From Lutibacter sp. HS1-25 (GTDB lineage: Bacteria > Bacteroidota > Bacteroidia > Flavobacteriales > Flavobacteriaceae), in assembly GCF_004121075.1 (NCBI RefSeq), contig NZ_RHLN01000016.1, positions 1 through 64,000 on the forward strand: 64,000 nt of DNA. The letters run 5' to 3'. Positions 1 through 64,000 of the stretch are shown here, one piece after another. How positions within the stretch are numbered: position 1 is the first letter of the stretch; each line of letters opens with the position of its first letter. The position numbers were made by a program, and so were the translations under genes. The notes below the pieces were generated by a model that was given only the letters and a program-made list of their open reading frames with translations, had not been told where the DNA came from and searched no databases.

Positions 1-2
1 GT

Positions 3-467
3 ATTTTAAAGTCAAAGCGAAAAAAGAAAAACGAGGACTTCAACAGAGATAAACTATATTACAACCAAGAGCAAGACCACTATATCTGTCCAATGGGTCA
101 AACTATGAAAAAAATAGGTGAGCGAAAGAGAAAGACCAAATCAGGTTATGCACAAACTACTAGTATATATAGCGCACAAAACTGTCAAGTTTGTCAATTG
201 CGAGGCGCTTGTTTTAAGGCAAAAGGAAATAGAATTGTAGAGCGGAATCACAAACTAGAGGCATACAAGGAAAAAGCAAGAAGGAATTTGCTTAGCGAAA
301 TAGGTGAAATAAAACGCAAACAGCGTACCGCTGATGTAGAACCTGTTTTTGCACACATAAAATCCAATCGAAATTTTAAACGATTTACCCATAAAGGAAT
401 AGAAAAAGCTGAGTTAGAGTTCGGATTACACGCATTAGCGCATAATATAAGAAAGAAATGTGCCTAA
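3..467 (+). mobile_element. Transposase C-terminal part (IS1182-like, DDE), cut by window edge
   Basis: The reading frame is open from base 3, so the first ATG at 93 is internal and the 5' part lies outside the window. The visible 154 residues look like the C-terminal third of an IS1182/IS5-type DDE transposase. They show a YICPMG segment, a cysteine cluster (CQVCQLRGAC), an arginine/lysine-rich helix, and the closing region with VEPVFAHIKSNRNFKRF and a GLHALAHNIRKKC end, which carries the conserved glutamate (VEPVF) typical of the DDE_Tnp_1_6 class. A perfect small dyad, TGGCAA-cttc-TTGCCA (472-487), follows the stop and could be the element's end or its terminator. Whether the full element is intact cannot be judged here. 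Confidence 0.8.
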
Positions 468-529
468 TAAATGGCAACTTCTTGCCAAAAATTAAAACCT
501 CCTAAAATTATCGGTAGAAATTAAAAATA

Positions 530-562
530 AAAAAAACCGCCCCAATTTAATTTTGAGACGGC
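530..562 (-). terminator. Intrinsic terminator of the AhpD-like gene
   Basis: On the minus strand a 7-bp stem (CCGTCTC paired with GGGGCGG, using G-U pairs) is followed by a run of T. It lies about 20 bases past the stop of the gene ending at 584. Confidence 0.7.
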
Positions 563-583
563 TTCTTTTAAAAATCAGCTTTT

Positions 584-1144
584 TTATTGGGTTAATACTG
601 TAAATTTTCCTGCTTCAACTTTAGGAAAATCAATTTCAGTTTCTGCAATATGGTTTACATAATTTGTTAATGTATTTGATACCACATTTAATACTATTTC
701 AAGAATATCTTCATCAGTATACCCCGCTAATTTAGCTGCTTCAATTTCTTCAGAAGTTATTTTTCCTCGATTTTTTGTGATAGATTGCGCAAGTTTTAAT
801 CCAACTTCAATTTTTACATCAGTAGCTATTCCTTGTCGGCTTTGTTCTGTTTGCTCATCACTTAAACCATTCATTTTTCCAATTGTAGTATGTGCCGATA
901 AGCAATAATTACAATTATTTTCTTCTGCTATCGCAAGTGCAAGTTGCTCTCTAAACTTATTGCTAAAGTTTCCGCTAGCAGTTAATTCGCCTAACTGTAG
1001 GTACGATTTTAAAGTAGCGGGTGAGTTTCCAAACACTTTTATTAAATTAGGAATAAAACCTAATTTTTTTTGAACTCCGTTAAATAATTCTTTTGATTCG
1101 CCTGTTGTTGTTTCAGGATTTAATGTTTCAATTCTAGTACTCAT
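584..1144 (-). CDS. Carboxymuconolactone decarboxylase / AhpD-like family protein
   Basis: A 186-residue cytoplasmic all-helical protein of the AhpD/CMD superfamily, whose members act as thiol peroxidases or reductase partners. The diagnostic redox motif is C78-N-Y-C81 followed by H85 (CNYCLSAH), matching the AhpD core CxxC-x3-H. The N-terminal half carries the family's FIPNLIKVFGNSP segment. The gene is the last of a minus-strand group: a 31-residue CPNCWG microprotein ends 19 bases upstream and thioredoxin lies just beyond. Function in organic-peroxide or disulfide reduction is inferred from the motif and from the thioredoxin neighbour; substrate is unknown. CMD proteins with CxxC are rarely true decarboxylases. 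Confidence 0.85.
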   Translation of the reverse strand: MSTRIETLNPETTTGESKELFNGVQKKLGFIPNLIKVFGNSPATLKSYLQLGELTASGNFSNKFREQLALAIAEENNCNYCLSAHTTIGKMNGLSDEQTEQSRQGIATDVKIEVGLKLAQSITKNRGKITSEEIEAAKLAGYTDEDILEIVLNVVSNTLTNYVNHIAETEIDFPKVEAGKFTVLTQ

Positions 1145-1163
1145 ATCTTTTTGTTTTTAAATG

Positions 1164-1259
1164 TTATTGTTTATTTTCGGTTATGTTTATTTGTTGGTTT
1201 TCTTCATATTCTTGAAAACCCCAGCAATTTGGACAATTTGTTTTTTGATTTGTTTTCAC
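1164..1259 (-). CDS. 31-residue CPNCWG microprotein
   Basis: A short frame with a GTG start at 1259 and a TAA stop ending at 1164; an in-frame stop lies three codons upstream, so no longer start is possible. The product begins MKTNQKTNCPNCWGFQEYEE and ends in a polar tail. The CPNCWG motif is a zinc-knuckle or redox CxxC. It sits 19 bases before the AhpD-like gene and downstream of a promoter-like -7 box at 1285-1292, so it is probably the first gene of a two-gene transcript. From memory, similar short CPNCWG proteins occur in other flavobacteria, but I could not check this. Function unknown; a small redox or metal-binding partner of the two neighbouring CxxC proteins is my inference. Confidence 0.6.
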   Translation of the reverse strand: MKTNQKTNCPNCWGFQEYEENQQINITENKQ

Positions 1260-1284
1260 GTTTTTTTAATTTTAAATTACACTA

Positions 1285-1338
1285 CAAAGTTGCGATTGTT
1301 AGCAATGTCAATACATAGACAAAAGTTCCTTATAGTTT
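1285..1338 (-). promoter_or_regulatory. Promoter and operator-like motif of the microprotein/AhpD unit
   Basis: On the minus strand, CAACTTTG at 1292-1285 differs by one base from the Bacteroidetes -7 box TAnnTTTG. The motif GACAAAAGTTC (plus-strand reading, from 1318) begins exactly 25 bases upstream of that box, and the same motif with the same spacing precedes the thioredoxin gene. Confidence 0.5.
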
Positions 1339-1343
1339 GATAA

Positions 1344-1673
1344 TTAGTTTTTTGAAGATTCAATTAATTTATTTAATTGATTTTTTAACTCATTTTCAGG
1401 AGCAGCTCCTGTTGATCTTCCTACAGTTTTACCTTCTGAAATGTAAATAAGCGTTGGAATACTTCTAACTTGAAAAGCAGCAGCCAAATCCTTATTGTTA
1501 TCTATATTTACTTTTTTTATAGCTACTTTATCAGCATATTCTTCAGCTAATTTCTGAATTGTTGGACTCAAGGTTTTACACGGTCCACACCAATCTGCGT
1601 AAAAATCTAGTAATACTAATTTGTTATCTGTTATTACTTTTTTGTATTGATTTTGATTTATTTGAATATCCAT
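1344..1673 (-). CDS. trxA: Thioredoxin
   Basis: A 109-residue protein of ordinary thioredoxin length with no signal peptide, so cytoplasmic. The active site is W28-C29-G-P-C32 and the cis-proline is in SIPTL (P73). It reduces protein disulfides using electrons from thioredoxin reductase, which is not encoded in this window. Its neighbours, a CPNCWG microprotein, an AhpD-like CxxC protein and an AraC-type regulator, suggest a stress-induced redox locus rather than the general housekeeping thioredoxin; that is inference. The start follows a promoter-like CATATTTG box at 1698-1705. Confidence 0.92.
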   Translation of the reverse strand: MDIQINQNQYKKVITDNKLVLLDFYADWCGPCKTLSPTIQKLAEEYADKVAIKKVNIDNNKDLAAAFQVRSIPTLIYISEGKTVGRSTGAAPENELKNQLNKLIESSKN

Positions 1674-1697
1674 AATTATTTGTTTTTAAATTCATTA

Positions 1698-1760
1698 CAA
1701 ATATGCGATAGATATAAAGGCTAAGAAATGGACAAAAGTTCTTACTAGTTGGACTTTTGT
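1698..1760 (-). promoter_or_regulatory. Thioredoxin promoter with operator-like motif
   Basis: A -7-like box (CATATTTG on the minus strand, 1705-1698) lies 24 bases before the thioredoxin ATG. GACAAAAGTTC starts at 1731, again exactly 25 bases from the box, and the half site ACAAAAGT is repeated inverted as ACTTTTGT at 1753-1760. This is a candidate site for the adjacent AraC-type regulator. Confidence 0.5.
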
Positions 1761-1785
1761 TTTTTAGGAAGTTTTTTTAGCTTAA

Positions 1786-2634
1786 TTAGCTATTAATATG
1801 GTCAGCCTTAAATTGTAGTGGTGATTTTTTAACCGCTTTTGTAAAAAACCGACTAAAATATGCCGGGTCCTCAAAACCTAAATTAAAAGCAATTTGTTTT
1901 ACAGATTCATTAGTGTAAATTAATTGACGTTTAGCATCAAGAATAATTCTGTTTTTTATAAAATCACTTGGTTTTTCGGCATTAATTTTTTGAAAATGTT
2001 TAGCTAAAGATTTAGGAGACAATCCTAATCTATTCGCATAATCGGTTACGGAATGTAGTTTTCTGAAATTTTGCGCTACCAAAAGGCTAAAATCTTTAAA
2101 TAGGGCAGATTCAATATCATCTTTAATTGGTTCAATCTCTTTTTTTATTCTTACTGAATGTATGATGAATTGTTTTAAATACGCTTGAAGCATATCATAT
2201 TGTGCAGTATCTTTATTGTTAAACTCTTCAATTAAACTCGTTAAAATAAATTCTAACTTTTGTTCGTCTGATTTGGAAGTTTTAACAAAAGGAGTTTCAT
2301 ATATATTGTTAAATAATACACCGTTACAAGCAATTTCTTTATCGTGCGTTTCAATGCAATAAAAATCTCTTTTAAAAGTAAGCTTATATGCTTCTTTTAT
2401 TTTTTCTGAATCAACAGAAAATAGCTGCCCAGGCGAAAGAAAAAATAAAACACTTCCATCAAATGAATAACTTTTAAAATCAATATTATAATTTCCTTTA
2501 CCTTCCTTAATCCAAAAAATACTATAGTTATCTACTTGCTCGTTTTTATTTACAACGCAAGCATTTTCAAATGAAATTTTGTTAAGTGAAAAAATGTTTT
2601 TAAATGAGTATGTTGAAGTATTTTGAATTGCCAT
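1786..2634 (-). CDS. AraC-family transcriptional regulator
   Basis: I place the start at the ATG at 2634 (MAIQNTSTYSF), giving 282 residues. A longer in-frame start at 2718 would place the terminator of the upstream gene inside the coding region. The N-terminal ~150 residues resemble the cupin-like AraC_binding sensor domain (WIKEGKGNYNIDF, LFFLSPGQLF). The last ~100 residues form the double helix-turn-helix of HTH_18: first HTH around YANRLGLSPKSLAKHF, second around VKQIAFNLGFEDPAYFSRFF, ending KKSPLQFK. It lies directly upstream of thioredoxin on the same strand, and the shared GACAAAAGTTC motif suggests that it controls the redox genes. Its ligand is unknown. Confidence 0.88.
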   Translation of the reverse strand: MAIQNTSTYSFKNIFSLNKISFENACVVNKNEQVDNYSIFWIKEGKGNYNIDFKSYSFDGSVLFFLSPGQLFSVDSEKIKEAYKLTFKRDFYCIETHDKEIACNGVLFNNIYETPFVKTSKSDEQKLEFILTSLIEEFNNKDTAQYDMLQAYLKQFIIHSVRIKKEIEPIKDDIESALFKDFSLLVAQNFRKLHSVTDYANRLGLSPKSLAKHFQKINAEKPSDFIKNRIILDAKRQLIYTNESVKQIAFNLGFEDPAYFSRFFTKAVKKSPLQFKADHINS

Positions 2635-2685
2635 TTTGTATAAAATTTTTATTTTTAGTCGAAAAATATTAGAAGTATTACAAAA

Positions 2686-2715
2686 AAAAGAACCCTGCAT
2701 TTGCAGGGTTCTTTT
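2686..2715 (-). terminator. Strong intrinsic terminator of the Spy-like gene
   Basis: Perfect inverted repeat with 14-base arms (AAAAGAACCCTGCA and its complement) around a 2-base gap, with T-rich sequence on the minus strand. It ends transcription of the gene at 2746-3216 and decides the AraC start at 2634. Confidence 0.88.
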
Positions 2716-2745
2716 CAAACTTAAATTAAACTAACTAAAACTAAT

Positions 2746-3216
2746 TTATACTTTGTTGTTTTTTTGTTTGCCACCTTTTACACCCTTTTGGTTATTTTTA
2801 GCCATATTTTTTTTACCAGACTTTCTTTGATGTTGCATCATTTTTTCCCATTTTTCATATTGATCTTTTGTCAATATATTTTTCATTGCTGTTTTATGTT
2901 CAATTTTTTTGTCTAAACGTTGTTTTTGCATTTCATATTTTTCATCGTCAGAAATGGTAACACCATCTTGTCTTTTTTGCTTCATAGAAGCCATTACACT
3001 TTGTTGTTCAGTAGCGCTATTTTTCATTAAATTGTAAACTTCGGTTTGCTGTTTTGTATTTAAATCCAATGCTAAAGTCATTTGCTTTGCTTTTAAAGTC
3101 GCTTTTTGTTCAGGAGTAAGATTCATTCCTTTTTGACCTTTTCCTTGACCTTGTTGTGCATTAACAGCTATTGATGTAAGTAATGCGATTACAAAAATTC
3201 CAATTATTTTTTTCAT
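2746..3216 (-). CDS. Spy/CpxP-like periplasmic protein
   Basis: A 156-residue basic protein with a clear signal peptide (MKKIIGIFVIALLTSIAVNA, cleavage before QQGQ). After it come two LTxxQ-type motifs, LTPEQKATLKAKQ and LTKDQYEKWEKM, in a long helical stretch; this is the pattern of Spy/CpxP envelope-stress chaperones and their Bacteroidetes relatives. The C-terminus is a lysine/glycine/asparagine-rich tail. Such proteins bind unfolded clients or metal ions in the periplasm; the client here is unknown. It is a single gene with a strong terminator. Three GTTAAC-like repeats in 10-bp phase lie upstream and could bind a response regulator. Confidence 0.75.
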   Translation of the reverse strand: MKKIIGIFVIALLTSIAVNAQQGQGKGQKGMNLTPEQKATLKAKQMTLALDLNTKQQTEVYNLMKNSATEQQSVMASMKQKRQDGVTISDDEKYEMQKQRLDKKIEHKTAMKNILTKDQYEKWEKMMQHQRKSGKKNMAKNNQKGVKGGKQKNNKV

Positions 3217-3280
3217 AATGTGTGTATTTAAAAATTTATATTATACCTCTTTGACTATCAGGTTTTACAAAGGTTTAAAG

Positions 3281-3310
3281 CGTTAACACACGTTAACATT
3301 CATTAACAAA
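3281..3310. promoter_or_regulatory. Three 10-bp-phased GTTAAC-like repeats
   Basis: CGTTAACACA, CGTTAACATT and CATTAACAAA follow each other with exact 10-bp period between the divergent Spy-like and ygiQ genes. Helically phased direct repeats are typical of OmpR-family response-regulator sites. No experimental support is available here. Confidence 0.45.
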
Positions 3311-3352
3311 GTGAAGTTTTTTATAAATTATATAGAATTGTTATAAATAGTG

Positions 3353-3360
3353 TATTTTTG
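3353..3360 (+). promoter_or_regulatory. -7 box TATTTTTG of ygiQ
   Basis: A perfect TAnnTTTG match ending 7 bases before the first ATG at 3368. It overlaps a possible in-frame GTG at 3350, which argues against that GTG being the start. Confidence 0.7.
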
Positions 3361-3367
3361 CACAATT

Positions 3368-5305
3368 ATGATGCATAAACTTTCAGATTGGTTACCTACT
3401 ACAAATAAAGAGGTAAAGCTTAGAGGTTGGGAAGAATTAGATGTAATTCTTTTTAGCGGAGATGCCTATGTAGACCATCCAGCTTTTGGACATGCTGTGG
3501 TTGGACGTATTTTAGAAAGTTACGGTTTAAGAGTCGCTATTGTGCCTCAGCCAAGTGTGAACGATAATTTACAGGATTTTACAAAACTTGGAACTCCAAA
3601 AATGTTTTTTGCAGTTACAGGTGGTTGTATGGATCCAATGGTAAGTAATTATACTGCCAGTAAAAGAAAAAGAGATACTGATGCATATACACCAAATGGT
3701 GATAAGGGTTTTAGACCAGATTATGCAACAACGGTTTATACCAATATTTTAAAAGAAAAATTTCCAGATGTTCCTGTTTTAATAGGTGGAATTGAAGCTT
3801 CATTAAGAAGGGTTACACATTATGATTATTGGAGTGATACTTTAAAACCAACCATTTTAAAAGATGCTAAAGCCGATTTATTGGTTTATGGAATGGGAGA
3901 GCAACCCTTAAGAGAAATTGTAAGTTTATTACAAAAAGGGGTGCCATTTTCAAGTTTAACCACTGTAAAACAAACAGGTTTTTTATTGAAAAAAGGTACT
4001 GAAATTCCGAAAAATAAAAATTGGAAAGATGTTGTTATCAATTCGCATGAGGTTTGTTTAAAAGATAAAAAATTATTTGCATCTAACTTCAAAGTAATTG
4101 AACAAGAGTCAAATAAATTGTTTGCAGATCGTATTTTACAAGATGTAGGAGATACCACTTTGGTTATTAATCCGCCTTATGAAACAATGACAGAAGCTGA
4201 GATTGACGCCTCTTTTGATTTGCCTTTTACACGTTTACCACATCCAAAATATAACAAGCGAGGACCAATTCCTGCGTTTGAAATGATTAAATTTTCTATA
4301 AACATTCACCGAGGTTGTTTTGGCGGTTGTAGTTTTTGTACCATTTCAGCACATCAAGGTAAATTTATAGCCAGTCGTAGTCAAGAATCTATTTTAAAAG
4401 AAGTAGATAAGGTGGCAAATATGGAAGATTTTAAAGGTTACTTATCTGATATTGGAGGACCATCGGCAAATATGTACAAAATGAAAGGTAAAGTACAGGA
4501 AATATGTGACAGATGTGTGTCGCCTTCGTGTATTTCTCCAGTTATTTGCCATAATTTAGACACTTCACACAAACCATTAACAGAGCTTTATAAAGCTGTT
4601 GATAGGCATCCTAAAATAAAAAAATCGTTTATTGGAAGTGGTATTCGCCATGATATGTTGGTGCCAGAATTTAATGTAAAAGCCGATCCAAAAGAATTGG
4701 ACGCTTATACTGAAGAAGTAATGACCAATCATGTGTCAGGTCGTTTAAAAGTAGCACCAGAGCATACTTCAGACAATGTTTTGAAGTTAATGCGTAAACC
4801 TTCTTTTAAATATTTTCACCAGTTTAAAGAACGTTTTGATAAAATAAACAATCGTAAAAAATTAAATCTTCAATTAATTCCGTATTTTATTTCAAATCAC
4901 CCAGCTTGTGAAGTTGAAGATATGGCCAATTTAGCAGCCGAAACCAAAGATATGGGCTTTCAGTTAGAGCAGGTACAAGGTTTTACACCAACACCAATGA
5001 CAGTTGCTACGGTAATTTATTATAGTGGTTACCATCCGTATACTTTAAAACCTACCAGAACGCCAAAAACTAAAAAGGAAAAAGATGATCAGCATCGTTT
5101 TTTCTTTTGGTACAAGAAAGAAAATCAACAGTGGATTAAAAATACTTTAACCAATGTTGGTAGAAGTGACTTGCTTCAAAAACTGCTTCCAACAAATAAT
5201 TCGTGGCGTAAAAACAAAGGAGAAAAACCTAAAGATACGTTTGACGAAACTGTTACATTTTCTTCAAGAAAAAAGAAAAAATTCAACAACAAGAAAAAAA
5301 GATAA
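3368..5305 (+). CDS. YgiQ family radical SAM protein
   Basis: A 645-residue protein counted from the ATG at 3368; a second ATG follows at once at 3371. The radical-SAM cluster motif is present as C317-x3-C321-x2-C324 in HRGCFGGCSFC. Other family hallmarks are the N-terminal LPTTNKEV and ILFSGDAYVDHPAFG segments, GGIEASLRR, RPSFKYF-type text near the end and a lysine-rich tail. The family is widespread (E. coli YgiQ), binds a 4Fe-4S cluster and S-adenosylmethionine, and its reaction remains unestablished to my knowledge. It stands alone on the plus strand after a -7 box; the MscS gene follows 73 bases later. Confidence 0.93.
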   Translation: MMHKLSDWLPTTNKEVKLRGWEELDVILFSGDAYVDHPAFGHAVVGRILESYGLRVAIVPQPSVNDNLQDFTKLGTPKMFFAVTGGCMDPMVSNYTASKRKRDTDAYTPNGDKGFRPDYATTVYTNILKEKFPDVPVLIGGIEASLRRVTHYDYWSDTLKPTILKDAKADLLVYGMGEQPLREIVSLLQKGVPFSSLTTVKQTGFLLKKGTEIPKNKNWKDVVINSHEVCLKDKKLFASNFKVIEQESNKLFADRILQDVGDTTLVINPPYETMTEAEIDASFDLPFTRLPHPKYNKRGPIPAFEMIKFSINIHRGCFGGCSFCTISAHQGKFIASRSQESILKEVDKVANMEDFKGYLSDIGGPSANMYKMKGKVQEICDRCVSPSCISPVICHNLDTSHKPLTELYKAVDRHPKIKKSFIGSGIRHDMLVPEFNVKADPKELDAYTEEVMTNHVSGRLKVAPEHTSDNVLKLMRKPSFKYFHQFKERFDKINNRKKLNLQLIPYFISNHPACEVEDMANLAAETKDMGFQLEQVQGFTPTPMTVATVIYYSGYHPYTLKPTRTPKTKKEKDDQHRFFFWYKKENQQWIKNTLTNVGRSDLLQKLLPTNNSWRKNKGEKPKDTFDETVTFSSRKKKKFNNKKKR

Positions 5306-5378
5306 TAATTTACGCCCTATTATTTATGGTGAAAAATTAAAATCTTAAATTTGATATTTCAAAATTCCAAAATAAAAA

Positions 5379-6980
5379 ATGAAGAAATTAATTCTATTTT
5401 TTATCTTATTTACAGCATCTTTAAATGCACAAGATAAAATTAAGGTAAATTTAAACAACCCAAATTCAACTGTTTTAACACATTGGTATTTTTTACAGCA
5501 AGATTCTTATGAACCAACAAAAGCAGCTGCTACAATTTATGGTTACGAGGGGGAAGAAGCCGTTGAAATTGCCTTAAAATTAAAGCAAATTTTTGAAGGT
5601 AAAGGGTTGAAAATTGATTTTAATAAAATTCCTGCAGATTCAGTTTATACAGATTCAACAAGAATTTTAGATAAACATAGATTTGTATTATTTCCTTTAC
5701 AATTGCCAACTATTTATGTTGAAAAAATAGGAAGTAATTGGTACTTTTCACCTGAAACAACCAATCAAATAAATGAAATTTGGGCAGACGTTTTTCCGTG
5801 GTATACAGAAAAATTATTGCAAATGATTCCTGATGTTGGTCATAAATCTGTTTTTAATATTGAAATTTGGAAGTACTTAGGATTTGCATTGTTGCTTATT
5901 TGTTGTGCTTTGTTATTTTATGTATTGCAAAGGCTGGTTTACTTTTTATTGCGTAAAGTTCAATATTGGATTGTACATTATAAAAACGATCTTTTAAATA
6001 TTGCCTTAAAAAAATTGGCAAGACCTGTTGTGTTTTTAATATTAATGGGATTTGTTAAAGTTGTACTTCCATCGTTGTTTTTACCTTTAGATGTAAACAA
6101 TATTTTGTTTTTAGCAATCAACATTATGCAAACCGTTTTTTGGATTTACGTTTTCCTAAAATTGGTAAAAGTTGTGATGAATATTTATTCAATTTATGCT
6201 GAATCTACCGAAAGTAAATTAGACGATCAATTAATTCCTGTTTTAAATAATTTTTTATCAGGTTTGGTTGTGTTTATTGGGTTTTTAAAACTGTTAACTA
6301 TTTTAGGCGTAGATCCTGTAACTGTTGTTGCGGGGGCTTCTATTGGAGGTTTGGCTGTTGCTTTGGCATCACAAGACACGGTTAAAAACTTGATAGGAAC
6401 CGTAATGATTTTTTTAGATAAACCTTTTCATATTGGAGATTGGATTGAAGCAGGTACTGTTATGGGAACTGTCGAAAAAGTTGGATTTCGTTCAACAAGA
6501 GTAAGAGCAGCTGATACTTCAATTTTTCAAATTCCAAACAGCGCTTTGGCTGAAATGGTGGTAAATAATAAAGGTTTAAGAGCTTACAGACGTTATACAA
6601 CAAATTTAGGCATACGTTACGATACGCCACCCGATTTAATTGAGGCTTTTGTAGTTGGTGTACGTAAAGTAATAGAATTAGATCCTGGTACAAGAGACGA
6701 TGCTTTTAATGTTGAGTTTATTGGATTTGGAGATTCTTCTTTATTAATTTTATTAAATGTGTATTTTCATAATTTAGATTGGAATACTGAGCAAGCTTCA
6801 AAACATAAATTACATATGGCTATTTTAAAATTAGCAGCTGTTATGGGTGTTGAATTTGCATTCCCTTCAACAACGGTTATGATTGAACAATTTCCTGAAA
6901 AGAAAAATGCAGCGGTGCAATACAATGTAGATGATAAAAGAATAAAACAAATAATTGACGATATAAATAAACCAAGTTAA
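5379..6980 (+). CDS. Mechanosensitive ion channel, MscS family
   Basis: A 533-residue membrane protein. Residues 1-17 look like a signal peptide (MKKLILFFILFTASLNA), followed by a ~140-residue periplasmic domain, then about four to five membrane segments (from FALLLICCALLFYVL onwards). The pore and beta domain come next: GASIGGLAVALASQDTVKNL is the glycine/alanine-rich pore helix, followed by DKPFHIGDWI and FRSTRVRAADTSIFQIPNS, both standard for MscS. It should release solutes on osmotic downshift. The next gene begins 2 bases after its stop, so the two are probably cotranscribed. Confidence 0.92.
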   Translation: MKKLILFFILFTASLNAQDKIKVNLNNPNSTVLTHWYFLQQDSYEPTKAAATIYGYEGEEAVEIALKLKQIFEGKGLKIDFNKIPADSVYTDSTRILDKHRFVLFPLQLPTIYVEKIGSNWYFSPETTNQINEIWADVFPWYTEKLLQMIPDVGHKSVFNIEIWKYLGFALLLICCALLFYVLQRLVYFLLRKVQYWIVHYKNDLLNIALKKLARPVVFLILMGFVKVVLPSLFLPLDVNNILFLAINIMQTVFWIYVFLKLVKVVMNIYSIYAESTESKLDDQLIPVLNNFLSGLVVFIGFLKLLTILGVDPVTVVAGASIGGLAVALASQDTVKNLIGTVMIFLDKPFHIGDWIEAGTVMGTVEKVGFRSTRVRAADTSIFQIPNSALAEMVVNNKGLRAYRRYTTNLGIRYDTPPDLIEAFVVGVRKVIELDPGTRDDAFNVEFIGFGDSSLLILLNVYFHNLDWNTEQASKHKLHMAILKLAAVMGVEFAFPSTTVMIEQFPEKKNAAVQYNVDDKRIKQIIDDINKPS

Positions 6981-6982
6981 TC

Positions 6983-8638
6983 ATGAAAAACGCAATACTA
7001 GTTTCATTGTTTTTAACGGTCTTAATTTCTTGTAAAGAACGTAACAATGAAGCCCGAAAACCTATTAAACAAGAATCGAGTGTTGAAAGTCAAAATGATA
7101 TGAAAAAAAATCTCAATAAATACGTTACATTTAAATTAACAGCAGTTGTTAATGTTTTATCAGAAAATGAAAAAAAGATGTTGCCAATTTTAATTGAAGC
7201 TGCTAACAAAATGAATGAATTGTTTTGGTATGAAGCTTATGGCAATAAAGAAGAATTAATGGCAAAAATTTCTGATGAGGAAACCAAGCAATTTGTTGAA
7301 ATAAATTATGGTCCTTGGGACAGATTAAACAACAATACGCCTTTTGTTGAAGGAATAGGAGATAAGCCAAAAGGTGCAAATTATTACCCTTCTAATATTA
7401 CTAAAGATGAGTTTGAGGGTTTTGAAAGCTCAGAAAAAGCTAGTTTGTATACATTTATAAGAAGAAATGACGATGGAAGTTTAAAAACAATTCCTTATCA
7501 CGTTCAGTTTTCAAAACAAGTTAAACAAGTTTCAAATTTACTGCTTGAAGCTGCAAATTTAGCTGAAGATGAAGGTTTAAAAAATTACCTGCAATTGAGA
7601 GCTGCAGCCTTTTTAAACGATCAATACCAAGCCAGTGATTTTGCCTGGATGGATATGAAAACCAATACGTTGGATATTGTTATTGGTCCTATAGAAACTT
7701 ACGAAGATCAATTGTATGGTAACAAAGCTTCACACGAAGCTTATGTTTTAATTAAAGACCAAGTTTGGAGTCAGAAATTAGCCCATTTTGCCAGTTTTTT
7801 ACCTGAATTACAAGAAGGATTGCCTGTAGACGCAGCTTACAAAACAGAAGTTCCGGGAACGGATTCTGATTTAAATGCATACGATGTAGTTTACTATGCG
7901 GGTGATTGTAACGCAGGAAGTAAAACAATTGCTATTAATTTACCAAATGATGAAGAAGTTCAGTTGCAAAAAGGAACTAGAAGGTTACAGTTAAAAAATG
8001 CAATGAAAGCAAAATTCGATAAAATAATGTTGCCAATTTCTGATATTTTAATTGATAGTACGCAACGAAAGTTTGTAAAATTTGATGCTTTTTTTGCCAA
8101 TACAATGTTTCACGAAGTTGCTCACGGATTGGGTATAAAAAATACCATTAACAATAATGGAACAGTAAGAAACTCGTTAAAAGAATTGGCATCTGCTTTG
8201 GAAGAAGGTAAAGCTGATATTTTAGGATTGTATATGGTACAACAGTTGCATAAAAAAGGAGAAATTGATGGCGATATGCGCGATTATATGACCACTTTTA
8301 TGGCGGGTATTTTTCGTTCGGTTCGTTTTGGTGCATCAAGTGCTCACGGAAAAGCAAATATGATTCGTTTTAATTTCTTTAAAGAAAAAGGTGCTTTTAC
8401 TAAAAATGATGATGGTACTTATAAAGTAAATTACGACAAAATGGAAAGCGCTATGAAAGATCTTTCAAATATAATTTTAACACTACAAGGTAATGGAGAT
8501 TATAATGGTGTTGCAAAGTTGGTGGAAGAAAAGGGTGTTATTACTACCAATTTACAAGCAGATTTAGATAAACTAAGCAAAGCCAATATTCCTGTTGATG
8601 TTATTTTTGAACAAGGAATTGGTGTTTTAGGACTTTAA
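6983..8638 (+). CDS. M49-like zinc peptidase lipoprotein (DPP III-related)
   Basis: A 551-residue protein with a lipoprotein signal (LFLTVLISC, lipid-modified C17), so probably membrane-anchored outside the cytoplasm. The zinc motif H377-E-V-A-H381 and the distal E407-E-G-K-A-D resemble the paired HExxxH / EECRAE motifs of family M49 dipeptidyl peptidase III, but the first motif is a five-residue HExxH. A pentapeptide form has been described for DPP III of Caldithrix. Length and the tyrosine- and asparagine-rich substrate region (NAYDVVYYAGDCNAGS) also fit M49. It should remove dipeptides from oligopeptides; actual activity is inferred. A hairpin terminator follows the stop. Confidence 0.75.
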   Translation: MKNAILVSLFLTVLISCKERNNEARKPIKQESSVESQNDMKKNLNKYVTFKLTAVVNVLSENEKKMLPILIEAANKMNELFWYEAYGNKEELMAKISDEETKQFVEINYGPWDRLNNNTPFVEGIGDKPKGANYYPSNITKDEFEGFESSEKASLYTFIRRNDDGSLKTIPYHVQFSKQVKQVSNLLLEAANLAEDEGLKNYLQLRAAAFLNDQYQASDFAWMDMKTNTLDIVIGPIETYEDQLYGNKASHEAYVLIKDQVWSQKLAHFASFLPELQEGLPVDAAYKTEVPGTDSDLNAYDVVYYAGDCNAGSKTIAINLPNDEEVQLQKGTRRLQLKNAMKAKFDKIMLPISDILIDSTQRKFVKFDAFFANTMFHEVAHGLGIKNTINNNGTVRNSLKELASALEEGKADILGLYMVQQLHKKGEIDGDMRDYMTTFMAGIFRSVRFGASSAHGKANMIRFNFFKEKGAFTKNDDGTYKVNYDKMESAMKDLSNIILTLQGNGDYNGVAKLVEEKGVITTNLQADLDKLSKANIPVDVIFEQGIGVLGL

Positions 8639-8653
8639 TATACAAAAATAAAC

Positions 8654-8693
8654 AAAGATCCTAATTGACGGTAAAACGTTGTTTAGGATCTTT
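8654..8693 (+). terminator. Intrinsic terminator after the M49-like gene
   Basis: Inverted repeat AAAGATCCTAA / TTAGGATCTTT (11-bp arms, 18-base loop), 15 bases after the stop, followed by a short T run. Confidence 0.75.
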
Positions 8694-8828
8694 ATAATTA
8701 CAATATTTTAGCAATATTTGTAATTAAAAGTTAATAGAGAAATTGATTTAACAAATTAAATAAGATTATTATTAATGAAATTGTTGGATAACACATTTTA
8801 TTGTATTTTTAACTTATTGAAAATAAAT

Positions 8829-9296
8829 ATGATTAAACAATTTTTCATTCTTTTTATTTGTTCACAAATAATCTTGTCTTGCTCATTTTTAGAAGATAGA
8901 ACCAAGCAAGTGCAACAAGTAGACACTATCGTTGATTTTAATTCGATAGATGCTTTTCCGTTGTTCCCAAATTGTGATGAATTTCCTTCTCGTGAAAAAC
9001 AGCAAAATTGTTTTCAAATTGAGATGGTACAACATATTTACGCATCATTAAAGGAATATTCTTTAAACGCAACAGAAGTTGTAAATGATACCGTATTTGT
9101 AAAATTAATTGTGGACGCACAAGGCAAAACTAGCTTATCTGCAATTGAGATATCTCAAAAAACAAAACAGTTATTGCCAGAGTTTGATAGTATTTTAAAG
9201 GTAAGTTTGCAAAATTTACCCAAATTACAACCGGCAATTAAACGAAATATGCCGGTTGCAACAGAGTTTACTTTACCAATTATTTTAATAAATTAA
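8829..9296 (+). CDS. Lipoprotein with TonB C-terminal-like domain
   Basis: I place the start at the ATG at 8829, giving 155 residues, because it yields a clean lipoprotein signal ([18 protein letters not shown]); an ATG at 8775 would add 18 residues in front of it. The mature part has a PLFPNCDEF segment with paired cysteines (also QQNCF). It ends with a TonB_C-like region: [14 protein letters not shown], an LP-x2-QPA segment and a final beta strand. That arrangement is common in Bacteroidetes 'energy transducer TonB' relatives, but the transmembrane and proline-rich parts are missing, so it is unlikely to power receptors. Role unknown. Its stop overlaps the stop of convergent obg by 4 bases. 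Confidence 0.65.
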
Positions 9297-10291
9297 GCAT
9301 CCTGATTTAACATTTTCCAAAGCATGTCTTTCAATTCTGTAAGACCTTGGTTTGCTACTGATGATATAAAAGTAGTTTCTATACCATTTGGAAGCTCTTT
9401 TTTAATTTCAGCTTTTAATTCATCATCTAACATATCAGATTTTGAAATGGCTAATAACCTATTTTTATCCAACAATTCAGGATTGTGAAGTTTTAATTCA
9501 TTTAATAAAATATTGTATTCATTTTTAATGTCTTCAGAATCCGCCGGGATTAAAAACAATAAGGTAGAATTTCTTTCGATATGTCTTAAAAAACGATGTC
9601 CTAAACCTTTACCTTCAGCAGCACCTTCAATAATTCCAGGAATATCAGCAATTACAAAAGTTTGATAATCACGATATTCTACAATACCTAAATTTGGTTT
9701 TAAAGTTGTAAAAGCATAATCGGCAATTTTTGGTTTTGCTGAAGTTAATACCGAAAGTAAGGTTGATTTACCTGCATTTGGAAATCCAACCAAACCTACA
9801 TCGGCCAGTACTTTTAACTCTAATTGAAACCACCCATCTTGTGCATCAACACCAGGTTGTGCATATCTAGGTGTTTGGTTTGTAGATGTTTTAAAATGCC
9901 AGTTTCCACGACCACCCATACCACCTTCTAACAAAATTTGTTCAGTGTTTTCAGTAGTAATTTCAAAAAGAATTTCTTGGGTTTCACCGTCTCTAATAAT
10001 AGTCCCTAAAGGCACATCAATATAAACATCTTCACCATCCTTACCGGTACTGCGTTGTTTACTACCATCACCACCATGTTCGGCTCTAAAATGCTTTTTA
10101 AATTTCAAAGGATACAATGTCCACATATTTTTATTTCCGCGAACAATAACGTGACCTCCACGTCCTCCATCACCACCATCTGGACCACCTTTATCAATGT
10201 ATTTTTCACGATGTAAATGCATAGATCCACGTCCTCCTTTACCAGAGTTTGCGTAAATCTTTACATAGTCTACAAAATTTCCTTCAGTCAT
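9293..10291 (-). CDS. obg: GTPase Obg (CgtA)
   Basis: A 332-residue GTPase essential in most bacteria, involved in 50S ribosome assembly and stress control. The glycine-rich Obg fold fills the first ~155 residues ([31 protein letters not shown]). The G domain follows with GFPNAGKST (G1), DIPGIIEGA (G3) and ISKSDM in the G4 position. There is no extra C-terminal OCT domain, as usual for Bacteroidetes. It lies 81 bases downstream of the hpt-adk fusion on the same strand and is probably in the same transcript. Confidence 0.97.
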
Positions 10292-10372
10292 TTTAGTTTT
10301 TAATTCGTGTTAAGCACAAATCATGTAATATAATTATAATAGAGACTTAGCTCTTTAAAAATTTAGAAACTA

Positions 10373-11491
10373 TTAAAGTTTGTCAAATACCTGACAAAGA
10401 TTTTCAGTAATTTCTGAAATTGATCCAACCCCATTTACAGCAAAATATTTGTTTTGAGCTTGGTAATAATCTTTTAAAATAGCAGTTTTAGTATTGTATT
10501 CATTAAAACGATTACGTATTTTACTTTCGTCTTGGTCATCAGCACGTCCGCTCACTTTTCCACGACCTAATAAACGTTCAACCAATAAATCTTCAGGAAC
10601 TTCTAAAGCAACCATACCATTTATACCTTCACCTTTTTCTTCTAAAAAGGCATCCAAAGCTTTTGCTTGAGATTCTGTTCTAGGAAAACCGTCAAAAATA
10701 AATCCTTTAGCATCAGGATTTTTTTCAACTTCAGCTTTTAACATATCAATAGTCACTTCATCAGGTACTAAATCGCCATTATCCATGTACGATTTTGCTA
10801 ATAAACCTAGTTCAGTTTCATTTTTAATGTTGTATCTAAAAACATCACCTGTAGAGATGTGTTTTAAGTTGTACTTTTCTTTTAATACATCTGCTTGTGT
10901 TCCTTTTCCAGCACCTGGAGGGCCAAACAATACAATGTTTTTCATATTTTGTTCTTTTGTAAGTTGATAAATGCTTTCTAAATTTCTTCCTATTCCATCG
11001 TAATCCAAGCCGTATCCGACAATAAATTTATCTGGAATAGAAAGTCCTATATAATCTATAGGAAGTTCTTTTTTAAATACATCGGGTTTAAAAAATAAGG
11101 TTGCAATTTTAAGTTGCTTTAGGTTTTTGTTTTCAAAAATTTTATAAATTTCTTGAAGTGTATTACCAGTATCAATAATATCTTCTAAAATTACAACAGT
11201 TCGTCCTTCAAGATTTTCATTAATACCTACAAGTTGTTTAATTGCTCCTGTTGAGTTTGTACCTTCATAAGATGCTAATTTAACAAATGAAACTTCACAA
11301 TTTGCGTGGTATTTTTTTACAAAATCGGCTACAAACATAAAAGATCCATTTAATATACCTATAAATAGCGGTGTATCTTCGTCTTTTAAATCTTCTGAAA
11401 TTTGATTTACCAAATTTTTTATGGTTTCGTCAATTTTTTGTGCCGAAATATATGATTTGAAATATTTGTCGTGTAATTTAATAATACTCAT
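10373..11491 (-). CDS. Fused hypoxanthine phosphoribosyltransferase / adenylate kinase
   Basis: One uninterrupted frame encodes two purine enzymes. The start is the ATG at 11491 (MSIIKLHDKYF, 372 residues); an upstream in-frame TTG at 11509 lies inside the -7 box. Residues ~1-175 are HPRT, with the PRPP loop VVILEDIIDTGNTL and the FVGYGLDYDGIGRNL segment; it makes IMP and GMP from free bases. Residues ~182-372 are a short-form adenylate kinase: GPPGAGKGTQ P-loop, STGDVFR, FDGFPRTESQA and GRADD. Both halves look catalytically complete. Fusions of this kind occur in flavobacteria, to my memory. The likely benefit is coordinated nucleotide salvage. Confidence 0.93.
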   Translation of the reverse strand: MSIIKLHDKYFKSYISAQKIDETIKNLVNQISEDLKDEDTPLFIGILNGSFMFVADFVKKYHANCEVSFVKLASYEGTNSTGAIKQLVGINENLEGRTVVILEDIIDTGNTLQEIYKIFENKNLKQLKIATLFFKPDVFKKELPIDYIGLSIPDKFIVGYGLDYDGIGRNLESIYQLTKEQNMKNIVLFGPPGAGKGTQADVLKEKYNLKHISTGDVFRYNIKNETELGLLAKSYMDNGDLVPDEVTIDMLKAEVEKNPDAKGFIFDGFPRTESQAKALDAFLEEKGEGINGMVALEVPEDLLVERLLGRGKVSGRADDQDESKIRNRFNEYNTKTAILKDYYQAQNKYFAVNGVGSISEITENLCQVFDKL

Positions 11492-11506
11492 ACTGTTATT
11501 TTGTTG

Positions 11507-11514
11507 CAAATTTA
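11507..11514 (-). promoter_or_regulatory. -7 box TAAATTTG of hpt-adk
   Basis: Perfect TAnnTTTG on the minus strand, 15 bases upstream of the ATG at 11491; it overlaps the alternative TTG start and so supports the shorter protein. Confidence 0.65.
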
Positions 11515-11570
11515 CTAATCAATAACTAAAATTGATTTAATTTTTAATTTATTTCTTAATTTGAAATACA

Positions 11571-11599
11571 AAAACCGTTTTGAAACTCAAAACGGTTTT
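11571..11599 (-). terminator. Intrinsic terminator of secDF
   Basis: Perfect inverted repeat AAAACCGTTTT / AAAACGGTTTT with a 7-base loop, 22 bases past the secDF stop, followed by T on the minus strand. Confidence 0.85.
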
Positions 11600-11621
11600 G
11601 TAATATAACTTTTAAAAATAG

Positions 11622-14600
11622 TTATTTTTTCTTTTTATCGGATTTTTCTTTAACTGTATCAAAAAGAACAGGAGAAGCAATAAACCAAGATGAGTAAGTT
11701 CCAACACCAATACCTACAATTAATGCAAACATAAATCCTTTAATTGAATCACCTCCAAATAAGAAAATTGCAATTAACACCAATAATGTAGTAAGTGATG
11801 TGTTAATAGTTCTACCCATTGTACTATTTAAACCAGTATTGATCACTTTTGCAAATGGCCAAGAACTATGTGTTTTTGAAAATTCACGGATTCTATCAAA
11901 TACAATTACCGTATCGTTTATAGAATATCCAAGTACTGTTAATATGGCGGCAATAAATGATTGTCCGATTTCCATATCAAAAGGTAAAATTTTATAGAAC
12001 AATGAGAATACACCAAATACAATTAATACATCATGGAATAATGCAACAATAGCACCTAAACTGTATTGCCATTTTCTGAATCGTAATAAGATATATAAGA
12101 AAATTACAATTAACGATCCTAAAATTGCCCATCCTGCTGCAGATTTAATATCATCAGCAATGGTTGGTTCAACTTTAATAGATTGCATGATACCAACAGT
12201 TTTAGCACCATCGTAACCAGGTTTAAATTCTTCAAATGTTAAAGTTGAAGGGTTGTATTGTTTCAATCCGTTATAAAGTAATTCTTGAACTTCATCATCA
12301 ATATGATTTCCTTCTTCTTCAATTTTGTATTTAGTCGTTATTTTTAACTGACTAGCTTCACCATAAGTTTTTACTTCAGGAGCGTCTCCAAAAACATTTT
12401 TCAATTCAGCAGCAACATCTGTCGCTTTCATTGTTTGATCAAACTTAACAACATAAGATCTACCTCCAACAAAATCAACACCGTAATTTAATCCGTTTGT
12501 AAATAATGAAACAATAGAAATTGTGATAAATGTTGCAGAAATTACATAAGCGATTTTTCTAAATTTCAAGAAATCGACATTGATTTTTGTAAACCAATTT
12601 TTTGTAATATCTGTATTGAAAGTGAATTTTTTTCCTTTAGCAGCATAAGCATCAACCAATAAACGAGTGATAAAAATAGCTGTGAATAAAGAAGTAATAA
12701 TACCTACAATAAATGTATAAGCAAATCCTTTTACAGGTCCTGTTCCAAATACATATAAAATAACACCTGTTAATAATGAAGTAACGTTGGCATCTAAAAT
12801 AGCAGAAAATGCACCGTCGTAACTAAATCCATATTCAATAGCTGCTTTTAATCCTTTACCATTATTTAGTTCTTCTTTAATTCTTTCGTAAATAATTACG
12901 TTGGCATCAACCGCCATACCTATTGTAAGGATAATACCTGCAATACCAGGAAGTGTAAGTACAGCCCCAAATGCGGTTAAAATTCCGAAAATAAATAATA
13001 AGTTTACTAGTAAAGCAATATCGGCCATAACACCTGCTTTTCCATAGTAAAAAATCATCCAAATAAATACAATTAACAATGCCAAGACAAACGAGTACAT
13101 ACTGCTATCAATAGCTTGTTGACCTAATGATGGTCCAACAACTTCAGACTGAATAATATGTGCAGCAGCAGGTAATTTACCAGCTTTTAAAACGTTTGCT
13201 ATATCTTGAGCTTCAACAACAGTCATACTTCCACCAGAAATTGAAGTTCTACCAGTTGTAATTGCAGTGTTAACAGAAGGTGCAGTATAAACATAATCAT
13301 CTAAAACAACAGCTACAAATTTACCAACATTTTCAGTGGTCATTTTACCCCATTGTTTAGAACCTGTAGCATTCATAGTCATACTAACTTCAGGTTTTCC
13401 TGTTTGTCCGTATTCTTGACTTGCATCATCAATTACATCACCTTCAATAGGTGCTACATCTTCTCTATTAGATTTTATAGCATATAATTGAACTAATTGA
13501 GTATCTTCATTAGTAGCAGTTAATTTTGCAGTAAATGGCTTTGCATCCCATAAAAATTTAGTGTATTTCATTTCAGATGAAAGCAATGCTCTAACTTCTT
13601 TTAAAGCTAAATATTTATTAACTTTAGCTGTATCTGAAACTTTTGCAGTTGCAACAACTGATGAAATTTGGTTTTGATCTTGAGGAATACTTGGAGATAA
13701 AACAGTAAATAAATTATTGGTTTGTTTTACTGCTAAAGAATCAGATACTTCACCTAACAAATCGTTTAATTCATCTTTTACAGCTGTTGAATCAGTTTCA
13801 GAAGCATTGTTTTCTAATGCTAATATATTTTCTACAACACCATTTGCCTGATAAAAGAAAGTTGCAGTTTCTTGGTTTGAATAAACTTCCCAAAATTGTA
13901 ATTCTGCAGTACTTTGCAATAAGTTTTTAACACGGTCAATATCTTTAGCACCTGGTAATTCAATTAAAATACGACCAGAGTTTCCAATACGTTGAATGTT
14001 TGGTTGTGTTACACCAAATTTATCGATACGACTACGTAATACTTCAAAAGCAGTGTTAATAGATCCTGAAATTTCTTCTTCAATAATTGGTTTAACTTCT
14101 TCATCAGAAAGTTTAAAATTAATCTTTTCTCTTAAAGATTTGTTTCCAAAAATACTAGGATCACTTAATTTTACAGTACCGTTACTTAACTTTTTAAATT
14201 CGTTAAAAAACAAGTCTAAAAAGTTTTTATCACTATTTTTTTGAGCCTCACTAGCTTTTGCCAATGCTTCATTAAATATAGGATTTTTAGAGTCGTTTGA
14301 TAAACCAACTAAGATATCTTTTACAGATACTTGTAAAATAGCATTGATACCTCCTTTAAGGTCTAATCCTAAATTTAACTCTTTGTCTTTAATATCACTG
14401 TAACTAAATTGTGCAAATCCTAAATCAATAACAGGTTTGTTTGCAACAGAGTCTAAATAAACTCTTTCTAAATTTGCTATTTCTTTACTTTCTTCAGCTC
14501 TAGCTATAGCATATTCATTTGCTTTATTTTCTACATTTTTTGTAAAAAAGGTGAATGATAATTGATAGACACTTACTAATCCAAATAAAATAGCGAATAA

Positions 14601-14624
14601 TTTTATTAATCCTTTATTCTGCAT
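11622..14624 (-). CDS. secDF: Protein translocase subunit SecDF (fused)
   Basis: A 1000-residue inner-membrane protein joining SecD and SecF, which use the proton gradient to help SecYEG export proteins. The SecD half has an N-terminal membrane anchor, the D1 motif LNLGLDLKGGINAILQV, a large periplasmic region and the conserved GMAVDANVIIYERI in the membrane. The SecF half starts near residue 690 and contains YGVDFVGGRSYVVKF, an RFRKW segment and YSINDTVIVFDRIRE. The lysine-rich C-terminus (KEKSDKKKK) is cytoplasmic. The gene stands alone with its own -7 box and terminator. Fused SecDF is the standard form in Bacteroidetes. Confidence 0.97.
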   Translation of the reverse strand: MQNKGLIKLFAILFGLVSVYQLSFTFFTKNVENKANEYAIARAEESKEIANLERVYLDSVANKPVIDLGFAQFSYSDIKDKELNLGLDLKGGINAILQVSVKDILVGLSNDSKNPIFNEALAKASEAQKNSDKNFLDLFFNEFKKLSNGTVKLSDPSIFGNKSLREKINFKLSDEEVKPIIEEEISGSINTAFEVLRSRIDKFGVTQPNIQRIGNSGRILIELPGAKDIDRVKNLLQSTAELQFWEVYSNQETATFFYQANGVVENILALENNASETDSTAVKDELNDLLGEVSDSLAVKQTNNLFTVLSPSIPQDQNQISSVVATAKVSDTAKVNKYLALKEVRALLSSEMKYTKFLWDAKPFTAKLTATNEDTQLVQLYAIKSNREDVAPIEGDVIDDASQEYGQTGKPEVSMTMNATGSKQWGKMTTENVGKFVAVVLDDYVYTAPSVNTAITTGRTSISGGSMTVVEAQDIANVLKAGKLPAAAHIIQSEVVGPSLGQQAIDSSMYSFVLALLIVFIWMIFYYGKAGVMADIALLVNLLFIFGILTAFGAVLTLPGIAGIILTIGMAVDANVIIYERIKEELNNGKGLKAAIEYGFSYDGAFSAILDANVTSLLTGVILYVFGTGPVKGFAYTFIVGIITSLFTAIFITRLLVDAYAAKGKKFTFNTDITKNWFTKINVDFLKFRKIAYVISATFITISIVSLFTNGLNYGVDFVGGRSYVVKFDQTMKATDVAAELKNVFGDAPEVKTYGEASQLKITTKYKIEEEGNHIDDEVQELLYNGLKQYNPSTLTFEEFKPGYDGAKTVGIMQSIKVEPTIADDIKSAAGWAILGSLIVIFLYILLRFRKWQYSLGAIVALFHDVLIVFGVFSLFYKILPFDMEIGQSFIAAILTVLGYSINDTVIVFDRIREFSKTHSSWPFAKVINTGLNSTMGRTINTSLTTLLVLIAIFLFGGDSIKGFMFALIVGIGVGTYSSWFIASPVLFDTVKEKSDKKKK

Positions 14625-14665
14625 GTTAAATTATTTTAATATAAAATTCTTTTGTAATAAACGTG

Positions 14666-14673
14666 CAAATATA
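14666..14673 (-). promoter_or_regulatory. -7 box TATATTTG of secDF
   Basis: Perfect TAnnTTTG on the minus strand, 41 bases upstream of the secDF start. Confidence 0.65.
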
Positions 14674-14794
14674 TAATTTCAAATAGGAACTGACAATTCT
14701 TTTTTTCTTTATTTATTTTTTATATGTGGTTATCTAAAATTAGGGGGTTCCATATTTTGAATTTTGTATATTTAGCCCCTAAATTTTATCAAGA

Positions 14795-16471
14795 ATGAAT
14801 TATTTATCGGACATAGAAATTGCTCAACATAAAAAATTGGTACATATAAAGCATATTGCTGAAAAATTAGGTATTGATGAGGATGATTTGGAAATGTTTG
14901 GTAAGTACAAAGCCAAGCTACCACTTGATTTAATTGACGAGGAAAAAATAAAAAAAAACAACCTTATTTTGGTTACTGCAATAACACCAACTCCTGCAGG
15001 AGAAGGTAAAACCACTGTTTCTATTGGCTTAACAGAAGGATTAAATAAAATAGGTAAACAAGCTACGGTTGTTTTAAGAGAACCGTCTTTAGGTCCTGTA
15101 TTTGGTATTAAAGGTGGTGCTGCAGGTGGTGGTTACTCTCAAGTAGTTCCTATGGAAGATATCAATCTTCATTTTACAGGTGATTTTAATGCTGTTGAAA
15201 AAGCAAATAATTTATTGGCTGCTTTAATAGATAATAATTTACAAAGTCAGTGTTGTAATATTGGGTTAGACCCAAGAACCATTCTTTGGAAACGTGTAAT
15301 TGATATGAATGATAGATCTCTTAGAAAAATCACCATTGGTTTAGGAGGTACATCAAACGGAATACCGCGTGAAGATGGTTTTAATATTACACCTGCATCT
15401 GAGGTTATGGCTATTTTGTGTATGGCAACAGATTTTGAAGATTTAAAAAGTAGATTAGGCGATATTTTAGTGGGTTTTACATTTGATAAAAAACCTGTTT
15501 TTGCAAGAGATTTAAAGGCTGAAAATGCCATGGCTATTTTATTAAAACATGCTATTCAACCTAACTTGGTACAAACCTTAGAAGAAAATCCAGCAATTAT
15601 ACATGGTGGTCCATTTGCAAATATAGCGCAAGGTACCAATACCATAATTGCAACTAAAATGGGCTTGTCACTTTCTAATTATGTGGTTACTGAAGCTGGT
15701 TTTGGTGCAGATTTGGGTGCCGAGAAATTTTTAAATATCAAATGTGTTGCTGCTGGTTTAAATCCAAAATGTGTTGTTTTGGTTGCTACAATTAGGGCTT
15801 TACGTCATCATGGAGGTGCTAATAACGAAGAAATAAACATTCCTAATGTTGCCAATGTTGCAATTGGTTTTAGCAATTTAGAAAAACATATTGAAAATAT
15901 TAGAAAATTTAATATAGAGCCTGTTGTTGCTATAAATACGTTTGATAGTGATACTATAGAGGAAACTAATTTTATTATAAATAAGTGTAAATCAATTGGC
16001 GTAAAAGCAGTTGTGTCCGAAAATTGGGCAAAAGGTGGTGAAGGCACCATAGCATTGGCAAATGCAGTGGTTAATATTGTAGAGTCTAATCAATCTACTT
16101 TTAAACCTTTGTACGATTGGAATATGCCTGTTAAACAAAAAATTGAAATTATTGCAAAAGAAATTTATGGAGCAGACAGTGTAGATTTCGATAAAAAAGC
16201 AAAATTAAATTTAAAGCGTATAGAAAGTTTGGGCTTTAACGATTTTGCAATTTGTATGGCTAAAACGCAAAAATCTTTTTCAGATAACGAATATTTAAGA
16301 GGTAGACCTGAAGGTTTTGTGGTTACTGTTAGAGAAATTGAAATTGCTGCAGGAGCACGATTTATTATCCCTATTTTAGGGCAAATGATGCGTATGCCTG
16401 GTTTGCCAAACAATCCAGCTTCTGAAGGAATGACTATCGATGAAAATGGTGTTGTTGCAGGTTTGTCTTAA
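14795..16471 (+). CDS. fhs: Formate--tetrahydrofolate ligase
   Basis: A 558-residue cytoplasmic enzyme that joins formate to tetrahydrofolate using ATP, feeding 10-formyl-THF to purine and initiator-tRNA synthesis. Family motifs are TPTPAGEGKTTVSIGL (P-loop), REPSLGPVFGIKGGAAGGG, NLHFTGDFNAVEKANN and GAGARFIIP-like text near the end (AAGARFIIPILGQMMRMPGLP). Length matches the usual ~555 residues. The upstream region shows TATATTTA, one base off the -7 consensus. A GNAT gene follows 36 bases later and may share the transcript. Confidence 0.97.
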   Translation: MNYLSDIEIAQHKKLVHIKHIAEKLGIDEDDLEMFGKYKAKLPLDLIDEEKIKKNNLILVTAITPTPAGEGKTTVSIGLTEGLNKIGKQATVVLREPSLGPVFGIKGGAAGGGYSQVVPMEDINLHFTGDFNAVEKANNLLAALIDNNLQSQCCNIGLDPRTILWKRVIDMNDRSLRKITIGLGGTSNGIPREDGFNITPASEVMAILCMATDFEDLKSRLGDILVGFTFDKKPVFARDLKAENAMAILLKHAIQPNLVQTLEENPAIIHGGPFANIAQGTNTIIATKMGLSLSNYVVTEAGFGADLGAEKFLNIKCVAAGLNPKCVVLVATIRALRHHGGANNEEINIPNVANVAIGFSNLEKHIENIRKFNIEPVVAINTFDSDTIEETNFIINKCKSIGVKAVVSENWAKGGEGTIALANAVVNIVESNQSTFKPLYDWNMPVKQKIEIIAKEIYGADSVDFDKKAKLNLKRIESLGFNDFAICMAKTQKSFSDNEYLRGRPEGFVVTVREIEIAAGARFIIPILGQMMRMPGLPNNPASEGMTIDENGVVAGLS

Positions 16472-16507
16472 GTATTTATTTTAAGTTTACCTTCAATTTA
16501 TAAAAAA

Positions 16508-16915
16508 ATGATTGCATATCAAGTCGAAAATAATATTTCAGCAAGTGAGTTTAAACAATTACTTGTAAAATCTACTCTTGGAGAAAGAAGACCAATTGAT
16601 GATTTTGAAAGAATTAAAGAAATGGTTAAAAATGCCAATCTCATTATTACAGCTAGAGATGGCATTAAATTGGTTGGTATAGCAAGGTCAATTACAGATT
16701 TTGTTTATTGTACCTACCTTTCTGATTTGGCTGTAGATAATCAATATCAAAAGCAAGGTATTGGAAAAGAGTTAATCAGATTTACAAAAAATCAAACTCC
16801 AAATGCAACGCTTATATTGTTGGCGGCTCCAAAAGCTGTAGATTATTATCCGCACATTGGTATGAAAAATCACAATGCTTGTTTTTTGCTAAAAGACAAA
16901 AACCATTTAAAATAA
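16508..16915 (+). CDS. GNAT family N-acetyltransferase
   Basis: A 135-residue single-domain acetyltransferase. The acetyl-CoA loop is DNQYQKQGIGKELI (Q/RxxGxG/A type), preceded by the beta-4 strand YLSDLAVD. The C-terminus has the usual AAPKAVDYYPHIGMKNH segment, where a tyrosine could serve as general acid. The substrate cannot be told from sequence. It follows fhs by 36 bases on the same strand. Confidence 0.85.
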   Translation: MIAYQVENNISASEFKQLLVKSTLGERRPIDDFERIKEMVKNANLIITARDGIKLVGIARSITDFVYCTYLSDLAVDNQYQKQGIGKELIRFTKNQTPNATLILLAAPKAVDYYPHIGMKNHNACFLLKDKNHLK

Positions 16916-16934
16916 ATGTATACCAACGTTCATA

Positions 16935-17054
16935 TTTTGGGCGTTCCCTGTCGGTCGGGCTTTTCGCTATATCTTTTTTACAATTCCACTACGTTGCATT
17001 GTAAAAAAGGATGCCGCTGCAATCCCTAACGCATTTTTAGTGCTAAAAAGATAT
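16935..17054. repeat. Palindromic intergenic element (REP-like)
   Basis: This gene-free stretch is more GC-rich than its surroundings. It contains GGGCGTTCCCTGTCGGTCGG, then the arms ATCTTTTTTACAAT (16971-16984) and ATTGTAAAAAAGGAT (16998-17012), which pair with a single unmatched base, then CCGCTGCAATCCCTAACGC. A further AAAAAGATAT at 17045-17054 can pair with the left arm instead. I recall the same phrases recurring between genes in other Flavobacteriaceae, but could not check. Nothing suggests a protein. Confidence 0.6.
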
Positions 17055-17145
17055 GGTGTTGAAGCCTTAAATTAATTAAATATAGTTGAATCAAGTATTA
17101 AGTATAAGTATCAGGTTTTAGGGGCAACAACAAAAAAACAGCTAC

Positions 17146-17182
17146 AAAAAAAGCTCCTCAAAATAATTTTGAGGAGCTTTTT
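17146..17182. terminator. Bidirectional terminator next to mdh
   Basis: Perfect inverted repeat AAAAAGCTCCTCAAAAT and its complement with A/T runs on both sides, 20 bases past the mdh stop. Confidence 0.88.
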
Positions 17183-17202
17183 AATATAATAAATTGTACT
17201 TA

Positions 17203-18123
17203 TTACAATAAATTGTTTACAGCTTTAACAGCTTCTGCATTTGCATTGAATTGCTCTTTTTCAGCAGCGGTTAATTCAATTTCAACAATTTTTTCAATAC
17301 CATTTTTTCCAATAATACAAGGAACACCAAAAGAAATATCGGATAAACCATATTCACCTTCTAATAAAACTGAACAAGGGAACATTTTTTTAGTATCACA
17401 AGCAATTGCTTGTACCATTGCAGATACTGCAGCTCCAGGTGCATACCAAGCACTAGTTCCTAATAATTTAGTTAAAGTAGCACCACCAACTTTAGTAGCT
17501 TCAGCAACTTCTGCTAATTTTTCTTCCGATAAAAATTCAGAAACAGGAACGCTGTTTCTTGTTGCCAAACGAGTTAATGGAATCATACCAGTGTCACTGT
17601 GTGCAGCTATAACCATTCCGTCAACATCAGATTGTGGGCAACCTAAAGCTTCAGCTAAACGGAATTTAAAACGTGCGCTATCTAAAGCTCCACCCATTCC
17701 TATAATTCTATTTTTTGGCAATCCAGATGATTTATGAGCTAAATAAGCCATGGTATCCATTGGGTTACTTACTACAATTACAATTACATTTGGCGAATGT
17801 TCAACTAAACTAGCAACAACTGATTTTACTATACCTGCGTTAATTCCAATCAATTCTTCACGAGTCATTCCTGGTTTTCTTGGAATACCACTTGTAATTA
17901 CTGCAACATCACTACCTGCAGTTTTTGAATAATCATTTGTTACACCAGTAATTTGAGTGTCAAATCCATTTAATGATGCTGTTTGCATTAGATCCATTGC
18001 TTTTCCTTCAGCAAAACCTTCTTTTATGTCTATCAATGTTACTTCTGAAGCGAAGTTTTTAATTGCTATGTACTCAGCGCAACTTGCACCTACAGCACCA
18101 GCACCTACTACTGTTACTTTCAT
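17203..18123 (-). CDS. mdh: Malate dehydrogenase (LDH-like)
   Basis: A 306-residue NAD-dependent enzyme of the citric-acid cycle, oxidising malate to oxaloacetate. The Rossmann loop is VGAGAVGASCAEYIA, followed by the acidic NAD-specific strand VTLIDI. Substrate-binding arginines are in GIPRKPGMTREEL and the catalytic histidine is in AAHSDTGMIPL. The overall pattern is that of the lactate-dehydrogenase-like MDH group, common in Bacteroidetes, rather than the E. coli type. Single gene; a TACCTTTA box (one base from consensus) lies about 35 bases upstream of the start. Confidence 0.96.
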   Translation of the reverse strand: MKVTVVGAGAVGASCAEYIAIKNFASEVTLIDIKEGFAEGKAMDLMQTASLNGFDTQITGVTNDYSKTAGSDVAVITSGIPRKPGMTREELIGINAGIVKSVVASLVEHSPNVIVIVVSNPMDTMAYLAHKSSGLPKNRIIGMGGALDSARFKFRLAEALGCPQSDVDGMVIAAHSDTGMIPLTRLATRNSVPVSEFLSEEKLAEVAEATKVGGATLTKLLGTSAWYAPGAAVSAMVQAIACDTKKMFPCSVLLEGEYGLSDISFGVPCIIGKNGIEKIVEIELTAAEKEQFNANAEAVKAVNNLL

Positions 18124-18255
18124 ATTTTTATGAATTTTATATTTAAATTTTAAGCTCTAAAGGTACTAATTTTTTTAATTAATGAATGTGAACCTTCTTG
18201 GTAATTTACGAAATCGTTATTAGTAATATTTATTGTTCTGTTTTGTTAAAATCAT

Positions 18256-18285
18256 AAAAAAAGCCATCTTTTCAGATGACTTTTT
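18256..18285 (-). terminator. Intrinsic terminator of gyrB
   Basis: Hairpin with arms AAAGTCATCT / AGATGGCTTT (one G-U pair, GAAA loop) and a T run on the minus strand, 23 bases past the gyrB stop. Confidence 0.82.
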
Positions 18286-18307
18286 AAATATTTGTATAAA
18301 AAATGGC

Positions 18308-20278
<1,971 letters not shown>

Positions 20279-20295
20279 TTAATTTCAGTAACATA

Positions 20296-20303
20296 CAAAT
20301 ATA
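20296..20303 (-). promoter_or_regulatory. -7 box TATATTTG of gyrB
   Basis: Perfect TAnnTTTG on the minus strand, 47 bases before the gyrB start codon. Confidence 0.6.
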
Positions 20304-20643
20304 ATCATTCATTTAAGTTTAAAAATTGCTTTTTAAAAGTGTTTGGTTTAAGTTATTAACAAAATGTAAATTATGTAAAAGTCGCTTAAAAGTGCTTAAA
20401 ATGCGTTAAAAAGGTATTTCTGTTCTGATTTTATATTTTAAAAAATGTATTTGTATCAAAGTTGTTTTATAGCTTTTATTTTGAGGGAGTAAAATAGGTT
20501 TGATGTTTGTTTTCAAGGCTTTTTTATGCTTAAATCGTCATATTTTTTAAGCAAAATAATCAAAAAGGATGCTATTTAAAATTATTAAATATTATTTGTT
20601 GAGAAAAAATGTAATAAAGTATTTGTACTATTTATAATAATAT
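20304..20643. other. Intergenic region between gyrB and guaA with phased repeats
   Basis: About 340 AT-rich bases without a gene. The only pattern I see is three 10-bp-phased direct repeats at 20381-20411 (gtcGCTTAAAA, gtGCTTAAAA, tgCGTTAAAA). I see no RNA gene, DnaA boxes or strong hairpin. Confidence 0.4.
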
Positions 20644-20651
20644 TATTTTTG
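20644..20651 (+). promoter_or_regulatory. -7 box TATTTTTG of guaA, almost touching the start codon
   Basis: Perfect TAnnTTTG ending 3 bases before the ATG at 20655. The in-frame TTG at 20649 is part of this box and is not a likely start. The spacing implies a very short or absent mRNA leader. Confidence 0.6.
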
Positions 20652-20654
20652 CGG

Positions 20655-22187
20655 ATGCAACATCAGGTACTTATATTAGATTTCGGTTCGCAATACACGC
20701 AGTTGATTGCTCGAAGAGTTAGAGAATTGAACATTTTTTGTGAAATTTTCCCATACAATAGTAAAAATTTTAAGGTTGAAGACTACAAAGCCGTCATCCT
20801 ATCAGGAAGTCCGTTTTCAGTGAGAGCTGAAGATGCGCCACATCCCGATTTATCTCAAATAAAAGGCAAATTACCTCTGTTAGGTGTTTGTTATGGAGCG
20901 CAATATATGGCTCATAATTTTGGAGGTGAAGTGGGTGCTTCAAATACACGTGAATACGGAAGAGCAAATCTTTCATTTATTAAAGAAAACGAATTGTTTT
21001 TTGAAGGTGTTTCTGAAGGTAGCCAAGTTTGGATGAGTCATAGTGATACCATTATGGATTTGCCAGAATCTTTTGAATTGATAGGAAGCACGCACGATGT
21101 TAAAAATGCAGCTTTTAAAATTAAAGATGAAAGTACTTACGGAATTCAATTTCACCCAGAGGTTTACCACTCAAAAGATGGTTTAACTATTTTAAAGAAT
21201 TTTTTAGTTAACATAGCAGGTGTAGCTCAGACTTGGACTCCAGATTCATTTGTTGAAACTACAGTAGCCGAGCTAAAAGAAAAATTAGGAGACGATAAAG
21301 TTGTTCTTGGTTTATCTGGTGGTGTAGATTCTACAGTAGCAGCTACTTTAATTAGCAAAGCAATTGGTAAAAACCTATATTGTATTTTTGTAAACAATGG
21401 TTTGTTACGTAAAAATGAGTTTGAAAATGTGTTAGATCAATACAAACACATGGGCTTAAACGTAAAAGGTGTTGATGCTTCGGCACGTTTTTTGAAAGAA
21501 TTGGCAGGAGAATCTGATCCTGAAGGAAAACGTAAAATTATTGGTCGTGTGTTTATTGAAGTTTTTGATGATGAAGCGCACGAAATTCAAGATGTTTCTT
21601 GGTTAGCTCAAGGTACTATTTATCCAGATGTTATAGAATCTGTTTCAGCAACTGGAGGTCCTTCAGCAACAATAAAATCACATCATAATGTAGGTGGATT
21701 GCCAGATTTTATGAAGTTAAAAATAGTAGAGCCATTAAATACTTTATTTAAAGATGAAGTAAGAAGAGTTGGTCGTTCTATGGGTATTGATGAAGAATTA
21801 TTAGGTCGTCATCCGTTTCCAGGACCAGGATTGGGAATTCGTATTTTAGGAGATATCACTGCTGAAAAAGTAAGAATGTTACAAGAAGTTGACCATATTT
21901 TTATTCAAGGTTTAAAAGAAGACGGATTGTATGATGGTGTTTGGCAGGCAGGTGCTATGTTGTTACCAGTTAACTCGGTAGGAGTTATGGGTGATGAAAG
22001 AACTTATGAAAAAGCGGTTGTGTTACGTGCAGTTGAATCTACTGACGGAATGACGGCAGATTGGGTGAATTTGCCTTACGAGTTTTTGCAAAAAACATCG
22101 AACAAAATTATAAATGGTGTAAAAGGAGTTAATAGAGTAGTGTACGATATTAGTTCTAAACCACCAGCAACTATTGAGTGGGAATAA
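20655..22187 (+). CDS. guaA: GMP synthase (glutamine-hydrolysing)
   Basis: Start at the ATG 20655 ([18 protein letters not shown]), giving 510 residues, the usual length. The N-terminal class I amidotransferase domain has the catalytic cysteine in [11 protein letters not shown] and the histidine/glutamate pair in [10 protein letters not shown]. The ATP-pyrophosphatase domain has the PP-loop [15 protein letters not shown]. The C-terminal dimerisation domain has [15 protein letters not shown] and ends PPATIEWE. It converts XMP to GMP. A LysM protein gene follows 25 bases later and is probably cotranscribed. Confidence 0.97.
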
Positions 22188-22212
22188 ACCACTTTTTTAA
22201 AGTTAAATTATA

Positions 22213-23958
22213 ATGAGAAAAATACAGCTTTTAATCACATTTTTGTTTTTGATAACTGCCATTGTTTATGCGCAGGATAAAAAATATATTTCTTATGAAG
22301 TAAAGAAAAATGAAACACTAAAAAGTATTGCCAGCGATTATAATATGTCTACCAAAGATTTATCTAAATTAAATCCGGGTGTTAGTCGAAAACCTGTATT
22401 GGGAACCATTATAATTGTACCAAACAAAAACTTTGGAAAAGTAATAAGTACAACGGTTGTAAATGAGCCTAAAAAGTATATTGTTCAGCCTAAAGAAACT
22501 TTGTACGGAATTTCTAAAAAGTTTGGAGTTTCAATAGATCAATTGCAAAATGCCAATCCAACATTAGTTAATGGACTAAAAATTGGGATGGAGCTAGTGA
22601 TACCTGTTGTTAAAGCTTCTGTAGAAGAAGTTGCTCAAAATTATGTGACTCATACCGTTGTGAAAGATGATACAGTTTATAATTTAACCAAAAGATTTGG
22701 TGTTTCTGAAGCTGATTTATATGCTTTAAATCCTAAATTGAAAGAAGGTTTAAAATTAGGTATGGTTTTAAAAATGAAACCAACAGCTGTCAAAGAAACT
22801 TCAAATGAGCCAATAGTTGAACATTTTAAAGCTGTAAGTAGTCACGTTAATAAAGCTTCTTTTGAAGAAAATATCAATTTAAATAAAGAGATTAACGTTG
22901 CAATTATTTTACCTTATCAATTAAATAAATTAAATGATTCAATATTAGATCAAAATTTTGCAAAAAATAATTTATTAAAAATTGCGACTGATTTTCATAT
23001 GGGTGCGCAATTGGCAATAGACTCTTTAAAATCAAAAGGTTTAAATGTAAAAGTTACTTATTTTGATTCTGAGAATTCTGATCAAAAATTGCAATCACTA
23101 TTGGCTAAAAATCAAAATTTTAGCAATGTTGATTTTGTAATTGGTCCACTATTTTTTGACAATGCACATTGGATTTCTAAACATATTAAACAACCTGTTA
23201 TAGCACCTCTTTATTCTAAAAAACAAGACGATGTAAATCAGCAAAATTTAATAAAAACAGCTCCTAAATCTGACCTAAATCAACAAAAATTATTGGCCTA
23301 TTTAGAAGAAAATTACGCTGGTGAAAATGTGGTTGTTGTTAATGATGGTAAAGCTGAAACACAATCGCAACTTTGGCAAATTGTAAATAAAATAAACGGG
23401 TTTAAAAATGTCCACAATGTTTCGGTAATTAAACCTCAAAATGGTTATATCAATCGTTCTGTATTCAGTTTAAAAATAAGTAAAACAAATAAAAACTGGG
23501 TTATTATTGTAAGCGATGATAATGTTACAACATCAGCTACAATTAATGGTTTAAAAGGTTTTTCTGAAGACGTTGAGATAGATTTGTATGCTTTAAATAA
23601 AGGGAAAAATTTTGATAATATTGAAAATGTATTTTTAGGAAAATTGAATTTCACTTACCCAACTTCAGAGTTTATTGATACTGAAAATGAAGAAATCAAT
23701 TACTTTTACAATGCATTTTATGTTAAAAACAAAGCATATCCATCAAAATATGCCTTGCGTGGTTTTGATGTAACTTATGATATGTTAGTGCGTTACGCAA
23801 GTAATAATGGTAATTTAGATAAAGGTTTAAATGCTGGTTGGTCTACTAGAGTTTCTGGAATTTTTCAGTATTCAAAAAATGATTTTGGAAGTTTTGACAA
23901 TAACGGATTGTATATTATTAGATATACAGAAAATTTAGTGCCTATTATTATGCCTTAA
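22213..23958 (+). CDS. LysM-repeat protein with ABC-type periplasmic binding fold
   Basis: A 581-residue exported protein (signal MRKIQLLITFLFLITAIVYA). Three LysM domains lie at about residues 25-70, 88-131 and 143-188 (KNETLKSIASDYNMS, PKETLYGISKKFGVS, KDDTVYNLTKRFGVS); they should bind peptidoglycan. From about 225 to the end it resembles type 1 periplasmic binding proteins (NVAIILPYQLN, FVIGPLFFDNA, YALRGFDVTYDMLVRYA), a fold also used by LpoA, the activator of penicillin-binding protein 1A. A role in cell-wall synthesis control is therefore plausible but inferred. It follows guaA, and a terminator hairpin follows it. Confidence 0.85.
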   Translation: MRKIQLLITFLFLITAIVYAQDKKYISYEVKKNETLKSIASDYNMSTKDLSKLNPGVSRKPVLGTIIIVPNKNFGKVISTTVVNEPKKYIVQPKETLYGISKKFGVSIDQLQNANPTLVNGLKIGMELVIPVVKASVEEVAQNYVTHTVVKDDTVYNLTKRFGVSEADLYALNPKLKEGLKLGMVLKMKPTAVKETSNEPIVEHFKAVSSHVNKASFEENINLNKEINVAIILPYQLNKLNDSILDQNFAKNNLLKIATDFHMGAQLAIDSLKSKGLNVKVTYFDSENSDQKLQSLLAKNQNFSNVDFVIGPLFFDNAHWISKHIKQPVIAPLYSKKQDDVNQQNLIKTAPKSDLNQQKLLAYLEENYAGENVVVVNDGKAETQSQLWQIVNKINGFKNVHNVSVIKPQNGYINRSVFSLKISKTNKNWVIIVSDDNVTTSATINGLKGFSEDVEIDLYALNKGKNFDNIENVFLGKLNFTYPTSEFIDTENEEINYFYNAFYVKNKAYPSKYALRGFDVTYDMLVRYASNNGNLDKGLNAGWSTRVSGIFQYSKNDFGSFDNNGLYIIRYTENLVPIIMP

Positions 23959-24041
23959 TGCCTAACAAAATTATAATATAAAAAACGAAAATGTAGACTG
24001 AACCCAAATGTTTGGACAAATTTATAATTAATTTTGATAAT

Positions 24042-24076
24042 AATGAGCTCGATATTGTATCGGGCTCATTTTGTTT
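24042..24076 (+). terminator. Intrinsic terminator of the guaA-LysM unit
   Basis: Arms AATGAGCTCGATA / TATCGGGCTCATT pair fully if one G-U is allowed, with a 3-base loop and a T-rich tail. Confidence 0.8.
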
Positions 24077-24127
24077 AAATTTGACTTGATTCTGTCATTA
24101 TTGTAATAATTTGATGATATAAAAAAA

Positions 24128-24151
24128 GCAGGTAAAGTAATCTTCACCTGC
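24128..24151 (-). terminator. Intrinsic terminator of the alginate lyase gene
   Basis: Arms GCAGGT-A-AAG / CTT-C-ACCTGC with a TAAT loop, followed by seven T on the minus strand, 22 bases past the stop. Confidence 0.8.
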
Positions 24152-24172
24152 CTTATTATATTTAATAAACAA

Positions 24173-25921
24173 TTATTGTTTTAAAATACGTTGATTTACT
24201 GTTTTATTGTATCCTGTAAGTTTAAATATATACAAACCAGGAATTAAATGAGAGATTTCAACAGATTTACTTTGGATAGCTTGATTCATAACCAATTTAC
24301 CCAATTGATTATATACAGTAAGTGTATCAAAGTTATAATTTCCGCTAATGTTAACAGTATTTGTAGCCGGGTTTGGCCAAAGCAATACGGCTTTTTCTGA
24401 TGAGGAAATATCATCTCCTATAGATAAAGTTTCACCTGCAAACACTCTGAACTCAGTTAAACTCATCCATGTACCTGTATATGTTGCAGCGCCAGAAATG
24501 GTTACCTTAACAAAACGCCCGTCAATACCAGAGAAAGTATCAATAATAGGATGTGTTAAGGTACCTTGTGTAGTATTAGCAGATCTATCAACAATTTGGG
24601 TATAAGTACCGTTTACTGTACTTGATACCGATACTGTAAACTGATAATCTCTATCAGAATGACATACCATTTCAGTTCTTCCCAATGTATAAACTGCTCC
24701 TAAATCTATAATTGCTGTTTGCGGAAATCCAGAAACTGACCATTTTGTTGAAGTCAATCCATCCACTAAATTTTCAACTATATAATCTGCATCATGGATA
24801 CCAGAACCAGTGATTGGTTTATTCAACGCTAAGTTATCTCCTATAGAAGGTGTTACAACTGTAATTAAACTTGTATCTGTAAATCCTCCGTCATCTGTTA
24901 TTACTGTAATTGTAGCACTACCTTCAGATTCAGCAGTAACAAGTCCACTTGTTGGATTAACTTTGGCAACTAACGGATTGTTACTACTATAACTTATAGC
25001 TAAATTTGAAGCATTTGATGGACTTATTGATGATGATAATTGTTTTGTGCTCCCTATAATAAGGTCTACGGTACTTGGTAATAATGTTACTCCAGTAACT
25101 TTTTGTACTCCATGGTTAACAGAAAAATCATATACCAAAACTTCTCCATAATTATTAGGGTTATCTGTATCACTTCCTTCTTCATCTGCATTGCTTTGGG
25201 TATAGTTTCCTACCTTAAAATAAGATTGATCATAATTTAAATCCATTACATAATCATTACCGCCATCTTTTACCAAATATGAAGATGCATTACCACTATT
25301 ATATGCGCTTAATAGATTTCCATCTTCAGAATAATAGCAATAGTGCTTGCCATCAACTACCCGAAAAATAACTTCATGGATAGTTCCTAAAGTATAGTTT
25401 GTTTTAATAGTAATATCACTTCTTAACTTACCTCCATTAAAAGTTAAGAACAGATGTGAATTTTCTAATCTCATAACCATGGAATCATCAATACCGTCAT
25501 CTTTATTTCCGTGTATTTGAGTTGCTACTAAGTGAGGTTTGTTAATTGGTAAATGGGTAATTGCCTGTTTAACATAAACCATGTGTGTGCCAGTAGTAGT
25601 CCAATAAATATCCGCACTACCATCCGCTAATCTTTCTCTAAGTTCAGAACGAATATTACTTGAGTTGGGAGTAGTGCCATTATTACTTCTTATTGGAGCA
25701 CGAAAAACAATTGCATCTCTAGTACCATTTACATAAAAGAACTCGTTATTAGGTTCTCCACATAAAGTCTTATCTTCAGCTCCAGTGGGATAAGTAATTT
25801 TCCATTGTTTACAGTTTTCAATAAGATCTGATGGTACTTGTGCTATTACAGGAATTGTGAAATATGTTCCTATCATGCATAACGCAAAAAGGCACAAGCG
25901 TTTTTGTAAATAAATTTTCAT
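24173..25921 (-). CDS. Secreted alginate lyase, polysaccharide lyase family 7
   Basis: A 582-residue modular enzyme. The signal peptide ends near residue 28 (PVIAQ). The PL7 domain (~30-270) carries the three classical motifs: R91-SELRE, Q135-I-H137, and YFKVGNYTQ with the catalytic Tyr240. It cleaves alginate by beta-elimination. QIH rather than QVH is often linked to polyguluronate preference, a rule of thumb only. Then come a Big_2 immunoglobulin-like domain (~274-355), an F5/8 type C carbohydrate-binding domain (~370-495, LALNKPITGSG) and a type IX sorting domain (~512-582, LLWPNPATNTVNI to QRILKQ). It should be exported by T9SS. It is a single gene, not in a SusCD locus. Confidence 0.95.
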   Translation of the reverse strand: MKIYLQKRLCLFALCMIGTYFTIPVIAQVPSDLIENCKQWKITYPTGAEDKTLCGEPNNEFFYVNGTRDAIVFRAPIRSNNGTTPNSSNIRSELRERLADGSADIYWTTTGTHMVYVKQAITHLPINKPHLVATQIHGNKDDGIDDSMVMRLENSHLFLTFNGGKLRSDITIKTNYTLGTIHEVIFRVVDGKHYCYYSEDGNLLSAYNSGNASSYLVKDGGNDYVMDLNYDQSYFKVGNYTQSNADEEGSDTDNPNNYGEVLVYDFSVNHGVQKVTGVTLLPSTVDLIIGSTKQLSSSISPSNASNLAISYSSNNPLVAKVNPTSGLVTAESEGSATITVITDDGGFTDTSLITVVTPSIGDNLALNKPITGSGIHDADYIVENLVDGLTSTKWSVSGFPQTAIIDLGAVYTLGRTEMVCHSDRDYQFTVSVSSTVNGTYTQIVDRSANTTQGTLTHPIIDTFSGIDGRFVKVTISGAATYTGTWMSLTEFRVFAGETLSIGDDISSSEKAVLLWPNPATNTVNISGNYNFDTLTVYNQLGKLVMNQAIQSKSVEISHLIPGLYIFKLTGYNKTVNQRILKQ

Positions 25922-25957
25922 TTTTAATTTGGTTTAGGGTTGTTTAGTTTGATTAAT

Positions 25958-25982
25958 TGGATATCCAGATTGGTAAACCAAT
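25958..25982. promoter_or_regulatory. Two adjacent palindromes upstream of the alginate lyase gene
   Basis: TGGATATCCA (25958-25967) and ATTGGTAAACCAAT (25969-25982) are perfect dyads separated by one base, 37-61 bases before the start codon. The second has the GGT-N2-ACC core seen in GntR/FadR-type operators. The rest of the ~300-base gap to the DUF456 gene shows nothing but AT-rich DNA and the DUF456 promoter. Confidence 0.45.
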
Positions 25983-26203
25983 TTGTAATTGCTAAAAGTA
26001 ATAAAATAAATCAATATACGATTGAAAATTTAGCCCTTTTGAATTCAGCCAAATATTTATAATAAGTGGGTCTTTTGTATTAAATGTGTGACTGTGAAAT
26101 TAGATGTTTCTTTAGATAGTACCTTTGATATTTAATTGATACTATTTAAATTATTGAATTTTTAATAATTATAAATTTATCAATTGATAAAATATTTTTA
26201 TGT

Positions 26204-26211
26204 TATTTTTG
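26204..26211 (+). promoter_or_regulatory. -7 box TATTTTTG of the DUF456 gene
   Basis: Perfect TAnnTTTG lying between the in-frame ATG at 26200 and the ATG at 26233; it makes the latter the better start. Confidence 0.6.
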
Positions 26212-26232
26212 AAGTACAAAAAATTAAATGAA

Positions 26233-26742
26233 ATGGATATTTTTCTATTGATACTTGGCTTTTTATTAATTATAATTGGTTTGGCAGGTTCGTTATTGCC
26301 TGTTTTACCAGGGCCTTTAGCAAGTTGGGTTGGTCTATTATTGCTGTATTTAACAAATGTAATACCTAATGATTGGACTTTTATTGGGGTAACTTTTGCA
26401 ATTGCTTTAATTATTACCGTTATAGATAATTTTATTCCTGCTATAGGAACAAAAAAATTTGGTGGTACTAAGTTTGGAGTTAGAGGTAGTATGGTCGGAT
26501 TAATTATTGGAATGTTTTTTGGTCCTTTGGGTATTATTTTTGGTCCATTTTTAGGCGCGTTTATTGGTGAAATATTAAATGATAGTAGAAATGGACAAAA
26601 AGCATTAAAAGCTGCATTTGGTTCTTTTATCGGATTTTTAACGTCAACTTTGTTAAAATTTATAATGTCTTTGGTATTTGCGGGTTTGTTTATCGCTAAA
26701 TTTTGGGAATATAAAAGTGCATTTTTCACTTTCAATCAATAG
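26233..26742 (+). CDS. DUF456 family membrane protein
   Basis: With the start at 26233 (MDIFLLILGFLLIIIGLAG) the protein has 169 residues. It is almost entirely hydrophobic with four to five membrane segments and glycine-zipper-like stretches (GMFFGPLGIIFGPFLGAFIGE). The PVLPGPLASWVGLLLLYL segment and the IDNFIPAIGTKKFGGTKFG loop are typical of DUF456. Function is not known. Single plus-strand gene after its own -7 box. The long open frame on the opposite strand is a shadow of this sequence. Confidence 0.85.
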   Translation: MDIFLLILGFLLIIIGLAGSLLPVLPGPLASWVGLLLLYLTNVIPNDWTFIGVTFAIALIITVIDNFIPAIGTKKFGGTKFGVRGSMVGLIIGMFFGPLGIIFGPFLGAFIGEILNDSRNGQKALKAAFGSFIGFLTSTLLKFIMSLVFAGLFIAKFWEYKSAFFTFNQ

Positions 26743-26780
26743 GGATAATAAATCTTTGGCAGAAATAGTATAAAAAATAA

Positions 26781-26820
26781 GAACCAGCAACTTTGAATTG
26801 AGAATCTTTGTTGCTGGTTC
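26781..26820 (-). terminator. Terminator of the nor cluster
   Basis: Perfect 11-bp arms GAACCAGCAAC / GTTGCTGGTTC with an 18-base loop, followed on the minus strand by TTATTTTTTAT. It lies 165 bases past the norF stop. Confidence 0.7.
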
Positions 26821-26985
26821 TAAACTAAAACTACTAACTAATATCTGCTTTTCTGAAATTACAATCTGTAAATCAGATATTTATATTTTTAACAAAATAT
26901 TTATTTAAAACATTACGAATGTACGGGGTAAATTGTATCTAAATACTGACATTTATCAATGTTTACAGTTTTTTTAAATAATTTT

Positions 26986-27231
26986 TTAAATAACAAAAAG
27001 TGTAGTTGTTAAAAATATTAGTACAAATATTATTAGTGAAGCTTTCCAAAATGCATGTGCTTTTTTTATTTCCATAAAGTAAAATGAAACCAATAAAAAT
27101 TTAATTGCAGAAAATGTTAAGATGACATGAATTATGAAATTAGAATGCACTAACGTTTGTGCAGTAAATGCAGCTAATAGCGTTATTATTATCAAAACAA
27201 CCCAAATAGCAATAAAACCTTTTGTTTTCAT
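26986..27231 (-). CDS. norF: NorF-like small membrane protein (COX subunit IV-like)
   Basis: An 81-residue protein with three predicted membrane helices. The second and third resemble the cytochrome c oxidase subunit IV_pro family (FSAIKFLLVSFYFMEIKKAHAFWKASL). In denitrifiers a protein of this type, NorF, is encoded at the end of norCBQDEF and supports full activity of the reductase. It starts one base after the norE stop, so it is the last gene of the operon. The assignment rests on size, fold and position. Confidence 0.75.
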   Translation of the reverse strand: MKTKGFIAIWVVLIIITLLAAFTAQTLVHSNFIIHVILTFSAIKFLLVSFYFMEIKKAHAFWKASLIIFVLIFLTTTLFVI

Positions 27232-27232
27232 T

Positions 27233-27817
27233 TTAAAATATCAAATAAATTATAGGAAAAAGTAGCAGCCATATTAAATCGCACATATGCCAAAAAGCAG
27301 CGCTTGATTCAAAATCTTCTAACGTTGTTTTTAATTTTATGGTGTTAAGTAAGCCTGTGTAAATAAATAGTAATATTACAAGTCCAACAATTACGTGAAT
27401 TACATGAAATAAGGTAAGCATCCAATAAAAAGTAAAAAAAGTATTGTAGCCAATTGTTAAACCAGCCTCTATTTTAGAGTGGTATTCAATAGATTTTAGT
27501 CCTAAAAAAAAGCAGCCTCCAAGCATTGTTAAAAGTAAAAACCACTTTGCTAATTTTAAATTATTTTTTTTAAACCACAGCACACTTAAAGCCATAAATA
27601 AACCACTTGTTAATAGTATAAGTGTGTTTATTACGCCATATGTAGTGTTTAATAACAATCTGGAATTGTGAAAAACAATTGGCTCTTCTTTGCTATAAAT
27701 AACCATGGCTATTAAAGCTGCACCAAAAGTAAACAATTCTAAAAAAATGACAATCCACATTAAAATTCCACCAGGAGGGTAGAAAATGTTTTTGTGATTG
27801 ATATTTGTGTTTTCCAT
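27233..27817 (-). CDS. norE: NorE-like cytochrome c oxidase subunit III family protein
   Basis: A 194-residue protein with five membrane helices, similar to COX subunit III (ILMWIVIFLELFTFGAALIAM, FYWMLTLFHVIHVIVGLVIL, AAFWHMCDLIWLLLFPIIYL). No oxidase subunits I and II are present nearby; the setting next to NorD and NorF marks it as NorE, an accessory protein for NO reductase. Its start overlaps the norD stop by one base. Confidence 0.85.
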   Translation of the reverse strand: MENTNINHKNIFYPPGGILMWIVIFLELFTFGAALIAMVIYSKEEPIVFHNSRLLLNTTYGVINTLILLTSGLFMALSVLWFKKNNLKLAKWFLLLTMLGGCFFLGLKSIEYHSKIEAGLTIGYNTFFTFYWMLTLFHVIHVIVGLVILLFIYTGLLNTIKLKTTLEDFESSAAFWHMCDLIWLLLFPIIYLIF

Positions 27818-29586
27818 TAACTTTGATGTTTTATTTTTTCGTACAACAGTACCATCGACTTTAATAATTCGACGGGTGTGGTTAAAATTTGATAATGGTT
27901 TTGCCCAAACATTTGGGGTAAATAATATTTTGCCTGTGCTTCAATAGCCAATGCATAAGAATTAATGTTGCGTTCATTTAATTCGCGCAGCGCTTGTTTT
28001 ACATCATTTACACCATATTTTCCTTCGTATTTATCATAGTCATTAGGTTTGCCGTCTGATATTAAAATTACCCATTTATTTTTGGTGTCTCGCTTGTCTA
28101 ACATAGCGCCTGAATGTCGTAAAGCCGCGCCAATACGAGTGTAGCCACTTGGCTCAATAGCACCTATTTTAAATTTGGCTTTGTTCCAATCTTCATCAAA
28201 ATCTTTGATGGTGATATATGAAGAATGATTTCTGGTTTTTGAATAAAAACAATCGATAGAAAAATCAATATTAAATTCGCTTAAAATTTCGCCAAATAAA
28301 ATAGAAACTTGTTTTTCAACATCAATTACGCGATTTCCAGCGGCATAACCATCACTTGACAAACTGACGTCTAGTAACAATAGAATGGATAAATCTTTTT
28401 CTTTTTTTCGTTTTGAAAGGTATATTTTTTCTGAAGGAGTGTGTCCAGAATGTACATCAACAAATAAATCGGTTATGGCATCAATATCAAACTCATCACC
28501 TTGTGTTTGGCGGCGTTGTTGCTGGTATTTGTTATTAACGTTGGTCAACATTTTACGTAAACCAACCAAAGTTGACCGGTAGTCACTCAATGTTTTTTTG
28601 TAATAGGGGATGGCTGTTTTTTGTAATGTTTTTGGATATACTTTACAAAAATTGCTTTTATAAGTACGTTTAGAAAAATCCCATTCATCATATAAAATAT
28701 GATAGCCAGTACTGTCATTTTCTGCACTTTCAGAAACTGTTGTATTTTCAATAAAATCGGCTTGGTAAACAGCGTGTGCGGTGTCATCTACACGTACTGT
28801 GTATTTCATGTTTAAATCTTCCAAGGCGTTTGAGTGGTCTTCTAACTCATCATCGCCATCAAAATCTTTAAAATTTCCACCAAATTCTTCAGCAGTTTCT
28901 ACTTTTTCAAATTGATGTTGCAACACAGCATCTTCCTGTTGTTTTACATCAACCTGAACCGAAATAATTTCTTCAACAGCATTTGATTTTAAAATGGTTT
29001 TTGGCTTTTCTTCATCTGCATTTTTAACTTTATCGGTAAAGTTATTTAGTTTTTTATCTAAATAATCTTCAGGATTGTTACGCATCCATTTTCCATAGAT
29101 AAAAGTATAATCTGCAGGTGTTTTAGTTGTTGATTTTGCTGAATAATATTTCTTGAAATTTTCGTGGTATTTTTCTGTAATTGGAAACTGCTCAAACAAA
29201 GATTGTAAAACCAATGTGGAGGTTTCTGAAGCTTTTTGTTGAGATTCAATTAAATCGTGTTCAATATTGTCATTCCAATTTAAATTTAAATTCTTTTGAA
29301 CGGATAAATATAAAATTCGGAACAAATAAAAAGCAATATTTTCATCTGTTGAAGGGAAATCTGAAAATGTTGAAGGTAAAAAAAAGTTATTGTTTTTATA
29401 GCCACCTTCTCTTTCAGCCTCATATATTTCAATAGTTTGTCCTGTAATTGCTCTTGATAGAATTGTTAATCGGGGTTTTATATCATTTAAATATACTGCA
29501 TGTGCAATATCCTCTTGCTTTCTTTTACTTCTTCTTTTGAAGTAATAGGCAAGTTTGGTAAAAAGATATTCATCTGGTTCGAACAT
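27817..29586 (-). CDS. norD: NorD, VWA-domain NO reductase activation protein
   Basis: A 589-residue cytoplasmic protein with a C-terminal von Willebrand A domain (~400-589). The metal-site motif DVSLS is in LLLLDVSLSSDGYAAG, followed by SGYTRIGAALRHSG and VILISDGKPNDYD. The N-terminal ~390 residues are acidic and family-specific. NorD works with the AAA+ ATPase NorQ to insert iron into the reductase active site. It sits between norQ and norE, overlapping norE by one base. Confidence 0.92.
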   Translation of the reverse strand: MFEPDEYLFTKLAYYFKRRSKRKQEDIAHAVYLNDIKPRLTILSRAITGQTIEIYEAEREGGYKNNNFFLPSTFSDFPSTDENIAFYLFRILYLSVQKNLNLNWNDNIEHDLIESQQKASETSTLVLQSLFEQFPITEKYHENFKKYYSAKSTTKTPADYTFIYGKWMRNNPEDYLDKKLNNFTDKVKNADEEKPKTILKSNAVEEIISVQVDVKQQEDAVLQHQFEKVETAEEFGGNFKDFDGDDELEDHSNALEDLNMKYTVRVDDTAHAVYQADFIENTTVSESAENDSTGYHILYDEWDFSKRTYKSNFCKVYPKTLQKTAIPYYKKTLSDYRSTLVGLRKMLTNVNNKYQQQRRQTQGDEFDIDAITDLFVDVHSGHTPSEKIYLSKRKKEKDLSILLLLDVSLSSDGYAAGNRVIDVEKQVSILFGEILSEFNIDFSIDCFYSKTRNHSSYITIKDFDEDWNKAKFKIGAIEPSGYTRIGAALRHSGAMLDKRDTKNKWVILISDGKPNDYDKYEGKYGVNDVKQALRELNERNINSYALAIEAQAKYYLPQMFGQNHYQILTTPVELLKSMVLLYEKIKHQS

Positions 29587-29589
29587 GTA

Positions 29590-29624
29590 TTTCAGTTTTC
29601 AGTTACAGTTTTCAGTTTTCAAAG
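29590..29624. repeat. Short degenerate TTTTCAG heptad repeat
   Basis: Between norD and norQ five TTTTCAG-like units follow each other (TTTCAG, TTTTCAG, TTACAG, TTTTCAG, TTTTCA). It is a second seven-base repeat in this window, besides the array at 36989. Confidence 0.5.
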
Positions 29625-29657
29625 CATAATTGCCTGCGAACTGTTACTGTTTACTAA

Positions 29658-30437
29658 TTATATCATCAAATTACATAAATCTTTCAAGGCTTCGATAACA
29701 TCTAAATCGTCTGTAAGTGGTTCTACAATGGCAACTTCAACAGCCAAACGTTTTGGTAAACCGCTATGAATTAATTTTGCAGCATCTACCAACAATCTTG
29801 TTGAAACAGTTTCAGCCAAACCAAGTTCGGTTAAGTTTCTAATTTTTGTGGCAATGTTGACAAGCTTTTTAGCAATACTTGCTTCAATACCAGTTTCATT
29901 TACCAATATTTCAGCTTCAATTTTTTCATTTGGATAAGCAAAAGAAGTGGCTATAAAACGTTGTCGGGTTGAAGGTTTTAGCTCTTTAAATCCTTTTTGA
30001 TAGCCAGGATTGAAAGATGCCACCAGCATAAAATCTTGGTGTGCTTTTACGGTTTCACCCAGTTTGTCGATGAACAACTCGCGTCTGTGATCGGTTAAAG
30101 AGTGAATGGCAACAATAACATCGGGTCTGGCTTCAGCAATTTCATCTAAATAAATAATAGAACCATTTTTTATGGCAATGGTTAATGGACCATCCATCCA
30201 AATGGTTTCGGCTCCTTTTATAATATATCTTCCTATTAAATCTGTTGAAGAGGTTTCTTCATGACAACTAATAGTGATTAATTTTTTAGCTAATTGATGT
30301 GCCATAAACTCAATAAACCTTGATTTACCAGTTCCGGTTGGTCCTTTTAATAAAAAAGGAATTTTGTTTTTATAAGCGTGTTCAAAAACTTCGACTTCTT
30401 TTCCTATTTGCTGATAATATGGAATTTGGTTTTTCAT
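29658..30437 (-). CDS. norQ: NorQ, CbbQ/NirQ/NorQ family AAA+ ATPase
   Basis: A 259-residue MoxR-class ATPase. The Walker A motif is LKGPTGTGKSRFIEF (P-loop GPTGTGKS), Walker B is SIIYLDEIAEA, and the sensor/arginine region contains ASFNPGYQKGFKELKPSTRQRF, a signature of the CbbQ/NirQ/NorQ subfamily. It remodels the NO reductase together with NorD. A terminator-like hairpin separates it from norB upstream. Confidence 0.94.
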   Translation of the reverse strand: MKNQIPYYQQIGKEVEVFEHAYKNKIPFLLKGPTGTGKSRFIEFMAHQLAKKLITISCHEETSSTDLIGRYIIKGAETIWMDGPLTIAIKNGSIIYLDEIAEARPDVIVAIHSLTDHRRELFIDKLGETVKAHQDFMLVASFNPGYQKGFKELKPSTRQRFIATSFAYPNEKIEAEILVNETGIEASIAKKLVNIATKIRNLTELGLAETVSTRLLVDAAKLIHSGLPKRLAVEVAIVEPLTDDLDVIEALKDLCNLMI

Positions 30438-30466
30438 TTAAACAGTTTTAAGTTTTTTATAAAAAA

Positions 30467-30523
30467 CCAGAGTTAATGTTATTTTTGTTATCTATTTTAA
30501 AATAACAATAGCTTTAACTCTGG
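30467..30523 (-). terminator. Hairpin with T tail between norB and norQ
   Basis: Outer arms CCAGAGTTAA / TTAACTCTGG and an inner GTTATTTT / AAAATAAC pair form a long stem, followed on the minus strand by TTTTTTAT. It looks like a leaky intrinsic terminator that would lower norQDEF relative to norCB. Confidence 0.7.
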
Positions 30524-30558
30524 AAATTAATTTGAAAAATGATGGTACAATTTTTTAT

Positions 30559-31896
30559 TTATTCTTGTATCTCTAGTGCTTCGTCAGTTGGTAATCCGTG
30601 TTTGTAAAAATCAACTATATAAAGTACAATACCTGTTGTGAACATAGTTGCACAAAGTATTAAAACTACAAAGTGAATACTTATTTCTTTTTGAACAAGC
30701 ATAAACTCCATTCCAAACTTACGTTCTAAATATACCTGAGCAACTCCGGCAACACCAAAAGCAACTGTCATACCAAGCATACCTATATTTGATAACCAAA
30801 ATGCAGCTCTACCTCTTGAACTTTCGTATAATTTTCGGCCTGTCATATTTGGTAAAGCATAACTAATAATGGCTAAAACTATCATAGCATAAGCTCCCCA
30901 AAAAGCCAAATGACCGTGCATTGCTGTAACTAAAGTACCGTGCGTGTATAAGTTTGTTTGTGGTAAAGTATGTGCAAAACCTAATAAACCAGCACCAACA
31001 AATGATACAATTGCAGAACCTAATGTCCAGTACAAAGCCAATTTATTTGGGTGTTTTTTCTCACCTTTTCTGTACATATTTACGGCGAATAATGCCATTG
31101 CTAAGAACGCCAAAGGTTCTAAAGCTGAAAATATACCACCAACAACCAACCAAATTTTATTTACTCCAATGTAGTAGTAATGGTGACCGGTACCTAAAAC
31201 TCCCGATAAGAAGGTTAAACCTACAATTACATACAGCCATTTTTCAATAACTTCTCTGTCAACTCCAGTTAATTTGATTAATAAGAATGATAAAATACCA
31301 CCCATAATTAATTCCCAAACACCTTCAACCCATAAATGCACTACCCACCAACGGAAAAAAGAATCCGTTACTTGGCTGTCAAATGGCAACATTCCAGGTA
31401 AGTAGAGCAAGGCAGCAAAAAGCAAACCCATAGACAATACCAATGCTGTGGTTGTTCTTCTTTTTCCTGTAAATAAGGTTGTTAATATTAGGCCTAAAAA
31501 TAACAACACGTTTACCACTACTAAATAATCTAACGGACGAGGAATTTCTAAAAATTTACGTCCTTCCCAATAGTTAAAATGATATCCAACAATAGCAGTA
31601 ACACCTACAAGTGCTAAACTTATTAATTGTACATAAGCCAATTTAACGCTGACCAATTCTTTTTGAGCTTCTTCAGGAATAATATAGTAAGCGGCTCCCA
31701 TAAAACCAGATAATAGCCAAACTACCAATAAGTTGGTGTGAACTGCTCTAGCAGTATTAAAAGGAATAAAGTTGTGTAAATTGTCAAATCCAATTCGGGC
31801 AAAACCCATTACAAATCCATAAACAATTTGTAGTACTAGCAATAGCATTGAAAGGGCAAAAAACCAATATGCTACTTTTTGTGATTTATATTTCAT
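30559..31896 (-). CDS. norB: Nitric oxide reductase large subunit NorB
   Basis: A 445-residue, 12-helix haem-copper-superfamily protein that reduces NO to nitrous oxide. Expected ligands are all present: H53 and H329 for low-spin haem b, H327 for haem b3, and H187, H238 and H239 for the non-haem iron. The conserved glutamates E191 and E195 lie in HLWVEGVWE. The presence of the glutamates and of NorC rules out a cbb3 oxidase. It is the cNor type, needing the cytochrome c subunit encoded just upstream (11 bases apart). Confidence 0.96.
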   Translation of the reverse strand: MKYKSQKVAYWFFALSMLLLVLQIVYGFVMGFARIGFDNLHNFIPFNTARAVHTNLLVVWLLSGFMGAAYYIIPEEAQKELVSVKLAYVQLISLALVGVTAIVGYHFNYWEGRKFLEIPRPLDYLVVVNVLLFLGLILTTLFTGKRRTTTALVLSMGLLFAALLYLPGMLPFDSQVTDSFFRWWVVHLWVEGVWELIMGGILSFLLIKLTGVDREVIEKWLYVIVGLTFLSGVLGTGHHYYYIGVNKIWLVVGGIFSALEPLAFLAMALFAVNMYRKGEKKHPNKLALYWTLGSAIVSFVGAGLLGFAHTLPQTNLYTHGTLVTAMHGHLAFWGAYAMIVLAIISYALPNMTGRKLYESSRGRAAFWLSNIGMLGMTVAFGVAGVAQVYLERKFGMEFMLVQKEISIHFVVLILCATMFTTGIVLYIVDFYKHGLPTDEALEIQE

Positions 31897-31907
31897 AATG
31901 TCTTTTT

Positions 31908-32369
31908 TTACTTGTTAATTTTGTCTTTTGCTAATGGAGAAACAATTCTGTCAAATCCGTTTAAGTCTATTTCACCAATCCAATTAAAAAAGGCAACAAC
32001 ATCAGTAGCTTCCTGTTCGGTCATTCCGTAAGCGACCATTTTTCTGCCATTAGGCTGCCAAGGTGTTTTAGACATTAATATACTTTTGATAACTTCTTCG
32101 CCATTACCGCCATATTTGATATTTAATCGATCAACAACTTTTGTCAATTCTGGAGCATAATAAGCGCCTTCACCTAAAATAGTATGGCAGCCCATACAGT
32201 TATTAGATTCCCAAATTTCTTTACCTCTAACAACTGAATCTGTTAGATTCTCATGGTTAGTTTGGTCTGTACTTGATGATAAGGAATACACGGTTAATCC
32301 TATAAAAATAAGGAAAGTTACCAGTGTTCCTCCAAGAAAGAAAGCCCTTGCTTGTTTTTTAGATAACAT
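31908..32369 (-). CDS. norC: Nitric oxide reductase cytochrome c subunit NorC
   Basis: A 153-residue membrane-anchored cytochrome c. One N-terminal helix (FFLGGTLVTFLIFIGLTVYS) anchors a periplasmic domain with a single haem site C58-M-G-C61-H62 and a probable axial methionine at M111 or M116 (GRKMVAYGM). It passes electrons to NorB. It is the first gene of the operon, behind a TACTTTTG box and a palindrome. Its haem attachment would depend on the CcsBA encoded just across the regulator gene. Confidence 0.94.
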   Translation of the reverse strand: MLSKKQARAFFLGGTLVTFLIFIGLTVYSLSSSTDQTNHENLTDSVVRGKEIWESNNCMGCHTILGEGAYYAPELTKVVDRLNIKYGGNGEEVIKSILMSKTPWQPNGRKMVAYGMTEQEATDVVAFFNWIGEIDLNGFDRIVSPLAKDKINK

Positions 32370-32412
32370 GATTTACGAGTTTAATTGGTTAATTATTTCT
32401 ATTTAAAATATA

Positions 32413-32446
32413 AAAAGACCTTTAAATCTTTTATAAAACAAAAGTA
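32413..32446 (-). promoter_or_regulatory. norC promoter with operator-like palindrome
   Basis: TACTTTTG at 32446-32439 (minus strand) is a perfect -7 box. Just downstream, over the expected transcription start, lies the inverted repeat AAAAGA-N8-TCTTTT (32413-32432), a position suited to repression by the neighbouring Rrf2 protein. Confidence 0.5.
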
Positions 32447-32487
32447 AATTTTATTTTTCATCTAGAAGAGAAAAAAAACATTTTTTT

Positions 32488-32955
32488 TTAAGGTTTTTTT
32501 GTGATTTTAGGGCTGATGTCTTTTAAAGTTAAGATTCTTCCAGAATCAGATATTTCTTTAGCAAATTCAACAATAGTTTTGTCTCTAAATTTACCTAAGA
32601 TGTTGTTTTTAAAAGGTTCAACTATAAAGTGAACAGGGCACGGGTTAGCACCATCGCATTCGTGTAAGCCTAAAAAGCAATCATTTAATCTGTTTAGGCC
32701 GTCAATGTTTTCAATAATATCACAAACATTTTTATTGCTGTTTTTTTTGTTTAAATAAAAACCGCCATTAGGTCCTTTGGTTGAAGAAATTATTTTGCCA
32801 CGTACTAACTGCTGAAATAATTTTGCTAAAAAAGGATGCGGAACGTCAATTTTTTCAGCAATTTCTTTAACACTTATTTTACGTTCTTCACTAGAATGTT
32901 CTGCTAAATAGAGTGTAGATAAGATAGCATATTTGCTGGCGCGTGATAACATCAT
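32488..32955 (-). CDS. Rrf2 family regulator, NsrR-like
   Basis: A 155-residue winged-helix repressor. The N-terminus MLSRASKYAILSTLYLAEH and the recognition region PHPFLAKLFQQLVRGKII with SSTKGPNGGFYL are standard for Rrf2. Three cysteines, C93-x6-C100-x5-C106, sit where NsrR and IscR bind an iron-sulphur cluster. Next to norC it most likely senses NO through the cluster and releases the nor promoter; that is inference from context. A TAATTTTG box and a perfect 16-bp AT palindrome (32956-32971) before its start suggest self-control. Confidence 0.85.
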   Translation of the reverse strand: MMLSRASKYAILSTLYLAEHSSEERKISVKEIAEKIDVPHPFLAKLFQQLVRGKIISSTKGPNGGFYLNKKNSNKNVCDIIENIDGLNRLNDCFLGLHECDGANPCPVHFIVEPFKNNILGKFRDKTIVEFAKEISDSGRILTLKDISPKITKKP

Positions 32956-32988
32956 TTTAATTTAAATTAAATTCTTTGTGCAAAATTA
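32956..32988 (-). promoter_or_regulatory. Promoter of the Rrf2 gene with AT palindrome
   Basis: -7 box TAATTTTG at 32988-32981 (minus strand) and the perfect palindrome TTTAATTTAAATTAAA at 32956-32971 ending at the start codon. Confidence 0.45.
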
Positions 32989-33058
32989 AGTAAAAAAGAT
33001 AAAAGTGTATTGTATTTTTTGATTTAATGTAAAAACAGTTTTGTTTATGTCTTTTTAA

Positions 33059-33181
33059 ATGACAATAATCATCAGGATTCATAAAAGTTAAATGTATCTT
33101 TATCGGCTAAAATTGTATTAAATATATATTGTTAAAGTTAGGTCGTAATTTAGCCTAGTATGACAAATATCATTATTTTTG
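33059..33181 (+). promoter_or_regulatory. ccsBA promoter with two ATGACAA-N3-TCAT dyads
   Basis: Two copies of a TGA-N6-TCA dyad, ATGACAATAATCAT (33059-33072) and ATGACAAATATCAT (33160-33173). The second touches the perfect -7 box TATTTTTG (33174-33181). The half-site spacing is that of Crp/Fnr-family sites. Confidence 0.5.
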
Positions 33182-33215
33182 CAATTCATTTATTTTTAAA
33201 GATAAAATATATATA

Positions 33216-36200
33216 ATGAACAAATTACTCTCTCTTATTTATTCAACCCGAATTACAGCTGTTTTGTTTTTAGTTTTTGCGCTTTCTATGGGGGTTGCAA
33301 CATTTATAGAAAACGATCATGGTACAGAAACTGCAAAAGCATTGGTTTATAGCGCTTGGTGGTTTGAGGGTATTATGTTGTTTTTTGTGCTAAATTTTTT
33401 CGGAAATATTTTTAAATACAGATTGTATAAAAAAGAAAAATGGGTTGTTTTAATTTTTCATTTGGCGTTTTTATTTATCATAATTGGTGCAGGTATAACG
33501 CGTTATGTTAGTTTTGAAGGTATTATGCCTATAAAAGAAGGAGCTGTTTCCAATAAATTTTTATCAGAAAAAAACTATATCAGTATTGCTGTTAATAATG
33601 GTAATGAAGAGAAAACTCCAGAGAATTTTCCTATTTTATTATCATCAATAAGCAAAAATAACTTTAGTTATAAAAGCGATTTTAGAGGAGTAGATTTTGA
33701 AGTTAAACTAACCAACTATATTCCAAATGCAACTACAAGTTTTGTTGAAGACGAAAATGGTACGGAATATTTAAAATTTGTTGAATCGGGTGGTGGCGGA
33801 AGACACGACCATTACATTAAAAAAGGATCTTCAGAGGTTGTTCACGGCGTACTTGTTGGTTTTGATGCTCCTAATCAAAATACCATTGATATTATTTCTG
33901 TTGATGGTGGTTTTAAAATTAAATCGGTTGTTGAAGGTAATTTCTTTAGAATGGCAGACCAATTTGAGGGTGTTATTGCAAAAGATTCATTACAAGATTT
34001 TTCACTTTTAGCGGTTCACAATATTGCTGGGTTAACTTTTGTTGTTCCGCAAGGTTCGTTAAAAGGAGCATATAAAACAGTTCAAGGTAATAAAGACCAA
34101 AACTCTTTGGCTTTGTTAGAATTTGATGTTACCGTTGCAGGCGAAACCAAACAAATTCAAGTTAGTGGTGGGCAATTTGCAATTCAACCACCAACGCAAT
34201 TTACTGTTGGTAATTTAAATTTTAGAATGAACTATGGTGCTTTGCAAAGGCAGTTGCCATTTAGTATAAAATTAAACGATTTTCAGTTAGACAAATATCC
34301 TGGTTCTAACAGTCCAATGTCTTTTGCCAGTGAAGTGACTGTAATTGATCCAAGTGAAACTTTTGATTTTAGGATTTTTATGAATAATATTTTAAACTAT
34401 AAAGGTTATAAATTTTTTCAGTCGAGTTATAATATAACCGATGAATATGAAGAAACTCATTTATCTGTAAACCATGATTTTTGGGGTTCAACCATTACCT
34501 ATGTTGGTTATTTTTCATTGTATGCAGGGTTGATTTTAATTTTATTTTTACCAAAAACACGTTTTGATTTTTTAAGAAAAAGTCTACAAAAAATGAGAAA
34601 TAAAAAAGCAACGCTTACTACGTTGGCCTTGTTATTAATTTCTAGTATTGCGTTTTCTCAACAACACAATCACGCAGTTACAACTCAACAAATTGATTCG
34701 GCTTTAATCGCAAATGTTATTAGTAAGGCACATGCAGATAAGTTTAGCAAAGTGGTTATTCAAGATGCCGGTGGAAGAATGAAACCAGTTGATACTTATG
34801 CTTCAGAATTGTTGAGAAAAGTAAGCAAGCACGATACTTACGAAGGTATGAATGCTACTCAGGTATTTTTATCTATCCAACAAAATCCACGACTTTGGTT
34901 TCAAGTTCCTGTTATTTATATTGAACCTGGAAATACAAAATTAAGAGATGTTTTAGGAGTTGCTCACGAAGATAAATATGCGTCGTTATCTTCTTGTTTT
35001 GATGAAAGAGGAAATTACAAATTAGGTGAAATTCAAGCTGAAGCTCAAAAACAAAATATTAAAAGTAAATATGAAAAAGACGTTATAAATGTAGATAGAA
35101 GGGTTAATTTATTGTACTCGGCAATTACTGGAGATGTATTAAAGATTTTCCCAATACCTAATGATCCAAACCATAAATGGGTATCTCATAACGAATTGAA
35201 TCAGGCTAATTTTAAAGGACAGGATTCTATTTTTGTTCGTCAAATTTTACCAATTTACATTCAAACTTTGTCTGAAGCAAAAATTTCAAACAATTATTTG
35301 GATTCTGATGATATTTTAGGAGGGATTATTACTTTTCAAAAAAAATATGGAAGTGCAGTTTATCCTTCAGAAAAGAAAATTGACCTAGAAATAGCTTACA
35401 ATAAATACGATGTTTTTAAAAAACTGTTTAGTTACTATATGTACATTGGAACTTTAATGTTTTTATTGGTAATATTTCAAATTTTTAACAACAGCAAGGT
35501 TTTAAGCTATTTAATTAAAGGTTGTATTGCCATTATTATTGTATTGTTTTTAATGCATACAGGCGGTTTAATTGCACGTTGGATAGTTAGTGGGCACGCA
35601 CCTTGGAGTAATGCTTACGAATCTATGATTTATGTTGGTTGGGCAACAATGTTGTTTGGATTGATTTTTGGACGAAAATCATCTATGACCATTGCTGCAA
35701 CGGCATTTTTAACAGCATTTATTTTAATGGTTGCGCATTGGAACTGGATGGATCCTGAAATTGCAAACTTACAACCTGTTTTAAATTCGTATTGGTTAAT
35801 GATTCACGTTGCAATTATTGTAGCAAGTTACGGACCATTTGCTTTGGGTATGATTTTAGGTTTAATTGCGCTTATTTTAATGGTTTTAACCACTTCAAAA
35901 AACAAAGATAAAGTTGGCGAAATGATTAAAGAAATTACCATTATTAATGAAATGGCTTTAACTGTTGGTTTGGTAATGTTAACTATAGGAAACTTTTTAG
36001 GCGGTCAATGGGCTAATGAAAGTTGGGGACGTTATTGGGGATGGGACCCAAAAGAAACTTGGGCGTTAATTAGTATTATGATTTATGCTTTTGTTTTACA
36101 CTTACGCTTAGTTCCAGGCTTAAGAAGTAGATTTACATTCAATGTGTTTTCTGTAGCTGCTTTTGCTTCAATTTTAATGACTTACTTTGGTGTTAACTTC

Positions 36201-36335
36201 TATTTGTCTGGTTTACACTCGTATGCAAGCGGAGATAAGGTAATTACGCCAACATTTGTGTATTATTCAATAGCAATTGTAGCAGTAATTTCTATAGGTG
36301 CATACATTCAATTTAAAAAACATTATAAAAAATAA
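33216..36335 (+). CDS. ccsBA: Cytochrome c biogenesis protein CcsBA (fused ResB-ResC)
   Basis: A 1039-residue membrane protein of system II cytochrome c maturation. The N-terminal ~430 residues form the ResB/CcsB-like part with paired membrane helices around a large periplasmic region. After residue ~450 a second exported segment (LLISSIAFSQQHNHA) leads to the CcsA half, which has the haem-handling WWD domain WGRYWGWDPKETWAL near residue 936 and flanking histidines (SGHAPWSNAYESM, WLMIHVAII, GLHSYASG). It carries haem across the membrane and attaches it to CxxCH sites such as that in NorC. Divergent from the nor regulator; a small TPR-like gene follows. Confidence 0.93.
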   Translation: MNKLLSLIYSTRITAVLFLVFALSMGVATFIENDHGTETAKALVYSAWWFEGIMLFFVLNFFGNIFKYRLYKKEKWVVLIFHLAFLFIIIGAGITRYVSFEGIMPIKEGAVSNKFLSEKNYISIAVNNGNEEKTPENFPILLSSISKNNFSYKSDFRGVDFEVKLTNYIPNATTSFVEDENGTEYLKFVESGGGGRHDHYIKKGSSEVVHGVLVGFDAPNQNTIDIISVDGGFKIKSVVEGNFFRMADQFEGVIAKDSLQDFSLLAVHNIAGLTFVVPQGSLKGAYKTVQGNKDQNSLALLEFDVTVAGETKQIQVSGGQFAIQPPTQFTVGNLNFRMNYGALQRQLPFSIKLNDFQLDKYPGSNSPMSFASEVTVIDPSETFDFRIFMNNILNYKGYKFFQSSYNITDEYEETHLSVNHDFWGSTITYVGYFSLYAGLILILFLPKTRFDFLRKSLQKMRNKKATLTTLALLLISSIAFSQQHNHAVTTQQIDSALIANVISKAHADKFSKVVIQDAGGRMKPVDTYASELLRKVSKHDTYEGMNATQVFLSIQQNPRLWFQVPVIYIEPGNTKLRDVLGVAHEDKYASLSSCFDERGNYKLGEIQAEAQKQNIKSKYEKDVINVDRRVNLLYSAITGDVLKIFPIPNDPNHKWVSHNELNQANFKGQDSIFVRQILPIYIQTLSEAKISNNYLDSDDILGGIITFQKKYGSAVYPSEKKIDLEIAYNKYDVFKKLFSYYMYIGTLMFLLVIFQIFNNSKVLSYLIKGCIAIIIVLFLMHTGGLIARWIVSGHAPWSNAYESMIYVGWATMLFGLIFGRKSSMTIAATAFLTAFILMVAHWNWMDPEIANLQPVLNSYWLMIHVAIIVASYGPFALGMILGLIALILMVLTTSKNKDKVGEMIKEITIINEMALTVGLVMLTIGNFLGGQWANESWGRYWGWDPKETWALISIMIYAFVLHLRLVPGLRSRFTFNVFSVAAFASILMTYFGVNFYLSGLHSYASGDKVITPTFVYYSIAIVAVISIGAYIQFKKHYKK

Positions 36336-36385
36336 GGAAAACAGTTGCAAAAATGTAACTTTGCAAACTCTTAAAAAAAGTAAAA

Positions 36386-36901
36386 ATGTATAATAAATAT
36401 ATAAAGTTAGTAATAGCTGCTGGTATTTTAGTTTGGTCAATTTTTCAATTTATTGATGGAAATATAATGAATGGAATTTCATTGATTTTATTGGCTGGTA
36501 TTTTTGTGTTGTTTTATTTTAAAAACGAATTTATTTTATTGGCCTTTTGGCAATTAAGAAAACAAAATTTTGCTGGAGCAAGCAAATGGTTGGCTTACAT
36601 TAAAAACCCAAGTACGGCATTGGTTCAAAAACAAGAAGGATATTATAATTTTTTACAAGGAATTATGATTTCTCAAACCAATTTAACTCAGGCAGAAAAG
36701 TTATTTAAAAAAGCATTGAGTTTAGGTTTAAGTATGAGCCATGATGTTGCTATGGCAAAATTGCAATTGGCAGGTATTGCAATGTCTAAAAGACGTAAGC
36801 GTGAAGCAACACAGTTGTTAAACGAAGCTAAAAAATTAGATACTCAAGGTGTTTTAACAGATCAGGTTAAAATGCTAAAAGAGCAATTGAAGAAAATATA
36901 A
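36386..36901 (+). CDS. Membrane-anchored TPR-like protein, function unknown
   Basis: A 171-residue protein with two N-terminal membrane helices (VIAAGILVWSIFQFI and ISLILLAGIFVLFYF) and a helical remainder with TPR-like pairs (AEKLFKKALSLGLSM, AKLQLAGIAMSKRRKREATQLLNEAKKL in consecutive helices). I recognise no catalytic motif. It follows ccsBA by 50 bases and may be cotranscribed, which hints at a supporting role in envelope or cytochrome assembly; this is guesswork. A bidirectional terminator follows. Confidence 0.7.
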   Translation: MYNKYIKLVIAAGILVWSIFQFIDGNIMNGISLILLAGIFVLFYFKNEFILLAFWQLRKQNFAGASKWLAYIKNPSTALVQKQEGYYNFLQGIMISQTNLTQAEKLFKKALSLGLSMSHDVAMAKLQLAGIAMSKRRKREATQLLNEAKKLDTQGVLTDQVKMLKEQLKKI

Positions 36902-36921
36902 TTAGAAAACAATTCTAAAAC

Positions 36922-36953
36922 AAAAGCCGCTGAATTTTAATTTAGCGGCTTTT
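36922..36953. terminator. Bidirectional terminator
   Basis: Arms AAAAGCCGCT / AGCGGCTTTT with A and T runs on either side; serves the plus-strand TPR gene and probably the convergent gene as well. Confidence 0.85.
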
Positions 36954-36986
36954 GTTTTTCAACAACACAAAGTGTTGTTGAAAAAC
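36954..36986. repeat. Perfect 15-bp inverted repeat beside the heptad array
   Basis: GTTTTTCAACAACAC and its exact complement are separated by AAA. It lies between a conventional terminator and the 7-bp array and has no T tail of its own. Confidence 0.75.
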
Positions 36987-36988
36987 AA

Positions 36989-37086
36989 ATTGATAATTGA
37001 TAATTGATAATTGATAATTGATAATTGATAATTGATAATTGATAATTGATAATTGATAATTGATAATTGATAATTGATAATTGATA
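36989..37086. repeat. Tandem array of 14 perfect ATTGATA heptamers
   Basis: Ninety-eight bases made of exactly 14 copies of ATTGATA without a single mismatch. The array ends 1 base before the stop codon of the minus-strand gene at 37088, in the gap between two convergent genes. It is too short in unit to be CRISPR. Confidence 0.97.
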
Positions 37087-37087
37087 T

Positions 37088-38383
37088 CTATTCCATTTTT
37101 TCTAACTGTTTTTGAATTTTTTTAATGGCATTTTCAATTGGTTTTTCGGGCTCAATTACATTAAATTCTCCCCAAAACTCGGGGTCGTTAAATCCGGAAG
37201 CTTCATCAGCCATAATAACAGATTGTCTTAAGCGATCTCTATTTCTAATAGAAGCTGCTGAAGTATCAGGTTTCCAGTCTGTAATTGCCAATTCCATAGT
37301 AGAGTAAAAGATAGAGTTGAATATTTTTTTGTGCCAATCAATTTTAAATCCAAGTTCAATTCTGCTATAACTATGAAACCATTTGCCATTTTTTTCAGCA
37401 TATTTTGTAAAATAGTTGGCTTGTATAGGTTTTACTTTTGCTCTTTGTGGTTTTCTCACTATAAAAAAGTCAGATGCTTTGTTGATATCCGATAAATCTA
37501 CTTGAAATTGTACAGCTGTTAATGCCAGTGAATTAGCATCAATAAATAATTTACCAAAAAACAGGGCATCTTGTGATGCTGGTTTTTGCTTAAAATTTAC
37601 AACGTATATAACCCTATTGTCAATTTTTGTTGAAGTGTCAAATGTGAAATCATAATTTTTAAACATTTCGTCTGTAAGAAGCAATTCAGGATTCTTAATA
37701 ATATCTAAACGAATCATGTCGTAAGGGCCTCCGCTATGTTTTAAAGTTATGGTATCTAATTTTTCATAATTGGTGTTTTTACGCGATTTATGAAGTTGTA
37801 AAATATCATTTCTTTCAGTAGTATAAGAAGGTTTGTTAATTATTAAAATGGCTTCTGCAAGTGACACATAAGTGTTTCTTTTTTTGATGGTTTCTCGGTA
37901 AAAACCTGTCATTTCAGTATTTACAGCAAGATAATTCTGAGCCTTTCGTTTAAAAACTTCTTTAACCAAACTAGGCGCATCTTTTGTAGTAATTTTAATT
38001 TCTGAAAGTTCTTCAATATAGGTTTCTAAAGTAATTGTGGTTTCATCTTTATTAAAATCTGAAAGATTTACAACTTTACTGGTATATCCTAAAAAAGAAA
38101 TGGTAATGCTTTTACTTTTATTTCTTTTTGGAACTTTTAATAAAAAAGCACCTTTTGTATTTGTTACTGTGCTAATATTGGTTTCGTTTACTGTTATAGT
38201 AGCAAAAACCAATGGCTCTTTTGTTTTGCCATCTATCACAATTCCTCTATAACTATTGTAACCAATAGAATCGTTAACGATACTGTTTGATGAATAAGTA
38301 TTTTGTTGAAATCCAATTAATAGCAAGAAAAAAATAGGAATTGCCAATGGTGTTTTTAAAAATAATACGGCTTGTTTTTTCAT
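37088..38383 (-). CDS. Exported protein with carboxypeptidase-like regulatory domain
   Basis: A 431-residue protein. The first ~32 residues form a signal peptide or anchor (IPIFFLLLIGF). Residues ~45-125 are a CarboxypepD_reg-like beta-sandwich (YRGIVIDGKTKEPLVFATI, FLGYTSKVVNL). The rest is a beta-rich region of the kind found in Bacteroidetes DUF5686-like outer-envelope proteins, here without the C-terminal barrel of the longer members. Function unknown. It is a single gene; its stop abuts the heptamer array. Confidence 0.7.
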   Translation of the reverse strand: MKKQAVLFLKTPLAIPIFFLLLIGFQQNTYSSNSIVNDSIGYNSYRGIVIDGKTKEPLVFATITVNETNISTVTNTKGAFLLKVPKRNKSKSITISFLGYTSKVVNLSDFNKDETTITLETYIEELSEIKITTKDAPSLVKEVFKRKAQNYLAVNTEMTGFYRETIKKRNTYVSLAEAILIINKPSYTTERNDILQLHKSRKNTNYEKLDTITLKHSGGPYDMIRLDIIKNPELLLTDEMFKNYDFTFDTSTKIDNRVIYVVNFKQKPASQDALFFGKLFIDANSLALTAVQFQVDLSDINKASDFFIVRKPQRAKVKPIQANYFTKYAEKNGKWFHSYSRIELGFKIDWHKKIFNSIFYSTMELAITDWKPDTSAASIRNRDRLRQSVIMADEASGFNDPEFWGEFNVIEPEKPIENAIKKIQKQLEKME

Positions 38384-38437
38384 GACTCATATGGTTTGAT
38401 ATGAGTATACAAGTTACTAATTTTTAACTAAATAGAA

Positions 38438-38468
38438 AAACCATAGCAAACTATTGTTGCTATGGTTT
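38438..38468 (-). terminator. Intrinsic terminator of the META gene
   Basis: Arms AAACCATAGCAA / TTGCTATGGTTT with a 7-base loop and a TTTTT tail on the minus strand. Confidence 0.82.
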
Positions 38469-38488
38469 ATAAGATGATTTTTATTTAT

Positions 38489-39157
38489 TTAATCAATTTT
38501 TTTTAACACAAGAGTTTCGTTACCTTCTTTATCGTAAAAAAATAGATTCAACTCTTTTAAGTTGTAATTTGATGTATTTTGAAGTCCTGCATTAAACAAA
38601 TTTGTAATGGTCATATCAGGACACATTTTTCGGGTAGCAGCTATGTTTTCTATTAAAATTTCATTTGAAGTTAATTGTTTTATTCCGCCAGTAAAATTAT
38701 TACAACCATCATTTCCTAAAATCTTCATTTTAGAAATATTGATTTCAACTTGTGGTAAATTACTGCTTTTATCCAATGTTTTTCCGTTGATACTTGTTAC
38801 CACCCAAATATCATTTAATTTAAACCTACTGTCTTCAACTTGTTCAATCACTTCTATTAATTTATATTTAATTGATGAGGCATCTGCAGGTACATCTTTT
38901 TCTTTTAACTTGGTTGTTTTTACTTTTATTTTTTGAAAATACCCAGGGTTAAAGTTAAAACCTTCAATGTTTGAATAAAAATTTTCCCATTTAGGACTTT
39001 CAAGATTGTCATTGTAATTAACCAACAAACATTGCATATCACCTACACCAGCTGTACAAAAACTTTTATAACTGTTTACCCATAAAACTTTATTTGTACT
39101 GCACGATTGTAAAACCAATGCTGCAATGATTATAATTGCTTTAAAAATTGTTTTCAT
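38489..39157 (-). CDS. Lipoprotein with DUF4377-like and META domains
   Basis: A 222-residue lipoprotein: the signal ends in ALVLQSC (lipidated C19). Residues ~20-110 resemble DUF4377 (an N-terminal YKSFCTAGVGDMQCLLV with two cysteines). Residues ~115-222 are a META/HslJ domain (WVVTSINGKTL, GNDGCNNFTGGI, AATRKMCPDMTI), again with paired cysteines. META proteins occur in envelope stress and motility settings, but no reaction is known. Single gene with terminator. Confidence 0.8.
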   Translation of the reverse strand: MKTIFKAIIIIAALVLQSCSTNKVLWVNSYKSFCTAGVGDMQCLLVNYNDNLESPKWENFYSNIEGFNFNPGYFQKIKVKTTKLKEKDVPADASSIKYKLIEVIEQVEDSRFKLNDIWVVTSINGKTLDKSSNLPQVEINISKMKILGNDGCNNFTGGIKQLTSNEILIENIAATRKMCPDMTITNLFNAGLQNTSNYNLKELNLFFYDKEGNETLVLKKID

Positions 39158-39290
39158 ATGTGTGTTTTTATTTTTTATAAAAATATTAAATATAATATTG
39201 TTTTGTACTATTTTTTATTTTGAAAAAGCTAAAATTTTGAGATTAGTTTAAAATTTACTTTCTTTTTAAAATAAAATAGTCAATTTTTTA

Positions 39291-39560
39291 TCAATTTCTA
39301 TTTAACTTTTGAATTTTATATACCATTGAAGTCGATAAATTTTGAAGTGAAATACGAAGTAAAATGGCTAAAAACCGACTTGTAAATCTTGGTATTTTAA
39401 CTATTTTTTCTTTCTTTAATGCTTTATAACCTGTAGTTAAATGGGTAATATTAAGTTAAATTTTACCATTGTTAATGGCTAATTTGGCTAATGTCAGTCC
39501 TAATCCAATAGCAGTTATATTAAAATATTTTTTGTCATCTATTAAAAGTGTAACTAATCT
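39291..39560 (-). pseudogene. Decayed reading frame with one internal stop
   Basis: In the 515-base gap between lysS and the META gene, one minus-strand frame reads through 90 codons with a single TAA at 39456-39458 and no start codon. The upstream part reads LLIDDKKYFNITAIGLGLTL and the downstream part TGYKALKKEKIVKIPRFTSR and SRFLAILLRISLQNLSTSM, which looks like real protein in composition. I cannot name the family. A remnant of a small gene is the likeliest reading. The rest of the gap shows only the lysS terminator. Confidence 0.4.
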
Positions 39561-39620
39561 TTAATTTGAAGTTTTAAAATGAAGGTTTTATAAATTTTAT
39601 TGAAAATAGAAGCAAACAAA

Positions 39621-39650
39621 AAAAGGAACTACATTTAAGTAATTCCTTTT
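39621..39650 (-). terminator. Intrinsic terminator of lysS
   Basis: Arms AAAAGGAATTAC / GTAGTTCCTTTT (one G-U pair) followed by TTTTTTT on the minus strand, 22 bases past the stop. Confidence 0.82.
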
Positions 39651-39672
39651 AAAATATTTTTATGAAGTAGGC

Positions 39673-41373
39673 TTAAACTTTTTCAACAAACAAACCATCA
39701 TCAGTATTGTTAACTTTTGCAAGGTTGTTTTTTGTTAAATGTTTTAAGCATTTGTCCCATTTTTTATTGCTCAAACCACTTTCAGTTTTTAAGTCATTTA
39801 AAGCAATAGGAGATTTAGTTTCAATTAATTTTAACAATGCTTTTTCATCATCGTTTAACTCAACCGAAGGTGCTTTTTTCTCTGGTTTCATTTGAGGGAA
39901 AAACAATACTTCTTGTATAGAAGCATTGTTGGTCATAAACATTACCAAACGGTCAATTCCAATACCAATACCTGATGTTGGAGGCATTCCGTATTCTAAA
40001 GCACGAATAAAATCTTGATCAATAAACATGGCTTCATCGTCTCCTTTCTCAGATAATTTAAGTTGGTCTTCAAAGCGTTCGCGTTGGTCTATTGGATCAT
40101 TTAACTCAGAGTAAGCATTGGCCAATTCTTTTCCGTTTACCATCAACTCAAAACGCTCAGTTAAATCTGGATTTGTACGGTGTTCTTTTGTAAGCGGACT
40201 CATTTCTTTTGGATAATCTGTAATAAATGTTGGTTGAATGTAGTGGTGTTCACATTTTTCACCAAACAATTCATCAATCATTTTTCCTATACCCATGGTT
40301 TCATCAACTTCAATACCAACCTTTTTACAAACATCTCTCAAAGCATCTTCTTTCATTCCGGCAACGTCAAAACCTGTGTGAATTTTAATGGCTTCTAAAA
40401 TAGGTACTCTTGCATAAGGTGCTTTAAAACTAACTTTGTTTTCTCCAATTAAAACTTCTGTTGTACCATTGGTTTCCGTACAAACTTTTTCCAATAACTC
40501 TTCAGTCATATTCATCATCCAGTTGTAATCTTTGTATGCAACGTACAATTCCATTACCGTAAATTCTGGATTGTGAGTTCTGTCCATTCCTTCATTTCTA
40601 AAGTCTTTTGCAAACTCATAAACAGCATCAAAACCACCAACAATCAATCGTTTTAAATACAACTCATTTGCAATTCTTAAATACAAAGGCATATCTAAGG
40701 CATTGTGATGCGTCATAAAAGGTCTAGCCGCAGCACCACCCGGAATTGGTTGTAAAATTGGAGTTTCAACCTCTAAGTAACCACGTTCGTTAAAAAAGTT
40801 ACGCATTGCGTTGGTAATTTTTGTACGCTTAATAAACGTCTCTTTTACGTGATCGTTTACAATTAAATCTACATAACGTCTGCGGTATCTTTGTTCGGCA
40901 TCTGCAAAAGCATCGTGTATTTTTCCATCAGCATCTGTTTTTACAACAGGTAACGGACGTAAACTTTTAGAAAGTACGGTCAATTCCTTAACATTTACAG
41001 AAACTTCACCAACTTTAGTTCTAAAAACATCACCTCTAATTCCAATGATGTCACCCATATCCAATAATTTTTTGAATACCGTATTGTACATAGTTGGGTC
41101 TTCTTCTGATGAAATTTCATCTCTGCTAATGTAAATTTGCATTCTTCCACTGGCATCTTTCAATTCAGCAAAAGAGGCTTTACCCATAATTCTTCTGCTC
41201 ATCATTCTACCAGCCAATACAACTTCTTTACCTTCGTACTTATCAAAATTTGATAAAATATCATTAATATGTGCAGTTGTTTTAAACTCTTCTGCAGGAT
41301 AAGGATTGATGCCTAATTCACGAAGTTTTTGAAGCGATTCTCTTCTAATTATTTCAAGTGGTGATAATTGCAT
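39673..41373 (-). CDS. lysS: Lysine--tRNA ligase (class II)
   Basis: A 566-residue class II synthetase. The OB-fold anticodon-binding domain occupies ~50-160 ([20 protein letters not shown]). Motif 2 is [20 protein letters not shown] and motif 3 is [15 protein letters not shown]. The last ~60 residues after the catalytic core ([20 protein letters not shown]) form an extra winged-helix-like tail seen in Bacteroidetes enzymes. It charges tRNA-Lys. Single gene with terminator. Confidence 0.97.
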
Positions 41374-41489
41374 GATGCGTTTTTTATTAGTTCTTTTTAA
41401 TTTACAATTTGCAAAGATACAATCAATTCAGAAAACTAAATAATTTAGAGATAAAAAGTGTTTAGAATTTGATATTGAATAAAAATTTA

Positions 41490-41497
41490 TATATTTG
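41490..41497 (+). promoter_or_regulatory. Promoter of the candidate small RNA
   Basis: TATATTTG at 41490-41497 is a perfect -7 box and TTTG at 41468-41471 fits the -33 element with an 18-base spacer. Confidence 0.65.
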
Positions 41498-41500
41498 CTT

Positions 41501-41602
41501 ATCGCTACGAAAGCGATTTAGTTGTGTTGTTGACGTTGTAAAAGACGTCACGGTTTTTTAAACCAATGGAAAGCTTCCCGAATTACGGGACGCTTTTTTT
41601 GT
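41501..41602 (+). ncRNA. Candidate small RNA with its own promoter and terminator
   Basis: About 100 bases downstream of a full Bacteroidetes promoter can fold into four successive hairpins: ATCGCT/AGCGAT (41501-41517), TGACGT/ACGTCA (41531-41550), GGTTT/AAACC (41552-41564) and a terminator AAGC-TCCCG/CGGGA-GCTT (41571-41594) followed by seven T. No reading frame of note lies inside. The RNA class is not recognised; 6S-Flavo or another Bacteroidetes sRNA family is possible but unverified. The remaining ~130 bases before the DUF423 gene show only weak imperfect palindromes. Confidence 0.65.
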
Positions 41603-41734
41603 TTTAAGGAATCCCTATAAATCCTTCCAAAGAGGACTTTTGGTTCAGAAATTGACAGTTTTCCCTTATTTTAATTGATGATTGAACTTAGCCTAAACCA
41701 ACTTTAAACCCTTCAACAATTTGCCCTTCAACGA

Positions 41735-42118
41735 TTATGAAGTAATTAAAATGTTGTAAAATAGCAAACACCATCCACACACCAATAACAAGCCTCCAAG
41801 TGGTGTAATTGGACCTAAAAAACGTAATTTTTTGTTTTTTGCTGAAGAAATTACCAAACCGTAAATACTGAATGAAAAAAGTACAACCCCAACTACAAAG
41901 CTAATAGCCATATACTTTTCTGAAATGGTTTCTAATTTAAAATGAAATCCGATAAGTAATAAAACCAAAGCATGGTACATTTGGTATTTAACGCCGGTTT
42001 CAAAACTTTTTAATTGTTCTTCAGTAAGTATTTTTTTTAAAGCGTGAGCGCCAAAAGCACCAAATACTATAGCCAAACCGCCCAGTAAACTGGCGAAAAG
42101 TAATGTGAATTGAGTCAT
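41735..42118 (-). CDS. DUF423 family membrane protein
   Basis: A 127-residue protein with four membrane helices. The N-terminus SLLGGLAIVFGAFGAHALKK and the loop FETGVKYQMYHALVLL are the family signature (E. coli YgdD). Function is not established. Single minus-strand gene. Confidence 0.88.
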   Translation of the reverse strand: MTQFTLLFASLLGGLAIVFGAFGAHALKKILTEEQLKSFETGVKYQMYHALVLLLIGFHFKLETISEKYMAISFVVGVVLFSFSIYGLVISSAKNKKLRFLGPITPLGGLLLVCGWCLLFYNILITS

Positions 42119-42558
42119 AAATTATTAAATAATAGTTAGAACAGTTATGTTTATTTATACTAAATATAAATTACCCAAACTTACTATTAATTTTTGGTTG
42201 GCTATTTTTTTTTTTTTTTAATTTTACCTTGAAAGAGGTTTTAAAAATATAAAAATATTGCTATGATTATAATGAATTGCTATTGAATTCACTTCAATTT
42301 TTTGTGCCAAATTAATTTGTAAGGGGAATAAAACTGTGTAAGTTTTAATTTCTTTATAGAATTGTTATGTGAAAAATTCCTCCGTTTATAAAATTTTAAA
42401 AAACACAATACGCTAATAAAATGTTCAACTTAAAACTATTGCCTATGTAATAAACAATGCATAAACAGAGGAAAGTGTTGCAAAGTTAATACTCCTCACA
42501 GGATTTACAAAATATTTATGCGCTGGGTAGCGCGATTTACTAATTAAAATTTAATAAA
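42119..42558. other. Long leader region before the small secreted peptide gene
   Basis: 440 bases without a gene. It holds a run of 14 T (42205-42218), an inverted pair TTCCTCCGTTTAT (42377-42389) and ATAAACAGAGGAA (42461-42473) with 12 of 13 bases matching, and a small hairpin GCGCT-gggt-AGCGC about 25 bases before the peptide start. I see no perfect -7 box, so the promoter is not located. Confidence 0.4.
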
Positions 42559-42765
42559 ATGAAAAAAGTAATTTTAGGAATAGTATTTGTTTTAGGGACT
42601 GTTAGTTTTACTAATGCAAAAAGTGAAATAATAAATAATAAACTTACGAATACACAATATGCGCCTGCAGATTGTATGGCTGATGCATTTAGATATGGAG
42701 ATGAAATGGGTTCTGGAGGTGATGAATATTTTTGGACATCGGTTTATTACGACCTTTTTTGTTAA
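42559..42765 (+). CDS. Small secreted peptide, unknown family
   Basis: A 68-residue precursor with a textbook signal peptide (MKKVILGIVFVLGTVSFTNA, residues 1-20). The mature part is about 48 residues, acidic and aromatic, with only two cysteines: C39 and the final residue C68, which could form a disulfide loop over most of the peptide (segment DCMADAFRYGDEMGSGGDEY). It lies 104 bases before a GLPGLI gene and a beta-barrel receptor gene; a long hairpin separates them. I do not recognise the family. A signal, bacteriocin-like or adhesion role is open. Coding status rests on the clear signal peptide and context. Confidence 0.7.
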   Translation: MKKVILGIVFVLGTVSFTNAKSEIINNKLTNTQYAPADCMADAFRYGDEMGSGGDEYFWTSVYYDLFC

Positions 42766-42788
42766 ATAAAAATCAAGTAATCTGATAG

Positions 42789-42850
42789 AATGCCTTTTTC
42801 ATTATTTTGAATTATTAGAAAATAATTAAAATTTGAAATAAGGCATTTTT
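42789..42850 (+). terminator. Large attenuator-like hairpin after the small peptide gene
   Basis: AATGCCTT and AAGGCATT close a long, mostly paired AT-rich stem (about 25 bp with some mismatches) followed by TTTTT. It lies between the peptide stop and the GLPGLI start, so readthrough would set downstream expression. Confidence 0.65.
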
Positions 42851-42869
42851 AATCTTTAATTCAACTAAA

Positions 42870-43625
42870 ATGAAAAAAAAGCAAATAGTTTTATTATTAA
42901 TAGTTACAATTAATTTTTGTTTTGCCCAAAATAAAAGAGGAACAATAATATATAAAAAAGAAATTATAGAATTTCTTTCTGAAAAAGAAGGTTTTGAAAT
43001 CAATAAAGAAAAACGTCCTAAGTATTATAAAACAGTTTTATTTATTGATCAAAATACAAAAAGGACAATAAAGGATATTGAATTTTCATTGAAATTTAAT
43101 AATGTTGAAAGTATTTTTAGAGCAGATGTTTTTTTGGAATTAGAAACAAATAGATTTTATAAAGTAGCACTTGGTCCTGAAGGGAGTAAAATTTATTATA
43201 CAAATCAAATAAGCGAGCAAAACATAGAACAAATTGACGCTTATGGTGAATTGTTTTTGATAAGTTACCCACAAAATGAATGGGTGCTTTATAATGAAAC
43301 AAAAAAAATAGGAGAATATACGTGTTATAAAGCAACTACAATTAAAAAAACCAAAGGCAGAAAAGGTATTATTGATACACCTGTTGAAGTTTGGTATACA
43401 CCTGATATAAATATTCCACTTGGTCCGTTGGGTTATAATGGATTACCTGGGTTAATTGTTGAATTGTCAATGCTCAATTATAAATATTATGTTAGTAAAA
43501 TAGATTTAAATTCAAAAGTAGAAATTAACATTAAAAAACCTACTCAAGGGAAAGTGCTTTCAAAAGAAGAGTTTGAAGAAATTGGAGTAAAGGCAATGGA
43601 TAATTTTAAAAAGAGTTTTAATTAA
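42870..43625 (+). CDS. GLPGLI family protein
   Basis: A 251-residue exported protein (signal peptide to about residue 19, FCFAQ). The family-naming motif is present at about residue 190 as GYNGLPGLIVEL, preceded by VEVWYTPDINIPLGPLG. GLPGLI proteins are beta-rich envelope proteins found in Bacteroidetes, often beside TonB-type receptors; no function is proven. Its stop is 3 bases before the next start, so the two are one transcript. Confidence 0.93.
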   Translation: MKKKQIVLLLIVTINFCFAQNKRGTIIYKKEIIEFLSEKEGFEINKEKRPKYYKTVLFIDQNTKRTIKDIEFSLKFNNVESIFRADVFLELETNRFYKVALGPEGSKIYYTNQISEQNIEQIDAYGELFLISYPQNEWVLYNETKKIGEYTCYKATTIKKTKGRKGIIDTPVEVWYTPDINIPLGPLGYNGLPGLIVELSMLNYKYYVSKIDLNSKVEINIKKPTQGKVLSKEEFEEIGVKAMDNFKKSFN

Positions 43626-43628
43626 AAA

Positions 43629-46286
43629 ATGATAAAAAAGCATCTTTATTTTCTGTTTATTTGTTTTTTGAGTATTTGTTTAAAAGCACAAACTGTTAAC
43701 TTAAAAGGAGTTGTTAAAGATAGTTTACAAAATTATTTAGCTTATGCAAATGTGATAGCAAAGCCTAAAGATTCATCAAAAGCATTAAAATTTTCTATAA
43801 CAGATGATATTGGCTATTACAAATTAGAGTTGTTGAAAAATAATTTATACACTATTTCTGTTAGTTATTTAGGATTTAAAACAGAAAGTTTTCAGTTTGT
43901 GGCTCATGAAAATTCACAAAAAAATATTGTTTTAAGCGTTGCGCCAAATCAATTGCAAGAAGTAGTAATAGAGCTTCCCGTAATTTATAAGGAAGATACA
44001 ATAACTTTTAATACAGATCACTTTATAACTGGAGACGAACGAAAACTAAAAAATGTATTGAACAAATTACCAGGTGTTGAGGTTCAAAAAAATGGAGATG
44101 TTACCGTTCAAGGAAAAAAAATCACAAAACTTTTGGTTGAGGGAAGAACTTTTTTTGATGGTGGAACAAAAATGGCAGTTGATAATATTCCTGCGGATGC
44201 TATAGATAAAGTTCAAGTAATTGATAATTATAGTGAAATAGCCTTTTTAAAAAATGTATCTTCCTCAAACGAAATGGCTATGAATATTATGCTGAAAAAA
44301 GACAAAAAAGAATTTGTTTTTGGTGATGTAGAAGTTGGGAAAGGGGCAAACGATTTTTATAGAATGCATAGTAATTTGTTCTATTACAGTCCTAAAACAA
44401 CGGCCAATTTTATAGGGAATTTGAATAATACTGGAGAAAAAACATTTTCGGTTAAAGATTATATGAATTTTAAAGGGGGCGTAAGCGCTATTTTAAATGA
44501 TAATGGTTCAATTTATAATGAATCGGATATTGAATTATCTCAGTTTTTAGAGACACAGGATGTAGTAGAAAGTAGCAATAAATTTGGCGCATTAAATATT
44601 TATAGAACCATAAATAATAAATTAACCATTAGCGGTTTTGGAATATTTTCTCATGTAAAAAACAAATCGATAGAAGAATCATTAAACCAATATCCAACTT
44701 TTACAGAAGCTACTGAAAACATTAGGAATAATAGAAACCAAATTGCTCTTGGTAATTTTAGGGTTGAGTATGCGCCATCTACCCATGAACAATGGTATTT
44801 TAAAACTTCTGTAAAAAGGGGGGACAATTTTTACAATGAAATATTTAAATCATTTATCGTTGATAATGATTTGTCAATAGAAACGAATTTTAAAAATCCG
44901 TTTTTTTTTGTAAATCAGACGTTTGAATTACATAAAAAACTATCAAGGCAGCATTCCTTTTCACTTGCCTTATCAACAGAATTTAATAATAAAAAACCAA
45001 CGTTTATCTGGGAAACAAATAAACAATTATTAAAAGGGCTAATTCCTTTTACTGAAACAGCTAATTATTTGTTTAATCAGTTTAATGAAATTACAAATGC
45101 AAATTTTTCAACTGTTTTTAAACATTATTGGGTAATCAATAATACCAATCATATTTATACAACGGTTGGAAATAAATTTAACAAAGTAATATACAAAACT
45201 GAAGAAAATCAAGTTTTGGATGACGGCACAACTGTTGATTTTTCGGAAGCAGGTTTTGGAAATAATTTAAATTATCAATTAAATGATTTGTATTTGGGAA
45301 TACAATACAAGCGAAAACTTGGTATTTTTGAAATTAAACCAGGGCTGTTTTTACATAATTATAATTGGAATTTAGTTCAATTACCTGTAGTAAGTAAGCA
45401 TAAATTAATTGTGCTGCCTGAGTTTTTTAGTAAAATAGAATTCAGTAATTCTAATAAATTACAATTTAACTATCAATTAAAAAGTTTTTTTTCTGATGCT
45501 TCAAAATTTGCAAATCGCTATTATTTAAGTTCATACAATACTGTTTTTAAAGGGAATGAGCATTTAGAAAATGAATTAATGCATTCAGCCAGATTGTACT
45601 ACAGTCGATTTAGCCTGTATAAGGGTTTGATGCTTTTTAGTATTTTGAATTACACAAAAAAAGTAAAAGGAATACAAAATACAGTTCAGTTTGAAGGTGT
45701 CAATCAATTTATAACTCCAATAATTATTAATAATCCTGAGGAGCGTTATAGTTTTAATTTAAATGTAACAAAAAAAATTAAAGATATAAAGTATGGTATT
45801 AGTACCAATGCCGCGACTTCAAAATTCCTTCAAAATATAAATACTGTAACGGTTACAAATCAAAGTAATAGTATAGGTTATAAAGTTTTGGCAAAAACAT
45901 TATTTGATAAATTTCCAACGGTTGAATTTGGTTTTGAGCAAAATTTTGGGAGTTATATTTCAAGTGATTTAAACTCAAGATTTGTTACAAATAGGCCATA
46001 TCTAAATATTGATTATGATTTTTTAGAAGGATTTATTTTTTCATTTGAATTCGAAAATTATAGATATGAAAATACCATGCTTAATCAAAAAAATAAGTAT
46101 CAAATTTTGAATTCGACGCTTTCATACAGAAATGAAAATAGCGTTTGGAGTTTTAAATTCGAAGCTAAAAATTTATTTAATGCCAATTTTAAACAATTTA
46201 ATAGTTTCTCAACATATATAATTTCTGATTCGAAAACGTATATTTTACCAAGAATTTTACTGTTTACTATTGGCTATAATTTGTAA
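43629..46286 (+). CDS. Outer-membrane beta-barrel protein with carboxypeptidase-like regulatory domain
   Basis: An 885-residue TonB-receptor-like protein. The signal peptide ends at LKAQ (~21). A CarboxypepD_reg-like domain fills ~22-100 (LKGVVKDSLQNYLAYANVI). A plug-like domain follows (~110-220) with LNKLPGVEVQKNGDVTVQGK and KLLVEGRTFFDGG, typical of the OMP_b-brl_3 group. The remainder is antiparallel barrel strands rich in aromatic residues, ending ILLFTIGYNL. No clear TonB box is visible, so energy coupling is uncertain. It directly follows the GLPGLI gene; substrate unknown. Confidence 0.9.
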   Translation: MIKKHLYFLFICFLSICLKAQTVNLKGVVKDSLQNYLAYANVIAKPKDSSKALKFSITDDIGYYKLELLKNNLYTISVSYLGFKTESFQFVAHENSQKNIVLSVAPNQLQEVVIELPVIYKEDTITFNTDHFITGDERKLKNVLNKLPGVEVQKNGDVTVQGKKITKLLVEGRTFFDGGTKMAVDNIPADAIDKVQVIDNYSEIAFLKNVSSSNEMAMNIMLKKDKKEFVFGDVEVGKGANDFYRMHSNLFYYSPKTTANFIGNLNNTGEKTFSVKDYMNFKGGVSAILNDNGSIYNESDIELSQFLETQDVVESSNKFGALNIYRTINNKLTISGFGIFSHVKNKSIEESLNQYPTFTEATENIRNNRNQIALGNFRVEYAPSTHEQWYFKTSVKRGDNFYNEIFKSFIVDNDLSIETNFKNPFFFVNQTFELHKKLSRQHSFSLALSTEFNNKKPTFIWETNKQLLKGLIPFTETANYLFNQFNEITNANFSTVFKHYWVINNTNHIYTTVGNKFNKVIYKTEENQVLDDGTTVDFSEAGFGNNLNYQLNDLYLGIQYKRKLGIFEIKPGLFLHNYNWNLVQLPVVSKHKLIVLPEFFSKIEFSNSNKLQFNYQLKSFFSDASKFANRYYLSSYNTVFKGNEHLENELMHSARLYYSRFSLYKGLMLFSILNYTKKVKGIQNTVQFEGVNQFITPIIINNPEERYSFNLNVTKKIKDIKYGISTNAATSKFLQNINTVTVTNQSNSIGYKVLAKTLFDKFPTVEFGFEQNFGSYISSDLNSRFVTNRPYLNIDYDFLEGFIFSFEFENYRYENTMLNQKNKYQILNSTLSYRNENSVWSFKFEAKNLFNANFKQFNSFSTYIISDSKTYILPRILLFTIGYNL

Positions 46287-46320
46287 AAGTTACTTGTGAA
46301 CTTATTATAAAAGGCACAAA

Positions 46321-46360
46321 AAAAGGTTACTGAAAACTAATATTCCAATAACCTCTTTTT
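46321..46360. terminator. Bidirectional terminator between convergent genes
   Basis: Arms AGGTTACTG / CAATAACCT (one mismatch) with A-rich and T-rich flanks, between the barrel gene and the convergent gatB-aspS gene. Confidence 0.72.
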
Positions 46361-46377
46361 ATGTAATTCAAATTGAA

Positions 46378-49300
46378 TTATTTTTTAATAACTTGTACAT
46401 TCATTTCTTCTACTTTTTTATCTGATAATTGAGAAGGGCAGCCAAACAATAAATCTTCACTAGATCCTGTTTTTGGAAATGCCATTACTTCACGAATAGA
46501 AGCTTTTTTCTCTAAAATCATCATCAAACGGTCAACACCCCAGGCAATACCACCATGTGGAGGTGCGCCGTATTGAAATGCTTTGTACATAGTTCCTACA
46601 CTTTTTATCATTTCTTCTTTGTTGTACCCCATATTTTTATAAGTCGCTTCTAAGATTTCAGATTTATGTGCACGAACTGATCCACCACCAATTTCGTAAC
46701 CGTTTAAAATTAAATCGTATTGTTGTGCAATAATACTTCCAATTTCTTCTTCTTTGCCATTCATATGTTTTTCAATGTCATAAATTGCTGGCATAGAAAA
46801 TGGGTTGTGTGTAAATGTCCAACGACCTTCGTCTGTTTTTTCAAACATAGGGAAATCTACTACCCAAGCTGGGCGTAATTCTTTTGGATTGATTAAATGA
46901 AAAATTCTACCCATTTCTTGGCGAACAGCATCTAAAGCTTTGTTGGCAGTTGCATAATCTGCAGCAGAGAAAAATACAATATCACCAATTTGTGCATTGG
47001 TAGCTTCAATAATTCGGGCTGCAATATCTTCGCCTAAAAACTTGATAATAGGCGATTGCAAATCGTTTTCATTTACAATAATATAAGCCAAACCACCCAA
47101 GCCGTGTTCTTGTGCTTTTGCAGTTAGGTTTTCAATTTGACCTTTAGACATACGTTTGTTGCCTTGCTCTTTAGCCGAAACTTTGATACATTTTACAATA
47201 CCGCCATCTTCAATAGGTTTGCTAAATACTTGGAAAGTGGTGTCTTTTACAATATTGGTAATATCTTGCATTTCTAAACCATAGCGTAAATCTGGTCTGT
47301 CGCAACCGTATTTATCCATAGCTTCTTTGTAAGTAATTACTTGAAACGGATGTAAAATCCATTTTTTGCCATATATTTTTTCAACAATTTCATTAAACAA
47401 CTTTGTGTTTAAATCTATAATTTGTTGCATACTTAAATAGGCCATTTCCATATCTAACTGTGTAAATTCAGGCTGGCGATCACCACGAGAATCTTCGTCT
47501 CTAAAACAACGTGCTAATTGAAAATATTTGTCAAAACCACCTACCATTAACATTTGTTTAAACTGTTGAGGTGCTTGTGGTAATGTGTAAAATGAACCAG
47601 ATTGTTTTCGAGATGGTACAATAAATTCTCTTGCACCTTCATCTGTTCCTGCAGTTAAAATAGGAGTTTCTATTTCTAAAAATCCTTCTTCATCTAAAAC
47701 ATCACGCATTAATTTTATAACACGGTGACGGTTTACAATTGTTTTTCTAACATCATCATTTCTATGGTCTAAGAATTTGTACTGAAAACGCACATTTTCA
47801 TTAGATTTTGTAGCTCTTTTTATTTCAAAAGGCAATGTTCTTGATAAGTTTAAAACTTCCAATACCGAAGTTTCAAGTTCAATTTTACCTGTTTTAATTG
47901 CAGGGTTGTAATCGTCTTCATTACGTTGAACAATAACACCAGTTACTGTAATTACAGATTCGGGTTTTAACCTTACCAATTCATCTAAATTAGGGAAAGT
48001 TTCTCGTCGTAAACAAACTTGTAAAACCTCGGTACTCGCGTCGCGTAAATCGATAAAAATCAATTCACCGTGGTCACGAACACTTGATATCCAACCTGCT
48101 AAAGTAACTGTTTCTGAAATAGATTTTTCAGTTAAATCTTTAACCAAATGTGTCCTGTATTCTTCTTTTATAATTAAAGGAATTTCAGCGTAAACTTCTT
48201 CTGTTTCTTTTGAAGTTGTTTTTTCAATTTTTGAAGTGGTAGTCTGAGCTTTTACTTCTAGATTTTTATTGTCAACTTCAGTGCCCAATAAAGCTTCAAA
48301 AATACCTTCTCTAATTACTTTTCCTGAAGCGCCTTTACCAATAATTGCAATTATTTTTCCTACTAAAATACCTGCTTTTCCTTGATTTCCAGCTTTAATG
48401 TCGTTTGCAATTGCTTCATTTTCAGAAATTACTTTGTCAATAGCTGCTTTTATTTGATCTTCAGAAATGGTATTTTCTTCAAAGTATTTATTGTAATCAA
48501 AAGTGCGATCTTTTAAATAAGCTGTAATGGCATTTTGCACCAAAACCGCTGTGATTTTTTCAGATTTAAAAAGACTAAAAATTTCAATTAAATGATTGAT
48601 ATTTTTAATATTCGCGTATTCTTCAGCTTTTAAATTGTTTGTCAGTGTTTTAGCAACAAATGAAGGGTCTTTAATTACATTATTTATGGCGACAAATGTT
48701 TCTGAACGCTTGGCGTCTGCTGTAAAAAATTTAGCATCTTGAGGCAACACACCACCTTTAATCAAAATAGACTCAACCGCATAAGGTAACACACTGGTGT
48801 CAACGGTTATGCTTTCAATAGCTTCTTTGATATTTACAAAAGGCAAATCAGGTTCAGAAATAAAGCGATAATCGGCTTCAAATTCTTTTTTACGCATTGT
48901 TTTGGTTTGCTTCAAATCGGCATCCCATAAAACAGTGGTTTGGTCTGGTCTAAATTCTTTATGTTCAGTGTAGTAGTTAAATTGTTTTTCAACTTCTTCT
49001 TTTAAAGCATCAACCATAAACTTAAACGAGTTTAAGTTTTTAATTTCGGTACGTGGATTTAAATCGTAACTTCTTTTTTTGCGAAGTGAAACCGAAACGT
49101 CTGATTTAAATTCTCCTTTTTCAAGGTTTGCTTCTGAAATTCCTAAATTCTGAACAATACGTTGAATGTATTGTGCGTAAATTGAAGCATCTTCAATATG
49201 ACGAATACAAGGTTCTGTTACAATTTCAATCAAAGGCACACCTGCTTTGTTAAAATCAACCAACGAAATCTTTTTTTCGTGCATTAATTTTGCGGCATCT

Positions 49301-49716
49301 TCTTCAATATGAACCTGTGTTAAATTCACTGTAAATTGCGAACCATCATTTCTATAACACGATACTTGTCCGTCTGGAATTATAGGATTGTGAAATTGTG
49401 TTATTTGAATATTTTTAGGGTTGTCTGGGTATTCGTAATGTTTTCTATCCCAAGATATTACTTCATTAGAAAACGTTGATTCTACCGCTTTTCCAAAATA
49501 AATAGCTTTTGTAATAGCTTCTTTATTAATGGCAGGTAAAATTCCCATTTGTCCTGTACAAACCGAACAAATATTGTGGTTTGGTGTTTCTATTTCTTGA
49601 TTTGGACAAGAACAAAACAACTTGGTTTTGGTATTTAATCGAACGTGTGTTTCAAGTCCAATTACCAATTCTAAATCGTGCGCTTTTATTGCGCTCATTA
49701 ATTGCTCCAGTTCCAT
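46378..49716 (-). CDS. GatB-AspS fusion: tRNA amidotransferase subunit B / aspartate--tRNA ligase
   Basis: A single 1112-residue frame. Residues ~1-485 are GatB: LVIGLETHVRLNTKTKLFC, CSVCTGQMGILP, the zinc cysteines and a YqeY-like tail (GKASGKVIREGIFEALLG). A ~30-residue polar linker follows. Residues ~515-1112 are a bacterial AspRS: OB-fold (VTLAGWISSVRDHGELIFIDLRD), motif 2 FRDEDSRGDRQPEFTQLDME, the bacterial GAD insertion, and motif 3 GGIAWGVDRLMMILE. A non-discriminating AspRS would make Asp-tRNA-Asn and GatCAB would amidate it, so the fusion physically joins the two steps. gatA overlaps it by one base upstream. Confidence 0.94.
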   Translation of the reverse strand: MELEQLMSAIKAHDLELVIGLETHVRLNTKTKLFCSCPNQEIETPNHNICSVCTGQMGILPAINKEAITKAIYFGKAVESTFSNEVISWDRKHYEYPDNPKNIQITQFHNPIIPDGQVSCYRNDGSQFTVNLTQVHIEEDAAKLMHEKKISLVDFNKAGVPLIEIVTEPCIRHIEDASIYAQYIQRIVQNLGISEANLEKGEFKSDVSVSLRKKRSYDLNPRTEIKNLNSFKFMVDALKEEVEKQFNYYTEHKEFRPDQTTVLWDADLKQTKTMRKKEFEADYRFISEPDLPFVNIKEAIESITVDTSVLPYAVESILIKGGVLPQDAKFFTADAKRSETFVAINNVIKDPSFVAKTLTNNLKAEEYANIKNINHLIEIFSLFKSEKITAVLVQNAITAYLKDRTFDYNKYFEENTISEDQIKAAIDKVISENEAIANDIKAGNQGKAGILVGKIIAIIGKGASGKVIREGIFEALLGTEVDNKNLEVKAQTTTSKIEKTTSKETEEVYAEIPLIIKEEYRTHLVKDLTEKSISETVTLAGWISSVRDHGELIFIDLRDASTEVLQVCLRRETFPNLDELVRLKPESVITVTGVIVQRNEDDYNPAIKTGKIELETSVLEVLNLSRTLPFEIKRATKSNENVRFQYKFLDHRNDDVRKTIVNRHRVIKLMRDVLDEEGFLEIETPILTAGTDEGAREFIVPSRKQSGSFYTLPQAPQQFKQMLMVGGFDKYFQLARCFRDEDSRGDRQPEFTQLDMEMAYLSMQQIIDLNTKLFNEIVEKIYGKKWILHPFQVITYKEAMDKYGCDRPDLRYGLEMQDITNIVKDTTFQVFSKPIEDGGIVKCIKVSAKEQGNKRMSKGQIENLTAKAQEHGLGGLAYIIVNENDLQSPIIKFLGEDIAARIIEATNAQIGDIVFFSAADYATANKALDAVRQEMGRIFHLINPKELRPAWVVDFPMFEKTDEGRWTFTHNPFSMPAIYDIEKHMNGKEEEIGSIIAQQYDLILNGYEIGGGSVRAHKSEILEATYKNMGYNKEEMIKSVGTMYKAFQYGAPPHGGIAWGVDRLMMILEKKASIREVMAFPKTGSSEDLLFGCPSQLSDKKVEEMNVQVIKK

Positions 49717-51113
49717 TATATCGTGTCTTTTAAAAAGTTTGCAAATTGCAATATGGTTTGTTCGTTGTTTTTTGCTGCTGTAATTTGAAGCCCAGTAGCT
49801 GTTCCTTGAGGTACAGTTAGTGTTGGTAATTGTCCAAGGCTAAAACCAACGGTGTAAGCATCAGATAAATACATTGCTAAAGGATCTTTTAAACTGTCTC
49901 CAATTTTTGGAGGAGTATTAGGCGTTACTGGTGAAAGTATGATATCAACTTCTTCAAAATCTTTTTCAAAATTTGCTGAAATCTGATCTCTCAAATTCAA
50001 GCCTTTTAAATAAATTTCATCAGAAAAACCTTGTGATAAAACTTGGTTTCCACCAACAATTCTTCGTTTAGATTCTTCTGAAAAATTTTCAGAGCGTGTA
50101 ATAGAATAGGTGTCTTTTAAATTTTCGCCTTCAATTCTACTTCCGTAATTGGTACCATCTAAGCGCGATAGGTTAGAGGCAGTTTCAGCCATTGCCAAGG
50201 TATAATAAGTAGAAACCAACGTTTCAGAATCAAAGAAATCCAACGCTTTTATTGCAATGCCTTTTGCTTTAATTTTTTCAATAGTTGCTAAAAAATCAGC
50301 TTTAATTTTTGGGTCAATTGCTTTATTGTCGATAAAGTTTTTAAAATAACCAACTGTTTTTACGGTGTTATTTGAAATTGCTTCTTCGTCAATTTCTGTT
50401 GAAGCAATGGTAGTTTGGTCTTTTGTATCTTTACCACTCATTACGTTCAGCACAATCCTAATGTCTTCAATAGATTTTGCCAACGGACCAACACAGTCTG
50501 TTGAAGATGCATAAGCCATCAAGCCAAAACGAGAAATGCGTCCGTAAGTTGGTTTTAAACCATAAATATTGTTGTAACCTGCTGGCTGACGAATAGAACC
50601 TCCGGTATCTCCACCAATTGAAAAAACGGTGTAATCTTTGGCAACATTCACAGCAGATCCACCACTTGAACCACCTGCAACTAAATTGGTGTCAATGGCA
50701 TTTTTTACTGCGCCAAAAATGGTATTTTCACTTGAAGAACCGTGACCAAAACTGTCACAATTTTCTTTAACCAACGGAATTGCACCTGCATCTAATAATT
50801 TTTGAATGGCAGTAGCCGTGTAAGCAGATTTGTAATTTTTTAAAATATTAGAACTGGCAGTTGTATACGTTCCTTGAACCATATATACATCTTTAATTCC
50901 GAAAGGAATACCTTCTAATAAGCCTATTTCTTCACCATTTGCAATTTTTGCATCTACTTTTTTTGCCAAAGTCAATGCCATTTCATCTAACAATGAATTT
51001 ACGCTGTGGTGTGTGTTTTCTTTTAATAAAGCTAATTTTTCTTGCACAAGTGCTGTACAAGTTATTTGTTTAGTCACCAATTGCTGGTGTATGTGTTTTA
51101 TTTGAGATTCCAT
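49716..51113 (-). CDS. gatA: Asp/Glu-tRNA amidotransferase subunit A
   Basis: A 465-residue amidase-signature protein that releases ammonia from glutamine for the GatB step. The catalytic Ser-cisSer-Lys triad is visible: lysine in GIPFGIKDVYMV, cis-serine and nucleophile in AGGSSGGSAVNVA and GGDTGGSIRQPAG. Length is near the usual 480. It is the middle gene of a gatC-like/gatA/gatB-aspS transcript; its stop overlaps the next ATG by one base. Confidence 0.95.
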   Translation of the reverse strand: MESQIKHIHQQLVTKQITCTALVQEKLALLKENTHHSVNSLLDEMALTLAKKVDAKIANGEEIGLLEGIPFGIKDVYMVQGTYTTASSNILKNYKSAYTATAIQKLLDAGAIPLVKENCDSFGHGSSSENTIFGAVKNAIDTNLVAGGSSGGSAVNVAKDYTVFSIGGDTGGSIRQPAGYNNIYGLKPTYGRISRFGLMAYASSTDCVGPLAKSIEDIRIVLNVMSGKDTKDQTTIASTEIDEEAISNNTVKTVGYFKNFIDNKAIDPKIKADFLATIEKIKAKGIAIKALDFFDSETLVSTYYTLAMAETASNLSRLDGTNYGSRIEGENLKDTYSITRSENFSEESKRRIVGGNQVLSQGFSDEIYLKGLNLRDQISANFEKDFEEVDIILSPVTPNTPPKIGDSLKDPLAMYLSDAYTVGFSLGQLPTLTVPQGTATGLQITAAKNNEQTILQFANFLKDTI

Positions 51114-51180
51114 TTAATTTTTAGTTGAATTGTTAATTAGTTGAATTTTAGCAATTACATATTCGTAATTCAAAATTCAT

Positions 51181-51450
51181 TTAGTCTTCTATAACTTGTG
51201 AAACTACTAAATAACCTTTTTTCTGTTTTGGAAAGTTTTCAATAATAATTTGTTTTTCCAAATCAGAGCTTTCAATAACAATATCATCTCTTAAATCATT
51301 TATAGACAAGCAATTATAATTGACATTATTTAAAGAGTTATTATTTGTTAATGGTGCATTTTTAATCACATCAAATAATTTATTCACAGTTTCTGAGGGC
51401 TGTGCTCCTTTAATACTCGACAATATGTCGACTGTCATTATTTTACTCAT
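51181..51450 (-). CDS. gatC: GatC-like protein, divergent
   Basis: A 90-residue frame starting at ATG 51450 (MSKIMTVDILSSIKG); an ATG at 51480 would add ten residues. The C-terminal half (SINDLRDDIVIESSDLEKQI then GYLVVSQVIED) matches the GatC tail pattern LREDxV...(D/G)YFxVPKVIE, but the N-terminal helices are poorly conserved. Position directly before gatA supports the call: GatC stabilises the GatA-GatB pair. An AACTTTTG box (51502-51509, minus strand) is a possible promoter. If it is not GatC, it is an unknown small protein of the same operon. Confidence 0.55.
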   Translation of the reverse strand: MSKIMTVDILSSIKGAQPSETVNKLFDVIKNAPLTNNNSLNNVNYNCLSINDLRDDIVIESSDLEKQIIIENFPKQKKGYLVVSQVIED

Positions 51451-51761
51451 CTTTTTATAATTATTTAGTTTAGAAATCAAACTTTTAAGCAGGCGAAATT
51501 ACAAAAGTTTTACGTGGAATGCACGTTTTTTTTAATCATTTCCTAGGGTTTATGCGTATATCTGCTAAATAAACAGTATTAATTAACAATATGTTAAAAA
51601 TAGTTGATTATGGTAGTGTTGAATTGAATTTTGAATAAAATTTAACTATAGATTATCAATTATCGTTAATTTGTTAATTGAAATAGATCTAGCTTTTTCT
51701 TTGACCACAGAAAGGTGATCTCTTTTGTGAATTAAATGTATTTTTGCACAAAATAGTTGCA
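51451..51761. other. Divergent promoter region between the gat operon and recQ
   Basis: About 310 bases without a gene. It holds a possible gat promoter (AACTTTTG, 51502-51509 minus), a small dyad ACGTG-gaatg... CACGT (51512-51526) and the perfect recQ -7 box TATTTTTG at 51739-51746, 15 bases before the recQ ATG. The rest is featureless AT-rich DNA. Confidence 0.5.
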
Positions 51762-53876
51762 ATGCTTTCAACAGAAAATCAAGAAAAATTACTTCCTACT
51801 TTAAAAAAATATTTTGGTTACGACCAATTTAGAACTCAACAACAAGAAATTATTGAATCGGTTTTGTTGAAAAACGACAATTTGGTAATTATGCCAACTG
51901 GTGGCGGAAAATCTATTTGTTTTCAATTGCCAGCCCTGTTGTTTGATGGTTTAACTTTGGTTATTTCGCCATTAATTGCTTTAATGAAAGATCAGGTTGA
52001 TGGTTTAAATGCCAATGGTATTGCTGCAGATTTTTACAATAGTAGTCAGGAAACGCACGAGCAAAACAGTATCTTTGATAAGGTTGTAAACAAAGAAATT
52101 AAGTTGTTGTATGTTGCGCCTGAAAGTTTGCAATTGTTACAAAATATTTTAACCGAAGAGCATGTGAGTTGCATTGCCATTGACGAGGCGCATTGTATTT
52201 CGTCTTGGGGTCACGATTTTCGTCCGTCGTATCAGCAATTGGGATTTTTAAAAAAAACATTGCCAAATACACCAATTATAGCTTTAACTGCAACGGCAGA
52301 TAAGGCAACTCGCAGAGATATTTTAGATCAATTAAATATTCCAAATGCAAAACGATTTTTAGCTTCTTTTGATAGAAAAAATATTGAATTGGAAGTTAGA
52401 CCTGCAAATGATAGGGTGTTGCAAATTTTAAAATTTGTGCGAAAAAAGCCCAATGAAGCTGGTATTATTTATTGTTTGAGTAGAAAATCTACTGAAGATT
52501 TGGCTTCAAAATTAAAACAAAATGGCATCAACGCAACTGCTTACCACGCTGGGTTAAATTTTTTGGAACGTACAAAAACACAAGAAGATTTTATTTACGA
52601 CAAAACCCAAGTTGTTTGCGCAACCATTGCTTTTGGTATGGGCATAGACAAGTCCAATGTGCGTTGGGTAATACATTACAATATGCCTAAAAATATTGAA
52701 GGCTATTATCAGGAAATAGGACGTTCTGGTCGAGATGGAATGAAAGCAACTGCGATTTTGTTTCACAGTTATTCTGATGTAATTCAGCTTCGTAAATTTA
52801 TGAGTGGTGCTGCTAATGAAGAAGTTCAGGCTGCGAAATTGGAACGAATGAAACAATTTTCTGAAGCTACTACTTGTCGAAGAAAAATTTTGTTGAGTTA
52901 TTTTGGAGAATTAATGGCTAAAAATTGTGGAAATTGTGATGTGTGTAAAAATCCACCACAATTTTTTAACGGAACGGTGATTGCGCAAAAAGCACTTTCG
53001 GTAATTGCGCGTTTAAAAGAAGAAGAAGCTACAGGAACCGTTATTGATGTGTTAAGAGGCGCGCACAATGCAACTATTTTAGACAAAGGTTACGATAAAT
53101 TGAAGTCTCACGGTGTTGGAAAAGAAATTTCTTGGAGAGATTGGCAGCAATATATTATTCAGTTAATCAATCAGGGTTTTTGTGAAATTGCTTTTCATAA
53201 AAACAATGCGCTGCGTTTGACTAATTTTTCGAAAAAAGTGTTGTTTGAAAATGAGATTGTGTATTTAACAAAACCTGTTGAAGTAAAAGAAAAAGAGGTT
53301 GTTGAAAAAGCAATTAAAGAACCTAAAGTTAAAAAAGATACTTTATTTGAGCGTTTACGTAAATTGCGTCATCAAATTGCTTTAGATGAAAATATTCCTG
53401 CGTATTTGGTTTTTAGTGACGCTACTTTAAAAGAAATGGAAAGAGCTCGCCCTATGTGTGAAGCAGATTTATTGGAGATAAGTGGAGTAGGGCAGCGTAA
53501 ATTAGAAGTTTATGGAGATGATTTTATTGCTGAAATAGTTTCGTTTGTAGGTAGTAAGGTGAAGAAAGAAAGAAAAAATGATACCAATTTGGTAACTTAT
53601 GAATTGTACAAAGAAGGCTTGTCTATAGATGAAATTGCTAAAAAAAGAAATTTAAAATCTACGACCATTTTTTCTCATTTGGCAAAATTATATACCGATG
53701 GAAAGAATGTTGATATTCATAGTTTTGTAAGTAATGAAGAAGTTGAAAAGATACGAAAAGCGCAAGAAGAATTAGAAAATCCACCTGCTTTAAAGCCTTA
53801 TTTTGATCTTTTTGAAGGGCAAATTGAATATTTTAAAATTAGATTGGCACTTGCAATGATTGAAAAAGAAGGTTAG
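51762..53876 (+). CDS. recQ: ATP-dependent DNA helicase RecQ
   Basis: Start at the ATG at 51762 (MLSTENQEKLLPTL), 704 residues; an in-frame TTG at 51744 overlaps the -7 box. Helicase motifs include IMPTGGGKSICFQLPAL (Walker A), IAIDEAHCISSWGHDF (DEAH) and QEIGRSGRDG. The RQC zinc site is TCRRKILLSYFGE followed by CGNCDVC. An HRDC domain (~530-605, LFERLRKLRHQIALDENIPA) and a C-terminal helix-turn-helix-like extension (YKEGLSIDEIAKKRNLKSTT) complete it. It unwinds DNA in recombination and fork repair. Confidence 0.96.
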   Translation: MLSTENQEKLLPTLKKYFGYDQFRTQQQEIIESVLLKNDNLVIMPTGGGKSICFQLPALLFDGLTLVISPLIALMKDQVDGLNANGIAADFYNSSQETHEQNSIFDKVVNKEIKLLYVAPESLQLLQNILTEEHVSCIAIDEAHCISSWGHDFRPSYQQLGFLKKTLPNTPIIALTATADKATRRDILDQLNIPNAKRFLASFDRKNIELEVRPANDRVLQILKFVRKKPNEAGIIYCLSRKSTEDLASKLKQNGINATAYHAGLNFLERTKTQEDFIYDKTQVVCATIAFGMGIDKSNVRWVIHYNMPKNIEGYYQEIGRSGRDGMKATAILFHSYSDVIQLRKFMSGAANEEVQAAKLERMKQFSEATTCRRKILLSYFGELMAKNCGNCDVCKNPPQFFNGTVIAQKALSVIARLKEEEATGTVIDVLRGAHNATILDKGYDKLKSHGVGKEISWRDWQQYIIQLINQGFCEIAFHKNNALRLTNFSKKVLFENEIVYLTKPVEVKEKEVVEKAIKEPKVKKDTLFERLRKLRHQIALDENIPAYLVFSDATLKEMERARPMCEADLLEISGVGQRKLEVYGDDFIAEIVSFVGSKVKKERKNDTNLVTYELYKEGLSIDEIAKKRNLKSTTIFSHLAKLYTDGKNVDIHSFVSNEEVEKIRKAQEELENPPALKPYFDLFEGQIEYFKIRLALAMIEKEG

Positions 53877-53950
53877 TGGAACTTGTAAAACTGAATATGA
53901 AAGTTATGAAGTTTAAAAATAAGTTTACATACTTACATTGCGAATAATAT

Positions 53951-54577
53951 CTAAAAATTTGTTTCTTTTAGGAATAATAGCCAAGCTTCATTGGCAATTT
54001 CTTGTGTCTTTTTTTCAATAATTGCTGAACCTGCCCAAGGATCAATTGTTTTTAAAATATCAGTTTCTTCTTCAAAAAATAAATGACTTTCTGTTGAAGT
54101 TAAACTTTGGCAGCCGCCTAAAATTGCAGCAGATGCATTTAGTGGATTGTTAATTGTGACCTCAATATTTAAAGCTAAAGAGTCTTGTTTTTGCGGCGTA
54201 AATGATTGTATTAGTTTTGCCCACAACATTCTTGCTGCTCTTAATTTTGCAATTTCATTTAAATGATTTTTACAAAGTGTAGTTTTAAAAGATAATTGCG
54301 AAACAGCATTGTCGATTCTAATATTATTTTTGATGCTTTTTTGAATTGAATGAAATGATGTTGTTAAAAAATTGGACAATTCAATTGCAGGAAGAGTGTT
54401 TGAAGTAGTTGAACCTTCATTTAAAACAGTTGTTTTTAATGGATTTTGAAAATACATGGTTGTATGAATTCCTCTTAAATTTGGTGCAACACCAGCAATA
54501 AAATCTTCGTGGTTAAAGTAAGATTCTTTTTCTTTTAGAACTTCAATATGTAGTTTTGAAAAATCTTTACGCATCAT
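53951..54577 (-). CDS. Drastically shortened methylmalonyl-CoA mutase large-subunit homologue
   Basis: A 208-residue open frame in the place where full-length (~700-residue) large subunit genes follow the small subunit in flavobacteria, to my memory. It keeps scattered family pieces in the right order: RKDFSKL at the N-terminus, FIAGVAPNLRGIHTTMYF, HLNEIAKLRAARMLWAKLI, ILGGCQSL and TIDPWAGSAIIEK. Most of the TIM barrel, the HTNSFDE-type substrate segment and the whole C-terminal B12-binding domain (DxHxxG) are absent. It cannot act as a classical mutase. No frameshift or internal stop is seen, and its start overlaps the small-subunit gene by 11 bases, so it still appears to be translated. Confidence 0.75.
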   Translation of the reverse strand: MMRKDFSKLHIEVLKEKESYFNHEDFIAGVAPNLRGIHTTMYFQNPLKTTVLNEGSTTSNTLPAIELSNFLTTSFHSIQKSIKNNIRIDNAVSQLSFKTTLCKNHLNEIAKLRAARMLWAKLIQSFTPQKQDSLALNIEVTINNPLNASAAILGGCQSLTSTESHLFFEEETDILKTIDPWAGSAIIEKKTQEIANEAWLLFLKETNF

Positions 54578-55859
54578 TTCTTGATTTTTTTTGTTCCAAT
54601 TTTTCTGCCAATCTTTTTGGAATTATAGGAATGATCAACGTTTTATGGTTTTTTCTTTCAATAATTGGAAAGGTGTCTAATTTTACAGTTTCAAGCGTGT
54701 TTTTATATTTATTGGCTCCCACTAAAATTAATTCGCCATTGTTAAATTGCGTTTGTTCTTTTTTTGCGTTTTCAACAATTTTTCGTTGAATGGTGCCTTC
54801 TTTTAACTGATTTAAAAAGCCGCCACCTTTTTCAATTTCTTTGAAAATATTTAAAGCTTTTTCAGCAATTTGTTTGGTAATAGATTCAATATAATAACAA
54901 TCTGTTGCAGCGATTTTAAGATCATTGATATTGGTTTCAGAAAACAATTCTTTGTCAAATTTATTTGCTGTTACCGTGTTAGCACCGCTATAAATTGCGC
55001 TCAAACTTTCGTTAATGCTTCGTAAATTATTAATGTTGTGATTTGCTGTTTTGTTACGAAGACTTTGTTCAGCAAAAATCTGAATGTCAAATTCTGTATT
55101 GTATTCCTTTAAAATTAAATTTAACAAATATCTAAATGCTCTTATTTTTGCAATTTCAAAAAAGTAGTTGCTACCAATTGCAAAATTAAATTGCATGTTT
55201 TTAACTATTTTGCCGCCAAATTTGTTAAAATATTCATTGGCATGTGCCAAAGCGTATGCTATTTGTTGAACTGTATTTGCACCTGCATTTTGATACAATG
55301 CTGCATTTACACTTAAAATTTTTGTTGTAGCATTTTGTTCAATCAGGTTTTCAATACTTTTAAAATCGGCATTGAGCGATGTGTACCAATTGCCAGTTTT
55401 TGCAAGATTACCAACAATATCAATATTTATATAAACCGTTTCGTTTTTAAGAAATGCGATTAGTTTATTGGTGAATTCTTCAGATAAAAAACGCAGTTGA
55501 AATTGAAATTCAATTTCGTTGTTTAATAAATTGCGAAAAAGGTTTTCAAAATTAAAAGGTTTTGACACTTCAAATTTTAATGAGGTAAAGCCTTTTTTAA
55601 TTGCATTTACTGCTTTAAAGTTTGCGTATTCTTCATTAGTAATTGCAATTGTACTGCAAATACAAAACTTATTTTTTGAAATAGGTACGTTTACTTTTTC
55701 AAAAGTATCTGAATGATAAAACGGTTTTATAGTAATACCTTCATTGGTTTTTGTGAGTAATGTTTCGTTAAAATCAGCGCCATTCAGTTCAAACTGAATT
55801 TTTTGTTTCCAAGCTGCTGATGAGCTTGGTTCAAAATTGCTGAAAATTAAATTACTCAT
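54567..55859 (-). CDS. Methylmalonyl-CoA mutase small-subunit-like protein
   Basis: A 430-residue protein resembling the small (beta) subunit of heterodimeric methylmalonyl-CoA mutase: WKQKIQFELNGADFNETLLTKT, GITIKPFYH, AALYQNAGANTVQQIAYALAHANEY, FEIAKIRAFRYLLNLIL and GAN-TVTANKFD near the end. Bacterial small subunits reach ~620 residues; this one lacks the degenerate C-terminal B12-like domain. Small subunits are structural and do not bind B12. Because the gene next to it is a stump of the large subunit, whether this pair still isomerises methylmalonyl-CoA is doubtful. It follows ftsB/divIC and udk on the same strand. Confidence 0.82.
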   Translation of the reverse strand: MSNLIFSNFEPSSSAAWKQKIQFELNGADFNETLLTKTNEGITIKPFYHSDTFEKVNVPISKNKFCICSTIAITNEEYANFKAVNAIKKGFTSLKFEVSKPFNFENLFRNLLNNEIEFQFQLRFLSEEFTNKLIAFLKNETVYINIDIVGNLAKTGNWYTSLNADFKSIENLIEQNATTKILSVNAALYQNAGANTVQQIAYALAHANEYFNKFGGKIVKNMQFNFAIGSNYFFEIAKIRAFRYLLNLILKEYNTEFDIQIFAEQSLRNKTANHNINNLRSINESLSAIYSGANTVTANKFDKELFSETNINDLKIAATDCYYIESITKQIAEKALNIFKEIEKGGGFLNQLKEGTIQRKIVENAKKEQTQFNNGELILVGANKYKNTLETVKLDTFPIIERKNHKTLIIPIIPKRLAEKLEQKKSRNDA

Positions 55860-55901
55860 AAGTATTTTGTGTTGAAATGTCGAAGATTTTTAGGATATGC
55901 G

Positions 55902-56228
55902 TTAATCTTTGTTTTTTTGGAGCGTATCATATTCAATCAAGTAAATTTCTTCATTTTCTTTTTTCATATGATATTCTTCTCGTGCAAATTTCTCTAATTC
56001 CTTTTTGTTTTGAAGTTGTTGTATTAACAAACTATCTTTATAGATTTCAGATTTATAATATTCTTTTTCACTTTCTAATTTATTGATTTCTTTGTCGAAT
56101 TCTAAATGATTGATCAAAGAGTTTTCATCAAAAAATACCATCCAAACAATAAAAACAGCGATAATAATCACGTATTTATTGGTGATAATTTTTACAAATG
56201 GCTTATTTTTTAATTGTTTTAGGTTCAT
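55902..56228 (-). CDS. Septum formation initiator family protein (FtsB/DivIC)
   Basis: A 108-residue bitopic membrane protein: a cytoplasmic lead, one membrane helix (YVIIIAVFIVWMVFF) and a coiled coil (INKLESEKEYYKSEI to LIQQLQNKKELEKFAREEY) ending in the family's YHMKKENEEIYLIEY. It should link division proteins in the septal ring. It starts 4 bases after the udk stop, so the two share a transcript. Confidence 0.9.
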   Translation of the reverse strand: MNLKQLKNKPFVKIITNKYVIIIAVFIVWMVFFDENSLINHLEFDKEINKLESEKEYYKSEIYKDSLLIQQLQNKKELEKFAREEYHMKKENEEIYLIEYDTLQKNKD

Positions 56229-56232
56229 AAAT

Positions 56233-56838
56233 TTATAATTTCTGACTAATAACAGTTCTTACAATATCTATAGCAACGGTATTGTGTCTGTCGTTTGGAA
56301 TTATAATATCTGCATAATTTTTGGTTGGCTCAATAAATTGTTGATGCATAGGTTTTAATGTATTTTGATAACGTGTAATTACTTCATTTACATCACGGCC
56401 ACGCTCTTCAACATCGCGTTTTAATCGTCTAATCAATCGCTCATCTGTATCAGCGTGTACAAATATTTTAATATCAAATAAATCGCGCAATTCTGGATTG
56501 TTAAAAATAAGAATTCCTTCAACAATTACAACTTTTCTTGGATGTGTAATTAAAGTATCAACTGTGCGATTGTGTGTAACAAATGAATATACTGGCTGGT
56601 TGATGGTTTTTCCCTTTTTTAAATCCATTAAATGAGAAACCAATAAGTTAAAATCGATGGCCTTAGGATGGTCGAAATTAATTTTTGTACGCTCTTCGTA
56701 GCTTAAGTTTTTGGTTTCATTGTAATAAGAGTCTTGTGACAATACACAAACTTCATCTAGCGGTAACTCATTTAAAATTTGATTTACTACAGTAGTTTTT
56801 CCACTTCCTGTTCCGCCTGCTATTCCTATTATAAGCAT
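56233..56838 (-). CDS. udk: Uridine kinase
   Basis: A 201-residue P-loop kinase making UMP and CMP from nucleosides. The P-loop is IGIAGGTGSGKTTVV, followed by SQDSYY, NFDHPKAIDF, VEGILIF and RRLKRDVEERGR, all standard for Udk. Length matches the family (~210). A TAAATTTG box lies 23 bases upstream of the start, so this is the first gene of the udk-divIC-mutase group. Confidence 0.96.
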   Translation of the reverse strand: MLIIGIAGGTGSGKTTVVNQILNELPLDEVCVLSQDSYYNETKNLSYEERTKINFDHPKAIDFNLLVSHLMDLKKGKTINQPVYSFVTHNRTVDTLITHPRKVVIVEGILIFNNPELRDLFDIKIFVHADTDERLIRRLKRDVEERGRDVNEVITRYQNTLKPMHQQFIEPTKNYADIIIPNDRHNTVAIDIVRTVISQKL

Positions 56839-56861
56839 GTAATTTCTTGTTTAATTTGCTG

Positions 56862-56869
56862 CAAATTTA
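56862..56869 (-). promoter_or_regulatory. -7 box TAAATTTG of udk
   Basis: Perfect TAnnTTTG on the minus strand, 23 bases before the udk ATG. Confidence 0.6.
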
Positions 56870-57031
56870 ATCAAATATAATAGGTTAAAGATTATTGTGG
56901 TGAAATTTAGATTTTTTTTAAATATTCTTATCTGTAGCGGTTTATAAAATTTCTTTATGAAGTATTTTCCGAGTCCATTTTTTTAAGCTTTTTTAATTTA
57001 GTAACCTCTTAAACTGGATTAATGTGGTATT

Positions 57032-58516
57032 TTACAAATTATTAATATATGCTAAGCTTGTTTTATAAACTGCTGTTTTATTTATTTTAGCTTTTATCCA
57101 AGCATAAAAGCTAATGGTAAAAATATCTTCTTCTATTGTTTTAATTTTTAACAAAGCATCAACTTTATCCTTGAACTTATCAGCATAGACATCTTCAGTT
57201 TTGTAAAAGAAAATTGAAATTAGTTTGATAAAATTTAAAACTATTGATTCTTTGTGATTTATTAGATGTGTTCTGTGTTTTTTTCTAAAACTATTCAATC
57301 TAGATGTTGCAAGGTCTATATAATCTAACTCTATAAGTAGTAAAATTTCAATCAAGTTTTTTTGAATTACCCAAACATATCCCACTTTTGAGATATACCA
57401 TTGGTCGCTATGGTAAAAGCCTTTGTAAATATTAAAAGCTTCTTTGTAGTTTTCATTTAAAAATAATGAAACTACCAATGTTAGTTTTAAATTAAGTGAA
57501 TATTCAAGTGTGTTTTTATGCTTTTCAAAATTAAATGTTTGTAAATTTTTAATTGCAGCTTTATTGTCTCCGGTGTAAATTAATAATAAATTTTCTAACA
57601 ACGCATATTGTGGGTGGAACATTGTATAGTACTTTTTCTTTTCCAAAAGCATATTAGTTTGCATAGCTTTGAGATGCTTATTTGCTTCCTTGAAGTTTTT
57701 AATGCGAAAATAAGTATTTGCTAAATAGTACAATACTTGTAAGTGATCATATAAATGTTTTTTTGAATACCTTTCTGAAGCATCTATTGCCTTGCAAGTG
57801 TTTTCAATAAATGGTAAAATAGCATGATAATTTCTTGTAACATGTGCAATTTGATTGCTTATTTGTAAGATTTTAAAAAGAGATTGGTAGCTTAGATTTT
57901 TAGTAATTGAAATATTAAATAATTTTAAATTTCTATTGATAATGTTTGAAACTTCAGGGTTATTTTCATTCAATTCAGCTTGAATAGTTGCGTAAAATAA
58001 GTTTAAATTTTCTTCTTGCTGAATATTTAATTTATTTGCTTGGTATTTGCTAATTAAGTGCTGTAGATTTAATGTTTTATTTAAATGTGCATGGTGTATT
58101 TGAGTTTGATAAATTTCATTCAAAACATTATATAATGAATATTTAATAGCAATTAACGCTGCTTTACCCAATGTTTTAAAAGCGATATTATTTTTGTTTT
58201 GTTGAAAAAAATATTGACTAACAAATACTAATTTTAACGCACTCATTTCTTCTGAAGATTCTTTATTGAAGCCTTTGGTAGCAATAAAATCTATCAGCGA
58301 ATCGTGAAGTCGTTTGTACAATGCATGGTAAGCTCCTTTTGAGGGTTTTCCGTAAATAACCTTATCTAAATTAGTTTGCTCAATTGAGGTGTCTAAAAGT
58401 GTAAACAGTTCAATGTTTTTAGTGTCGTTTCTTTTATTCTTTCTCTTTAAATTTCGTAAGAACTCCTTTTTGTCTTCTGGAGATAAAGTTGTAATCATTG
58501 TGTGTATTATGCTCAT
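57032..58516 (-). CDS. Helical-repeat protein of unknown function
   Basis: A 494-residue protein with no signal peptide or membrane segment. It is rich in lysine, asparagine and leucine and appears wholly helical; several TPR-like pairs can be seen (LQVLYYLANTYFRIKNFKEA, YALLENLLLIYTGDNKAAI, LTLVVSLFLNENYKEAFNIY). The N-terminus (LSPEDKKEFLRNLKRKNKRN) is basic and could bind nucleic acid, which is conjecture. I recall similar ~500-residue hypothetical proteins in flavobacteria. It is a single gene, divergent from the YiaA/B gene. Confidence 0.7.
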   Translation of the reverse strand: MSIIHTMITTLSPEDKKEFLRNLKRKNKRNDTKNIELFTLLDTSIEQTNLDKVIYGKPSKGAYHALYKRLHDSLIDFIATKGFNKESSEEMSALKLVFVSQYFFQQNKNNIAFKTLGKAALIAIKYSLYNVLNEIYQTQIHHAHLNKTLNLQHLISKYQANKLNIQQEENLNLFYATIQAELNENNPEVSNIINRNLKLFNISITKNLSYQSLFKILQISNQIAHVTRNYHAILPFIENTCKAIDASERYSKKHLYDHLQVLYYLANTYFRIKNFKEANKHLKAMQTNMLLEKKKYYTMFHPQYALLENLLLIYTGDNKAAIKNLQTFNFEKHKNTLEYSLNLKLTLVVSLFLNENYKEAFNIYKGFYHSDQWYISKVGYVWVIQKNLIEILLLIELDYIDLATSRLNSFRKKHRTHLINHKESIVLNFIKLISIFFYKTEDVYADKFKDKVDALLKIKTIEEDIFTISFYAWIKAKINKTAVYKTSLAYINNL

Positions 58517-58681
58517 TTATATCATAAGTTATTTTATTCAAATATACCTTTATACTGTGATATTAAAGTTAAAAACAAATATTTAATCGTAAGTTTTGTT
58601 GAATTGTAGGTTTTACGGGTAAGTTAATTTTATTGAATTTTGACCTATAGAATAAAATAATAAACAATTAAACTAAACATT

Positions 58682-59185
58682 ATGGATTACAATTTTAAAA
58701 GTGATGCAGCTCAGGAAAATGAGTCTAAATCAACATCACGAATTTCAAAAAATAAGGAAATCAAAGAATTTGATCAAAAACCAACTCCTGCTTTTATAGG
58801 AGCGTCTTGGGTGGCTCTTTTTGTGGGAATTTTGGCTTACTGTATAGGTTTATGGAATTCTGATATGCAATTAAATGAAAGAGGGTATTATTTTACCATT
58901 TTGCTTTTTGGCTTGTTTTCAGCAATATCTGTTCAAAAAAGTGTTAGAGATCGGTTGGAAGGTTTACAAGTTACCGATTTGTATTATGGGATTAGTTGGT
59001 TTTCGGCTATTAGCGCCATTGTTCTTTTACTAATTGGGTTGTGGAATGCTGATTTATTGCTAAGTGAAAAAGGTTTTTACGGAATGGCTTATACCTTAAG
59101 TTTGTACGCTTCAATAGCTGTTCAAAAAAACACACGAGACAAAAGTTATATTGAAAATAATGAAATAATTACTGAGCACAAATAA
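58682..59185 (+). CDS. YiaA/YiaB family inner membrane protein
   Basis: A 167-residue membrane protein with two copies of the YiaAB two-helix unit: FIGASWVALFVGILAYCIGL with FTILLFGLFSAISVQKSVRD, then ISWFSAISAIVLLLIGLWNA with AYTLSLYASIAVQKNTRD. Each unit ends in the family's SVQKxxRD motif. The N-terminal ~40 residues are polar and cytoplasmic. Function unknown. Another small membrane protein gene follows after 94 bases. Confidence 0.9.
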   Translation: MDYNFKSDAAQENESKSTSRISKNKEIKEFDQKPTPAFIGASWVALFVGILAYCIGLWNSDMQLNERGYYFTILLFGLFSAISVQKSVRDRLEGLQVTDLYYGISWFSAISAIVLLLIGLWNADLLLSEKGFYGMAYTLSLYASIAVQKNTRDKSYIENNEIITEHK

Positions 59186-59279
59186 AATGGGTGTAGTTTA
59201 GAGCTTAGATAATTTATTTATTAAGTTTTAAAAACATAAAAACTAACAGAAATATACTTTAACAATTAAGCAAAACATT

Positions 59280-59678
59280 ATGAAAACAAATGAAATAATT
59301 ACATTTACCACTATCGCACTATTAGGACTTATATCAATAGTTTTTCCCGTATTTTTTCATAGCAATTTAAAACAATATGATGCCCCTTTATTTCCTTTAT
59401 TAAGAGCTGGAATTGAAGGGATATCAAAATACAGTATATGGTTTTTGATTTTTTCAGGTTTTATGGTTAAATTATTTAGTGATATCTCCTTTTGGAAAAT
59501 TGGATTGATGAGCATGGTTTTATTTCCATTAGCTTCTATTTGTGAAATGTTCGTAGACTTATCTTCTCATAATATGTTTCCCATTGAATTTATAGTTTAT
59601 GGTATTTTAACAATTCCATCAATAATAGGAGCGTATATTTCTCAGGTTATTAAAAGCTTTTTTATTAAAAATAAATAA
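59280..59678 (+). CDS. Small four-helix membrane protein, unknown
   Basis: A 132-residue protein with four predicted membrane helices (ITFTTIALLGLISIVFPVFF, SIWFLIFSGFMVKLF, IGLMSMVLFPLASICEMFV, IVYGILTIPSIIGAYISQVI) and a basic C-terminus. I do not recognise a family. It may be expressed with the YiaA/B gene; the tRNA terminator at 59825-59856 can also end its transcript. Confidence 0.65.
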   Translation: MKTNEIITFTTIALLGLISIVFPVFFHSNLKQYDAPLFPLLRAGIEGISKYSIWFLIFSGFMVKLFSDISFWKIGLMSMVLFPLASICEMFVDLSSHNMFPIEFIVYGILTIPSIIGAYISQVIKSFFIKNK

Positions 59679-59824
59679 AAATTGGTCGTAACAAAGCATT
59701 TAAAATAAAGAGTAATTTTTACTAAAAAGGCATAAATATTTAAACAATATTTAATAGTTCTAAGTCTGATTTGCAATTAAATCCAAAGCAATCGTTAGGC
59801 AAACGAGTGCAAATATTAGAAAAT

Positions 59825-59856
59825 AAAAAATCCTCTTCAAGTGAAGAGGATTTTTT
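59825..59856. terminator. Bidirectional terminator beside tRNA-Thr
   Basis: Perfect 15-bp arms AAAAAATCCTCTTCA and complement with a 2-base gap; it begins 1 base past the tRNA 3' end and has T runs in both directions. Confidence 0.9.
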
Positions 59857-59857
59857 G

Positions 59858-59931
59858 AGCCGATAGAGGGACTCGAACCCACGACCTGCTGATTACAAAT
59901 CAGCTGCTCTAGCCAGCTGAGCTACATCGGC
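59858..59931 (-). tRNA. tRNA-Thr (anticodon TGT)
   Basis: The minus strand folds as a tRNA: acceptor GCCGATG / TATCGGC (T-G pair allowed), D-arm with AGCTCAGCTGG, anticodon arm GCTGA-TTTGTAA-TCAGC with anticodon TGT, and T-arm with GGGTTCGAGTCCC. The discriminator base is T. CCA is not encoded. It reads ACA and probably other ACN codons. Confidence 0.96.
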
Positions 59932-60044
59932 TTATTTCGGGTGCAAATTAAATCACTTTATTAATAATAAACAAATATTTTTTAATTTATTTTTCAAATA
60001 AAATGTAATTGCAAGAAAGTTAGTGTTTTGGTTTTGGAAAAGTA

Positions 60045-60052
60045 TATTTTTG
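60045..60052 (+). promoter_or_regulatory. -7 box TATTTTTG of the AsmA gene
   Basis: Perfect TAnnTTTG, 33 bases before the ATG at 60086. Confidence 0.6.
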
Positions 60053-60085
60053 CAGGCATAAAATAACACCGTAATAAGTCTTGTC

Positions 60086-62713
60086 ATGAAAAAAATAAAT
60101 TTTAAAAAGGTAGCTAAAATACTAGCTATTGTATTGTTACTTTTTGTTATCACCTTGGTAGCTGCACCTTTTCTTTTTAAGGATAAAATAAAAGCAGCTG
60201 TTTTAACTGCTGTTAACGAGAATTTAACTGCTAAAGTTGCATTTGAAGATGTTGATTTGAGTTTTTTTCGAAGTTTTCCGCAGGCATCTGTAATTTTAGA
60301 TCATTTATCAATAATTAACAATGCGCCTTTTGAAAATGATACATTAATGGTTGTTAGTGAGTTGGGTTTAAGCATGTCTGTTAAAGAACTTTTTAAAGGT
60401 GAAAATGAAGCTATAAATATTTCAGCAATAAAAATTAATGGTGCTTGTTTAAATTTTATTTCGAATGTAGATGGAATTGCAAATTACGATATTGTAAAAC
60501 CTTCTGAAAATGAAAGTGATAGCGAATCTGGTTCTTTTAATTTTTCAGTAGAAAAATATGAAATTACTAATAGTACTATTTTATATAAGGATGAGGTTTC
60601 TAAAATTAATTTGATGTTGCGTGATTTTAACCACTCAGGTTCGGGAGATTTATCGGCAAAGCAGTCTAAATTAGACACAAAATCTTCTGTAAAATTATCA
60701 TTTCAATTTGAAGAGGTAAAATATTTTGAAAATGCCGAAATAACCTTAGATGCTTTAATTGGAGTTGATTTAGAAACAAATACCTATTCTTTTTTACAAA
60801 ATGAGGCAAATATTAGCGGGTTGCCATTGGCTTTTGACGGAAATGTTGTTTTGTTAGATGCAGGTCAGCAAATTGATATTAGTTTTAAAACGCCAACATC
60901 ATCATTTAAAAACTTTTTAGCGTTAATGCCAAAGGTCTATGCTTCAAATTTGGACAATGTTAAAACCGAAGGCGATTTTACAGTTAGTGGTTTTGTTAAG
61001 GGAATGAATAATGATGATAGAATTCCTAATTTTGATTTAAATATTGCTTCAAACAATGCTTGGTTTAAATATGCAGACTTGCCTAAAGCAGTTGAGAATA
61101 TCACCATAAAAGCACTTATTAAAAACGAAACTGGTATTGTTGCAGATACTTATGTGATTTTAGATGCCTTGAATTTTAAAATTGATGAGGATGTATTTAA
61201 ATCCAATGCCAATATTAAAAATCTAACAACAAATCCGGTTGTAAATGCAAAACTAAACGGTACTATAAATTTGGCAAATATTTCAAATGCGTATCCTTTT
61301 GAGATGAAGGAAAAGTTATCGGGAATTTTAAAAATGGATATTGCTACTAATTTTGATATGGATGCTGTTGAAAAAAGTAAATACGAAAGAATTAAAAGTA
61401 GTGGTAATATTACTTTAAGCAATTTTGTGTATAATGGTGCTGCTTTTGTAAATTCATTCAACATTAAAACGGCATCGGTTAATTTTACGCCTCAAGTAAT
61501 TTCCTTGCAACAATTTGCAGCAACCACAGGTAAAACAGATATTGAAGCAACTGGGTCTTTACAAGATGTTATTGGTTTTGTTGTTGCCAATAAACCATTA
61601 AAAGGAAACTTTAATTTAGTGTCTAATAAATTTTCGGTAAACGATTTTATGAGCGATGTTGCTGTTGAACAAAGTAGTGATACCCTAGCAAAATCGGCCA
61701 TAAAAATTCCTGCATTTTTAGATTGTACCATTGCAGCTCAGGCAAATACGGTTTTGTACGATCATTTTGAACTTAAGAATTTTAAAGGGAAAATGACAAT
61801 TAAAGATGAAAAAGTCAATCTTGAAAATGTAACTTCTTCTCTTTTAGGTGGAAATTTAATGCTCAATGGTAGCGTTTCAACCAAAGAAGCAACGCCTTCT
61901 TTTACAATGAATTTAGGGATGAATTCATTTGATATTGCATCGTCTTTTGAAAAAATGGATTTGTTGAAAAAATTGATACCAATGGCAAAATATATTCAGG
62001 GGAAGTTAAATACCGAATTGAGTTTTTCGGGTGATTTGGATAGTGAATTTTCGCCTAATTTAAAAACAGTTTCAGGAAATGCATTTGCAGAACTATTAAC
62101 CAGAGAATTTGATTTAAAATCGTCTGTATTGATGAATACATTGTCTAGTCAGTTAAAATTTATTGATTTAAATAAACTGGATTTGAAGAATTTAAAAACA
62201 ACTTTGGTTTTTGAAAAAGGGAGAGTATTGGTAAAACCATTTACTATAAATTATCAAGACATAGCAATTGATATTAGCGGAACACACGGTTTTGATATGT
62301 CTATGGATTACAACGCTACTTTTTTGGTGCCTGCTAAATATCTTGGAAATGAAGTAACAGGTTTGTTGGCTAAATACAGTACAGAAGATGTTTCAAAAGT
62401 AAAAGTACCTGTAAACGCAATTATTGGAGGTAATTTTGACAAACCAAAAATTACAACCGATTATAAAAGTGCAGTTAGTAGTTTAACAACTCAGTTGGTT
62501 GATGTAAATAAATTAAAAGCTCAGGGAGTAAGTACAATTACAAATTTATTAAAGCAACAAACTGAAAAATCTACAGAAACTAAAAGTGATTCAGTTGCAA
62601 CACCTTCTAAAGCACCTGTTTCTAATCAGCAAAAAGTGGTAGACAGTTTGTTAAAAGTTAAATTGAATAGTTTATTTAGCGGTAAAAAGAAGAAGAAAGA
62701 TACCATAAAATAA
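60086..62713 (+). CDS. AsmA family protein
   Basis: An 875-residue envelope protein with one N-terminal membrane anchor (ILAIVLLLFVITLVAAPFLF). The N-terminal AsmA motif is FEDVDLSFFRSFPQASVILD and the C-terminal AsmA_2-like region includes GNAFAELLTREFDLKSS and GGNFDKPKITTDYK. The long middle is repetitive beta structure, as in the TamB/AsmA group thought to move phospholipids or aid outer-membrane biogenesis. The tail is low-complexity and lysine-rich (SGKKKKKDTIK). Single gene with its own promoter and terminator. Confidence 0.92.
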   Translation: MKKINFKKVAKILAIVLLLFVITLVAAPFLFKDKIKAAVLTAVNENLTAKVAFEDVDLSFFRSFPQASVILDHLSIINNAPFENDTLMVVSELGLSMSVKELFKGENEAINISAIKINGACLNFISNVDGIANYDIVKPSENESDSESGSFNFSVEKYEITNSTILYKDEVSKINLMLRDFNHSGSGDLSAKQSKLDTKSSVKLSFQFEEVKYFENAEITLDALIGVDLETNTYSFLQNEANISGLPLAFDGNVVLLDAGQQIDISFKTPTSSFKNFLALMPKVYASNLDNVKTEGDFTVSGFVKGMNNDDRIPNFDLNIASNNAWFKYADLPKAVENITIKALIKNETGIVADTYVILDALNFKIDEDVFKSNANIKNLTTNPVVNAKLNGTINLANISNAYPFEMKEKLSGILKMDIATNFDMDAVEKSKYERIKSSGNITLSNFVYNGAAFVNSFNIKTASVNFTPQVISLQQFAATTGKTDIEATGSLQDVIGFVVANKPLKGNFNLVSNKFSVNDFMSDVAVEQSSDTLAKSAIKIPAFLDCTIAAQANTVLYDHFELKNFKGKMTIKDEKVNLENVTSSLLGGNLMLNGSVSTKEATPSFTMNLGMNSFDIASSFEKMDLLKKLIPMAKYIQGKLNTELSFSGDLDSEFSPNLKTVSGNAFAELLTREFDLKSSVLMNTLSSQLKFIDLNKLDLKNLKTTLVFEKGRVLVKPFTINYQDIAIDISGTHGFDMSMDYNATFLVPAKYLGNEVTGLLAKYSTEDVSKVKVPVNAIIGGNFDKPKITTDYKSAVSSLTTQLVDVNKLKAQGVSTITNLLKQQTEKSTETKSDSVATPSKAPVSNQQKVVDSLLKVKLNSLFSGKKKKKDTIK

Positions 62714-62730
62714 CTGTAATTTTTACAAAT

Positions 62731-62770
62731 AAAAAATCCCATAGGCACTTGTAGTCTATGGGGTTTTTTT
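62731..62770. terminator. Bidirectional terminator
   Basis: Arms ATCCCATAG / CTATGGGGT (one G-T pair) with A and T runs on both sides, between the AsmA gene and the convergent transporter gene. Confidence 0.82.
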
Positions 62771-62782
62771 ATGATTTCTGAA

Positions 62783-64000
62783 TTATTTTATAAACTTTGA
62801 AGTTAAAGTATGTACAAAAAGAATGTTTCCTAGTTTGTCATATTTCTCAAAAATCTCAATACCGTTATCGGTTTTAACCATACTTTCGTGGAAACCAAGT
62901 AAAGTTAAATCAGCATCACTCGAATACTCATTTATCAAATCTACCCTGTTTTTATTTTCATCAATAGGTAAAACAACAATATTATTTGCAGATATTGGCA
63001 GTCTACCACTAGATGTTAAATCAATTAAATTTTGTTCTTCTTGTTTTATATTTTCTTTTGGAAAAGTGGCAAAAATCTTAATTTGACCATTTTTCCAATC
63101 TGGATGTCCAAGAATAATATAAGATAGTAAAATCATTAAATTGGCATTTTCATAATCTTCTTTTCTTATCCAAATATGAATGTCTTTTTTATATCCAAAT
63201 CCTTTGATAGAACTTGACAATACGCATAAATCATAATTGGCAGCTTTTAGTACGCTAAAATTGTCAATAATAGTATTTAGCCATTCCGTTTTTCCTTTTT
63301 GATATTCAAAAAGCATCATATTATTAGGCTGTCCAGAAATACCAGGTTGTTGTATTGCTTGTACAATTGCCGAAGTATTTGAAGGTGAAATAAGTGTTTG
63401 TAAATACACATTAGATTTTAAATTAGAGCCAGCCTTTATTAATTTTTCTAAGTTTAAATCGGCTTTAGCTTTAGATTCTTTCGAAAAATAAGCTTTTTCA
63501 AAATGAATATATGATCCAAAACCATATCTGTAACAAATCCATTTCATCATTTCTAAAGCGCCATAGCGCTCAAAACTATCTTGAGATAAACACAAAACAG
63601 CAGGTCGCCAAGCTTCTTCTTTATTTTCTTTATCTGTTTTTTGAAGAAATACTTGCATTGTTCTGCTAAACTGATAAATAACACCTTGAAAAATAGAAGC
63701 CATACCTTGTTTGTGGTCATTTTTTAAGGTAATGTAAAAGTACAATACAACCATTAGTAAAATTGCAGCAAAGGCGTAAGTTGTATTAATTTTAAACATT
63801 AAAAATATACACATAACAGCTCCTAATAAAGATAAATACCATTTTGATTTAAATGATGGGCGGTAAGATGGATCAGCAGCAAAATGTTGCATAAATGAAA
63901 TCAGGCAAAGTGAACCATAAGTAACCATAAAAAACATAGAAATAACTTCTGCAACAGCATTTACGTCTCCCATTAAAACAAAAATAAGCGCAATTATACT
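62783..64000 (-). CDS. SLC12-type (Na-K-Cl / amino acid permease-like) transporter, C-terminal part
   Basis: The frame runs open to the right edge (nine codons, SIIALIFVL, precede the ATG at 63973), so only the C-terminal ~405 residues are visible and 63973 is not the start. It shows the last membrane helices (MFFMVTYGSLCLISFMQHF; YLSLLGAVMCIFLMF; FAAILLMVVLYFYITL) and then a ~280-residue cytoplasmic domain (EEAWRPAVLCLSQDSFERYG, IFATFPKENIKQEE) typical of bacterial cation-chloride-cotransporter-like permeases. The ASVIL-type helix pattern SSDADLTLLGFHES near the end resembles the SLC12 tail. Substrate cannot be told. Confidence 0.82.
   Translation of the reverse strand, partial: SIIALIFVLMGDVNAVAEVISMFFMVTYGSLCLISFMQHFAADPSYRPSFKSKWYLSLLGAVMCIFLMFKINTTYAFAAILLMVVLYFYITLKNDHKQGMASIFQGVIYQFSRTMQVFLQKTDKENKEEAWRPAVLCLSQDSFERYGALEMMKWICYRYGFGSYIHFEKAYFSKESKAKADLNLEKLIKAGSNLKSNVYLQTLISPSNTSAIVQAIQQPGISGQPNNMMLFEYQKGKTEWLNTIIDNFSVLKAANYDLCVLSSSIKGFGYKKDIHIWIRKEDYENANLMILLSYIILGHPDWKNGQIKIFATFPKENIKQEEQNLIDLTSSGRLPISANNIVVLPIDENKNRVDLINEYSSDADLTLLGFHESMVKTDNGIEIFEKYDKLGNILFVHTLTSKFIK

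Follow-up and report, generated by a model that had tools for sequence, protein, structure and literature searches.

In Pseudomonas aeruginosa, the AraC regulator RclR and the neighbouring AhpD-like protein RclX are needed against HOCl and HOSCN, according to the available part of the report (PMC7950407). In the same part, rclX is a single-gene operon, and nothing is said of a microprotein or of a thioredoxin or cupredoxin-like partner. The available text of a review also states that HOCl in biofilms induces carboxymuconolactone decarboxylase and OsmC-like genes (PMC7464077). One-domain zinc-finger micro-proteins, shorter than 70 aa and with C(P)xCG-type Cys pairs, are described in Haloferax volcanii, where 12 out of 16 deletion mutants showed a conditional phenotype (PMC6562870).

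Our analysis covered a 64,000-nt stretch of Lutibacter sp. HS1-25 (the window), in which an AraC-type gene (1786–2634), a thioredoxin gene (1344–1673), a CPNCWG microprotein gene (1164–1259) and an AhpD-like gene (584–1144) are located in this order, all on the minus strand. RclR-RclX shows the same pairing: an AraC-family gene with a neighbour from the carboxymuconolactone decarboxylase family that encodes an AhpD-like CxxC protein. The gene arrangement recurs in most of the relatives described below. An AraC-type gene was present upstream of the microprotein in 72 of 80 loci, and the AhpD-like gene directly follows the microprotein in 74 of 79 short loci (a fusion at L052 counted). The likeness is one of gene arrangement. 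Functionally, the operon would resemble a type already described, the AraC-AhpD response to oxidants, and includes components that are new; its description as a thiol-redox locus is supported.

The CPNCWG motif forms residues 9–14 of an open, GTG-started 31-codon frame (1164–1259, minus strand), of which the genome of HS1-25 carries one copy. GTG is the only start codon of this frame and occupies the same place as the ATG of its relatives. An in-frame ATG was found 2–9 codons ahead of CPNC in all 79 short relatives, and exactly 8 codons ahead in 61 of them. With the nearest ATG taken as the start, all 80 short copies are 26–38 aa in length, that is, a single domain of less than 70 aa. A search against 299 genomes of the family gave matches at E ≤ 1 for 96 of them, and many of these matches were weak. 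We examined 30 loci from this search and left out the weaker matches. Of these, 17 (the own genome included) contained the short form and 12 a longer relative, one of which was truncated by a contig end; the other one (L023) was excluded because of a stop. A profile scan of a public genome collection gave 120 stretches with the pattern. Among them 111 were confirmed and 80 were kept, namely 79 short loci and one long locus (L088). The short CPNCWG proteins that the original prediction expected in other flavobacteria were thus found in both searches. In the phylum search, the short profile matched 10 of 395 genomes at E ≤ 0.01, several of them weakly, and the long profile matched 6 of 395 at E ≤ 1e-5. 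Two genomes from this search, G383 and G597, have AraC, AhpD and cupredoxin genes in the order seen elsewhere, with the operator present.

Codon and cysteine statistics were calculated on 80 short microproteins, i.e. the 79 short copies plus the window. The scan had been seeded with CPNCWG[YF]Q, and the invariance of those eight residues across the 80 loci is therefore built in. Over ten core codons, the mean entropy was 0.93 bits at position 3, and 0.11 and 0.18 bits at positions 1 and 2. The tyrosine at +9, which lies outside the seed, was kept in 80 of 80. In 174 close pairs, pN/pS was 0.18 over 17 codons, 0.35 for the nine codons left without the seed, and 0.08 for the four codons after the seed. 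When all 3156 pairs were taken, the values were 0.53 for the nine unseeded codons and 0.18 for the four after the seed. In two shifted and two antisense frames pN was greater than pS, and the third antisense frame left just 14 stop-free pairs. These results indicated that ORF 1164–1259 is a genuine gene under purifying selection at the protein level. The conserved small protein read from this frame in the original prediction, and the dominance of synonymous change by which it was to be recognised, are both borne out.

None of the forms searched (the short form, a double-CxxC form and two long forms) matched a Pfam or NCBIfam family above cut-off. The top Pfam match of the window microprotein was zf-RING_10, which scored 18.6 bits (cut-off 31), and that of the double-CxxC variant reached 18.2 bits (cut-off 25.2). 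The microprotein represents a small-protein family outside Pfam and NCBIfam coverage. In the PDB, no solved relative of the short form was found at E ≤ 1, while the long form gave four weak matches (E 0.28–0.52). The AlphaFold model of the microprotein, with a pLDDT of 62, was too weak for use. A plasmid origin was also considered, and tblastn of the 31 residues against PLSDB gave no match. Our literature search among open-licence papers found no paper on the CPNCWG motif, the family or the operator string, and none that pairs such a microprotein with an enzyme of the AhpD type; it likewise gave no data on expression of the operon, on zinc or on oxidants.

The AhpD-like protein (186 aa; 584–1144, minus strand) contains the motif CNYCLSAH, and its gene starts 19 nt past the microprotein stop. 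In the relatives, the microprotein mostly lies 9–126 nt ahead of the next gene. The protein matches PF02627 (2.7e-9, 37.3 bits versus a cut-off of 23) and TIGR00778 above cut-off, has relatives among solved AhpD structures (6e8l and 3lvy), and shows CxxCxxxH in 69 of 69 aligned rows, all of which are shared with the AhpD/carboxymuconolactone decarboxylase family. It differs from that family in falling below the cut-offs of TIGR01926 and TIGR00777. In the majority of Polaribacter loci, and at a small number of other loci, the AhpD-like protein belongs to a distant subfamily, with 34–42% identity versus 74–85% elsewhere.

The thioredoxin (109 aa; 1344–1673, minus strand) carries WCGPC and matches PF00085 at 1e-30 and TIGR01068 above cut-off. 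It was found in just 17 of the 80 loci and is an optional member of the group. The conserved position that the original prediction proposed next to AhpD or thioredoxin genes accordingly holds for the former and not for the latter, and a relay of three thiol proteins is not the common design. Its three CxxC proteins within ~1.1 kb are all real, but the motifs themselves (CGPC at 1589–1578, CPNC at 1235–1224 and CNYC at 913–902) span about 0.7 kb. At L052, a natural thioredoxin-AhpD fusion was found in one open frame (4127–5005, plus strand) with the microprotein gene ahead of it, and this fusion ties the two enzymes together.

The AraC-family regulator (1786–2634, minus strand) matches PF12833. 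In its sensor half, C93, H97 and C103 were found in 67 of 67 aligned rows and C26 in 66 of 67, with residues numbered from the Met at 2632–2634. Eight loci were without the AraC gene: L042, L049 and L102 are truncated by a contig end, L088 is the long form, and L056, L064, L086 and L098 had no AraC relative within the sequence examined.

A secreted cupredoxin-like gene (~124 aa, PF13473 above cut-off) was found in 74 of 80 loci, L036 (4738–5112) among them, and the Cys of its product lies in the motif YFCPLNxTPxY. The six other loci include the long form (L088) and two, L095 and L098, whose sequence stops at the AhpD position or shortly past it. Cupredoxins with a type-1 copper site use two His, one Cys and usually a Met as ligands. 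Our alignment showed one His in 75 of 75 rows and one Cys in 74 of 75, and the second His and the Met are missing, so despite the PF13473 match this protein lacks the type-1 ligand set. No match to it was found in the own genome, while five out of five operator-bearing control genomes were matched. The edge of the contig holds the C-terminal part of a DDE transposase (PF13751; 93–467, plus strand), in convergent orientation to ahpD and roughly in the place that the cupredoxin-like gene takes in relatives. Genes for an MbnP-family protein and a MauG-type cytochrome c peroxidase were identified in five of 80 loci (L037, L047, L060, L067 and L081), all titled Polaribacter, downstream and on the other (minus) strand. 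MbnP is copper-linked. These genes and the cupredoxin-like gene are a hint of copper. The unit that most loci share thus consists of AraC, the microprotein, the AhpD-like protein and the cupredoxin-like protein, and thioredoxin is not a regular neighbour.

A putative operator of ~30 bp was identified upstream of the gene, whose consensus sequence is (T/A)GTCCAA-N5-A(G/A)GAAC(T/C)TTTGTCCATTTTT. AraC-type operators are direct repeats whose half-sites are separated by two helical turns, and they precede the core promoter. The predicted site has this layout, as its half-sites GTCCAA and GTCCAT are spaced by 21 bp and it stands ahead of a −7-like box, which we take to be of the Bacteroidota type. 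Its core was found within 700 nt upstream in 79 of 80 loci, with L088 as the sole exception, and in 90 of 91 sites the distance between operator and −7 box was one and the same. The window contains two such sites on the minus strand. The one ahead of the thioredoxin gene, AGTCCAACTAGTAAGAACTTTTGTCCAT (1728–1755), has the full consensus, and the −7-like box of the thioredoxin promoter is GCATATTTG (1698–1706). The one ahead of the microprotein-ahpD pair, TATCAAACTATAAGGAACTTTTGTCTAT (1315–1342), is degenerate in its distal half-site and has GTCTA instead of GTCCA in the proximal one; the −7-like box of this promoter, GCAACTTTG (1285–1293), is of the kind that follows the operator in the relatives. 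A site ahead of the thioredoxin gene was also found in 13 of the 17 thioredoxin loci.

When no more than one mismatch was allowed, the 26-nt operator was found in 23 of the 299 genomes of the family, compared with 2 for the reversed control. Two of the 25 operator sites were discarded as chance. One, in G156, had a one-mismatch operator but no operon gene; the other, C19 of the own genome, is the third exact match to the 14-mer there and had no operon gene within the stretch examined, and is not claimed as a regulon site. The other two exact matches are the sites of the window. With one mismatch, the 14-mer gave 17 matches in the own genome versus 21 for the reversed control. In the window alone, a two-mismatch pattern gave 8 matches against 6.9 expected, of which only the two sites above were exact.

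Among the 22 remaining operator genomes, 17 had the microprotein and five (G002, G091, G180, G288 and G294) did not. Conversely, the operator was present in 17 of 17 genomes with an inspected short microprotein, the own genome being counted via its thioredoxin site. In the five genomes without the microprotein, an AraC gene lay beside the site in all five, a cupredoxin-like gene was found in four and an AhpD-like gene in three. The regulator-operator pair is the constant element, and the microprotein is a frequent, dispensable member. The data establish the gene and the purifying selection on it, its clustering with the neighbours, and a conserved site that is tied to the AraC gene. In G091 and G294 (L152 and L153), the slot of the microprotein between the operator and an AhpD-like gene is taken by a 48-aa frame, which has two cysteines and no resemblance to CPNCWG.

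The core of the short microprotein is CPNCWG(Y/F)QxY. Four cysteines were found in 52 of the 80 short copies, three in 19 and two in 9, the last including the window. The tail carries CxC in 51 of 80, giving a CxxC+CxC layout, one Cys in 20 (one copy counted here has two, in an arrangement other than CxC) and none in 9, the window among them. In the orthologues of L018 and L019, which occupy the same slot, a CPKC or CSKC pair ahead of CPNC replaces the tail pair. Placing the CxC label on a tree built from 67 AraC proteins requires 14 changes, at least five of which are forced by well supported branches. These changes, together with the 2- and 3-Cys copies, indicate that a fixed Zn(Cys)4 site cannot be general. 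Zinc-finger micro-proteins of the C(P)xCG type have two Cys pairs, i.e. four ligands. The four-Cys relatives would satisfy this description, and judging from their residues the chances that they bind zinc are even. The window copy has just two Cys, so that a four-thiolate zinc site cannot be built from its own residues, and we do not class it with these micro-proteins. Compared with what is available on the Haloferax micro-proteins (PMC6562870), the flavobacterial form is similar in length and in its Cys pairs, but it differs in having CPNCWG plus an often-lost CxC tail and a recurring operon partner; the two are likened by layout only.

Longer relatives of ~90 aa with CPxCWG were found in about 29 of the 299 genomes of the family; the search gave 32 matches at E ≤ 1e-6, among which the last three in strength are short or doubtful frames. 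They are Flavobacteriaceae proteins, sharing the core CPNCWGxQEY with the short form, and the comparison of the two profiles gave E 3.9e-15 over 19 columns. They differ from the short form in length, in a second CxxC (CPxC+CxxC) that is invariant in all 14 aligned, and in the operator core, which was found in 0 of 44 long-form loci (several covering the same place). This absence places the long form outside the AraC regulon. By simple motifs, with no background model and with the long gene itself overlooked in 9 of the 31 loci scored, the neighbours of the long relatives included MsrA in 3, MsrB in 2, AhpD in 2, AraC in 2 and TrxR in 1. Two further MsrA neighbours, recognised on inspection, were verified with Pfam over the first 90 residues of each, giving 5 of 31. 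OsmC, FMN reductase, and AhpD-like plus SnoaL-like genes were seen next to some long relatives, and many neighbours were unrelated. The redox-gene surroundings of the long form are suggestive only. In L180 (1501–2283, plus strand), a CPICWG domain is fused in frame to a hemerythrin HHE domain.

From its sequence and company, the microprotein is probably a small zinc- or thiol-binding helper in oxidant defence. We give marginally better than even chances to the more specific proposal that it is a zinc-knuckle accessory of an AraC/AhpD oxidant-response regulon like RclR-RclX. The AraC regulator would bind the predicted direct-repeat operator and activate the operon; a role as activator fits the position of the operator just upstream of the −7 box. 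The regulon would consist of the microprotein, the AhpD-like peroxidase and the secreted cupredoxin-like protein, joined by thioredoxin in some species. C93, H97 and C103 of the sensor half, with the near-invariant C26, could sense thiol oxidants or metal, and by analogy with RclR-RclX the inducer may be a thiol-directed oxidant or electrophile. AhpD would clear the oxidant and then regain electrons from a thioredoxin. The microprotein, as a zinc-knuckle made of CPxCWG and a second Cys pair, might dock on a partner such as AhpD; alternatively, it might release zinc upon oxidation of its thiolates. The window copy, without a second Cys pair, would have to dimerise, borrow ligands of its partner, or be degenerate. 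The operator, the regulator and the 31-residue product offer a testable handle on the flavobacterial response to thiol-directed oxidants. Many flavobacteria are marine, and algae release reactive halogens nearby.

The zinc-knuckle reading is weakened by the 2- and 3-Cys copies and by the lack of a solved relative or a Pfam zinc family, as well as by the five operator genomes without the microprotein, the long form without an operator, and the copper hints. A dithiol carrier, in which disulfide/dithiol cycling of CPNC would move electrons from thioredoxin to the AhpD-like enzyme, agrees with AhpD-like neighbours in 74 of 79 loci and thioredoxin in 17 of 80, and with CPNC as the sole pair kept while the tail cysteines vary, though CPNC lay in the search seed. 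However, 63 of 80 loci have no thioredoxin, L052 fuses thioredoxin straight to AhpD and leaves the microprotein outside, and three of the five operator genomes without the microprotein still have the AhpD-like gene. The second CxxC of the 14 aligned long relatives is invariant, and in the available part of PMC6562870 C(P)xCG pairs are common in C4 zinc fingers. We consider this carrier unlikely. Of the two roles that the original prediction offered, the zinc adaptor would fit the Cys layouts of the relatives better than the redox carrier. Quite unlikely, too, is a Cys-rich metal peptide, for copper as the main alternative or for zinc, paired with the secreted cupredoxin-like protein in a metal-handling operon. 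Its CxxC plus CxC would suit soft metals, and the cupredoxin-like gene occurs no less regularly than AhpD, persists in four of the five operator genomes without the microprotein, and is accompanied in five loci by MbnP-family and MauG-type genes downstream. Yet two ligands of a type-1 site, the second His and the Met, are missing from that protein, the MbnP genes are confined to those five of 80 loci, and Msr, OsmC and AhpD genes adjoin some long relatives.

The remaining explanations concern the gene itself. It is doubtful, though a serious alternative and one compatible with the zinc-knuckle reading, that the family is functional elsewhere and the window gene is a degenerate copy being lost. 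The window gene has no ATG start and no tail cysteine, the distal half-site of its operator is degenerate, the cupredoxin-like gene was not found in the own genome, a transposase fragment comes right after ahpD, and neither operator nor microprotein was found in two other genomes of the genus. But its frame is intact with the core CPNCWGFQEY unchanged, the AhpD and AraC frames are intact, and the promoter box is in place. A role as leader peptide or 5′ UTR element, acting on ahpD translation and giving no functional product, is disfavoured and very improbable. The gene is short, usually first in the transcript and close to the next gene, but selection acts on the amino acids, and the motif recurs within ~90-aa proteins and in the hemerythrin fusion. 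Its position also varies: it is found before the cupredoxin-like gene (L037 and L070), before the thioredoxin-AhpD fusion (L052) and immediately after thioredoxin (L096 and L109). The short length and non-ATG start might even have suggested a chance ORF, but this is refuted by conservation, that is, by the 111 confirmed relatives, the shared gene order, the third-position bias of the variation and pN/pS.

Going beyond the zinc-knuckle reading of the short form, the CPNCWG proteins might together be an undescribed Bacteroidota family of oxidant-response zinc-thiolate microproteins. The short form would act on an AhpD-type partner under the AraC operator, the long and fused forms, outside the operator, would serve Msr, OsmC or hemerythrin, and oxidation of the thiolates would activate or protect the partner. 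We put this forward tentatively, as a generalisation with rather less than even chances.

Several further genes were observed around the operon and its operator. Upstream of the AraC gene in the window lies a gene for a secreted LTXXQ/heavy-metal-resistance-like protein (2746–3216, minus strand; Pfam match below cut-off). A SnoaL-like gene was seen in 9 of 80 loci, also with a Pfam match below cut-off, and the MbnP/MauG set includes a third gene with no Pfam match. In G288, an operator site stands ahead of an isochorismatase-family gene. In G059 (L161), a second operator was found before a DoxX-family gene on the minus strand, near 1000–1520.
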